Virus record (IMG/VR): IMGVR_UViG_3300005518_000029
Location: 1 to 35,030 of that record
Length of the DNA stretch: 35,030 nucleotides
From: a virus
Reading direction: 5' to 3' (one strand)
Both the position numbers and the translations under genes were made by a program. Position 1 is the first letter of the stretch; every line of letters begins with the position of its first letter. Positions 1 through 35,030 of the stretch are shown here, in pieces. The notes under the pieces are model-generated. The model was given only the letters and a program-made list of their open reading frames with translations, was not told where the DNA came from and made no database searches.

Positions 1-1797
1 GCCCATCGTTTCCCGGTCGCCCCGCCCGAAGTGAGCGGCAGCGACAGCAGCTTGTCGTCGTTCATGATCGTGTTCATCGTGGCAATGGCGTCTTCGACAT
101 CATCGTCCGGCACTTCCGAAATCGCTTCGTCGTGCACGGCGAGCACGAGATAATCGCCGAGCCCGGCCGCGTCGAGTTCGAGCAACTTCGTCTTCATGAT
201 CTCGGCCGCCATACCCTGAATCATGTAGTTGACCAGCGGATACAGCTTGCCCGGATCATCGGCGATGAAGTGTCGCCCGGTGATCGGCGACATGACGTAC
301 GCCGAGCCTTCGGCCTTGTACCGCTGCGCTGCGTCGCGCTGCACACGACGCTGGAATTCCGGCACTTTCGCGAACGTGCGCTTGTAGTCGGCTGCGAACC
401 GCTCGATCTCGGCAAGAGGCAGGTGCGTGGTGCGTGCCAGCCGCTCATTCCCTGCGCCGTAGTTGGACGCGTACACGTACGACTTCGTCAGCGACCGACG
501 CGGGTCTTTCTTCACGATGGACGGGTCCGAATAGATCGTCTGAGTCATGAACGTGAAGAAGTCGCCCGGCTGCTCGAACGCGGCGAACAACCCCGGGTCT
601 TGCGAGAGGTGCGCGAGCAAGCGCAGTTCAACCTGGTCGAAGTCGAACATCACGAGCGTCGTGCCCGGGGACGACACAATGCAGTTGCGCACCACGATCG
701 ACAGCGGATCGTCCTCGTCGACACGCGGCAGTTGCTGCAAGTTCGGCTTCGACATCGACATGCGTCCGGTCACGACGCCGAAGCCGGTCGTGTCCTCTTC
801 TTTGAATCCGAGCGTGTTGATGCTCGGGTGAATCCGACCGTCCCGCTCGGAATACTCAAGGAACCGGCGCAGATACGTCGATTGCAGCTTTTCCACGCGC
901 TTGTGCTCTTGCAGTAGCTGCGCGAGCGGGTGCCGGATGCCTTCGAGCGCGAACTTGTCCAGCGACCATGCGCCTTGCTTGGTGCGCTTCCACAGCGGCA
1001 CGTTGTCGCGCAACAGCACTTCAACGATCTGTTGTGACGAACCGAGCGAGACGCCGAACTCGTCGTGTCCGCGCTTCGCCAGCGCCGCGTGCAAGTCCAG
1101 GAACTCACGGGACTTGTCGGCCGTGTACTCACGGTCGACGAGCACGCCCTTGCGTTCCATCCGGTCGGCGATCCACCCCACCGACAACTCAATGTCGTAC
1201 GCGTGCGGCGCGATGCGCTCAACCTGCGGCCAGAGCAAGTCCCACAGTCGCACCGCGAGCACCGGGTCAAGCGCGGCGTACACCCAGTACACGGCGTACT
1301 GCCCGGTGGCGGCGATCGGGATCGTTGCCCACGTGTGGCCGGTCGCGTCCATCACGTCGTGCAGTTGTTTCTGAGCGGCTGCGGCTGCCTGATCGATATG
1401 GCGCGCACACAGTTGCTTCAACGCAACCGACTTCGTCGGGTCGACGATGTGCGCGAGCATCATCGTGTCGTCGACCAGGTGCACCGGAATGTGCACGCCG
1501 TGGTTGCGCAGCATCGCGACGTCATAGCGCGCATTGTGCGCCACGAACCGGCCGTGACGCTGCCAGCGGTGCACGATCTCTTCGATCAACCCTTGCCAAC
1601 GCTCGATCGGAATGGCCCACCCCTGATGCGCATCCCCGAACTGCACGAGACGCACGCGATCGATCTCGGGGGAGATGCCGGTGCCTTCGGTGTCGAAGCC
1701 GATGCGTTCGCAGGTGAGCCCTTCGAGCCACGTCATGCACGCGTGCACGTCTTCCAGCGTCTCAACAAGGCTGAGCTTGACGCCCTTGAGTCCCATC
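1..1797 (-). CDS. DNA polymerase I (family A), 3' end cut by window edge
   Basis: Replicative phage DNA polymerase, read by translating the minus strand from the ATG at 1797; 599 codons are open to position 1. The N-terminal 3'-5' exonuclease domain shows FDTE (D35, E37), HNARYD (N88, D92) and YAALD (Y173, D177). The polymerase domain shows motif A FDFDQVELR (D385, E390), motif B R434-x3-K438-x3-Y442-x3-Y446-G447, and motif C VHDE (H555, D556, E557). There is no room for a 5' nuclease domain, as in T7-type enzymes. The residue that is Phe in E. coli Pol I (F762) is Tyr442 here, as in T7. The ATG is chosen because a start-associated leader (GATGAAAGGACA) precedes it and a terminator hairpin lies further upstream. 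Only the last few C-terminal residues should be missing. Family identity is certain; the role as main replicase is inferred from the neighbouring primase and helicase. Confidence 0.97.
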
Positions 1798-1827
1798 AAA
1801 TGTCCTTTCATCCTGGTCAGAGCACGA

Positions 1828-1847
1828 AACCCCGCCTGAGCGGGGCT
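1828..1847 (-). terminator. Hairpin terminator after the 60-aa membrane protein gene
   Basis: Stem CCCCGC/GCGGGG with a CTGA loop; on the minus strand it is followed by TTT. It sits between the stop at 1860 and the polymerase leader, so it would end the upstream minus-strand operon or attenuate read-through into the polymerase gene. Confidence 0.6.
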
Positions 1848-1859
1848 CGTACGTATATC

Positions 1860-2042
1860 TTACTCCGGTCGGTGGCTGCGCATGAGCCGGATGCCGGAGA
1901 AGTCGTCGTCAACGTCGTCGGTTGCAGGCGTCAGACGCATCAGTGTGCGGATGCATACCGTCAGTGAAATGCTCGCGAGGGCGACAGTGCCCATGACGAT
2001 TAGTAGTACATACAGCGTTACAGAGAGTGAACTCAAGTCCAT
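1860..2042 (-). CDS. Small single-span membrane protein, 60 aa
   Basis: Unknown function. From the ATG at 2042 (preceded by AAGGGTCCCGCT) the protein has a strongly hydrophobic stretch at about residues 7-32 (LYVLLIVMGTVALASISLTV). A charged tail follows with an acidic DDVDDD run and a basic C-terminus. This is the layout of a small inner-membrane peptide with a cytoplasmic tail. It follows other membrane peptides on the same strand, so a membrane-associated early function is possible, but nothing shows which. Confidence 0.65.
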   Translation of the reverse strand: MDLSSLSVTLYVLLIVMGTVALASISLTVCIRTLMRLTPATDDVDDDFSGIRLMRSHRPE

Positions 2043-2091
2043 AGCGGGACCCTTGGGTGGTAATGGGTGAATTACGGCAAGCATACGAGAG

Positions 2092-2116
2092 ACCGGCCCC
2101 GTGATCGGGACCGGCC
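2092..2116 (-). terminator. Hairpin terminator downstream of the 2133-2414 gene
   Basis: Imperfect stem CCGGcCCC/GGGaCCGG around GTGATC, just 3' of the stop at 2133 on the minus strand. It has no long T-run, so its strength is uncertain. Confidence 0.45.
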
Positions 2117-2132
2117 TCCGTGTTCGTCGTCG

Positions 2133-2414
2133 CTATTCGGGCTTGTCGGTGTCGTCGACCGGAGCCGGGTACTCGACTTCAGCCCACGTGTCCCACATCG
2201 GCACCGGGTCGCCGCCGAGTTCGTCGGCGTCGTGGTTGCGCGTCACGCGGCACCGGAAGGATTCGACCGTCTTCAGGTCGATCCCTTCGTTCGCGAACAT
2301 CGCACGAGCGACGTTCACGAGATTCTGCGTCGCGGCGAAGGCATCGTTACCCATGCCGCCGCGCACGGTCATGAAGTCGGCTCGCATCATTTCAGGCTCA
2401 GAACTCACTGCCAT
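2133..2414 (-). CDS. Hypothetical protein, 93 aa
   Basis: No family recognised. The chosen ATG (2414) lies inside the end of the upstream gene (stop at 2398) with GAGG six bases before it, an overlap typical of this operon. A GTG at 2408 is an alternative start. The protein is soluble, with a Met-rich N-terminus, a helical middle (NLVNVARAMFANEGI) and an acidic, Pro-containing C-terminus (VEYPAPVDDTDKPE). It is the last gene before a hairpin. Confidence 0.6.
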   Translation of the reverse strand: MAVSSEPEMMRADFMTVRGGMGNDAFAATQNLVNVARAMFANEGIDLKTVESFRCRVTRNHDADELGGDPVPMWDTWAEVEYPAPVDDTDKPE

Positions 2415-3045
2415 CAACCTCGCACAGACGCCGCGCGACGGCATGTCCCTCGTCGGGGTCGGCTTCGCCGGTCACGACAAGGAACTTCGCGAGCACGTCG
2501 AGCATTCCGCGCCACCGGTCGTCGAGTTCAGGGCGTGGCTCGCCTGCTGCCTGAATCCGCAGCTTCTTCGCATGGGCGCGCTTGACGAAACTGATCATCT
2601 CGGCGCGTGCCGCTTCGTCCGCTTCCGCACGCTCCCGAAATCGCTCTTCGCGCGCGTCGATAATCGAACGCAGCTCGTCGACTCCGGCAGAGACCGGGAT
2701 CGTCTCGACTCCGGCTTCATACATCCGCTCGCGGATGCCCATGTAATCGGCGTATGCCTCTTCAAGCACCGAACGAGCGACATGTGCGTAGGCCGAACGT
2801 GTGGGCTCGTCGCCGCGCTTGATCGTCTCGACCTTGCCGTCATAGAACACCCGGCCGTCCTGTGTGTCGATCACGCCCATCACGAACGTGTGCATGAAAT
2901 TGCGGCTCATCGTGTTGAACCCGGCTGCGAGCATGTGCGCGCAGTTGATCGCGTCAGTGTCGCTCGATGTGAACGATGTCGAGTGGTACGGCGAGTCGTC
3001 ACCGTCGAAGACGCGCGTGAGCGTGTACGTCGTGGTCGGTGGCAT
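2398..3045 (-). CDS. Hypothetical protein, 215 aa
   Basis: Function not recognised. The start is an ATG overlapping the previous stop (TAATG), with GGGAG upstream, so it is translationally coupled to the membrane peptide at 3045-3191. The N-terminal 70 residues look like a beta-rich domain (TYTLTRVFDGDDSPYHSTSFTS, RVFYDGKVETIKRG). The rest is strongly helical with many Glu, Arg and Ala (about residues 85-170), possibly coiled-coil. It has no catalytic motif that can be named. It is the largest gene of the 2133-3914 operon. Confidence 0.7.
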   Translation of the reverse strand: MPPTTTYTLTRVFDGDDSPYHSTSFTSSDTDAINCAHMLAAGFNTMSRNFMHTFVMGVIDTQDGRVFYDGKVETIKRGDEPTRSAYAHVARSVLEEAYADYMGIRERMYEAGVETIPVSAGVDELRSIIDAREERFRERAEADEAARAEMISFVKRAHAKKLRIQAAGEPRPELDDRWRGMLDVLAKFLVVTGEADPDEGHAVARRLCEVDGSEF

Positions 3046-3191
3046 TACAAGCTCCCGAGGAATGAGCCGAACTGCACGAGCACGTACAGCAGGACAATGA
3101 TCGTTGCGAGCGCGGCAGCGCCGAGCACGACCGCCACGGCGAGCGCGCAGCCGCTGAGCTTGCGCTTGTCCCCTTCATTCATGTTCGTCAT
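3045..3191 (-). CDS. Small single-span membrane peptide, 48 aa
   Basis: ATG at 3191 follows AAGAAGGAGAC, a good Shine-Dalgarno. After a basic start (NEGDKRKLSGC) there is one hydrophobic segment of about 27 residues (ALAVAVVLGAAALATIIVLLYVLV). The stop overlaps the next ATG by one base. It is the second small membrane protein of this operon. No signal peptidase site is evident. Function unknown. Confidence 0.7.
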   Translation of the reverse strand: MTNMNEGDKRKLSGCALAVAVVLGAAALATIIVLLYVLVQFGSFLGSL

Positions 3192-3215
3192 GTCTCCTTC
3201 TTTCGTTAATCCCTA

Positions 3216-3389
3216 TTAGTCGAACATGTCGCCATCGATGATGACCACGGAGCAGCCCATGCAGAGTAGGAACACGACCACGCCGATGATGATCGACAGC
3301 GGCCGGTCGAGATCGACGCCGTAATGCGCGATGCCATAGGCTGCGAGGCTGAGCACGATCGAGATCAAGAGCTGTACGAGCGTTGCCAT
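3216..3389 (-). CDS. Small two-span membrane protein, 57 aa
   Basis: ATG at 3389 is preceded by GAGGACTGAGC. Two hydrophobic segments, about residues 4-20 (LVQLLISIVLSLAAYGI) and 31-51 (LSIIIGVVVFLLCMGCSVVII), are joined by a short polar turn (HYGVDLDRP), ending IDGDMFD. This is a holin-like size and topology, but the gene lies in the early/replication region, far from the endolysin. A lysis role is therefore not claimed. Confidence 0.7.
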   Translation of the reverse strand: MATLVQLLISIVLSLAAYGIAHYGVDLDRPLSIIIGVVVFLLCMGCSVVIIDGDMFD

Positions 3390-3391
3390 GC

Positions 3392-3586
3392 TCAGTCCTC
3401 GTTCAGTTCGGGAATGCGGCTTGCGGCTTCCGCTAGACGTGCATACACGTCTGCACTCTTCAGTGCGTGCTCGAACATACGCGGGTTGTAGATCTGCGGC
3501 GTGTACTGCTGCGCCTGATCAAGCCACGCTTCGGCGGCGTCGGCGTAGTACTGGAAACCCTCTTCAGGCTCGACTTCGTCAGACAC
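3392..3586 (-). CDS. Hypothetical protein, 64 aa
   Basis: Best start is the GTG at 3586, with GGAAGG about 10 bases before it; a TTG at 3607 inside the previous gene is possible. An acidic N-terminus (DEVEPEEG) is followed by Tyr/Ala/Gln-rich helices (YYADAAEAWLDQAQQYT, FEHALKSADVYARLAEAASRI), resembling a small helical-hairpin protein. Function unknown. It follows the 111-aa gene at a distance of four bases. Confidence 0.6.
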   Translation of the reverse strand: MSDEVEPEEGFQYYADAAEAWLDQAQQYTPQIYNPRMFEHALKSADVYARLAEAASRIPELNED

Positions 3587-3914
3587 CGGCCTGCGCCTTC
3601 CGCTCAATCCACATCACGCGGTACGTGATCTCGCCGTGAGGCATGATCAGCGTCGACCGGTGGTGCGTGTCGCCGATCGTGTCGACCGTCGCCGTGTACG
3701 TGAAGTCGAGTCTCATTTCAGTGGCAACCTGTGCCATGTCTTCGGTGTGCGCGTTGAACCGCGCCTCACGCTCGTCGTGGTCGCCTTCGATCACGCAGTG
3801 CATGATCTGGAGTGGTCCGAACTCATCTACGGGAATGGGGGCGTTCAGCCGGATCACGTCGCCGAGCTTGCGCAGGTCGTCGGCGATCTTGGTACGTCGT
3901 TCGTCAGTGTCCAT
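3579..3914 (-). CDS. Hypothetical protein, 111 aa; head of a minus-strand operon
   Basis: ATG at 3914, preceded by GAAGGATAGAG. A helical N-terminus (TDERRTKIADDLRKLGDVI) is followed by a beta-rich remainder with a conserved-looking HCVIEGDHDEREARFNAHTEDM segment and TYTATVDTIG. No family recognised. Upstream lie a GCCCGGTCC/GGACCGGGC hairpin (3944-3971) and a TATGTTAG promoter-like element (about 4011-4018), so this is the first gene of the 3914-to-1860 operon. Confidence 0.65.
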   Translation of the reverse strand: MDTDERRTKIADDLRKLGDVIRLNAPIPVDEFGPLQIMHCVIEGDHDEREARFNAHTEDMAQVATEMRLDFTYTATVDTIGDTHHRSTLIMPHGEITYRVMWIERKAQAGV

Positions 3915-3943
3915 TCTCTATCCTTCATCGTTTCGTCGTAGTG

Positions 3944-3971
3944 CCCGGTCCAACGGCAATCGGACCGGGCG
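3944..3971 (-). terminator. Hairpin between the 4023 gene and the 3914 operon
   Basis: Perfect 9-bp stem GCCCGGTCC/GGACCGGGC with a 10-base loop. It may terminate the 4637-4023 transcript or act as a leader hairpin for the 3914 operon, since a TATGTTAG element lies upstream of it. Confidence 0.5.
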
Positions 3972-4022
3972 GCTTCCCCGCAAAGAGAAGAACTATTACT
4001 CTCGTCAAGCCTAACATATATG

Positions 4023-4637
4023 TCAGAGTCCCGCGAGCGGGTCGACGTCGGCCCCGTTGCGGCTGCCTTGGGGGATCACCGGCTCATACCGGGCGAGCAG
4101 ATCGGCGATGCGTTCATCAACGCACGCAGCGTCACGGAACGCGGCGGCGTTGTGCGGCGGGATCGCCATGTCGCCCGTGTCGCGCCGGAAGTCCTTCTTT
4201 GTAGGCACGAATAGCTTGCGGAGCACGTCTTCGGCATCCTCAGTCCAGATGATCGTGTCGCGCTGCCACTCGCCTTCGATCGCCGACTTCCCGAGCGAGA
4301 CGAAGACGTATTGCCAGCGCGCGATGGGCTTGAACCGGCCGTCGCCCTCATCTTCGACCGGCTGCGCCCACAGGATCGCCGTATCAGTCCAGCGGCAGCG
4401 CGAGCAGCTTTTGCCCGGCGCGGGCTTCGTACCGGGCGCGTGGTTCAAGTGCGTCTTGCGGTATGACGAGCCGAAGCCCAGTACGCGCGCGTAGAACACT
4501 TCGCCGGTGTCGTCGGCCGTGAAGAACTGCAACGGCAGGTCGGCGATGCTGTCGACCTCGGAAGCGTAAGGGTAGTCCGCCATGAAGTCGGCGAACGCCT
4601 CGGTTCGTACATCAATCGGCGCGGTTGTAGTCGACAT
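4023..4637 (-). CDS. Hypothetical protein, 204 aa
   Basis: The start is the ATG at 4637 (MSTTTAPIDV), because it carries the start-associated leader GATGAAAGGACGACAT; a longer open frame to 4694 lacks one. The protein is mixed alpha/beta with a single CxxC (KSCSRCRW, near residues 77-80), Trp-rich stretches (WAQPVEDEGDG, WQYVFVSLG, WQRDTIIW), then a helical C-terminus (CVDERIADLLARYEPVI). It may bind a metal or nucleic acid, but no named domain was recognised. It is divergently transcribed from the primase gene. Confidence 0.7.
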   Translation of the reverse strand: MSTTTAPIDVRTEAFADFMADYPYASEVDSIADLPLQFFTADDTGEVFYARVLGFGSSYRKTHLNHAPGTKPAPGKSCSRCRWTDTAILWAQPVEDEGDGRFKPIARWQYVFVSLGKSAIEGEWQRDTIIWTEDAEDVLRKLFVPTKKDFRRDTGDMAIPPHNAAAFRDAACVDERIADLLARYEPVIPQGSRNGADVDPLAGL

Positions 4638-4672
4638 ATGTCGTCCTTTCATCATCGTGTCGTCGTCTTGAT

Positions 4673-4690
4673 CGGTCCGGCAGCGGACCG
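4673..4690. promoter_or_regulatory. Palindrome in the divergent 4637/4756 intergenic region
   Basis: CGGTCCG-GCAG-CGGACCG lies between the leader of the minus-strand 4637 gene and a TATTAT element at about 4717 that precedes the plus-strand primase gene. It could be a shared operator or a bidirectional hairpin. Confidence 0.4.
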
Positions 4691-4755
4691 GCACGACGAA
4701 AGCCTAGCACGAGCGGTATTATGGTTGGTAGACGACAGATGAAGGGATAACAGAT

Positions 4756-5691
4756 GTGGCTAGTGTGACTTATTCCCGGTTCGCTTCGGCGCGCCCTGGA
4801 GCTGTGGCGTATGCCTGCACGAAGCTCGGGTTCCGCGTGTTCCCGCTGCGTGTCGACACCGGGACGCCGGTCTTCACCGAGTGGCCAGAGCGTGCGACGA
4901 GGGACTTCGAACAGATTCAAGGTTGGTGGACGGGCAACTACGCGCCGTGCGGCGTCGGGATCGCCACCGGACCGGAGTCGGGTATCTGGGTGCTCGACAT
5001 CGACATGAAGCACGGGATCGACGGCTTCGCCAGCCTGCGCGACCTCACGCACCGGCACGGCGGCACGGTCGACGAATTCACGCGCACCATGTGCGTGCGG
5101 ACGCCCAGCGGCGGAGCGCACCTGTACTTCCGATGGAACGAGGCAGCCGACGCCGAAGGCGGCGTGCGCAATGAGTCGTCGGGGAAGATCGGCGCGGGGA
5201 TCGACGTGCGCGGCATCCGTGGGTACGTCCGGGCTCCCGAGGTCGGCGCGTACCGAATCGTCGAGCGAGCGGGGAAGCGATTGCTGCACGTTGCCGACGC
5301 GCCCGATTGGCTCGTGCCGCTGTGCAAGAAGCGCCGGGCGACCACCGTCGAGCCCATGACGAACGCGGACATCCGCGCACGCATGTCCGATCGCGGGCAG
5401 GCGTGGGCGAAGTTCGAAGCGGCCGAGAGCGTGCGGAAGTTGGCACGTTCGGCGGCCGGTACGAGGAACGACATGCTCAACCGGACGGCGTACCGTCTCG
5501 GTACGCTTGCAGCTCTATACGGCGAACCGTCTGAGGCGGATGCCCGCGCGTGGTGCTTCAAAGCAATGCGCCACGCCGGAGCGAACGACACGGCCGAGCA
5601 GCAGATGCGGACCTTCACATCCGGTTGGGAATCCGGTCGGGCAGCGCAGACGACGAAAGTCGCCGATCACGCTCCCGTCCGTGAAACGTAG
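4756..5691 (+). CDS. Prim-pol type DNA primase (bifunctional primase/polymerase N-terminal family), 311 aa
   Basis: Makes replication primers as an AEP-superfamily (prim-pol) enzyme. The catalytic acidic pair is WVLDIDMKHG (D81, D83). The conserved TPSGGAHLYF block supplies His122, and GIDVRGIRGYVRAPEV (D150) is the third hallmark block. This order and spacing are diagnostic. The C-terminal 100 residues are helical, in the position of a PriCT-like linker. The start is a GTG 10 bases after AAGGGA; the nearby ATG (4754) runs into a stop. The D5-like helicase follows 16 bases downstream, so the two form the usual phage/plasmid primase-helicase pair, split over two genes. The polymerase is on the opposite strand to the left. 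Confidence 0.93.
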   Translation: MASVTYSRFASARPGAVAYACTKLGFRVFPLRVDTGTPVFTEWPERATRDFEQIQGWWTGNYAPCGVGIATGPESGIWVLDIDMKHGIDGFASLRDLTHRHGGTVDEFTRTMCVRTPSGGAHLYFRWNEAADAEGGVRNESSGKIGAGIDVRGIRGYVRAPEVGAYRIVERAGKRLLHVADAPDWLVPLCKKRRATTVEPMTNADIRARMSDRGQAWAKFEAAESVRKLARSAAGTRNDMLNRTAYRLGTLAALYGEPSEADARAWCFKAMRHAGANDTAEQQMRTFTSGWESGRAAQTTKVADHAPVRET

Positions 5692-5707
5692 AAAGGGACG
5701 AAAAGCG

Positions 5708-7321
5708 ATGATCGACGACCAGACAGATAACCCTGAAACCGACCCTAGCACGCCCGAAACGGACGACTTCGCCGCGAGTATCGTCGGCGGCATCACCGGA
5801 GCACGGGAACGCGTTGACGAGACCATGCCGGACGCCACGGCCGTCGTCGACCTTGATCAGGCATACCGGTTCCTGCCCGAGAGCGTTGCGCTTGACGAGC
5901 CGGTGCCCGGACCGAAAGAGCCGGACAAGGTCGCGCGGTTCCTCTTGTACCTCTTCGCGGACGCCGGGATTCACCTGAAGCACTGGCGAGACGAGTGGTA
6001 TCTGTACCGCGAAGGCGAGACGGGTGGCGCGTATCTGCGCATGGGCGGCGCGGACAACCGCTATGCCGTCGCCGACGCCGTGCGAACGCTGCTCGCCGAC
6101 GCCTCGTACATGCAGGCGACGAAAGACGGCATGGAGCCGCGCCCGTGGAGCCCGAACACGTCAAGTGTGCGAGAAGTGACGGAAGCGATGGCGTCGCAGA
6201 TGCGCATGAGGGAATCGATGGAAGTTCCCGCGTGGTTGCGCCGGTCGGAGCAATCCGAGACGATGCCCGGCGACGAGATCACCTGTGTGCGAAACGGCTT
6301 GCTGTGGTGCCCGCGCGAAGGCGGAACGGCGGCACGCACGCTCGTCGACCACACCCCGGCGTTCTTCACGGATACGGCCGTGGCCGTGGCGTACGAGCCC
6401 GACGCGCGGTGCGACCGGTGGCTGAAGTTCCTCGATGAGCTGTGGCCGGGCGACGAGGACTCGCACGCGCTCTTGCAAGAGTGGTTCGGGTACGTGCTCG
6501 CGGGCTCGACGGGACTGCACAAGATCATGACGCTCGTCGGCCCGCGCCGCTCGGGTAAGAGCACGATCGCGTGGGTACTTGAGCAGTTGCTCGGCGGGAC
6601 GGGACAAGTCGACCACCCGACGATGGCGCGGCTCGCCGAGCCCTTCGGGCTCGCGCCCATGCTCGGGAAGCGCCTCGCGATCGTCGGGGATGCGCGTATC
6701 GGCAAGTCCGACCCCGCCATCGTCGAGAAGCTGCTCATGATCTCAGGTGAGGACCCGGTGACCGTGAACCGGAAGAACCGGGATGAATTGAACGTCAAGC
6801 TCGGCGCGCGGCTCATGATCGTCTCGAACGACATGCCCGACCTTCGCGACTCGACGGGCGCGCTCGCGTCGCGGTTCCTGCCGCTGCGCATCCGCGTCGA
6901 AGGGTTCCTAGGCCGTGAGGACTTCAACCTGAAGCGGACGCTGCAAGACGAGCTGCCGGGCATCTTCACATGGGCGCTGGACGGCGCGGACCGGCTGTGG
7001 GACCGGGAAGGCCGGTTCACCATCGGCGAGAGCGTCGCGGCGTCGATGGAAGACGTCGAGCGGTCGGCGAGCCCGATCAAGGCGTTCGCCTCCGACTGCC
7101 TCGTGATGGACATGTCGCCCGAAGCCATGTCGCCGAAAGACAGCGTGTACGAGGCTTACACGCTGTGGTGCGCGAGCGAGGGGTACATGGCGAAGGGGAA
7201 GAACGTCTTCTTCCGCGACCTGCTCGCGGCGTACCCGGGGCAGCTCGAAGGCTCGCGTACGCGCATCGACGGTCGTCAAGTCCAAGTGCTTCGCGGCGCG
7301 CGTCTCAGCTCCGAAATCTGA
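5708..7321 (+). CDS. D5-like SF3 replicative helicase (phage/plasmid primase C-terminal family), 537 aa
   Basis: AAA+ superfamily 3 helicase that unwinds DNA and probably melts the origin. Residues about 75-250 hold the D5_N-like region (FLDELWPGDEDSHALLQEWFGYVL). Walker A is GPRRSGKS (278-285), the Walker B region is GKRLAIVGDAR (320-330), motif C/sensor is IVSND (N374), and an arginine-finger candidate is SRF (R389). The first 60 residues are acidic and probably disordered. The ATG at 5708 is chosen for the leader-like AAAGGGACGAAAAGCG before it. The gene is immediately followed by the iteron array at 7344-7641, which fits an initiator/helicase next to its origin. Confidence 0.93.
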   Translation: MIDDQTDNPETDPSTPETDDFAASIVGGITGARERVDETMPDATAVVDLDQAYRFLPESVALDEPVPGPKEPDKVARFLLYLFADAGIHLKHWRDEWYLYREGETGGAYLRMGGADNRYAVADAVRTLLADASYMQATKDGMEPRPWSPNTSSVREVTEAMASQMRMRESMEVPAWLRRSEQSETMPGDEITCVRNGLLWCPREGGTAARTLVDHTPAFFTDTAVAVAYEPDARCDRWLKFLDELWPGDEDSHALLQEWFGYVLAGSTGLHKIMTLVGPRRSGKSTIAWVLEQLLGGTGQVDHPTMARLAEPFGLAPMLGKRLAIVGDARIGKSDPAIVEKLLMISGEDPVTVNRKNRDELNVKLGARLMIVSNDMPDLRDSTGALASRFLPLRIRVEGFLGREDFNLKRTLQDELPGIFTWALDGADRLWDREGRFTIGESVAASMEDVERSASPIKAFASDCLVMDMSPEAMSPKDSVYEAYTLWCASEGYMAKGKNVFFRDLLAAYPGQLEGSRTRIDGRQVQVLRGARLSSEI

Positions 7322-7342
7322 TTACGGAGAGTGACAATTTTG
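7321..7342 (+). repeat. Left copy of a direct repeat flanking the iteron array
   Basis: TTACGGAGAGTGACAATTT resembles TTACGGAACGTGACATT at about 7656-7672 (shared pattern TTACGGAnnGTGACAnTT). The two copies bracket the iteron region in the same orientation. This may be a boundary element of the origin or a chance similarity. Confidence 0.45.
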
Positions 7343-7343
7343 C

Positions 7344-7641
7344 TGTGCAGGGATCGAAGGCCGATCCCTGCACAGCGATCCCTGCACAGCTACTTCGGGT
7401 GATGTCCTAGTCACTCGGTATGTTATCTGAACGTGATGTGTGCAGGGATGTGTGCAGGGATCGTGTGCAGGGATGCGTGCAGGGTTCAACGGCCCTCTGA
7501 GCTGCGATGTGCAGGGATTGCAGGGATTATCCTGATCTCTTATGTGAGAATCAATAAATTAGAACATATGTAGTACAACATAGAATGTAGAACTGAAAAT
7601 GCAACCGATCCCTGCACACCTTGCACGGCGACCCCTGCACG
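7344..7641 (+). repeat. Iteron array, candidate replication origin
   Basis: Eleven copies of a 12-mer (TGTGCAGGGATC with few changes). Direct copies begin at 7344, 7439, 7451, 7464, 7476, 7508 and (partial) 7518. Inverted copies begin at 7363, 7377, 7607 and 7630. Copies 7439-7487 are spaced by 12-13 bases, about one helical turn or a little more. Copies 7344 and 7363 form a perfect 14-bp inverted repeat with an AAGGC loop. Between the main array and the right-hand inverted copies lies an AT-rich core (about 7530-7605) in an otherwise GC-rich genome. It contains no supported gene and lies directly after the primase and helicase genes. Iterons plus AT-rich core beside an SF3 helicase is the classic layout of an initiator-bound origin; the function is inferred. 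Confidence 0.8.
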
Positions 7642-7655
7642 GCCCCAAAAATCGG

Positions 7656-7677
7656 TTACGGAACGTGACATTCGAGA
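7656..7677 (+). repeat. Right copy of the direct repeat flanking the iteron array
   Basis: TTACGGAACGTGACATTCG, similar to the copy at 7321. It ends just before the ATG at 7687 and includes no clear Shine-Dalgarno other than GAGGTGAC at 7676-7683. Confidence 0.4.
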
Positions 7678-7686
7678 GGTGACGAG

Positions 7687-8220
7687 ATGGACGACGAGAG
7701 CGACCCGACATACGAGCTTGCGCGGCGGCCGTGGTCGGGCGAACTGAACGTGAACCCATGGGATGCGATCTTGGGGGAGGTGCGGCGCAGCGCGTACCGG
7801 GCAGCGTGGATCGATGAGCGCGTGCAGCTCGAAGCGCACCGGGAACGGACGCTCATCGACTCGGACGGCGTCGACTTCGAGAAGGCGAGCGATTACGAGA
7901 TTGCCGTGCGGCTGCGCGGGCAGGAGCTGCGCGAGTGGATTCGCGAAAGCCGCGACGAGCGCAAGCACATGACGAAGGTTGCCGCCGACGCGGTGCGCGC
8001 TGGGCTCTCTGAGCGATACATCGATTCTCTGCGCGCTGAAGCGCAGATGATCGCTCGTGCGCTCACGAAGGCGCTCGACGCCGCCGATCTCGACGCTACG
8101 CAGCGCGCGCGGGCGAGCGAGGCGCTGCGCGAAGCGCTCGCCGAGATGGGTCCGATTCTCGCGCAGCGGCAAGACAGCATGGCGGGCACGGTAGCCGTAC
8201 GGCCAGAGATCGGCCGTTAA
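7687..8220 (+). CDS. Probable terminase small subunit-like protein, 177 aa
   Basis: Almost fully helical protein. The segment NPWDAILGEVRRSAYRAAWIDERV (residues about 25-50), then EWIRESRDERKHMTKVAADAVRAG and a C-terminal helical bundle, follows the pattern I associate with small-terminase-like proteins of actinobacterial phages and prophages. These bind the packaging start site. Family assignment rests on that remembered pattern, not on a visible catalytic motif. RBS GAGGTGACGAG precedes the ATG. The location is unusual: next to the iteron origin and about 11 kb from the large terminase. An origin-binding accessory role is the main alternative. Confidence 0.5.
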   Translation: MDDESDPTYELARRPWSGELNVNPWDAILGEVRRSAYRAAWIDERVQLEAHRERTLIDSDGVDFEKASDYEIAVRLRGQELREWIRESRDERKHMTKVAADAVRAGLSERYIDSLRAEAQMIARALTKALDAADLDATQRARASEALREALAEMGPILAQRQDSMAGTVAVRPEIGR

Positions 8221-8463
8221 GGGGTCTAGCGTCCACGCTCGCGGCCTCACACCCGCTTTCCTATACCCGAGTACCCCCGGTTCGCCAGCGCGGGCCGTAG
8301 GGCCGTTCACGGAAACCTGAATGCGGGCGGTCGGTATTCAGGGAAACGGCGACTTCCCTGAACTTGAGTCGGGCGGGCTCAAGGTTGGCGGGAACCGGGA
8401 TAGCTTTTGAGAAGTGTGGTTCCCGCAAGTTATCTTCGGGCGTGTCTGCGCAGAGCACGCAAA
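8221..8463. other. Non-coding convergent region with consecutive hairpins
   Basis: No supported gene. It separates the plus-strand replication block from minus-strand genes. Three perfect stems follow one another: TTCAGGGAA (8337-8345)/TTCCCTGAA (8354-8362), CTTGAG (8363-8368)/CTCAAG (8378-8383), and GCGGGAACC (8388-8396)/GGTTCCCGC (8418-8426). The alternative pair CCTGAAT/ATTCAGG just upstream competes with the first stem. This is more structure than a terminator needs. It may encode a small structured RNA or be a protein-binding region. Confidence 0.5.
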
Positions 8464-8489
8464 AGGGGCGATCCTCTCGGATCGCCCCT
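8464..8489 (-). terminator. Rho-independent terminator of the 8963-8493 operon
   Basis: Perfect AGGGGCGATCC/GGATCGCCCCT stem with a short TCTC loop (GAGA on the transcribed strand), followed by TTTT on the minus strand, directly after the stop at 8493. Confidence 0.8.
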
Positions 8490-8492
8490 CGC

Positions 8493-8570
8493 TTAGTTCC
8501 CGACGCCGCCCATGGGGCAGCCGGGTTTATGTGGTCGCTGCCCGCAAGCGGAGCAGTTGGGTAGTGGCAT
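8493..8570 (-). CDS. Tiny Cys-rich peptide, 25 aa (zinc-ribbon-like)
   Basis: Short ORF with a strong RBS (AAGGAGGTAACC) before the ATG at 8570. Translation is MPLPNCSACGQRPHKPGCPM followed by GGVGN: CxxC, then His and a third Cys, as in half of a zinc knuckle. It is the last gene before a good terminator. It is one of a group of very small CxxC peptides in this genome (see 11233, 13769, 16179). Function unknown. Confidence 0.6.
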   Translation of the reverse strand: MPLPNCSACGQRPHKPGCPMGGVGN

Positions 8571-8580
8571 GGTTACCTCC

Positions 8581-8793
8581 TTAGCGGTCGAACATCCCCG
8601 TGTCGATCACGCCATCTTGGAAGCCCTGCGTGTGCTTCCCCTTGCGCCTGCGCATGGCGTCTTTCACGAGCTTCTGCTTCTTCGCGTCGAGCTGATCGAG
8701 ACGCTTCTTCTCGGGGTTCTTTCCCGTACGAACGGCGCGCATGACCTCGCGAAACACGGGGTCGGCATCCTTCGGTATGTCCTGGTTAGGCAT
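8581..8793 (-). CDS. Hypothetical basic protein, 70 aa
   Basis: Strong RBS GGAGGTAGGTAACC before the ATG at 8793. Rich in Lys/Arg (KKRLDQLDAKKQKLVKDAMRRRKGKHTQG), predicted helical and possibly nucleic acid binding. It ends FQDGVIDTGMFDR. It is coupled by three bases to the gene upstream (stop 8796) in a three-gene operon headed at 8963. Confidence 0.65.
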   Translation of the reverse strand: MPNQDIPKDADPVFREVMRAVRTGKNPEKKRLDQLDAKKQKLVKDAMRRRKGKHTQGFQDGVIDTGMFDR

Positions 8794-8795
8794 GG

Positions 8796-8963
8796 TTACC
8801 TACCTCCGATGATCTTGTCGGCCTGCTCGATGATGCCGTTCAGTTCCTTCATGCGCTTCTTCTGCGCAGTGGTGAACGTCTTGCCTGCGCTGCGCATGAT
8901 GCGCTGCTTCTCTGCACGAGCATCGTCTTTGATCTTCTGTGCATTGATCTTCGTGATCTTCAT
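8796..8963 (-). CDS. Hypothetical basic helical protein, 55 aa; operon head
   Basis: ATG at 8963 chosen because the start-associated leader GACGAAAGGATCAC precedes it; a longer frame to 9104 has none. The peptide is Lys/Arg-rich and helical throughout (MKITKINAQKIKDDARAEKQ, then KKRMKELNGIIEQADKII), like a short coiled-coil or DNA-binding peptide. A TATGTTAGAGTTG promoter-like element lies at about 8988-9000. Confidence 0.7.
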   Translation of the reverse strand: MKITKINAQKIKDDARAEKQRIMRSAGKTFTTAQKKRMKELNGIIEQADKIIGGR

Positions 8964-8987
8964 GTGATCCTTTCGTCTGTGTCCCAA

Positions 8988-9002
8988 CAACTCTAACATA
9001 TT
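8988..9002 (-). promoter_or_regulatory. TATGTTAGAGTTG promoter-like element of the 8963 operon
   Basis: The minus strand reads ATATGTTAGAGTTG about 25-40 bases upstream of the ATG. The same string precedes the 11154 gene, and close variants precede 10029, 3914 and 9157. TATGTT is a good -10 candidate; no clear -35 was seen. Confidence 0.45.
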
Positions 9003-9156
9003 CCGGGACGCAGGGATGGGATGGGGTACCCCCTTCGGGGGGTTTCGGTCGAATGTCAGATTTGTCGGCGCGGGGGACCTCCCGCGCCCCGCCCCCGAAA
9101 TCACACCGTGTTTGGAAAGCGCTTACCAATCGAACCGAACATGTTAGGCTCACCGG

Positions 9157-9381
9157 ATGACGAACACGACGAAGACACCAACCGAAACCCTGCTCTCGTA
9201 CTTCACGTACGAGCACCTGCCAGCCGACCTGCGTGCGGTCTCCGAACCGTTCGCCGGACTGGCATACGAACTCGCTGCCACGCTGCCAGCATCCGCAGAG
9301 ACGACCGTGGCACTGCGCAAGCTGCTCGAATCGAAGGACTGTGCCGTTCGCGCGGCGCTGGCCCTGCGCGAGGCGGACTAG
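9157..9381 (+). CDS. Acb2/Tad1-hairpin-like small protein, 74 aa (possible cyclic-nucleotide sponge)
   Basis: Predicted two-helix hairpin: helix 1 about residues 24-43 (DLRAVSEPFAGLAYELAATL), a Pro turn (LPASAE), helix 2 about 47-72 (TTVALRKLLESKDCAVRAAL). The pattern, an aromatic/His-Pro start (YFTYEHLP), LA..L...LP.S.E...AL.KLLE, matches the layout I know for the Acb2/Tad1 hairpin family. Members of that family bind cyclic di- and trinucleotides and block CBASS or Thoeris signalling. I cannot align it here, and the binding residues are not identified. It is also a very common unannotated small protein type in actinophages. The promoter-like element CATGTTAGGCT lies just upstream, so the transcript would have a very short leader. 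A GTG-start gene follows two bases after the stop. Confidence 0.75.
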   Translation: MTNTTKTPTETLLSYFTYEHLPADLRAVSEPFAGLAYELAATLPASAETTVALRKLLESKDCAVRAALALREAD

Positions 9382-9383
9382 CC

Positions 9384-9641
9384 GTGTGGAGCTATGAGGA
9401 ACCCGAACCGCTGACGCCGCCGCACTTGGCGAACGTCGAGCTTCATGAGTACACGGAGACGTTCCCGCGTGAGCACGCCGCCGGACACGGCCGCTGCGGA
9501 GCGCTCCCGGCCCGCGCGTTCCGGCGCAAGTACCCGCTCGGGTGCTACCGCGAGTGCAGCCACGAAGGCGCACACTCGGCCCTCGCACGCACCGCGCAAT
9601 CGATGGATCGCAAGGCGCGTATGAAGGGTTGGCGTCCGTAG
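9384..9641 (+). CDS. Hypothetical protein, 85 aa
   Basis: GTG start two bases after the 9381 stop, with GAGGCGG about 8 bases upstream. Begins VWSYEEPEPLTPPHLANVEL. The central part is His/Cys rich (EHAAGHGRCG, GCYRECSHEGAHS), which could form a zinc site. The C-terminus is basic (DRKARMKGWRP). It forms a two-gene unit with the Acb2-like gene and ends at a bidirectional terminator. Confidence 0.65.
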   Translation: MWSYEEPEPLTPPHLANVELHEYTETFPREHAAGHGRCGALPARAFRRKYPLGCYRECSHEGAHSALARTAQSMDRKARMKGWRP

Positions 9642-9649
9642 GCAGCGAA

Positions 9650-9673
9650 GAGCCCCGCCTTTCGGCGGGGCTC
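9650..9673. terminator. Bidirectional terminator between convergent genes
   Basis: Perfect GAGCCCCGCC/GGCGGGGCTC stem with a TTTC loop between the stop of the 9384 gene and that of the minus-strand 9679 gene. Confidence 0.7.
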
Positions 9674-9678
9674 ATGTC

Positions 9679-10029
9679 CTAGGCGAAGCAGTAGTTGATC
9701 TTGTCGCCGCGTCGCTCGTACTCGTCGAGCGAGGCGAAGATGATCGATTCGGAGTGCCATGTTGCGTAGTACTTGGCCTCGTCGGCGGTCTCGAACACCT
9801 TGCCCGGCTCCGTGATCTGTCCCCGGACCGTAATCCGCAGGTTTACCCGACCGTCTTTGCGGCCTGAGATCTCGTACCCGTGCGTGGTGATCCCGATCAG
9901 ATCATCGGTGCCGCTCACGGAGCGGAACCCGTCGATCAGCCACGACTTCGACCACATGATGTGTCCCTTGATCTCGTACCCGGTGGGGATCGCGAACCCG
10001 ATGCGGTTGACGTTGCCCTGAGCGTTCAT
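9679..10029 (-). CDS. Hypothetical protein, 116 aa
   Basis: ATG at 10029 directly follows the start-associated leader GACGATAGGACGACACG. Predicted beta-rich: GRVNLRITVRG, YEIKGHIMWSKSWLIDGF, GITTHGYEISGR. A helical segment (ADEAKYYATWHSES) precedes the end. No known motif. It is a single-gene cassette, with terminators on both sides. Confidence 0.7.
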   Translation of the reverse strand: MNAQGNVNRIGFAIPTGYEIKGHIMWSKSWLIDGFRSVSGTDDLIGITTHGYEISGRKDGRVNLRITVRGQITEPGKVFETADEAKYYATWHSESIIFASLDEYERRGDKINYCFA

Positions 10030-10099
10030 CGTGTCGTCCTATCGTCGTACCCTGTGGTGTTGTACCTGCAACTCTAATCGAATTCCCGGCAGGCGTCCA

Positions 10100-10138
10100 C
10101 CCCTGCGCCCAATTTTCTCAAATATTTTTCGGGCAGCG
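10100..10138 (-). promoter_or_regulatory. AT-rich element upstream of the 10029 gene
   Basis: The minus strand shows GAAAAATATTTGAGAAAATT in an otherwise GC-rich region, and a GATTAGAGTTGCAGG element at about 10063-10077. Similar AT islands precede the 12864, 15301 and 21698 genes. Likely promoter or UP element. Confidence 0.4.
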
Positions 10139-10139
10139 A

Positions 10140-10167
10140 AAAGCCCCGGCCTCGTGAGCCGGGGCTT
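10140..10167 (-). terminator. Terminator of the 11154-10200 operon
   Basis: Perfect AAAGCCCCGGC/GCCGGGGCTTT stem with a 6-base loop, running into TTTT on the minus strand. Confidence 0.8.
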
Positions 10168-10199
10168 TCGGGAGACTGGCAGCGTGTGCCGTGTTGAGC

Positions 10200-10784
10200 T
10201 TAGCGCATCCGCAGTTGGGTGGCCGTCATGCCGTGCCGGTCCGGGCGTACCGGACCCTCGTACGTGATCTGCACTTCGCCGCGACCCCGGTACGTGTACG
10301 AGCCGCATCCGGCCGGGCAGTCGGCGAAGCCCTTCGTACCGTCGATGTACTCGCCGTACCCGGTACCGCCGCACACCCCGCACGCTACGACTTCGCGCCG
10401 CCGCTGCGGAATCGGCTGGTATTGCAGCCCCTCATACTCCGCAAGCTCGACGTAGCGCACCCGCTTCCAGCCGCCGAACGCCTTCACGATCGTTTCCACC
10501 TGCTTCCAGCGCGCGCAGTGCCGTGTTTTCCGCGTGCCCATGTAGTTGGGGTGGTCGTTCGACACGTCCCAGTGCTTGCGCGGATCGTCGTCATGCCTGC
10601 GGCACACGGTGCACCCGTCGAGCACGGCGCGGTAACCGCGCGGCTTGAGATTCCCCTCAGCGTCGAGCGCATCGAAGTAGTACCGCCCGGCGAACGCTTC
10701 GGACCCTTCCCGGTTCCAGGGGTGTTCCCCGTCCGGGAACGGCTCGAAGAGCACTTGCAAGGCCGGTGGTTTTGGTGTCCTCAT
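10200..10784 (-). CDS. Zinc-binding protein with DnaJ-like CxxCxGxG motif, 194 aa
   Basis: Start is the ATG at 10784 (MRTPKPPALQ), which overlaps the upstream stop as ATGA and has AAAGGATG before it; the longer GTG frame to 10802 is unlikely. The C-terminal third carries CGVCGGTGYG and then DCPAGCG, the repeat type of DnaJ zinc fingers. Another CxxC-like group (CTVCRRHDDDPRKHW) lies at mid length with a following HC. It may bind nucleic acid or protein through zinc; no enzymatic motif seen. Last gene of a three-gene coupled operon. Confidence 0.7.
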   Translation of the reverse strand: MRTPKPPALQVLFEPFPDGEHPWNREGSEAFAGRYYFDALDAEGNLKPRGYRAVLDGCTVCRRHDDDPRKHWDVSNDHPNYMGTRKTRHCARWKQVETIVKAFGGWKRVRYVELAEYEGLQYQPIPQRRREVVACGVCGGTGYGEYIDGTKGFADCPAGCGSYTYRGRGEVQITYEGPVRPDRHGMTATQLRMR

Positions 10785-10969
10785 CCCTGCATCCTTTCCC
10801 ACGCGCCGACGACGGCCGCCGAAGCGACGGCGAGCCCGACGAAAAGCATGGCAAGCGACAGTGCCGCCATGAGGTCATTCGTGGGGTCGGCGTTGAAGCC
10901 GACTGCCCCCGCGCCGGTCATGAGGCCGAGCCCGGTAACGTACAGCGCCGTAATGGTCACTTTCTTCAT
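10781..10969 (-). CDS. Two-span membrane protein, 62 aa
   Basis: ATG at 10969 overlaps the previous stop (TAATG). Hydrophobic segments lie at about residues 5-24 (TITALYVTGLGLMTGAGAV) and 34-56 (MAALSLAMLFVGLAVASAAVVGAW). It ends with ATGA overlap into the zinc-protein gene. Function unknown. Confidence 0.7.
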   Translation of the reverse strand: MKKVTITALYVTGLGLMTGAGAVGFNADPTNDLMAALSLAMLFVGLAVASAAVVGAWERMQG

Positions 10970-11154
10970 TACCGCTCTCCGTTCTCGTACCGCGCCCGCA
11001 GGTCGCGGTCGTCGCAGGCGATGCACAGCCGCATGTCTTGTCCGATCAGGGTGACCCTGAACGTGACTCGGGTATGCGGCCTGCACAGCGGCTTACCGTT
11101 ACCGTTCGAGCGGTGCACGACCTTGCCGCGCTTGTCAGTGATGGGCTGGCTCAT
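10969..11154 (-). CDS. Hypothetical protein, 61 aa; operon head
   Basis: ATG at 11154 follows the leader GACGAAAGGACGATACG. Basic N-terminal half (DKRGKVVHRSNGNGKPLCRPH) and one CxxC (LCIACDD) near residue 44, plus Cys24 and His27, giving a possible zinc finger. It ends DLRARYENGER. First gene of a tightly coupled three-gene operon. Confidence 0.7.
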   Translation of the reverse strand: MSQPITDKRGKVVHRSNGNGKPLCRPHTRVTFRVTLIGQDMRLCIACDDRDLRARYENGER

Positions 11155-11175
11155 CGTATCGTCCTTTCGTCTGTG

Positions 11176-11194
11176 TCCTGCAACTCTAACATAA
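11176..11194 (-). promoter_or_regulatory. TATGTTAGAGTTGCAGG promoter-like element of the 11154 operon
   Basis: The minus strand reads TTTTATGTTAGAGTTGCAGG immediately after the T-tract of the preceding terminator and about 20 bases before the start-associated leader. TATGTT is the -10 candidate. Confidence 0.5.
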
Positions 11195-11222
11195 AAGCCC
11201 CGGCCTGCATAGACCGGGGCTT
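11195..11222 (-). terminator. Terminator of the 11690-11233 operon
   Basis: AAGCCCCGG/CCGGGGCTT stem, followed by TTTT on the minus strand, abutting the next promoter-like element. Confidence 0.75.
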
Positions 11223-11232
11223 GCCGTACTTG

Positions 11233-11304
11233 CTATTCCTCGTTACAGCGGCACTCGCCCGCCTCTTCGCCGCAGGTGCGGCACCAGTCGTCGGCCATGC
11301 TCAT
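11233..11304 (-). CDS. Tiny Cys-rich peptide, 21-23 aa (zinc-ribbon-like)
   Basis: Reads MSMADDWCRTCGEEAGECRC then NEE: CxxC and CxC in a very short acidic peptide. AAGGGAGGG lies before it. The ATG at 11298 has better spacing than the one at 11304, so the true length may be 21 residues. Placed between the 125-aa gene and a terminator. Function unknown. Confidence 0.5.
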   Translation of the reverse strand: MSMADDWCRTCGEEAGECRCNEE

Positions 11305-11312
11305 CCCTCCCT

Positions 11313-11690
11313 TCACACAAGATCACTGTGCTTTCCGTCTTCGGAGATCTCTGCGACTTCGTTCACGAACAGTCCCGTCGACCGGATCACGAGATACGTG
11401 AAGTACGGACCGACATCGGAATGCTGCTTGCCGTAAGGCCAGTTCGCCGAACCGTACTGCGAGTGCGAGAGGTCGCGAGCGATGATCTTGAATGTGCCGT
11501 GGAGGCCCTGCGTGTCGTCGATGAGCAGGATCGTGTCGCCGACGACGGGCGGGTACAGCGTGTACAGCTTCCCGTCGTTCCGTGAGCCGTTCAGCCGGAG
11601 CGGCGTGTACTTGTACATCATGCCGAGCCGGTGCATTCCGGCGTCCTCGCGCAGGTAGAAGGCACACACTGCGTAGTCTTTCTGTTCCAT
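11313..11690 (-). CDS. Hypothetical protein, 125 aa
   Basis: ATG at 11690 follows the leader GACGAAAGGACGACACG. Beta-rich with a central VVGDTILLIDDTQGLHGTFK block that reads like a small barrel (SH3/KOW-like) strand-turn-strand, then aromatic-rich YGSANWPYGKQH. No family assigned. It probably heads a two-gene unit with the tiny Cys peptide. Confidence 0.7.
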   Translation of the reverse strand: MEQKDYAVCAFYLREDAGMHRLGMMYKYTPLRLNGSRNDGKLYTLYPPVVGDTILLIDDTQGLHGTFKIIARDLSHSQYGSANWPYGKQHSDVGPYFTYLVIRSTGLFVNEVAEISEDGKHSDLV

Positions 11691-11709
11691 CGTGTCGTCC
11701 TTTCGTCAG

Positions 11710-12156
11710 TTACTTCACGCGAACCCATGTCACCGGAGCGCCGCAGCGGTTGCACAGATACAAGTCCGCGAGCCGCCTCGGCGGCATCCGGTGCCGGGTG
11801 TGGTGCGTCGTGCAATTCACCGTGCAGAAACCTCTGACGCCGCCTTCGGGCATCGCGACATCTGATTGGCAGCGCTCGGGTCTTGCGCCGAGTCGGAGTG
11901 CCCATATCTGCCACTGCGGTCCGTGCGAGGCCATCGGACCGGCGAGCACGTGCGCGATCTCGTGCAGGATCACGTCGCGCACGTCCGCTTCACTGTTCAG
12001 TGTCACGAAGTGCCGTGACATCGTGATCATGCGCTTCCCGTGATGGCACGCGCCGCAGCGGCGCTTGGCGTTATCGAACCTGAATGACCAAGTGTTGCCG
12101 ACCCCGTTGTCTTCCATGAGTGTGAGTGCGAGGTTTTCGGCGTCTTCGAGCTTCAT
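11710..12156 (-). CDS. SprT-like zinc metalloprotease, 148 aa
   Basis: Carries the metalloprotease motif LHEIAHVLAG (H65, E66, H69) and a downstream HGPQW (H78), the arrangement of SprT/Spartan proteins. A C-terminal Cys-rich part (FCTVNCTTHH, LCNRCGAP) forms the zinc ribbon typical of the family. SprT-type proteases cut protein-DNA crosslinks or remodel proteins; the target here is unknown. ATG at 12156 follows the leader GACGATAGGACGAAACG. Single-gene cassette ahead of a short gap. Confidence 0.88.
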   Translation of the reverse strand: MKLEDAENLALTLMEDNGVGNTWSFRFDNAKRRCGACHHGKRMITMSRHFVTLNSEADVRDVILHEIAHVLAGPMASHGPQWQIWALRLGARPERCQSDVAMPEGGVRGFCTVNCTTHHTRHRMPPRRLADLYLCNRCGAPVTWVRVK

Positions 12157-12179
12157 CGTTTCGTCCTATCGTCTTGAGT

Positions 12180-12201
12180 GCCCCACCCTTCCGGGCGGGG
12201 C
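12180..12201 (-). terminator. Terminator after the 12211 gene
   Basis: GCCCCACCC/GGGCGGGGC stem (one G-T pair on the RNA) with a TTCC loop, ten bases after the stop. Confidence 0.6.
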
Positions 12202-12210
12202 GACATGTTC

Positions 12211-12459
12211 CTACTCGCTGTATCCCCGGGCGACGCTGCGGAGCGCTGCCCACTCGTTCAGCATCTCCGACACGACTTCCCGCGCCCGCGTCTGCGCCGC
12301 CTCACGCTGCACCGGCGTTAGCGACGCCTTCACGGTGTTGATGCGCGCCTGAACGGACTTCGTACGGGCGTGGTACCAGGTGGAATAGTCCGCACCGGTC
12401 CGGGCGCGGTACTCGCGGTACTCTTCGCCTTCGAGGGGAATGAGTTCTTCCATGTACAT
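12211..12459 (-). CDS. Hypothetical protein, 82 aa
   Basis: ATG at 12459 follows the leader GACGATAGGATGAACCG. Acidic N-terminus (EELIPLEGEEYREY), then a long amphipathic helix (about residues 32-75) with many Ala, Arg and Glu. No family recognised. Confidence 0.65.
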   Translation of the reverse strand: MYMEELIPLEGEEYREYRARTGADYSTWYHARTKSVQARINTVKASLTPVQREAAQTRAREVVSEMLNEWAALRSVARGYSE

Positions 12460-12509
12460 CGGTTCATCCTATCGTCGTGTTGACTAGCAACTATGATGAT
12501 AATACACGA

Positions 12510-12536
12510 AGCCCCGACCCGCAAGGGGTCGGGGCT
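12510..12536 (-). terminator. Terminator of the 12864-12544 cassette
   Basis: Perfect AGCCCCGACCC/GGGTCGGGGCT stem with a short GCAAG loop, followed on the minus strand by TCGTGTATT. Confidence 0.75.
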
Positions 12537-12543
12537 CCGGCGA

Positions 12544-12864
12544 TTAGAACGCGAGGGCCGAAGCCTCCACCCCGTACCGTTCCGTGTAGAGGTCCATGTG
12601 GTCGCCCACGGTGAAGACTTTTTCGGTTTCGAGCTGGGAAAGCTCGCCTTCGACCGCTGCGGCCTCCGCGTCGCGCCCCTCCGCACGCAGGACCGACGCG
12701 CCGCGCGTCAGCGCACGCAGCAGGTCAAGCGAAGAAGTGGAGAGGTCGGCAGCGTCGAAGTACGCCGCCTTCACGTCCGAAACGGTCGCCCAAACGGCGT
12801 CGATGCCCTGGAGGCCCGAGAAGTTGATGTTGATGGCGATCTGGGAAGCGGTGAGGTTCGACAT
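12544..12864 (-). CDS. Hypothetical protein, 106 aa
   Basis: ATG at 12864 follows GACGAAAGGACAAAAACA, an A-rich variant of the start-associated leader. Helical protein with an Ala/Glu-rich central section (RALTRGASVLRAEGRDAEAA) and an aromatic C-terminus (DLYTERYGVEASALAF). No family recognised. It is a single-gene unit with terminators on both sides and an AT-rich element upstream, which suggests separate and perhaps strong expression. Confidence 0.7.
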   Translation of the reverse strand: MSNLTASQIAININFSGLQGIDAVWATVSDVKAAYFDAADLSTSSLDLLRALTRGASVLRAEGRDAEAAAVEGELSQLETEKVFTVGDHMDLYTERYGVEASALAF

Positions 12865-12910
12865 TGTTTTTGTCCTTTCGTCGTTTCGTCCTTGGTATAG
12901 CCAAGCTTAG

Positions 12911-12938
12911 TAGCCCCTGCACGAAGGTGCAAGGGCTA
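12911..12938 (-). terminator. Terminator of the 14379-12974 operon
   Basis: TAGCCCcTGCAC/GTGCAaGGGCTA stem with a GAAG loop and one mismatch, 35 bases after the stop at 12974. It lies between that stop and the next gene's leader. Confidence 0.6.
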
Positions 12939-12939
12939 C

Positions 12940-12977
12940 GGCAAATATTTTTGAATTATTTTGTTCTTGCAGGTCAA
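12940..12977 (-). promoter_or_regulatory. AT-rich promoter candidate of the 12864 gene
   Basis: The minus strand has TTGACC followed by AACAAAATAATTCAAAAATA. The AAAATAATT-C-AAAAAT string is shared with the element at 21782-21811. Exact -10 placement is uncertain. Confidence 0.4.
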
Positions 12978-13087
12978 CCAGCATACGCGAGGTGCATCGA
13001 CGCCACGGCGTAGTGTCCGGCGACGTACAGCAAGAGCAAGAGCAGCATTCCGGCCGCCGCTAGATCCCAGTCCGAAGGATCGATCAC
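12974..13087 (-). CDS. Tiny single-span membrane peptide, 37 aa
   Basis: GTG start at 13087 overlaps the upstream stop as GTGA. The peptide is MIDPSDWDLAAAG followed by a Leu-rich span (MLLLLLLYVAGHYAVASMHL). Last gene of a six-gene coupled operon. Function unknown. Confidence 0.55.
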   Translation of the reverse strand: MIDPSDWDLAAAGMLLLLLLYVAGHYAVASMHLAYAG

Positions 13088-13329
13088 GGGCGGCCCCGTG
13101 GGACATGGCGGCCGACTACCTTCGGACCGATCACCTTCACGCAGTTCTGACACTGCGGCAGCTCGGCCGCCTGGTCGTATTCGTCCTGCGTTCCGGTGCC
13201 GTACCAGCCTGCCCACCCGGCAATGCCGCACTCGGCCGAGAATCGCGAGCCGGTGAATGTGCTCAGCGCGTGCGTGACCCTGCCGTTCTTCAGGTACAAC
13301 CACTCGAAGGCCGGTGGCGGTGCGCTCAT
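13084..13329 (-). CDS. Hypothetical protein with Cys pair, 81 aa
   Basis: ATG at 13329 overlaps the upstream stop as ATGA. N-terminal half includes LYLKNGRVTHALSTFTGSRF. Then come C34 and a CQNC pair (60-63) with a Trp/Gly-rich loop between (IAGWAGWYGTGTQDEY), which could be a small zinc site. The C-terminus is basic. No family recognised. Confidence 0.65.
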   Translation of the reverse strand: MSAPPPAFEWLYLKNGRVTHALSTFTGSRFSAECGIAGWAGWYGTGTQDEYDQAAELPQCQNCVKVIGPKVVGRHVPRGRP

Positions 13330-13535
13330 GATTCCAGCTCGGCGAAGAACGTGATGACCAGGTTCGCCCGATCGACGCCGAACTTCTCGGCGCACACGTC
13401 CATGATTTCGACTACCTTCGCTGCGTCGAGCTTGCCGTACACCGTGACGTCGGTACATGAGATGTGCTCGCCCCCGTCGACCGGATCGGCGTACTTGCAC
13501 ACGATGTAGAACTCACGCTTTTGACGCCGCGCCAT
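13326..13535 (-). CDS. Hypothetical protein, 69 aa
   Basis: ATG at 13535 overlaps the previous stop (TGATG) with GGGGAAG before it. Alpha/beta mix: KREFYIVCKYADPVDGG, a HISCTDVTVYG strand, helix AAKVVEIMDVCAEKFG, and a final strand NLVITFFAEL. It reads as a small ferredoxin-like fold. Function unknown. Confidence 0.65.
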   Translation of the reverse strand: MARRQKREFYIVCKYADPVDGGEHISCTDVTVYGKLDAAKVVEIMDVCAEKFGVDRANLVITFFAELES

Positions 13536-13765
13536 CACTTCCCCGCCTTCGGCGCGTGGCGGAACCACTTACCTTTAACGCGGTCGAAGGCGTCGTATGC
13601 GACATCGTCGACCGGTTCCATCCGAGCCGGAGTCGCCGTGCTCGTGCCGAACGGCGACCATCCGCCGGAAGCCTGCCCCTTCGGGTTCGACTTCGAGACC
13701 TTGCCCGGCGTGATGCCGCGTCGCTTGAGTTCGGAGCGCTGTGCGCGCGTCTGCTTGCTCTTCAT
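13535..13765 (-). CDS. Hypothetical basic protein, 76 aa
   Basis: ATG at 13765 with GAAGGGATAAGCG before it. Strongly basic N-terminus (MKSKQTRAQRSELKRRGITP) and a Gly/Ser/Pro-rich, probably disordered middle; it ends VKGKWFRHAPKAGK. Likely nucleic acid or protein binding by charge. It continues the coupled operon. Confidence 0.65.
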   Translation of the reverse strand: MKSKQTRAQRSELKRRGITPGKVSKSNPKGQASGGWSPFGTSTATPARMEPVDDVAYDAFDRVKGKWFRHAPKAGK

Positions 13766-13768
13766 CGC

Positions 13769-13870
13769 TTATCCCTTCCCGTGGTCGTGTCGCTGCATGT
13801 CCTCGCAGTCTTCGACGCGCTCGCCGCAGGAGCCGCAGGTGTACGCGTCTTCGTACTCGTCGTTCGGCAT
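13769..13870 (-). CDS. Tiny Cys-rich acidic peptide, 33 aa (zinc-ribbon-like)
   Basis: Reads MPNDEYEDAYTCGSCGERVE then DCEDMQRHDHGKG: CGSCG plus a third Cys and two His, a possible one-zinc knuckle. GAGGACTGATC precedes the ATG at 13870. It lies two bases after the 13873 stop. One of four such peptides in the window. Confidence 0.6.
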   Translation of the reverse strand: MPNDEYEDAYTCGSCGERVEDCEDMQRHDHGKG

Positions 13871-13872
13871 GA

Positions 13873-14379
13873 TCAGTCCTCGTCTTCGTCGTTCTCGGTG
13901 AGCTTCAGGAACTCGTCTTTCGTCGGCAGCTCATCGAACGACCAGTGTCCGAGCAGATGCCCGTACCCCGACGCCGTGAACGTCCGCTTGTCGAAGTTAA
14001 CGACGTACGTATACTCGCCGAAGTAGCCGAGCCGGTACGGCTCGATCTTGCGGTCTCCGTACACGTACCCGGCCGCGAGCGTGCTTGCCGGATCGCCTTG
14101 CGTCTCGCGCAGCAGTACGTACCACTCGTCGAGCTGCTTCGTCGACACGTTCGTGTTCGCGTACTGCTTCAGGGCTTCGATCTGCTCGGGCGTAGGAGTC
14201 GACGAGTCGTCGACCACCTTGAGCGCCTGTACGGCCGCGTACGTCTCTGGCTTCGCGTAGTTCTCGCGCAGCCATTCGAGCATGTCAGCACCGAGCCCGG
14301 ACGGGTACGAATCGAAGTGCACGTATCCGGCCTTCGTCTCGCCGTCGATCACGAATGCCATGTTGCCGGAAGTTCCCAT
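13873..14379 (-). CDS. Hypothetical acidic protein, 168 aa; head of a six-gene operon
   Basis: ATG at 14379 follows the leader GACGAAAGGACGACAAC. Starts NMAFVIDGETKAGYVHFDSYPSGLG, a pattern seen in small phage proteins, then helical (DMLEWLRENY, YAAVQALKVV), then a Tyr-rich beta region (YFGEYTYVVNFDKRTFTASGYG) and a very acidic tail (TENDEDED). No function is recognised. Coupled genes 13870, 13765, 13535, 13329 and 13087 follow. Confidence 0.7.
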   Translation of the reverse strand: MGTSGNMAFVIDGETKAGYVHFDSYPSGLGADMLEWLRENYAKPETYAAVQALKVVDDSSTPTPEQIEALKQYANTNVSTKQLDEWYVLLRETQGDPASTLAAGYVYGDRKIEPYRLGYFGEYTYVVNFDKRTFTASGYGHLLGHWSFDELPTKDEFLKLTENDEDED

Positions 14380-14423
14380 GTTGTCGTCCTTTCGTCGGAT
14401 GATCGGAGGTAGCTCCTCCCCTG

Positions 14424-14449
14424 GATACTCCGGCCGAAGCCGGAGTATC
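14424..14449 (-). terminator. Hairpin after the tiny membrane-peptide genes
   Basis: Perfect GATACTCCGG/CCGGAGTATC stem with a CCGAAG loop. A second short stem GGAGG/CCTCC lies at 14405-14419. No T-run is visible, so termination efficiency is uncertain. Confidence 0.55.
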
Positions 14450-14460
14450 GCAGGCAGGTT

Positions 14461-14559
14461 CTACGTCAGCCACGAAACGAGCAGGTACCCGCCGATGAAC
14501 AGCACAGCAAATATCGCTGTGTAGACGAGCAGCAATGTCCAGTATCCCGGTGGGTACAT
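14461..14559 (-). CDS. Tiny single-span membrane peptide, 32 aa
   Basis: ATG at 14559 overlaps the previous stop (TGATG). Nearly the whole peptide is hydrophobic (WTLLLVYTAIFAVLFIGGYL then LVSWLT). Second of two adjacent membrane micropeptides. Function unknown. Confidence 0.55.
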   Translation of the reverse strand: MYPPGYWTLLLVYTAIFAVLFIGGYLLVSWLT

Positions 14560-14642
14560 CACGAACCCCCGAGCACGGCCGCGATGATGAACACGCCTGC
14601 GAGGAATACGCAGGCAATGCAGAGGTGTCGCCAAAAGATCAT
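14559..14642 (-). CDS. Tiny single-span membrane peptide, 27 aa
   Basis: ATG at 14642 overlaps the previous stop (TGATG). MIFWRHLCIACVFLAGVFII then AAVLGGS: one span with two Cys. It depends on coupling, as no separate RBS is obvious. Forms a pair with the 14461 peptide. Confidence 0.5.
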   Translation of the reverse strand: MIFWRHLCIACVFLAGVFIIAAVLGGS

Positions 14643-14836
14643 CACTTCACCGTGAACCCAGTGACGCTAGTGAAGTCCTGCACGTGCGAGATGTTCTTGA
14701 CGGTTTCGCGCACGATCTCGCCGAGATGACCGGTGGCGTCGGACGACACTTTGCCCATGTCGAGCCCGTATTCGTTCGCCCACGCGTGCATCTGCTCGTC
14801 GTTCATGTTGAGCGTGAAACTGATCTTGATTTCCAT
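14642..14836 (-). CDS. Hypothetical protein, 64 aa; operon head
   Basis: ATG at 14836 follows the leader GACGATAGGATGAGAAC. Beta strand start (MEIKISFTLNM), helical middle (DEQMHAWANEYGLD; GHLGEIVRETVKNI) and a beta end (FTSVTGFTVK). Small alpha/beta domain of unknown function, leading two coupled membrane micropeptides. Confidence 0.7.
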   Translation of the reverse strand: MEIKISFTLNMNDEQMHAWANEYGLDMGKVSSDATGHLGEIVRETVKNISHVQDFTSVTGFTVK

Positions 14837-14876
14837 GTTCTCATCCTATCGTCGGTACTTGAATATTATCATAGTT

Positions 14877-14898
14877 CCCCGGGGCCGAAGCCCCGGGG
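14877..14898 (-). terminator. Terminator after the 14906 gene
   Basis: CCCCGGGGC/GCCCCGGGG stem with a short CGAA loop; AACTATGATAATATTC follows on the minus strand, a likely -10 region for the 14836 operon. Confidence 0.65.
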
Positions 14899-14905
14899 TC
14901 CCACT

Positions 14906-15301
14906 TTATTTGCGGTTGAGGTATCCGATGGCAGGAACGGAGTTCCCGTCCTCTCCCGAGAAGTCCATGAGCCATGCTTCGTACAGCTCGGTTCCCATGC
15001 GGCGCTCAAGTTCGGTGCCGATCCAGTCAAGCACCATGCTGATTTCCTTGCCGGGAAGCTGGCGAACGGCCTCGTCGTAGGACATCGACAGCGCTTCATT
15101 GCTCAGGTCCCGCAACATGTTCTGTGCCTTAGCAGGGGTGACGTTGTACATGGCGGACGCCTTCACGCCCGGCGCGGCCGGGACGGTCTCAGGCTCGCGG
15201 GTGGTCGTGTGCTCGCCGTCGTGGCCGTGCTCGCGAACGCACTGCTCGAAGTTCTTACCGGTCTCGGCGATTCGGGTGAGGCAGCGGCCGGGCTTGATCA
15301 T
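14906..15301 (-). CDS. Hypothetical protein, 131 aa
   Basis: ATG at 15301 follows the leader GACGATAGGACGAAACA. N-terminal CxxC-less Cys/His segment (RCLTRIAETGKNFEQCVREHGHDGEH) that could bind zinc, then a helical body (AKAQNMLRDLSNEALSMSYDEA, EISMVLDWIGTELERRMG). No family assigned. It is preceded by a good promoter candidate and two terminators. Confidence 0.7.
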   Translation of the reverse strand: MIKPGRCLTRIAETGKNFEQCVREHGHDGEHTTTREPETVPAAPGVKASAMYNVTPAKAQNMLRDLSNEALSMSYDEAVRQLPGKEISMVLDWIGTELERRMGTELYEAWLMDFSGEDGNSVPAIGYLNRK

Positions 15302-15384
15302 TGTTTCGTCCTATCGTCTCGTCGTCTTGCTTGTCCCTGAAGCCTACGCCGGTCCGGAGGTCCTGTCTAGTGACTCTGACATAA

Positions 15385-15413
15385 ATAATCGAACTTATTT
15401 TTGTAGGGTTCAC
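15385..15413 (-). promoter_or_regulatory. Promoter candidate of the 15301 gene
   Basis: On the minus strand: -35 GTGAAC (15408-15413), a 17-base spacer containing CCTACAAAAATAA, -10 GATTAT (15385-15390). A TTATGTCAGAGT string follows, similar to the TATGTTAGAGT element. The CCCTACAAAA spacer string recurs at the 21698 promoter. Confidence 0.5.
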
Positions 15414-15435
15414 GGTAACACCTAGGGGTCGACGA

Positions 15436-15463
15436 AAGCCGGACCCCGAAGGGTCCGGCCTTT
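15436..15463 (-). terminator. First of two terminators after the 15495 gene
   Basis: AAGCCGGACCC/GGGTCCGGC(C)TT stem with a CGAA loop, with TTTCG on the minus strand. Confidence 0.7.
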
Positions 15464-15467
15464 CGTC

Positions 15468-15491
15468 GGTCCCGGCTTCACAGCCGGGACC
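15468..15491 (-). terminator. Second terminator, directly 3' of the 15495 gene
   Basis: Perfect GGTCCCGGCT/AGCCGGGACC stem with a 4-base loop. Together with the next hairpin it forms a tandem terminator. Confidence 0.65.
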
Positions 15492-15494
15492 CTC

Positions 15495-15716
15495 CTACGG
15501 CTCGACCGCGCGGACGACAACGACGTGGTTGTTCCCGTCGCCGTCCGTGGTCTGCGCCTGGAATGCCGTCGAACCCCAGTCGGTGGCGAAGGCGATTGCC
15601 GGATCGATCCCGGTGATGCAGTTGCCAGCCGGACAGAGTGGTTCGCTCTCCGACTGCCCCTCTTCGACCGGGTGTGTCGTCTCGACATTCCAGCCGGGGC
15701 GCGTGGTGTAGTACAT
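15495..15716 (-). CDS. Hypothetical protein, 73 aa
   Basis: ATG at 15716 with AAGGGTAAGCCC before it, four bases after the upstream stop. MYYTTRPGWNVETTHPVEEG, one C-x5-C-like pair (LCPAGNC), and a beta C-terminus (NNHVVVVRAVEP). No family recognised. Third gene of the 16268 operon. Confidence 0.65.
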   Translation of the reverse strand: MYYTTRPGWNVETTHPVEEGQSESEPLCPAGNCITGIDPAIAFATDWGSTAFQAQTTDGDGNNHVVVVRAVEP

Positions 15717-15720
15717 GGGC

Positions 15721-16182
15721 TTACCCTTCGTCGTTGTTTCTCTGACAGTAATCGCACTTGCCGCAGCCGGTGCACGCCGTGGTGACGGCGATACCGTTGA
15801 TCTTGGTGATCTGTGCGAACCGCTCGCGCAGGAACGGAATCGCGGCTTCGAGCCGCTGCGCTGCGACAGGCGGCGTGTGGCCGTCCCACGCGGGCGACGT
15901 CTCGACTTTGGTGATGCCTGCGAAGAGATTCCAGTGCTCGGCACGGTAGTGGTTCGTGATCTGTCCGGCCGGAGTGTCCGCCTGCACGACGAACCAGTCA
16001 CCGCCAAAGCACTCTTCGCCGCTGTGATGCCGCCACGACCTGGTGACTTGCCAGCCGACCGCATCGAAGGCAAGGAACGTGTGCACGTTGTACAACATCC
16101 GGTACTGATACAGCTCGTTGTGCGTGTGGTACCCGTCCGACATGTCGCCGTTGGTAAGTCGTGCCTGCTCTTCGGGCGTCAC
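15721..16182 (-). CDS. Hypothetical protein with C-terminal zinc ribbon, 153 aa
   Basis: GTG start at 16182 overlaps the tiny peptide's stop as GTGA. It contains MSDGYHTHNELYQYRMLYN (about residues 14-32) and HSGEECFGGDWFVVQAD, a conserved-hypothetical pattern seen in other phages and known only as DUF-type proteins. The C-terminus has CTGCGKCDYC, a four-Cys zinc knuckle. Its function is unknown. An ATG at 16143 is possible but has no RBS. Confidence 0.7.
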   Translation of the reverse strand: MTPEEQARLTNGDMSDGYHTHNELYQYRMLYNVHTFLAFDAVGWQVTRSWRHHSGEECFGGDWFVVQADTPAGQITNHYRAEHWNLFAGITKVETSPAWDGHTPPVAAQRLEAAIPFLRERFAQITKINGIAVTTACTGCGKCDYCQRNNDEG

Positions 16183-16268
16183 AGAACGACGCACTTCGGA
16201 GCCGGGGCAGGCGCAGGCGCAGGCCGGTTGCATCCGGGGCAGTGCTCTCCGCATCCGCTGCACTTCAT
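16179..16268 (-). CDS. Tiny Cys-rich peptide with Pro-Ala tail, 29 aa; operon head
   Basis: Follows the leader GACGAAAGGATCATGATC. Reads MKCSGCGEHCPGC, then NRPAPAPAPAPKCVVL: two CxxC-type pairs and an (AP)n stretch. A second in-frame ATG lies at 16274. Its stop overlaps the GTG of the next gene, so the two are translationally coupled, and the next protein also ends in a four-Cys knuckle. Confidence 0.6.
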   Translation of the reverse strand: MKCSGCGEHCPGCNRPAPAPAPAPKCVVL

Positions 16269-16344
16269 GATCATGATCCTTTCGTCGGTTGTCGATTTAC
16301 ATCAGAGTAGCACGAAGGACCGACCTCGAAGGATCGGCCCCGGC

Positions 16345-16373
16345 TTGCGTCCGTTCGCAGCGCGTGCTAAATT
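16345..16373 (+). promoter_or_regulatory. Promoter of the 16407 gene
   Basis: -35 TTGCGT (16345-16350), 17-base spacer ending TGC (extended -10), -10 TAAATT (16368-16373), then TTTCTTCATC. The same layout precedes the 17389 gene. Confidence 0.65.
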
Positions 16374-16406
16374 TTTCTTCATCGACACACGACGAAAGGA
16401 TGAAAC

Positions 16407-16913
16407 ATGCAACTGGTGTGGAACCTGCATCCGGAGCAGATCAACGTTCAGCAGGCGCGCAGCGCCGCGTTTCAGTACACGTTGCTGAACTACAGCGACG
16501 GCCGCGCCGAGCTGAGCGTGCAGCACCGGGGCGACCGACCGAGCGCGAAGCCGGTCAAGCGGTTCGTCTACAAGAACCGCAACGGAGCATTCGGCGGCGC
16601 GCAGCGCTTCGAAGACAAGCACGGGTACCGCGATCCGGCGCAGCACGCGCCCGCAGAGATCGTTCCGTACCTACCTGAGCTGCCGGAATCCGTGGTGACC
16701 GTGGTTGCAGACCAGGAACGCAAGGTGCGCATTGCCCGGCTGAGCGCACGCACCTTCGGCACTGAGAGCGCCGAGAGCAAGCACGAGGAACACACGAAGG
16801 CGTACACGAAGCTATGCCGGGCGCTGCTGTGCTGCCAGACGATCGGCTGCTACGGCCGAACCGAGATCGACAAGGCGGAATGCTCCGCACACGACGAAGA
16901 GAAAGAGGACTGA
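16407..16913 (+). CDS. Hypothetical protein, 168 aa
   Basis: ATG at 16407 follows the leader GACGAAAGGATGAAAC. Beta-rich N-terminal half (LNYSDGRAELSVQHRG, KRFVYKNRNGAFGG) and a helical Cys-bearing C-terminus (KLCRALLCCQTIGCYG) with an acidic end. No family recognised. First gene of a plus-strand operon with its own promoter; the next gene begins two bases after its stop. Confidence 0.7.
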   Translation: MQLVWNLHPEQINVQQARSAAFQYTLLNYSDGRAELSVQHRGDRPSAKPVKRFVYKNRNGAFGGAQRFEDKHGYRDPAQHAPAEIVPYLPELPESVVTVVADQERKVRIARLSARTFGTESAESKHEEHTKAYTKLCRALLCCQTIGCYGRTEIDKAECSAHDEEKED

Positions 16914-16915
16914 CG

Positions 16916-17053
16916 ATGACACGGCCACCCCGCACCGGCTCGAAGCCGGTGCGGCCGAAAGAGACCGACCCTGAGACTGAACGTGTGCGCGACAGCTTGA
17001 AAAACCCGTTCGCCAAGCACTACGGCAAACACAAGGGTGCCGATCAGCGATGA
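16916..17053 (+). CDS. Hypothetical basic peptide, 45 aa
   Basis: ATG at 16916 with AAGAGGAC upstream. Basic, Pro-rich start (MTRPPRTGSKPVRPKETDPE), then a helix (RVRDSLKNPFAKHYGKHK). Its stop overlaps the next ATG as ATGA. Probably nucleic acid binding by composition only. Confidence 0.6.
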   Translation: MTRPPRTGSKPVRPKETDPETERVRDSLKNPFAKHYGKHKGADQR

Positions 17054-17304
17054 GAGCGCGTGAAGTGTGTCCGGGCGACACACTGCCGGACGGCCGTCTC
17101 GTGCTCAAGGTGAGCCGCACCGATCGCTGCATCTACATCTACGTTCCCGGGGAAGGACCACGCCCTAAGCGGCTGCGCTACGCGCCGGACACGATCATGC
17201 CCGGTCCCGACGAGCGGCACCCGTCGCGATACGAGAACGGACACCCATGGTACCGCTACCGGTCGAACACGACCGGGTGGGCTGTGACCAGCAAAAATGA
17301 TTAA
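17050..17304 (+). CDS. Hypothetical protein, 84 aa
   Basis: ATGA overlap with the previous gene. Contains VCPGDTLPDGRLVLKVSRTD and IYIYVPGEGPRPKRLRY, a small beta-barrel-like pattern, then a basic Tyr-rich end (HPWYRYRSNTTGW). Function unknown. Terminator follows at once. Confidence 0.65.
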   Translation: MRAREVCPGDTLPDGRLVLKVSRTDRCIYIYVPGEGPRPKRLRYAPDTIMPGPDERHPSRYENGHPWYRYRSNTTGWAVTSKND

Positions 17305-17306
17305 AT

Positions 17307-17331
17307 GAGGGACCCCCTTGCGGGGTCCCTC
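17307..17331 (+). terminator. Terminator of the 16407-17304 operon
   Basis: Perfect GAGGGACCCC/GGGGTCCCTC stem with a CTTGC loop. The loop also holds the start of the next promoter's -35 (TTGCGG), so terminator and promoter overlap. Confidence 0.75.
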
Positions 17332-17347
17332 AGCTCTATGCTAAATT
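17318..17347 (+). promoter_or_regulatory. Promoter of the 17389 gene
   Basis: -35 TTGCGG (17318-17323), 18-base spacer ending TGC, -10 TAAATT (17342-17347), followed by TATTTCATC. Closely matches the 16345 promoter. Confidence 0.65.
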
Positions 17348-17388
17348 TATTTCATCAGCAAGACCGACACAGACGATAGGACGAAACG

Positions 17389-17952
17389 ATGAACCTGAAC
17401 GACATGACCGTCTCCGAACTCCGCAAGCTCGCCGCTGAGTACGACATCGCCGGTCGATCGACCATGAAGAAGGCGCAGCTCGTCGCCGCGATCGAGTTCG
17501 CTTACGCGAAGGCCGACGTCGAAGCCGGGGAACTGCTCGACGCGGTGCTCGGCACGGAAGCGGACGTCGCCGCTCAGGTACAGGCACGCATCGACGCCGA
17601 GAACGAGGCGCGCGCCGCTGCTCAGCGCAAGCGCAACCGCACCAACTACGCGTTCGCACCTGAGGTTGAATCCGCTTCGATCGAAGAGGCGATCGATCGC
17701 GACGTCGAAGCCGGTACCTACAACTACACGAACGAAGTCGCCATCTTGCGCGACGCTCCCGGCCGCGCCATCGTGACGGCCGCCTTCGACGGCCGCACCG
17801 TGGGCGGCTCGATCGTCCGCAGGGGCAAGACGCTCGTGCTCACAGCCGGGTCGGTGCGCGTCACCGGCAACACCTTTGAGAAGGTCGCGAAACGGCTCGC
17901 GAAGGCGCTCGACTTCCACGCCGACCGCATCGACGTCGCCCGATCGTTCTGA
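17389..17952 (+). CDS. SAP/Rho-N-like domain protein, 187 aa
   Basis: ATG follows the leader GACGATAGGACGAAACG. Residues 1-40 (MTVSELRKLAAEYDIAGRST, then KKAQLVAAIE) form the helix-turn-helix-like LEM/SAP or Rho N-terminal fold, commonly nucleic acid binding. A long Ala/Glu/Arg helix follows (about 45-85). A C-terminal beta-rich domain (GRAIVTAAFDGRTVGGSIVRR) ends with an amphipathic helix. Probably a DNA- or RNA-binding early protein; the target is unknown. Confidence 0.75.
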   Translation: MNLNDMTVSELRKLAAEYDIAGRSTMKKAQLVAAIEFAYAKADVEAGELLDAVLGTEADVAAQVQARIDAENEARAAAQRKRNRTNYAFAPEVESASIEEAIDRDVEAGTYNYTNEVAILRDAPGRAIVTAAFDGRTVGGSIVRRGKTLVLTAGSVRVTGNTFEKVAKRLAKALDFHADRIDVARSF

Positions 17953-17977
17953 TAGGTTCGAGCAGCAGCAACACAAG

Positions 17978-18029
17978 GGGTCGGCGTTCGGCGCACTCGA
18001 TTACAAACTTCCACGCACAGCGCCGACCC
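17978..18029 (+). repeat. Inverted repeat in the 17952-18051 gap
   Basis: GGGTCGGCG (17978-17986) pairs with CGCCGACCC (18021-18029) around a 34-base loop. It may be a terminator or regulatory hairpin before the 18051 operon. Confidence 0.4.
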
Positions 18030-18050
18030 GCTGTAAGACGACCTGAAAGA

Positions 18051-18350
18051 ATGATGACCATGACAGAGCAGATGATCGTGTTCACTCCGACCGTGACAGC
18101 GCTCGAACTCAAGGGCTTCGCCGAAGGCGTACAGGCTCTTGCCGAGCAGATCGAAGCCGTGCAGGCGGAAGATGTCACGAAAGAACAACGTGTCGTCGCA
18201 GAGCAGGCGGCACTTGCACTGTTGCGGAATTCGCCGATCGCGCACGTCTCACTGCGTAGGCTCGAACGCTTCGCGCAAGATGTCGTCGACATGTCGACCA
18301 GTCGGCGTGACGACATCATGACTTCGATGTTCGGGCCCGACACGGAATGA
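18051..18350 (+). CDS. Hypothetical helical protein, 99 aa
   Basis: ATG at 18051 after CTGAAAGA; ATGs at 18054 and 18060 are equally possible. Nearly all helical with Ala/Glu/Gln-rich heptads (ELKGFAEGVQALAEQIEAVQ, RVVAEQAALALLRN), likely a small helical bundle. Its stop overlaps the next ATG (ATGA). Confidence 0.65.
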   Translation: MMTMTEQMIVFTPTVTALELKGFAEGVQALAEQIEAVQAEDVTKEQRVVAEQAALALLRNSPIAHVSLRRLERFAQDVVDMSTSRRDDIMTSMFGPDTE

Positions 18351-18457
18351 ACCTTGATCCGAAGCGCGTCGGCCTCATGCTGCTTGTTGTCGGCGCGGTC
18401 ATGACGTGCCCGGCGCTGTCGCTGATTGCGCTGGCAGAAACCTACCTGAAAGTATGA
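18347..18457 (+). CDS. Tiny single-span membrane peptide, 36 aa
   Basis: ATGA overlaps at both ends couple it to its neighbours. MNLDPKRVG, then a hydrophobic span (LMLLVVGAVMTCPALSLIAL) and AETYLKV. Unknown function. Confidence 0.55.
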   Translation: MNLDPKRVGLMLLVVGAVMTCPALSLIALAETYLKV

Positions 18458-18645
18458 ACATGAATGCATGGGTGTACGTCGGAGGCATGACAGTACTTGC
18501 GGCCGGTCCGATTGTCGCGGTGGTGATCGGTTCCCGAGCCTTCGACGACGACGACGACGACGAGGCCGAACCTGTGCCGACGACGTGCAGCGACGACACG
18601 ACACACATCGAACGCGTGACGGACGCCGGTCCGTACGACTACTAG
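18454..18645 (+). CDS. Small membrane protein with poly-Asp tail, 63 aa
   Basis: ATGA overlap with the previous gene. One hydrophobic span (about residues 5-27, AWVYVGGMTVLAAGPIVAVV), then FDDDDDDEAEP, an Asp run in a strongly acidic cytoplasmic tail. Function unknown; the two consecutive membrane peptides suggest a small complex. Confidence 0.6.
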   Translation: MNMNAWVYVGGMTVLAAGPIVAVVIGSRAFDDDDDDEAEPVPTTCSDDTTHIERVTDAGPYDY

Positions 18646-18670
18646 AAACACGACGAAGGGAAGACATAGG

Positions 18671-18973
18671 ATGAAGACCGTGATCATTTACGAACCGGGT
18701 GACCTGCTCACGACCGATCAGGCGGCCGACCACTTCGGGTACTCACGAGATCACTTTCGTAACATGCTCATGCTGAGCAACAAGGCGGCCGACCCCCGGC
18801 TGATGCGCCTGCGGATCGAGACCGACGAGACGTGGCGCAAGGCCAACAAGAGCCGCGCGAAGTTCGTCTTCGAGTACACGGCGATCAAGGAGTGGTACGA
18901 GCAGCGGCAGCGTCGCTCGACCGTCAAGCACAAGACATGGGCGCGTCGAGGAACGCCGAGCCCGATCCTGTAG
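18671..18973 (+). CDS. Helix-turn-helix DNA-binding protein, 100 aa
   Basis: GAAGGGAAGACATAGG precedes the ATG. Residues about 12-36 (LLTTDQAADHFGYSRDHFRN, then ML) match the winged-helix/excisionase-type HTH, with a basic C-terminus (EQRQRRSTVKHKTWARRG). It may be a late-gene regulator because it stands just ahead of the terminase, but excisionase-like folds have many roles. Ends in a strong terminator. Confidence 0.75.
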   Translation: MKTVIIYEPGDLLTTDQAADHFGYSRDHFRNMLMLSNKAADPRLMRLRIETDETWRKANKSRAKFVFEYTAIKEWYEQRQRRSTVKHKTWARRGTPSPIL

Positions 18974-18979
18974 TACCGC

Positions 18980-19005
18980 GAACGGCCGCCTTCGGGCGGC
19001 CGTTC
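18980..19005 (+). terminator. Strong terminator after the HTH gene
   Basis: Perfect 11-bp stem GAACGGCCGCC/GGCGGCCGTTC with a TTCG tetraloop, then TTATTTA. It lies just before the convergent HNH gene end. Confidence 0.85.
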
Positions 19006-19009
19006 TTAT

Positions 19010-19456
19010 TTACTGTCGATGCTTACGCCATCTTGCGCCACGGATTACGTTTTGCCCGATAGTTCTCGGTATGATGTGCGCGGGGTTGACGCAGCGTCGA
19101 TGCTCGCAGGGTCCGCCCGGACATGACAGATCACGGTTATGACACTCGTGATCGATAACGAGTTCATCGGGGATCGGACCAACAAGCAGTGTGTACGCAA
19201 ATCGGTGAGCTAGCGTGTACTTGTTGTCGATGCTCAGACGGCCGTAACCGTCGTCCCCAAGGGTTCCGGTCCAGTGCCAACATGTATCAGTCTTGTCGAC
19301 GTTTAGCCAGAAACGTTCGGCAGGGGTTCCCGTCTGCCGTGATTTGAGCGGCGTCAACGCGCGTCCACGACTCGCCTGGTTGTAATGAGCGTGACAGAGA
19401 CCTTTAGTGCGAACGTCGCGGGTGCATGATGCGAACGTGCAGGTACGCTTGGGCAT
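19010..19456 (-). CDS. HNH homing endonuclease (free-standing), 148 aa
   Basis: N-terminal Cys/His finger (CTFASCTRDVRTKGLCHAHY) followed by an HNH core: AHRFAYTLLVGPIPDELVIDHECHN and CEHRRCVNPAHI (HNH_3 type, catalytic His in IDHECHN, second Cys pair and NPAH). It nicks or cuts DNA, probably to spread itself. It lies opposite in strand to its neighbours and just before the terminase gene, a common site for homing genes. AAGGAATCGAC precedes the ATG. It is related to the HNH protein at 31722. Confidence 0.93.
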   Translation of the reverse strand: MPKRTCTFASCTRDVRTKGLCHAHYNQASRGRALTPLKSRQTGTPAERFWLNVDKTDTCWHWTGTLGDDGYGRLSIDNKYTLAHRFAYTLLVGPIPDELVIDHECHNRDLSCPGGPCEHRRCVNPAHIIPRTIGQNVIRGARWRKHRQ

Positions 19457-19529
19457 GTCGATTCCTTACCAATCGGCCGTGTCCGGAGCGTTCCCGCGCT
19501 GCCGGACTTTTCAACGCTATCATGAGGAT

Positions 19530-21080
19530 ATGAACGAGTCGGATCTTGACCTAGCTAGCGCGATCATTGCTGAGCTAGACCAAGTCGATGCGGCGGCGAT
19601 CGACTGGACTCAAGACCCGGTCCGGTGGGCCACGGAAAAAGCACATACCTTTCTATGGTCCAAGCAGCGGGAAGTAATCGAAAGCGTTCGAGACAATCGC
19701 CGAACGGCCGTACATTCGTGTCACAACGTGGGAAAAACGTACACGGCAGCCGTGACGGCTGCGTGGTGGATCGCCTCGCACAAGCCCGGCGAAGCCTTCG
19801 TACTCTCGACTGCGCCGACCGCACCGCAGGTGAAGGCGCTGCTCTGGCGTGAAATCGGCCGCCTGCATGGGCGCGCGAACCTCTTTGGCCGCGTGAACCT
19901 CGCTGAGTGGTACATCCCGAACGAGGCCGGGGGCGAAGAACTTGTTGCCTTCGGCCGCACCACGTCGAAGGACAATGAAGCCGCCTTCCAGGGTGTGCAC
20001 TCGAAGTACGTACTCGTCATTCTCGACGAAGCCTCCGGCGTCGACACGAAGATCTGGGAAGCGGCCGAGTCGATCGCATCGAACCGGCTGAGTCGCATCC
20101 TCGCGATCGGCAACCCGGACCTGCCGCATTCGCCGTTGGCAACGGCGTGCAAGCCGTCGAGCCCGTACAACGTGATTCACATCGGGATCGAGCACGCGCC
20201 TGCGCTCACGGGCGAAGCCGTCCCGGCCGAACTGCTCGACTATCTGATCTCGCCGGAGTGGGCGGAAGATCGGCGCGCCGAGTGGGGCGAAGAGTCGGCG
20301 CTGTATCAGGCGAAGGTACTTGGACACTTCCCGACCGGCGCAGCCGACCCGTGGCGTGTGATCTCCGAAGTACACGCCGCCGCGTGTCGCTACATCGAAC
20401 CAGCCTATGACGCCGACCCCGTCCGCGTCGGCGGGCTCGACATCGGCGCGGGCGGTGACCGCACGGTGCTCGTCGAGCGCGTGAACGACGCTGTCGGCCG
20501 TATCGAATCGTTCCAGGAACGCGACCCCGAAGCGGCAGCCGAAAAGCTTGCCGATGTGATCCGGCGATGGGGACTGACGCGTGTCAATGTCGACACGATC
20601 GGTGTCGGGTGGGGTCTCGCCGGAATGCTGCGCAAGGAACTCAAGTCCGAAGGCGTGGCGATCGAGAGCGTGAAGTTCTCCGATCGCTCGAACTTCCCGA
20701 AGCGCTTCGTGAACATCCGCGCTGAGGCATGGTGGCACGGCCGCGAGCTGTCCCGCGACAGGGCGTGGTCACTCGCAAATCTCGACGACGACGCTATTGC
20801 GGAGCTGACCATGCCGCGCTACCTGGAGAAGAACGGACGCATCCTCGTCGAGCCGAAAGAAGACGTGAAAGAACGGCTCGGCCGGTCCCCCGACATCGCT
20901 GACGCGCTGCTGCTCGCGTTCTTCGATGGCATCTGGATTCCACCGGTGTCGGACTCGCGGCAGGCGTTCAATGCTGCTGATCTGACGGCCGGGATTGTCG
21001 GCCCCGGTGCGGTATTCCCGAACTCGTTCATCCCCGGCTTCCCGTCCGGCATCCCGACGAGTCTCATTCCACGCCGATGA
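19530..21080 (+). CDS. terL: Terminase large subunit, 516 aa
   Basis: ATP-driven DNA packaging motor with nuclease. ATPase: atypical Walker A HSCHNVGKT (residues 62-70, the first Gly replaced), Walker B VLVILDEASG (D166, E167), and the AFQGVHS segment typical of the family. The RuvC-like nuclease has GLDIGAGGDRT (D304), VNVDTIGVGWG (D355) and DIADALLLAF near residue 455. Start taken at the ATG at 19530 with GAGGAT close before it; an in-frame upstream ATG at 19455 overlaps the HNH start codon region and is less likely. A terminator follows the stop. No small terminase adjoins it. Confidence 0.95.
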   Translation: MNESDLDLASAIIAELDQVDAAAIDWTQDPVRWATEKAHTFLWSKQREVIESVRDNRRTAVHSCHNVGKTYTAAVTAAWWIASHKPGEAFVLSTAPTAPQVKALLWREIGRLHGRANLFGRVNLAEWYIPNEAGGEELVAFGRTTSKDNEAAFQGVHSKYVLVILDEASGVDTKIWEAAESIASNRLSRILAIGNPDLPHSPLATACKPSSPYNVIHIGIEHAPALTGEAVPAELLDYLISPEWAEDRRAEWGEESALYQAKVLGHFPTGAADPWRVISEVHAAACRYIEPAYDADPVRVGGLDIGAGGDRTVLVERVNDAVGRIESFQERDPEAAAEKLADVIRRWGLTRVNVDTIGVGWGLAGMLRKELKSEGVAIESVKFSDRSNFPKRFVNIRAEAWWHGRELSRDRAWSLANLDDDAIAELTMPRYLEKNGRILVEPKEDVKERLGRSPDIADALLLAFFDGIWIPPVSDSRQAFNAADLTAGIVGPGAVFPNSFIPGFPSGIPTSLIPRR

Positions 21081-21105
21081 GCCCGCCCCCGAAGGGACGG
21101 GCTCA
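21078..21105 (+). terminator. Terminator overlapping the terL stop
   Basis: TGAGCCCG/CGGGCTCA arms plus inner CCC/GGG pairs. The TGA stop itself lies in the left arm. Confidence 0.65.
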
Positions 21106-21122
21106 CGGTGTCGAGCAGTTGT

Positions 21123-21338
21123 CTAGTAGTACATCTTCGTGAAGAGGCGCGGCACGAGGACGCCGGGGCGGTCGGGCAGCTCGACAAGGTCGGTACCGAG
21201 CTTCGCCGCGAGGTACCGCGCTTGACGCTCCCACCATGCGGTGACGGACGCGTTAGCCTGGTGACGAGCGATGTTGCGGCGGGTCACGGCGCGGTGCAGC
21301 TCGGCAAAGATGTTGGTGCGAACGGTGTGCATGTTCAT
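21123..21338 (-). CDS. Hypothetical protein, 71 aa
   Basis: ATG at 21338 follows a shortened leader GACGAAGGACATTGAC. Basic, helical (NIFAELHRAVTRRNIARHQA, TAWWERQARYLAAKLG), with a hydrophobic end. No family recognised. Minus strand inside the plus-strand late block. Confidence 0.65.
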   Translation of the reverse strand: MNMHTVRTNIFAELHRAVTRRNIARHQANASVTAWWERQARYLAAKLGTDLVELPDRPGVLVPRLFTKMYY

Positions 21339-21373
21339 GTCAATGTCCTTCGTCTGTCGTCATGTCGTCGTGG

Positions 21374-21403
21374 GACCCGGGGCCGGTCAACGGCCCCGGG
21401 GTC
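21374..21403 (-). terminator. Terminator after the 21411 gene
   Basis: GACCCGGGGCCG/CGGCCCCGGGGTC stem with one bulge and a short loop. Confidence 0.6.
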
Positions 21404-21410
21404 AAGCTGT

Positions 21411-21698
21411 CTAGCGCCGGTCGTCGCGGCCGTTCTCCAGCCCTTCGCGCAGCACGCGCTTGATCGTCTCGTCATAGTTGGGACCCTCAGCAGCGGTCGG
21501 AGCGATCACGGCCGTGAGGCCCTTGTGGGCGGTGTAGCGGTCGCCAATGTAGTGCACGAACCCGCGCACGATGGTTGCGTGGCCGATCACGACCGGGTAC
21601 CGCTTCCCGACGCTGGCCGCGTCGTCGATCACCTGGTATTCGCCGTACTGGACGCAGTTGACGGTGATGTTCTCGGCGTAAGCGGTAACGGTGTTCAT
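21411..21698 (-). CDS. Hypothetical protein, 95 aa
   Basis: ATG at 21698 follows the leader GATGAGAGGACGATCCG. Beta-rich (TAYAENITVNCVQYGEYQVI; YPVVIGHATIVRGFVHYIGD), then a helix with a basic end (YDETIKRVLREGLENGRDDRR). No family recognised. Confidence 0.65.
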   Translation of the reverse strand: MNTVTAYAENITVNCVQYGEYQVIDDAASVGKRYPVVIGHATIVRGFVHYIGDRYTAHKGLTAVIAPTAAEGPNYDETIKRVLREGLENGRDDRR

Positions 21699-21781
21699 CG
21701 GATCGTCCTCTCATCGTGTGTCTTGCTGACCTCTTAAATATATACCGCCCGAAGGCACGGTGTCTAGCGGGCAGGCATAAA

Positions 21782-21811
21782 TTTTTAGAAATTATTTTGT
21801 AGGGTTGTCAC
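21782..21811 (-). promoter_or_regulatory. Promoter candidate of the 21698 gene
   Basis: On the minus strand: -35 GTGACA (21806-21811), 18-base spacer with ACCCTACAAAATAA, -10 TAAAAA (21782-21787). The CCCTACAAAA spacer string is shared with the 15385-15413 promoter. Confidence 0.5.
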
Positions 21812-21812
21812 C

Positions 21813-21829
21813 GCAGGTCAGCGACCTGC
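21813..21829. promoter_or_regulatory. Palindromic operator candidate between divergent genes
   Basis: GCAGGTC-AGC-GACCTGC, a perfect 7-3-7 palindrome. It abuts the minus-strand -35 at 21806 and lies just upstream of a TATAGT (21836-21841) that may be the -10 of the plus-strand 21869 gene. A regulator bound here would control both directions. Confidence 0.5.
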
Positions 21830-21868
21830 ATGGGGTATAGTTGAGGGACACGACGAGAGGACGAAACG

Positions 21869-22165
21869 ATGAAGTGGACGAAGCTCGAAGAGCCGAACGA
21901 GTGGACCGGCGAAGTGCAGGTTCGGTACATCGCGCAGGTCAACACGAGCGACCGCACCGGCCGCGCTTATCTGCAAGTGCGCAAGATCGGCGACCGGTGG
22001 CAATGGTCGGTGCACATCGTGGTTGCCGGGCAGCCGAAACTGTCGCGCATGGCGTCGGGCGTATACGCCGTGACGCCGTACTCGCTCGGTGTCGCCAAGG
22101 GACGCGCCATGCGTCGCGCTATGCAGACTATCCGCGCCGTCGAACCACTCACCCGAGCGGCCTAA
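21869..22165 (+). CDS. Hypothetical protein, 98 aa
   Basis: ATG follows the leader GACGAGAGGACGAAACG. Beta-rich (WTGEVQVRYIAQVN, RAYLQVRKIGDRWQWSVHIV), then a basic helix (VAKGRAMRRAMQTIRAV). It could be a small dsRNA-binding-like or other alpha/beta fold; no confident family. Separated from the lysis genes by a terminator and a new promoter. Confidence 0.65.
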   Translation: MKWTKLEEPNEWTGEVQVRYIAQVNTSDRTGRAYLQVRKIGDRWQWSVHIVVAGQPKLSRMASGVYAVTPYSLGVAKGRAMRRAMQTIRAVEPLTRAA

Positions 22166-22179
22166 CTTTTCAACCATTT

Positions 22180-22212
22180 AAAGCCCCGGACTGTACGAAC
22201 GTCCGGGGCTTT
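22180..22212 (+). terminator. Terminator before the lysis genes
   Basis: Perfect 12-bp stem AAAGCCCCGGAC/GTCCGGGGCTTT with loop TGTACGAAC. The loop shares the 10-mer ACTGTACGAA with the operator at 22228-22245. Confidence 0.8.
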
Positions 22213-22223
22213 AGCGTGTTCTT

Positions 22224-22251
22224 TTGTATAACTGTACGAAGTTATTATGTT
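22224..22251 (+). promoter_or_regulatory. Late/lysis promoter with internal palindrome
   Basis: -35 TTGTAT (22224-22229), 16-base spacer, -10 TATGTT (22246-22251). An inverted repeat ATAACT-GTACGA-AGTTAT (22228-22245) lies between the two boxes, a natural operator position. The ATG at 22263 is so close that the message may be nearly leaderless. Confidence 0.6.
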
Positions 22252-22262
22252 ACATTCTCGGT

Positions 22263-22307
22263 ATGAATGCAGAAATCATCGGTCGAGCGGGGGTCGAAGA
22301 TGTCTAG
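22263..22307 (+). CDS. Possible leader peptide (14 aa) overlapping the endolysin start
   Basis: MNAEIIGRAGVEDV, beginning about 12 bases after the -10 and ending with TAG at 22305-22307, overlapping the endolysin ATG at 22300. No separate RBS. If translated it could couple or delay endolysin synthesis. Weak evidence: position only. Confidence 0.3.
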   Translation: MNAEIIGRAGVEDV

Positions 22308-22971
22308 GTCAGCAAAGAGCATTGCTCGGCTCGAAAACGAGATCGAAGCGACGTATCCGGGGACGACGGTGTGGATCGTCGGCGACGAGGCACACAAGAA
22401 CACCTGGTCGGATCACAACGCGAACGCTGCCGGTGTGTACTGCGCAGCCGATGTGAAGGGCGACGGAGGGCTGAGCCTGCCGAAGTTCGTCGCTCACCTG
22501 ATCGCACGTCCGCATCCGAACCTGCGGTATGTCATCTTCAATCACAAGATCTATGAGCGGTCGAACGACTTCGAGCCGGAGGATTACCACGGCAAGAGCG
22601 GGCACGAAGAGCACGTGCACGTGTCGGTGGGCAACGGGCCGGATGGCCGCAGCACGACGAACTACGACAACGGCTCGACATCGTGGCGCATCGCGTCGAT
22701 GGGCGATGACACACCGCCTCCGGCGAAGCCGTCGAAGCCGAGCACCGGAACGAAGTTGGGGAACAAGATGCCGACGATTCAGCGCGGGAATAAGGGCAGC
22801 CGCGTTCGGATGCTGCAAGGGCTGCTCATCGCGTGGGGGTACAAGCTCACGGTTGACGGCATCTTCGGCAAGCAGACCGAGCTTGCATTGCGCGACTTCC
22901 AGTCGAAGCACGCGAAGCCGGTCGACGGCATCGCAGGTCCGATCACATGGAACAAGCTGCTAGGACTGTAA
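22300..22971 (+). CDS. Endolysin: M15-like peptidase plus peptidoglycan-binding domain, 223 aa
   Basis: N-terminal catalytic part (about residues 10-110) with NTWSDHN...GVYCAADVKGDGG (His, Asp) and HEEHVHVSV (HxH). This is the zinc-ligand pattern of LAS/M15 endopeptidases that cut peptide stems. A Pro/Lys/Ser linker (PPPAKPSKPSTGTK) follows. The C-terminal PG_binding_1 repeat reads GSRVRMLQGLLIAWGYKLTV, DGIFGKQTELALRDFQ and ITWNKLLGL. An ATG at 22267 would add 11 residues. There is no signal peptide, so a holin should release it. The holin candidate follows. Confidence 0.88.
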   Translation: MSRSAKSIARLENEIEATYPGTTVWIVGDEAHKNTWSDHNANAAGVYCAADVKGDGGLSLPKFVAHLIARPHPNLRYVIFNHKIYERSNDFEPEDYHGKSGHEEHVHVSVGNGPDGRSTTNYDNGSTSWRIASMGDDTPPPAKPSKPSTGTKLGNKMPTIQRGNKGSRVRMLQGLLIAWGYKLTVDGIFGKQTELALRDFQSKHAKPVDGIAGPITWNKLLGL

Positions 22972-22975
22972 GGGG

Positions 22976-23203
22976 ATGATCGACATGGGCGAGAACAACA
23001 ACAACAACACGAGCGCGCCTCGCAGCATCGTTTACGTGTTCGGTGCTGCGGTACTCGCGCTCGTCGCTTACTACGTTGACGCGAAGGTCAATGAAGTCGT
23101 GCTCTGGCAGGCGGCGCTAGCGGCGTCGATCCCCTTCGGCGCGCTCGTGCTCGCCACCGTGAAGGCGTGGCCCAAGCGGAAGGGACCCGACCAGGATGCA
23201 TGA
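22976..23203 (+). CDS. Holin candidate, 75 aa
   Basis: Lies four bases after the endolysin. Asn-rich N-terminus (GENNNNNTSAP), two hydrophobic spans (about residues 17-35 VYVFGAAVLALVAYYV and 43-63 LWQAALAASIPFGALVLATV), then a short basic tail (KAWPKRKGPDQDA). Two spans with a charged tail next to an endolysin is the usual class II holin layout. The ATG at 22985 has better spacing to AAGGGG, giving 72 aa. Its end overlaps the DUF1360 gene by 8 bases. Confidence 0.75.
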   Translation: MIDMGENNNNNTSAPRSIVYVFGAAVLALVAYYVDAKVNEVVLWQAALAASIPFGALVLATVKAWPKRKGPDQDA

Positions 23204-23558
23204 TGCGGTACTCTTCGCGGTGCTCGCGCTCGCCTGCTACCGCGTGACGCGCTTCGTCGTGAAGGACACGATCGCGGAACCGGTCTTCGGACGGCTTCGC
23301 GAACGGCTCGAAGAACGGTGGATCGCCAAGCACGCAGGCGACGACGAGAACTTGAAGTATCTCTTCGAGCAGACTGTTCACTTCAATTCGAAGCTGGCGT
23401 ACATGCTCTCGTGCCCGTGGTGCCTTGGATTTTGGGTATCCGGAGCGGGATCGTTGCTAGTATCGGAGGCGTACGGGCTCGATTACCTTATGTTCGCGCT
23501 GCTGTGGCTCGCGACGTCGACCATTGTCGGCTTGATCGGGCGCATCGATTCAGACTAG
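23196..23558 (+). CDS. DUF1360-family membrane protein, 120 aa
   Basis: Starts MHDAVLFAVLALACYRVTRF, the LACYRVTR signature of DUF1360, and has LSCPWCLGFWVS (CPxCLGxW) near residues 71-81. Two or three hydrophobic spans. In phages this gene is commonly close to the lysis cassette, and it may act as a second holin-like or envelope protein; the exact role is unproven. It overlaps the holin gene by 8 bases, suggesting coupled translation. Confidence 0.8.
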   Translation: MHDAVLFAVLALACYRVTRFVVKDTIAEPVFGRLRERLEERWIAKHAGDDENLKYLFEQTVHFNSKLAYMLSCPWCLGFWVSGAGSLLVSEAYGLDYLMFALLWLATSTIVGLIGRIDSD

Positions 23559-23566
23559 GGGCGACC

Positions 23567-25009
23567 ATGCGTCTTCCGGCGTTCAACAGTGTGACGGCGT
23601 CTGCTGCCGTCATTCCGCCACGCCGGATGCATGATCCCGAGTACACGAGCGAGCAAGACCAACTTTGGGACTACTACCAGCGGCTCGAAGAATTCTCGGC
23701 AGCGGTGAACTGGAAGGCGAACGCGATCAGCCGCGTTCGGCTCATCGCTGCCGAGTTCATGCCGGGAGGCGACGAACCGATTCCGATCACGGAAGGGCCG
23801 ATCGCTGATCTCGTTGCCGAGTTCGCCGGAGGCATCGGCGGCCAGTCGCAGATTCTCGGCGAGACCGCCATTCACCTGAACGTGCCCGGCGAAGGCTGGC
23901 TATGCGGCGTCGAAGACATCTTCGGCGAGCGCACGTGGAAGGTGTATAGCGCTGACGAGTTGCGGATTCGCAACGGAGAGTATCAGATTCGGACGGGCGA
24001 AAGCTCGCGCGCATGGGAATCACTCCCCGTCGATACGCTCGTCGTGCGCTTTTGGCGTCCGCATCCCCGCTGGGGGTGGCGAGCGACCTCGCGCGCAGCA
24101 TACGCGCTTGGCGCGATGAAGGAACTTGACCTCATCAATCGCCGCATCATCGCTGAGACCATCTCGCGCATGGCTGCGAACGGCGTGATCCTGTACGACC
24201 GTGGGAAGCTGAGCTTCCCCGACCTTCCGACTCCGGTGAGCGCCGAGTCGGTCGACCCCTTCGCGCAACTGCTCGTCGATGTCGGCTCGAAAGGTGTCGC
24301 CGACCCGACGAGTGCGCAGGCAACCATTAAGATTCCGATCGGCGCTGATCTCGGCGATTCGGACGTCAAGATTTCCGACCTCATTCACGTGATCGATCTG
24401 TCGAACCCGTTCTCTGAGCGGATGCTTGATCAGCGAAACGGGGCTGTGACACGCCTTGCGACAGCGCTCGACATCCCGGCCGAGCAGTTGACGGGGCTCG
24501 GCGATATGACGCACTGGGGCGCGGCACAGATCGAAGAGTCGGGCATCAAAGTGCACATCACGCCCGACATGGAAATGATCTGCCACGCCTTCACGGAAGG
24601 GTTCCTGTACCCGACGCTGGAAGCTGAGGGGCGCGCGCTCACCGGACCTCGGGGCGGTAAAGCGGTTATCTGGTATGACCCAAGTGAAATCGTCATGCGG
24701 CCCGACCGGTCGAAAGAGGCCATCGAAGCCTACGACCGAGGCGAGCTGTCCGGCCCTGCGTTCTTGCGTGAGCTTGGTTTCTCGGAAACCGACCAGCCGG
24801 ACGAAGAGGAACTTGCACGGATCATCGAACTGAAGCGGCAACTCACGGTAACCAATCAGGTACCTACAACGCCGGACGATAACCGAAACGACACAGCCGT
24901 CGACACAGCGAATCCCGACCCCACTGAGGCACAGACGGATATCGAAGATATGCCAGTCGACATCACTGAGCGTGCACGTCGCCTGCTGACGGGGGTGGAC
25001 CGTGGCTGA
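23567..25009 (+). CDS. Portal protein, 480 aa
   Basis: Forms the dodecameric head portal through which DNA passes. SPP1/HK97-class signs: WDYYQRLEEFSAAVNWKANAI near the start, AIHLNVPGEGW, a RFWRPHPRWGW segment, and the helical clip/wing region with RNGAVTRLATALDIPAEQLT, typical of actinophage portals. The C-terminus is acidic and disordered. ATG at 23567 with AGGGGCGACC before it. The stop overlaps the start of the next gene by 8 bases. Order and neighbours (terminase upstream, MuF-protease downstream) support the call. Confidence 0.9.
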   Translation: MRLPAFNSVTASAAVIPPRRMHDPEYTSEQDQLWDYYQRLEEFSAAVNWKANAISRVRLIAAEFMPGGDEPIPITEGPIADLVAEFAGGIGGQSQILGETAIHLNVPGEGWLCGVEDIFGERTWKVYSADELRIRNGEYQIRTGESSRAWESLPVDTLVVRFWRPHPRWGWRATSRAAYALGAMKELDLINRRIIAETISRMAANGVILYDRGKLSFPDLPTPVSAESVDPFAQLLVDVGSKGVADPTSAQATIKIPIGADLGDSDVKISDLIHVIDLSNPFSERMLDQRNGAVTRLATALDIPAEQLTGLGDMTHWGAAQIEESGIKVHITPDMEMICHAFTEGFLYPTLEAEGRALTGPRGGKAVIWYDPSEIVMRPDRSKEAIEAYDRGELSGPAFLRELGFSETDQPDEEELARIIELKRQLTVTNQVPTTPDDNRNDTAVDTANPDPTEAQTDIEDMPVDITERARRLLTGVDRG

Positions 25010-27374
25010 ACTCGAACCGCAGTCCATCGAAGAACTCGAAGCAGCATCCGAAGAATACGAAGCGCTTATTGCGGCCGGACTCGTGCTAGTTGTTGCGGCA
25101 GCGGCCGAAGAAATCGAACACAACAACTTGTCGACACTGTCGACGGCCGTCGTCGACATCATCACAACGCTGTGGAATGAGTATGTCGACGCGAAACTGA
25201 TTCCAGCGCTCACGGTGTCGATGTCGATTGCGAGCGAGGACGCCGCACGTGCCTTGAGCAGTGCACTGGGCGATCTGCCGTTCTTGAACGAACCGCTCGA
25301 CACGCAGCTCTATCTTGCGCAGGCAAAGAATCGGCTCGTCGGCATCGGCAATGAGTTGTGGTTCAACGCGCGCACAGAGATCGCGGCAGGGCTCGCCGCC
25401 GGTGAGGACATTCCGACGATTGCGCAGCGCGTACGCGAGGCGGCCGGAGTCACGGAGCCGCGCGCGCGCGTGATCGCACGTACGGAGTCGCATGGCGCGC
25501 GCAACACCGTGAACGCCGCGAGCGTACGCCGCGCCGCAAGCGCTTTCGGCAGTGCTGACGCGTTCTCGCGACGTTGGCAGGCGGCCGAGGACGCCCGCAC
25601 GCGTCCGACGCACGTCGATGCAGACGGGCAGACGGTCGGCCTAAACGAGCCCTTCACGGTCGGTGGCGCGTCGCTCGACTTCCCCGGCGACCCGGCCGGA
25701 CCACCGGGCGAAGTGATCAACTGTCGGTGCACGACGATCACGATCATCGACGTCGATGCGCTCAACACCGCGTCGACCGGCACCGTAACCCTGAACGCCG
25801 CTGCTTACCGGATTGAGGACACTGAAATGCCGTGGTCGATTGTCGAAGGCGACGAGCGTTGCGACGCTGGTGAGTTCGCCGTCGTGAAGGACGCAGATAA
25901 CGAACTTGCAGGCTGCCACGCGACACGCGACGAAGCTGAGGCGCAGGTGGCGGCGCTCTACGCCTCCGAAGCCGCAGATGGCGCAGACGCCGCCATGCCT
26001 GCCGCGATGCGCAACACGGTGCCGTGGTCGGGTGTGCTCGTCGTCGAAGGAACGCCGACCGGTGACGGCCGACAGTTCGCAGCGGGCGCACTCACGTGGC
26101 CCCAGCTCGGCGACACAGCATCGCTTGAAATTCCACTCGGATGGATGTACGAGCGAGCACATGGCGGGATGGCTACCGACAAGGTCGTGAACGTCGGACG
26201 CATCGACACGATCACGCGCGTCGGCAATGAACTACACGGCACCGGCGTGATCAACCTGGATACCGAATGGGGGCGGCGTGCGGCCGAGCAGATGGGCACG
26301 CGTGAAGACCCTGGATTCCTCGCAGGTGTTTCGATCGACGCTGATGATCCCGAAGATCCGCAGGGATTGAACGTCGAGTACGTCTTTCCGGACTCGTGTG
26401 CACTCGAAGAGGCACCGGACGATGCCGGAACGCTGCTCGATGACAACGATGGGCCCGACATGGCGTGCATGATCCCCGAAATGGTCGTGTACCACTCCGG
26501 ACGCATCCGCGCTGCGACGCTCGTCGACATCCCGGCGTACGTCGAAGCGCGGCTCTATCTCGACCAGCCGGTGCCGGAAGGTATGCCGGTTGACGTCGAA
26601 CCCATCGACATGCCGGTGACTGCTTCGTCGTTCGTGATGGAGATTCCCGATCTTCCGCCTACAGCGTGGTTCGACGAGCCCGCCGATGAGCCTGAGATCG
26701 GTGCGATCACGGTCACGGACGAAGGCCGGATCTTCGGGTACCTCGCACCGAAGCACGTCGCCCACCGGGGTATCCGGGACAAGCGCGTCACGGTGCCGAT
26801 GGGCAATGTTGACTACGGGATCTGGATGAACCGTGTCACGCTCGCCGACGACGGCAAAGGCGGATACGCACGCGTGGCTACCGGTCCGATCACGATGGAC
26901 TGCGGCCACGCTGTAGCGTCTCCTCGCGTCGTCGGTGCGGCTCGCCGCGAACACTACGACAATTCGTGCTCGATCGTCGCCACGGTTCGTGTCGGCGAGA
27001 ATTCACGCGGCGTGTGGATCGCGGGCGCGGTGCTGCCAGACGTGACGCCTGACCAGATTCGCCGGATGATGGCCTGCCAGCTTTCGGGCGACTGGGGGCC
27101 GCACCGTGAGAAGCCGGGTAAGCGTGAGCTGGCCGGTGCGCTGCTCGTGCCGGTGCCGGGCTTCCCGAAGCGCTCGAATGCCTTCATGAGCATGAAGGCC
27201 GGGCAGCTCGAACACGTCACGGTGCCGGTGCGGTTCGGCCGTATCGTCGAGCCACAGACGTTGAGTTTCAACGCCGACGCCGCCGCCGAACGCATCGCGG
27301 CATCGATCGGACGCGACCGCGCGTCGCGCGTACACAGCTTCGCTGCGCACCTCGCAGCGGGAAAGGTGAACTGA
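25002..27374 (+). CDS. MuF-like head protein fused to capsid maturation protease, 790 aa
   Basis: GTG start inside the portal end. Residues about 1-250 are MuF/head-morphogenesis-like: ARVIARTESHGARNTVN, then RPTHVDADGQTVGLNEPFTV and VINCRCTT. A GEFAVVKDADNELAGCHATR spacer follows. Residues about 340-520 form a prohead-protease-like domain (WSGVLVVEGTPTGDGRQFAA, AHGGMATDKVVNVGRID, FLAGVSID). The C-terminal 200 residues are a further beta domain (ITVTDEGRIFGYLAPKHVAH, YGIWMNRVT, DCGHAVASP, LSGDWGPH, VPVPGFPKRSN) that recurs in actinophage maturation proteins. It is probably made as a fusion and cleaved during head assembly. Protease active-site residues were not pinned down. Confidence 0.85.
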   Translation: MAELEPQSIEELEAASEEYEALIAAGLVLVVAAAAEEIEHNNLSTLSTAVVDIITTLWNEYVDAKLIPALTVSMSIASEDAARALSSALGDLPFLNEPLDTQLYLAQAKNRLVGIGNELWFNARTEIAAGLAAGEDIPTIAQRVREAAGVTEPRARVIARTESHGARNTVNAASVRRAASAFGSADAFSRRWQAAEDARTRPTHVDADGQTVGLNEPFTVGGASLDFPGDPAGPPGEVINCRCTTITIIDVDALNTASTGTVTLNAAAYRIEDTEMPWSIVEGDERCDAGEFAVVKDADNELAGCHATRDEAEAQVAALYASEAADGADAAMPAAMRNTVPWSGVLVVEGTPTGDGRQFAAGALTWPQLGDTASLEIPLGWMYERAHGGMATDKVVNVGRIDTITRVGNELHGTGVINLDTEWGRRAAEQMGTREDPGFLAGVSIDADDPEDPQGLNVEYVFPDSCALEEAPDDAGTLLDDNDGPDMACMIPEMVVYHSGRIRAATLVDIPAYVEARLYLDQPVPEGMPVDVEPIDMPVTASSFVMEIPDLPPTAWFDEPADEPEIGAITVTDEGRIFGYLAPKHVAHRGIRDKRVTVPMGNVDYGIWMNRVTLADDGKGGYARVATGPITMDCGHAVASPRVVGAARREHYDNSCSIVATVRVGENSRGVWIAGAVLPDVTPDQIRRMMACQLSGDWGPHREKPGKRELAGALLVPVPGFPKRSNAFMSMKAGQLEHVTVPVRFGRIVEPQTLSFNADAAAERIAASIGRDRASRVHSFAAHLAAGKVN

Positions 27375-27375
27375 C

Positions 27376-27525
27376 ATGGGATGCAACTGCGGAAGCAAGA
27401 AAAAGGGCACGATCAACCACTTCTCGACGGAGGATCAAGCCCGGATCGCGCGTGAGCGCGGCGGCGTGGTCGTGACCACGGCGAAATCACAGCAGGCCGC
27501 ACCTGCGCCTGCAAATCAGAACTAA
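27376..27525 (+). CDS. Small Cys-rich head-region protein, 49 aa
   Basis: Starts one base after the previous stop. MGCNCGSKKKGTINHFSTED, then a short helix and an Ala/Pro/Gln-rich end. An MGCNCG-type peptide at this point, between protease and capsid genes, is common in actinophages; I know no function. It might be a decoration or chaperone peptide. Confidence 0.75.
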   Translation: MGCNCGSKKKGTINHFSTEDQARIARERGGVVVTTAKSQQAAPAPANQN

Positions 27526-27530
27526 CCGTT

Positions 27531-27566
27531 GATTCGAAGGTTTTTCGAAAGGAACGCCTTCGAATC
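27531..27566 (+). promoter_or_regulatory. Hairpin upstream of the capsid gene
   Basis: Perfect 10-bp stem GATTCGAAGG (27531-27540)/CCTTCGAATC (27557-27566). A TATGAT at 27571-27576 follows. Probably terminator plus new promoter, or an mRNA-processing/stability hairpin, for high capsid expression. Confidence 0.55.
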
Positions 27567-27609
27567 GATGTATGATCCGCGTATCTACCCGAATACATAG
27601 AGGGATGAA

Positions 27610-29418
27610 ATGCCTAAGAACAGCGAAGGCGGGTTCAACCTGCCAGAGGGCACCGAAGAGCTTAATGCTCGGCTGGCGGAAATGAACGACGCCGAGCTGT
27701 CTGGACTTCTTACGAAGCTGGGCGAAGCCTTCGATGCCAAGTACGGTGACGGCACCGGGCTCACGGATGAAGCGCTGACGGAGCTGGAAACACTCGGCAA
27801 GCAGATCAAGGCTGCTCAAGACGTCACGACCGACCGTGAGACGGATCGACTCGCACGTGAAGCACGTGCTGCGGAGCTACGCAACTCGGTTCGGCCTGCG
27901 GCCGATGCCTCCGCGCAGGCCGACGAGGCAAACGCCGACGAGGCAGACGCCGAGAACGCCGACGCTGAGCAGCCGGAACTCGTCGCCGCTCAGGGAGACA
28001 CGCCGCTCGTCGCGGCAATGCTCGCTATGACGGAGACCGCGAACACGCTCAAGGCGTTCGCGGCCGACAATCTGAAGCCTGAGTACGACCTGAACCGCCG
28101 TCTGCGGCTCGGCGAGATCGCCAAGTACGCGCCCGATGCCGGAGTGCACGAAGAACGCAGCGAAGCCGTGCTCATCGCTTCCGCAGACGTTCCCGGCTTC
28201 ACGCAGGGTGGACGTGTCGAGAATATCTATGGACTCGCTGAGGCCATGCACGCACGTGCGCGGATGCTCCCGATTTCGAAGACCGGCAACCCGAACATGT
28301 ACCCCGTTGCGAGCCTGAAGCGTGAGTTCAACTTCATGCTGAACGAGAACGCCACCCCGAAGCAGATCAATGAAGTGCTGACGGCCGCGAGCGACGTCGA
28401 CATTCTCACGGCCGCAGGCGGATGGTGCGCGCCGAGCGAAATCTCTTACGATTTTTTCAACATCGTCTGCGAAGACGGCATGATCGACCTTCCCACGGTC
28501 GGTCTCAACCGTGGCGGCGTGCAGTACCCGACGTCGCCGAGCTTCGGCGACATCGTCGCGATCCCCGACATCGTGTGGTCGTGGACGGAGCAGGACGACA
28601 TCGACGCCGTGACGTCGGATTCCGTCTTCAAGCCCTGCGTACGTGTCGAGTGCCCGACCTTCGTCGACCGTCGCGCCGACTGCTTCGGATTCTGCGTTAC
28701 TGCCGGTAACCTGGTCGACTACGCATACCCCGAACTGATCGCGAACTGGCTACGCCTCGTGTTCGCCATCCGCGCGAAGGCGACGAACGCCGCCATCATC
28801 GACATCATGCTGAACGGTGGCGGGTCGGGCGACCCGATCTCAGCATCGATCGCCGTCGATCACACCGGCCTGCTCGGCGCGACGACGTCGGCGTTGCTTC
28901 AGTCGATCGAACTGAGCATCACTGACTACCGCGAGAAGTACAGCATGTGTTCTGATGCCGTGCTCGAAGTCGTGCTCCCCCGGTGGGCGAACGCCGTGAT
29001 CCGCGCCGACCTCGCGAACCGTGACGGCATCGACGTCTTCGGCGTCACCAACGGCATGATTGCTGACTGGTTCAACCTGCGTGGCGCTCGTGTGCAGTTC
29101 GTCGGCGACTGGCAGGTACGCGAGCCCGGTGCACCCGGAACCGCAACGCCTGGTGGCGCGACAGCGCTCACGGAGTGGCCCGACACGATGGATTACATGG
29201 TGTTCGCTCCCGGCACGTTCGTGCGCGGCAACTCCATGTCGCTCGATCTCGGCGTGACGCGCGACTCCGTGCTGAACGCGACGAACGACCACACGGCGGC
29301 GTGGGCTGAGGATTGCTTCGCGATCCTGAAGCCAGGGCATGAGTCCCGCGTCGTGACCGTCGCTCTCTGCCCATCGGGTGAGATCGGCGCTCGTACGTTC
29401 ACCTGCGCAGGCTCGTAA
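27610..29418 (+). CDS. Major capsid protein with N-terminal scaffold-like domain, 602 aa
   Basis: HK97-fold class. Residues about 1-150 are helical, acidic and Ala/Asp-rich (MNDAELSGLLTKLGEAFDAK; QADEANADEADAENADAEQP), as expected of a delta/scaffold segment removed by the upstream protease. The mature part contains ILTAAGGWCAPSEISYD, a motif typical of actinophage capsid proteins. A Cys-rich stretch follows (KPCVRVECPTFVDRRADCFG). ATG with GAGGGATGAA before it. A hairpin and a TATGAT precede the gene, consistent with strong separate transcription. The cleavage site is not determined. Confidence 0.88.
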   Translation: MPKNSEGGFNLPEGTEELNARLAEMNDAELSGLLTKLGEAFDAKYGDGTGLTDEALTELETLGKQIKAAQDVTTDRETDRLAREARAAELRNSVRPAADASAQADEANADEADAENADAEQPELVAAQGDTPLVAAMLAMTETANTLKAFAADNLKPEYDLNRRLRLGEIAKYAPDAGVHEERSEAVLIASADVPGFTQGGRVENIYGLAEAMHARARMLPISKTGNPNMYPVASLKREFNFMLNENATPKQINEVLTAASDVDILTAAGGWCAPSEISYDFFNIVCEDGMIDLPTVGLNRGGVQYPTSPSFGDIVAIPDIVWSWTEQDDIDAVTSDSVFKPCVRVECPTFVDRRADCFGFCVTAGNLVDYAYPELIANWLRLVFAIRAKATNAAIIDIMLNGGGSGDPISASIAVDHTGLLGATTSALLQSIELSITDYREKYSMCSDAVLEVVLPRWANAVIRADLANRDGIDVFGVTNGMIADWFNLRGARVQFVGDWQVREPGAPGTATPGGATALTEWPDTMDYMVFAPGTFVRGNSMSLDLGVTRDSVLNATNDHTAAWAEDCFAILKPGHESRVVTVALCPSGEIGARTFTCAGS

Positions 29419-29462
29419 GCAGCCGTGACGACAGCGAACAACACGAAGGGAGGTGAACGGTA

Positions 29463-30359
29463 GTGGCACGCGGACGACTCTTGATCAGCAGCGGAACGCT
29501 GCCGTTCACCGCACCGCAGTTCGATCTGCTGTCGACGGCGACGCAGCTCGATCTGCCGGATGCCCATTGGCGCATGGGGATCACATGGGAACCGCTCTGC
29601 CCTGAGTCGAGCGGCACCTATGATCCCTGCACAGCCATCGTCGAGAACGCCGGGGAAGTGGAGCAGGCTCCCGAACCACCGGCGAAATCGGCCACGACCG
29701 CATGGCAGACGCGTGCAGCGACTGCCTTCACGGCATACTCGCGTATCGACTGCTCGCCAGTGGGGCAGTGGGACCAACTTTCCGAAGTGAATCAGCAGGC
29801 GCTGCTGCGCTCCGAAGCGCGGTTCGTCGAAACGGCGTTTTGGTCCGGCGCTGTCGCCGGGCAGACGGTTGTGTTCCCGCATCTTGCGGCAGACACGGAA
29901 GTGACGGACGGTGGCGACCTACTGCAACCGGCCGCAACCGTTGTGACGACGACGGCGCAAGAGATCGCGATCGGCATCGGAATGCTCGAAGATGCGATGC
30001 GGGACTGCTACCCCGGTGTCGCAACGATCCATATGCCGATTCGTCTCGCGGCACTGGCTTCCATGCACGACCTCATTGAGGCGCGGGCAGGCCGGATGTT
30101 CACGAAGATCGGTTCGAAAGTCGTCGTCGGCGACTATCCGGGAACCGCTCCGGACGGCTCGACGACGCCCGTAGGCACCACTTGGATGTACGCCACCGGG
30201 GAAGTGTTCTACTCCCGGGAGCGGACACCTACGCGGTTCAGCGTCGCCGAGTCGTTCGATCGTGATGTGAACACGGTCGAAGTGATCGCCGAACGTACGT
30301 ATGTGCTCGGTTGGGACTGCTGCCTATTCGCCATCCCGATTCTGAACGGAGAACTGTAA
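29463..30359 (+). CDS. Putative virion structural protein, 298 aa
   Basis: GTG start with a very good RBS (GGGAGGTGAACGGTA). The protein follows the capsid gene directly, and its pattern (AVVFPHLAADTEVTDGGDLL-type region, then EIAIGIGMLEDAMRDCYPGV, IHMPIRLAALASMH, TTWMYATGEVFYSRERTPTR) recurs in actinophage virion genes. It may be a head-tail joining or second capsid-fold protein; no motif settles it. An upstream N-terminal Pro/Glu-rich linker is present. Several Cys residues occur, as in its neighbours. Confidence 0.65.
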   Translation: MARGRLLISSGTLPFTAPQFDLLSTATQLDLPDAHWRMGITWEPLCPESSGTYDPCTAIVENAGEVEQAPEPPAKSATTAWQTRAATAFTAYSRIDCSPVGQWDQLSEVNQQALLRSEARFVETAFWSGAVAGQTVVFPHLAADTEVTDGGDLLQPAATVVTTTAQEIAIGIGMLEDAMRDCYPGVATIHMPIRLAALASMHDLIEARAGRMFTKIGSKVVVGDYPGTAPDGSTTPVGTTWMYATGEVFYSRERTPTRFSVAESFDRDVNTVEVIAERTYVLGWDCCLFAIPILNGEL

Positions 30360-31021
30360 TGCCCGTATGCGAAGCCCCGATCAAGGCGGAAGTAGCGCGG
30401 TTCACGCTGCTCGACGCCTGCGGCGCTCCCGTATTCGGTGATGGATCGGCGCAGGTCACGACCGATTCTTTCATCGAAATTCAGAACTCGCCGAACTATG
30501 AAGAGGGAACTCGGTTCCTACAGCGGAAGGCGAACGGCGAGCCGTGCGTGAACGAGCAGGACCCGGGGTTCCTGAATTGGGTTGAGCAGACCGTGAATCT
30601 CTGCACGCTCGACGTCGACCTGATCGCACTCGTGACCGGTGAGGACCCGATTGCGTCGGCGACCGACTTCGTCGGCGTGCAGTTCGGCGACGGTCTGCTG
30701 AACGCTCGATTCTCCAAAGAGGTATGGCAGCCGGTCGCAGGACAAGGCGCGTGCGACGCCGAAGGTAATCAGCGCTGGATTTACTGGGCGTTCCCGCACG
30801 AGTACGACGCTCAGATTCAAGAGTTCACCTTCGCGAACGACGTCTTCACATTCTCGTACATGTCGAAGACGCGCCCGGCTAACCCGCTGTGGGACATCGG
30901 GAACCCGTGGCTCTCGAACACGCCCGTATCGGCGTGGGGTCCGGGCAAGCACTACGCCTTCGCCATCACGACGACGCCGCCGCCTGCCGCCGCCTGCGGT
31001 GCTGTCGAGATCGGCAGCTAA
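30359..31021 (+). CDS. Putative virion structural protein (tail tube-like), 220 aa
   Basis: ATG overlaps the previous stop (TAATG) with GGAG upstream. Beta-rich with features like tail tube/major tail proteins: FLQRKANGEPCVNEQDPGFL, VNLCTLDVDLIALVTGEDPI, WIYWAFPHEYDAQIQEFTFA. The end is hydrophobic and Pro-rich. A tail-tube role is a guess from length, fold-like pattern and position; a head-completion protein is the alternative. A 13-bp hairpin follows the stop. Confidence 0.6.
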   Translation: MPVCEAPIKAEVARFTLLDACGAPVFGDGSAQVTTDSFIEIQNSPNYEEGTRFLQRKANGEPCVNEQDPGFLNWVEQTVNLCTLDVDLIALVTGEDPIASATDFVGVQFGDGLLNARFSKEVWQPVAGQGACDAEGNQRWIYWAFPHEYDAQIQEFTFANDVFTFSYMSKTRPANPLWDIGNPWLSNTPVSAWGPGKHYAFAITTTPPPAAACGAVEIGS

Positions 31022-31049
31022 TGCGCTAAGCTAATTCCATCTGACCTAT

Positions 31050-31082
31050 GAAGCGCCCGTGATCGCCGGTCACGGGCGCTTC
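31050..31082 (+). terminator. Terminator after the structural genes
   Basis: Perfect 13-bp stem GAAGCGCCCGTGA/TCACGGGCGCTTC with a 7-base loop, 28 bases after the stop. It separates virion genes from the modification cassette. Confidence 0.75.
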
Positions 31083-31101
31083 GGCATAGATGAGGCGAAA
31101 C

Positions 31102-31836
31102 ATGACAGAGCAACTGATTCCGAAGATCATGCACCACATCTGGATCGGACCGCCGATGCCGGATCACCTCAAGGCGAACTGCGCGGCGTGGGCAGAGATG
31201 CACCCCGACTGGGATATGAAGCTGTGGACTGAGCGCGAGATCAACGAGATCGGTCTTCAGAATCGAGCGCTGTACGACCGTGCTGAAAGCATCGTGCCCG
31301 CCGATGCGGTTGAGCAGTTCCGCGCCGACATCGTGCGGTATGAAGTCCTCGCGCTATTCGGCGGAATGTACGTCGATGTCGACACGATCCCGCTCCGTCC
31401 GATCGAACCGGCGCTTGCAGGTCATCGCGAGTTCGCCGCACACGAAGATCGAACGTGGATCGGGAACACGTATCTCGGGGCGATCCCGGGACACGAGATC
31501 ATGCAGACGCTCGTCGCCGGACTGCCCGCGAACGTGCACCGGCTTCGCGGCCGACGTCCGAACAAGCTCAGCGGACCGCAGTACATCACGCCCGTATGGA
31601 ACCGGTATGGGGGCCACATCGCGCCACAGCGGCAGTTTTACCCGTATAGCTATATTGATGTGAAGCGCGGCACAGTTCCTGAGCAGTTTGCGCCCGAAGT
31701 ATATGCGGTGCACACCTGGTTTCATACCGAAAGTGTTCTTCGTTCACGAAAAGCACGTTCATTAAGTTTATGGCATTCTCTACACGATCGCGTGCCATTA
31801 GGTTTAATGTACGTATTTTTAGCCGTGAATTCATGA
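31102..31836 (+). CDS. GT32-like glycosyltransferase (Gly_transf_sug), 244 aa, 3' end overlapped by HNH gene
   Basis: Transfers a sugar from a nucleotide-sugar. IPKIMHHIWIGPPMPDHLKAN starts the family pattern; HPDWDMKLWTEREIN and the DxD motif GGMYVDVDTIPLRPI (about residues 88-102) bind metal and sugar nucleotide. VYAVHTWFHTE corresponds to the usual C-terminal YAxHxW motif near residue 204. Then about 38 extra residues follow, read from DNA that is antisense to the HNH gene. Start is the ATG at 31102 with GAGGCGAAAC before it; the one at 31090 is less good. Located among virion genes, so a virion protein may be the acceptor. Confidence 0.85.
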   Translation: MTEQLIPKIMHHIWIGPPMPDHLKANCAAWAEMHPDWDMKLWTEREINEIGLQNRALYDRAESIVPADAVEQFRADIVRYEVLALFGGMYVDVDTIPLRPIEPALAGHREFAAHEDRTWIGNTYLGAIPGHEIMQTLVAGLPANVHRLRGRRPNKLSGPQYITPVWNRYGGHIAPQRQFYPYSYIDVKRGTVPEQFAPEVYAVHTWFHTESVLRSRKARSLSLWHSLHDRVPLGLMYVFLAVNS

Positions 31837-32174
31837 CCTCGCTTGCAATGTGTCTGTCGAGCCTTCACAGCCGCAGGATGGTTGCCGTAGTTCATGTTTT
31901 CTTTTGTGGTTACCGCTTCCAAGTGCGCAGGCAGCACACAAAGAGGGGTTTCGCATTTGTGATTGATTTCTAGTCCATCTGGAATCGGACCGATAAAGTG
32001 CTCGTAAGACCATCGATGTGCATACGGACGCATCGGAGTTTCATCGGGACCGGCATAGAAGACTCCGTACTTGCCGTTATTTCCTCCGATCCAAATCCAG
32101 CATCCGTCACTTTCACGGATGTACCGCATGAAACGCTGCTCGGGAGGTGTGCGCCTTCTTGTGTGTTTTGACAT
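31722..32174 (-). CDS. HNH homing endonuclease, 150 aa
   Basis: HNH core AHRWSYEHFIGPIPDGLEIN and CETPLCVLPAHLEAVT, plus a C-terminal zinc finger-like part (THCKRGHEFT, RSCRECH). It shares the GPIPD-type core with the HNH at 19010. Its end overlaps the glycosyltransferase end by 115 bases, antisense, and its DNA is more AT-rich than its surroundings, consistent with late arrival by homing. AAGGTGATGCC and a TATGTTAA element precede the ATG. Confidence 0.93.
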   Translation of the reverse strand: MSKHTRRRTPPEQRFMRYIRESDGCWIWIGGNNGKYGVFYAGPDETPMRPYAHRWSYEHFIGPIPDGLEINHKCETPLCVLPAHLEAVTTKENMNYGNHPAAVKARQTHCKRGHEFTAKNTYIKPNGTRSCRECHKLNERAFRERRTLSV

Positions 32175-32206
32175 GGCATCACCTTAACATACGCTAGGAT
32201 GGAATC

Positions 32207-32833
32207 ATGATGACATTCGATGAACTCGCCGCACTTGACGGCTTGATCTCGCGCGACGTCGGCGAGCTGCTGTATAGCTTCGCCGCGCTCGTACCCGCCA
32301 ATCAGGCCATCGTCGAACTCGGCTCGTATCGCGGCAAGTCGACCTGCTATCTCGCGACCGGCGCAGCGCTCGACCATCACGCGCCCGTGTACGCCGTCGA
32401 TGCGTGGTCGGAAGAAGTCTCGGCGTGGCGCGCCGCCGTGCTCTCGACGCTCCCGAGCCCCGCCTTCGAAGACTTCACGGCACAGCTCGACAAGGCCGGA
32501 GTGAGCGACGGCGTACACGTCATTCGGTCGCTGACGACGCTCGCGGCCGAGCTGTACGACGGGCCACCGGTCGGCTTGCTCTACATCGACGGCGATCACA
32601 ACCGCGCAGCCGTGCTCGCCGACTTCCGCGCATGGCGGCGGCACCTCGCGCCTGATGCCGTGATCATCTTCGATGATTTCGGCGTCACGAAGAACCCCGG
32701 CGTCTCGCTCGCGGTCGGCGATCTCGAAGCCTCCGGCGAGCTGATCGACATCGACAAGCTCAAGAGCGAACGGCTCGCTATCGCTCACGCGGGCGACGTC
32801 GTCGGCGCACGGAAGCCGGGAGTCACGAAGTGA
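32207..32833 (+). CDS. SAM-dependent methyltransferase (Methyltransf_24 type), 208 aa
   Basis: Class I Rossmann methyltransferase. Motif I IVELGSYRGKSTCYLA (about residues 40-55) and PVYAVDAWSEE, then GLLYIDGDHNRAAVLADF (acidic DGDH, metal/substrate type) and DAVIIFDDFG. It resembles sugar and nucleoside O-methyltransferases of phage and surface-glycan clusters. Start at 32207 or the next ATG (32210). Its end overlaps the next gene by GTGA, so the two methyltransferases are co-translated. Confidence 0.88.
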   Translation: MMTFDELAALDGLISRDVGELLYSFAALVPANQAIVELGSYRGKSTCYLATGAALDHHAPVYAVDAWSEEVSAWRAAVLSTLPSPAFEDFTAQLDKAGVSDGVHVIRSLTTLAAELYDGPPVGLLYIDGDHNRAAVLADFRAWRRHLAPDAVIIFDDFGVTKNPGVSLAVGDLEASGELIDIDKLKSERLAIAHAGDVVGARKPGVTK

Positions 32834-33441
32834 AGCAGATCGAATACACACCGGCCGGGTACTGGGAACGTCGCTACCGCGACGGCCGCACTTCCGGCGC
32901 AGGCTCCGAAGGCGACGAAGGCGCGTATAAGGCGGCGTACCTCTCCGACTTCATCGCCGAGCACGACGTGCAGAGCGTCGTCGACTGGGGGTGCGGCGAC
33001 GGGCAGGTACTCGACCTCGTCGAGCTGCACGATGCTCAGTACATCGGGATCGACGTCTCATCGACGATCGTGACGCGAATGCGCGAAAGGTTCGAAGGTC
33101 CGCGCTATCTATTTCACACGGCTGAAGCATTCACGTCGGTCACGTGGCGGCCGTTCGATCTCGCGCTCAGCTTCGACGTGCTCTTTCACTTCCCCGATGA
33201 AGCTGATTACTTCGCGTATCTGTACAACCTCTTCGGCAGCGCCGAGAAGTACGTGATGATTTACGCGACGAACTACGCAGGCGGCCGGACGGCTCGCCAT
33301 GTCTTCCGGCGCGAGTTCACGCCGGATATCGCCGAACGGTTCCCGGAATGGGAACTGACGACCGTCGAGACGCCGCTGCGCGAAGGTCTCGCCTCGTTCT
33401 TCGTGTATGAGAAGGTGCAGGATGCCGCGACTCTCGGTTAA
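32830..33441 (+). CDS. Class I SAM-dependent methyltransferase, 203 aa
   Basis: GTG start in a GTGA overlap. Motif I VVDWGCGDGQVLDL (about residues 53-66), then YIGIDVSSTIV (acidic ribose-binding loop) and DLALSFDVLFHFPDEADYF (motif IV-like). It resembles small sugar or lipid methyltransferases. Its 3' end overlaps the next gene's start by 20 bases. Together with its neighbours it forms a glycan-modification cassette. Confidence 0.88.
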   Translation: MKQIEYTPAGYWERRYRDGRTSGAGSEGDEGAYKAAYLSDFIAEHDVQSVVDWGCGDGQVLDLVELHDAQYIGIDVSSTIVTRMRERFEGPRYLFHTAEAFTSVTWRPFDLALSFDVLFHFPDEADYFAYLYNLFGSAEKYVMIYATNYAGGRTARHVFRREFTPDIAERFPEWELTTVETPLREGLASFFVYEKVQDAATLG

Positions 33442-34216
33442 GATCATGGCGCACTCGAAGCGTGCGCACCTCGTGCCTGAACTCGTCGAACGACTTGGGC
33501 TGACGGACGACGATGTGATCTGGGATCGCCGTAACAACCGATGGGACACCGGCCGTCGTGCATGGGAAGCGATCGATCAGACGGCCGACTGGGGGATGGT
33601 CGTACAGGACGACGCACTGCCGTGCGCCGACTTCATTGCAGGCATGGAAAAGGCGCTCGAACGCGTCCCGACGAACGTACTCGTATCCCCGTACATTGGC
33701 ACGCGTCGACCGTCACGAGGCAAGATCGAGCGCGTCGTGCAAGAGGCCGCAGCGGCGAAGGCGGCATTCATCGAAATGCCGTCCCTGAATTGGGGAGTAG
33801 CGATCACTGCGCCGACACGCATCATCGACGGGATGCTGCCGTGGTGCGACGTGCAGAACTACCCAAACTATGACCGGCGCATCGGCCGCTATGCAATCGA
33901 CGTGCTGCGTATGGGCACATGGTGCACCTTCCCGAGCCTCGTCGACCACCGGGACATCCCCTCCCTGGTCGGACACGGGGATGGTCGGGTTGCGCACCAC
34001 TTCATCGGCGAATCCACGTCCGCACTTTCGGTAGACTGGGATGCGGGAACGGTGCGCATGAGCGCGTCACGGACGGTCGCCCGGTACACGGGCGGTCACA
34101 CCGACACACCGGGACCCTACGGCACACGTGGCTATCACGTCGCTCGCAAACTTCGCGTACCGAAGCAGGGGCGCGGCGGGGATGTCGTGCCAGAGCGGCC
34201 GGAAGGGTTGGATTAG
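33422..34216 (+). CDS. Putative glycosyltransferase (GT-A-like), 264 aa
   Basis: Starts MPRLSVKIMAHSKRAHLVPE, then GMVVQDDALPCADFIAGMEK, whose QDDAL is a DxD-like GT-A motif (about residues 62-66), and SPYIGTRRPSRGKIE and LNWGVAITAPTRIID, patterns of phage GT2/GT25-type glycosyltransferases. ATG at 33422 overlaps the previous gene, with GAAGG before it. The very C-terminus is basic and Pro/Gly-rich. Acceptor unknown; virion protein is the likeliest by context. Confidence 0.7.
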   Translation: MPRLSVKIMAHSKRAHLVPELVERLGLTDDDVIWDRRNNRWDTGRRAWEAIDQTADWGMVVQDDALPCADFIAGMEKALERVPTNVLVSPYIGTRRPSRGKIERVVQEAAAAKAAFIEMPSLNWGVAITAPTRIIDGMLPWCDVQNYPNYDRRIGRYAIDVLRMGTWCTFPSLVDHRDIPSLVGHGDGRVAHHFIGESTSALSVDWDAGTVRMSASRTVARYTGGHTDTPGPYGTRGYHVARKLRVPKQGRGGDVVPERPEGLD

Positions 34217-34218
34217 TT

Positions 34219-35030
34219 ATGGCGATCGCACAGTACAGCGATACCTTTTGGTACCCGAACGGTACTCTCGCGGTCGGTGTTGCTGTGCGCATCTTTCCGC
34301 TGCATTCCAACATCCTCGCACCGCTGTTCGCCGACGCCGGTGGCACAATCCCACTCGCGAATCCGTTGATGACGAGCGCAACTGGTGCGATCTCTTTCTA
34401 CGCCGAGCAGGGCGAATACTGGCTTCATGCTGATAGCGAGGCATTTCAAATTGCGGTCGGCCTCACTCCGGTGACTCCCGAAGCCTTCACGGCGCTGCAA
34501 AATGATGTGACCGTGTTGGAATCGGACATGACGACCGCACAGAGTGACATCGACAGTTTGCAGTCGGATGTGCTCATTGCGCAATCAGACATCACAGCAC
34601 TGGAGTTGGCAGCGCTCGAACTGCGGCAGGTGACGCTGTCAAGTGGTGTCGCAGCCGGAGGGGCGATCAGCGTCAACGCCGGAAGCCCGTCAGCGATCGA
34701 CATTGCGCCGTTCATTGGCTACATCACGGATTTCACGGCCGATCCGTTCAATCCGTCGATCACGCGAGTCGACTTCCCCGGCGTCGTCGGAATCGAGATG
34801 GATGCCGGGAGCCTCGCGCGTACAGTTACGTCATGGCTCATGGACGAAAACCAGGTCATCACACAAGTGCCGTCGCCGACGACGAACGAGCAGCGCCGGA
34901 CGCACATCCGTATCGGGCTCACGGCGCAGTTCGGCGGCGTGATCACGATCGATCAATCGTTGCCGATCATCATGCAGCAACCGGCTAACCAGCTATCCGA
35001 CCTCATGGTTTCACTTGGCCCGTTCAACGT
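34219..35030 (+). CDS. Minor tail/fibre protein, 5' part (open at window end)
   Basis: ATG two bases after the previous stop. N-terminal about 75 residues (QYSDTFWYPNGTLAVGVAVR, HSNILAPLFADAGGTIPLAN, ISFYAEQGEYWLHADSEAF) match the attachment-domain pattern common at the start of phage fibre or minor tail proteins. Then comes a heptad-repeat coiled coil (about 90-133, LQNDVTVLESDMTTAQSDID, LQSDVLIAQSDITAL), a trimerisation shaft. A beta-rich domain follows. Receptor binding or tail function is inferred. Confidence 0.75.
   Translation, partial: MAIAQYSDTFWYPNGTLAVGVAVRIFPLHSNILAPLFADAGGTIPLANPLMTSATGAISFYAEQGEYWLHADSEAFQIAVGLTPVTPEAFTALQNDVTVLESDMTTAQSDIDSLQSDVLIAQSDITALELAALELRQVTLSSGVAAGGAISVNAGSPSAIDIAPFIGYITDFTADPFNPSITRVDFPGVVGIEMDAGSLARTVTSWLMDENQVITQVPSPTTNEQRRTHIRIGLTAQFGGVITIDQSLPIIMQQPANQLSDLMVSLGPFN

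Follow-up and report, generated by a model that had tools for sequence, protein, structure and literature searches.

The DNA analysed here (the window) is a virus record of 35,030 bp that carries terminase, portal, major capsid and endolysin genes. Three relatives with repeated ends, which are probably circular assemblies, reach 60.7-63.1 kb, so the window is probably a fragment. A prim-pol gene (4756..5691, + strand) encodes an archaeo-eukaryotic primase-polymerase of 311 aa (Pfam Prim-Pol PF09250, E 1e-28), and is followed by a gene for a 537-aa helicase of the SF3/D5 type (5708..7321, + strand), with DUF5906, Pox_D5 and D5_N domains. In alignments with relatives, the ATG at 5708 was a more suitable start for the helicase than the mechanically chosen TTG at 5507. 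By profile, the protein matched PDB entry 7ola (E 7e-11), which we take to be SaPI5 Rep. Next comes an intergenic region of 365 bp (7322..7686), a gap that is conserved at 345-365 bp in 9/9 family members, and then an ORF starting at 7687, the sole match of which is a PHROG without known function. No Rfam match or tRNA was found in the window. Elsewhere, adjacent genes resembling a DNA methyltransferase, a methyltransferase and a glucosyltransferase (32207-34216) possibly serve DNA modification, and a single 790-aa ORF (25002-27374) has matches to families of portal, head morphogenesis and head maturation protease proteins, and is preceded by another, separate portal match at 23318-25009.

The 365-bp gap between the helicase gene and the 7687 ORF contains a repeat array, in agreement with an earlier note on this DNA, which had placed the repeats right after the primase-helicase pair. 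The array comprises 11 copies of TGCAGGG, in both orientations, around an AT-rich core. Allowing up to 2 mismatches to TGTGCAGGGAT, there are exactly 11 sites within 7344-7641, 8 of which are exact 11-mers. The note had counted eleven copies of a 12-mer; the count and the two orientations stand, but the repeat is better named an 11-mer because base 12 varies. Exact copies occur on the + strand at 7344..7354 (iteron 1, which begins 22 bp past the helicase stop codon), 7439..7449, 7451..7461, 7464..7474 and 7508..7518 (iterons 4, 5, 6 and 8), and on the - strand at 7364..7374, 7378..7388 and 7608..7618 (iterons 2, 3 and 10). The other three carry 2 mismatches each: iteron 7 (CGTGCAGGGTT; 7476..7486, +), iteron 9 (ATTGCAGGGAT; 7517..7527, +), which overlaps iteron 8, and iteron 11 (CGTGCAGGGGT; 7631..7641, -). 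A decayed twelfth iteron (7620..7630, -), with the aligned copy CCGTGCAAGG, is better preserved in some relatives. Thus, nine copies lie to the left of the core, and two plus the decayed one to the right, with an orientation that switches across the core and is mostly opposite on its two sides. The partial spacing of 12-13 bases described earlier was found at 7439-7476, as intervals of 12, 13 and 12. The array is real and far beyond chance. Indeed, the whole window contains 21 matches to TGTGCAGGGAT at up to 2 mismatches, where 7.0 were expected and none of 100 shuffles gave more than 14, and 12 matches to TGCAGGGRT, compared with 0.31 expected, 10 of the 12 falling within the array. One isolated exact 11-mer copy lies far from the array, at 29623-29633.

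The core itself (7528..7607), at which the iteron orientation flips, is the proposed unwinding element. Its AT content is 68%, against 38% for the record, which bears out the earlier description of an AT-rich core in a GC-rich phage. Within it, a AATTAGAACATATGTA block (7557..7572, +) is conserved and a TGAAAATGCAA block (7594..7604, +) invariant in 9/9 family members; conservation of these blocks and of ATAGAAT extends to all, or almost all, of the nine sequences. Iterons 1 and 2 (7344+/7364-) form an inverted pair (7342..7376) with arms at 7342-7356 and 7362-7376 and a 5-nt loop. The perfect 14-bp hairpin previously claimed at 7344/7363 is therefore present, but is slightly longer than reported, at 15 bp.

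The earlier note had named absence of the array from relatives as grounds for refutation. A search with the helicase found 10 viral contigs, two of which stop short of the site; 8/8 of those that cover it keep the array in this position, and the order, orientation and spacing of its copies hardly differ. When two close 11-mer copies were used as a query against 2.9 million viral contigs, six contigs were returned, all of them already in the helicase set, and a nucleotide search of a phage collection with the array region gave no near relative. The family layout is + - - followed by four to six + copies on the left, a core of ~80-90 bp, and two or three - copies on the right. The opposed pair is also kept, spaced 18-20 wherever its copies are detectable, with both arms altered in one relative (L012, discussed below).

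The hairpin raises the question of whether function resides in the stem-loop and not in the iterons, as the pRN1/BPP-1 model of prim-pol/SF3 replicons would have it. pRN1 requires its 3' stem-loop (PMC4234260), the 15-bp hairpin is present here, and the single strand of the region folds better than every shuffle (z -5.9). We nevertheless regard this explanation as very unlikely, since the hairpin is merely two opposed iterons, iterons without a nearby hairpin partner are conserved as well as the pair that has one, and several arrays elsewhere start with direct, not opposed, repeats.

Those other arrays came from a survey of 152 loci in genome and viral contigs, which were found with a broader helicase alignment; a scan of genome contigs with a single helicase protein gave no matches. 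An array was defined as at least 5 copies of one 8-mer, and the automatic choice of reading frame may be wrong for a few loci in the counts that follow. Arrays were present within 700 bp after the helicase in 59 of the 152 loci, compared with 3/152 in the last 700 bp of the helicase and 0/139 further down. Among 135 non-redundant loci, 46 (34%) had an array in the 350-bp bin directly after the helicase, whereas every other such bin across about +/-2.8 kb had one in 0-3 loci (0-2%). About two thirds of the surveyed loci have no exact-8-mer array 3' of the helicase, which suggests short gaps, degenerate iterons or another origin. Each array-bearing lineage has its own iteron. In 50 arrays, a count that includes some close relatives, the largest gap had a median of 85.5 bp, orientation flipped across it in 45, and its AT content exceeded that of the locus in 45.

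Among annotated homologs, the helicase gene is followed by an array in a Streptomyces virginiae plasmid (11 copies of TGTTCAGGG), in Mycobacterium phage Patt (AGGGACATG), whose gene is for a primase-helicase, in a Pseudonocardia plasmid that carries a terminase gene (GGGCCCCGC-type) and, ahead of terminase genes, in Marinobacter phage PS6 and phiTHAF39 (GGGACA-type). A sister viral group (L195-L199, IMG/VR contigs), with 65% helicase core identity, shares the layout with the iteron CTTGCAGGGAT. The gap in Streptococcus phage Javan531 looks similar by eye and is marginal by count. Homologs with a short 3' gap and no array were found in a Bradyrhizobium plasmid, two Vibrio phages, Arthrobacter phage Nitro and Streptomyces phage TP1604. 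A Planctomycetaceae contig (L120) has a run of ACCTCGTG at 418-640 bp past the helicase stop, with 15 copies in one direction and mostly at 14-bp intervals, a tandem array unlike the origin arrays.

What adjoins these arrays bears on three further explanations. Operator arrays exist, the array described here is intergenic, and a helicase bound at its own 3' region could also regulate; the array might thus be an operator through which a repressor, or the helicase itself, controls downstream genes or the replication operon. However, the genes after the array vary (an integrase in L062, the terminase region in L038/L064, the ORF of unknown function in the window) whereas the helicase stays the same, no + strand promoter stands out in the array region, which has one weak site on the - strand, and two opposed sets flanking an AT-rich core are the anatomy of an origin. 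An operator is thus improbable. Repeat-bearing pac and cosB sites also exist, and the position of the Marinobacter phage PS6 and phiTHAF39 arrays ahead of terminase genes would fit a packaging site recognised by a small terminase, possibly the product of the 7687 ORF. The earlier note had likewise offered a terminase-like protein as a possible binder. This proposal did not hold up: no terminase match was found for the 7687 product, and the gene downstream of the array in L012 shows no private changes comparable to those described below, and thus none that match the change in its iterons. Moreover, the large terminase gene lies 11 kb from the array, and in the Streptomyces plasmid the array adjoins an integrase gene, not a terminase. 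A packaging role therefore appears highly improbable. The presence of related arrays in plasmids, including the terminase-bearing one of Pseudonocardia, could instead point to a parS-like centromere for partition of an extrachromosomal prophage. We give this almost no credence, since array placement follows the helicase gene rather than partition genes, and the window proteins scanned (a subset of ORFs) gave no ParB family match.

GC skew was examined in the three circular relatives. Close to where the prim-pol gene begins, 2.8-3.1 kb upstream of the array, the cumulative skew reaches its minimum, and its maximum lies ~37 kb away (block-permutation p 0.002, 0.035 and <0.0005). The minimum is thus ~3 kb off the array itself, at which the earlier note had suggested looking for a skew flip. 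This pattern is compatible with an origin in the region, although it is imprecise and possibly reflects coding bias.

If the array is an origin, the helicase encoded immediately upstream is a candidate for the protein that reads it. Since the model of the full-length helicase was poor (pLDDT 43), we used the C-terminal domain alone (residues 440-537; 7025..7318, +), for which AlphaFold2 gave a pLDDT of 86.6. In VIA-align, the predicted model of these last 98 residues matched the RFX DNA-binding domains 8zjr (Z 10.3) and 1dp7 (Z 10.1) and the origin-binding domain of phage P4, 1ka8 (Z 8.7, rmsd 2.3, 78 aligned), followed by the C-terminal regions of AsfvPrimPol; as these matches rest on a predicted model, they indicate fold, not function. 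RFX1 reads its site largely via a beta-hairpin wing. We infer that the domain is an RFX-like/P4-type winged helix and a putative iteron binder, with a wing segment at residues 513-533 (7244-7306, +).

A natural variant, L012, is consistent with such a role. Its iterons have changed together at all aligned positions: ~11/12 have CC where others have CA, such that TGTGCA has become TGTKCC, with T at the preceding variable base in most copies. The L012 helicase is 90% identical to that of the window and has six private substitutions, at positions that are invariant in the rest of the family; four of them (R517K, Q524L, Q526P and L533I) lie in residues 513-533. The hypergeometric probability of this clustering is 1.5e-5 for 513-533, a region picked post hoc, and 9e-5 for the whole domain. 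The earlier suggestion that the helicase binds the repeats thus gains support from the predicted fold and from this co-change. A second relative, L014, has mostly GGGGT iteron ends and V525R as its sole private C-terminal change. In contrast, the iteron core of L009 is unaltered although five private substitutions fall within the C-terminal domain of its helicase (p 0.0025), so such changes need not mean altered specificity.

Iteron similarity followed wing similarity when helicase core similarity was allowed for (partial Mantel r 0.27, 0/2000 permutations). The converse also held: with the wing allowed for, iteron similarity could be predicted from that of the helicase core (r 0.25), so the effect of common descent has been only partly eliminated. 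At residue 526, in an iteron register picked after seeing the data, Q goes with CAGGG (the window family, the S. virginiae plasmid and L154) and P with CCGGG (L012, L205 and L211); T526 and R526 have no single iteron answer. A general rule would be that D5/SF3 helicases, whether of phages, plasmids or chromosomal elements, each have an origin of their own 3' of the gene, and that the wing of the RFX-type winged helix determines the iteron through a code that can be read; this is accordingly a tentative idea that we think may well be wrong. If it were true, the initiator and the origin of an uncharacterised element could be paired from their sequences. L012 makes the specificity of wing for iteron directly testable.

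Taken together, the array is very probably the origin of phage replication and resembles those of SaPI/PICI and P4 in type; its iterons would be read by the C-terminal winged helix of the upstream helicase. We read it as an origin because two opposed iteron sets around an AT-rich core are origin anatomy, and the earlier iteron-origin interpretation is supported, at the level of sequence, by conservation in relatives and placement beside the helicase. The predicted fold and the co-change suggest that the helicase recognises the iterons with its RFX/P4-type winged helix. By analogy with SaPI/PICI/SCCmec and P4, helicase hexamers would assemble on both iteron sets in opposite orientations, melt the ~80-bp AT-rich core and then translocate outward, and the neighbouring prim-pol would prime synthesis. 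Since the helicase would recognise iterons just 3' of its own gene, helicase gene and cognate origin may form one transferable module. Origins are unknown for most phages, and a PICI-type layout adjoins this helicase type in many phages, plasmids and bacterial genomes.

The earlier note cited lambda and P4 as precedents. The likeness to P4 holds, but the closest system is not lambda; it is the SaPI/PICI-type origin, which the note had missed. That origin lies directly 3' of rep, with two iteron sets around an AT-rich region, and a plasmid test showed that replication depends on both (PMC6092414). Each SaPI/PICI Rep has its own cognate iterons (PMC6092414, PMC7581432), which in SaPI are recognised by the C-terminal domain of Rep (PMC7581432). 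Similarly, our array is immediately 3' of the helicase gene in all relatives, with enrichment only there in 135 loci, and its two iteron sets flank a core that is 68% AT; for binding by the helicase C-terminal domain, the predicted winged helix and the co-change of wing and iteron in L012 are indirect indications. Unlike the SaPI/PICI case, the iteron is TGTGCAGGGAT and the phage family is one of ~60-kb tailed phages with their own terminase, portal and capsid genes, in which prim-pol and helicase are separate genes. A PICI is a small helper-dependent satellite island, whereas the circular relatives are 60.7-63.1 kb and structural genes are present here; on size and gene content, therefore, the element is not a PICI.

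SCCmec Cch2 is also a D5-type helicase; it binds to direct repeats that follow its gene (PMC7581432), but SCCmec has three iterons only and a different primase (CCPol-MP). P4 alpha likewise combines an SF3 helicase with a C-terminal winged-helix origin-binding domain, 1ka8, which the predicted domain matches; its primase is fused to the helicase, whereas prim-pol is a separate gene here (4756-5691). The P4 primase is of another type, and the repeat sequence and origin layout differ from our array. The P4 alpha protein binds repeats, and for prim-pol/SF3 phages a stem-loop origin was proposed earlier (PMC4234260). pRN1 and BPP-1 share prim-pol, SF3 helicase and winged helix, and an origin 3' of the gene, but they have all domains in one protein and a stem-loop in place of an iteron array (PMC4234260). 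The pRN1-type stem-loop is ~100 nt and iteron-free, whereas here iterons are present and the 35-nt hairpin is built from two of them.

As an origin, then, the array belongs to an already known kind. In 2018, the PICI authors described the layout as unique to PICIs and found in no other known bacterial replicon; against that statement, its range across full-size tailed phages, plasmids and other elements may be new, within the open-access literature that we searched and allowing that earlier reports, for example of streptococcal phage origins, may exist. The natural variant that links wing and iteron, L012, is new.
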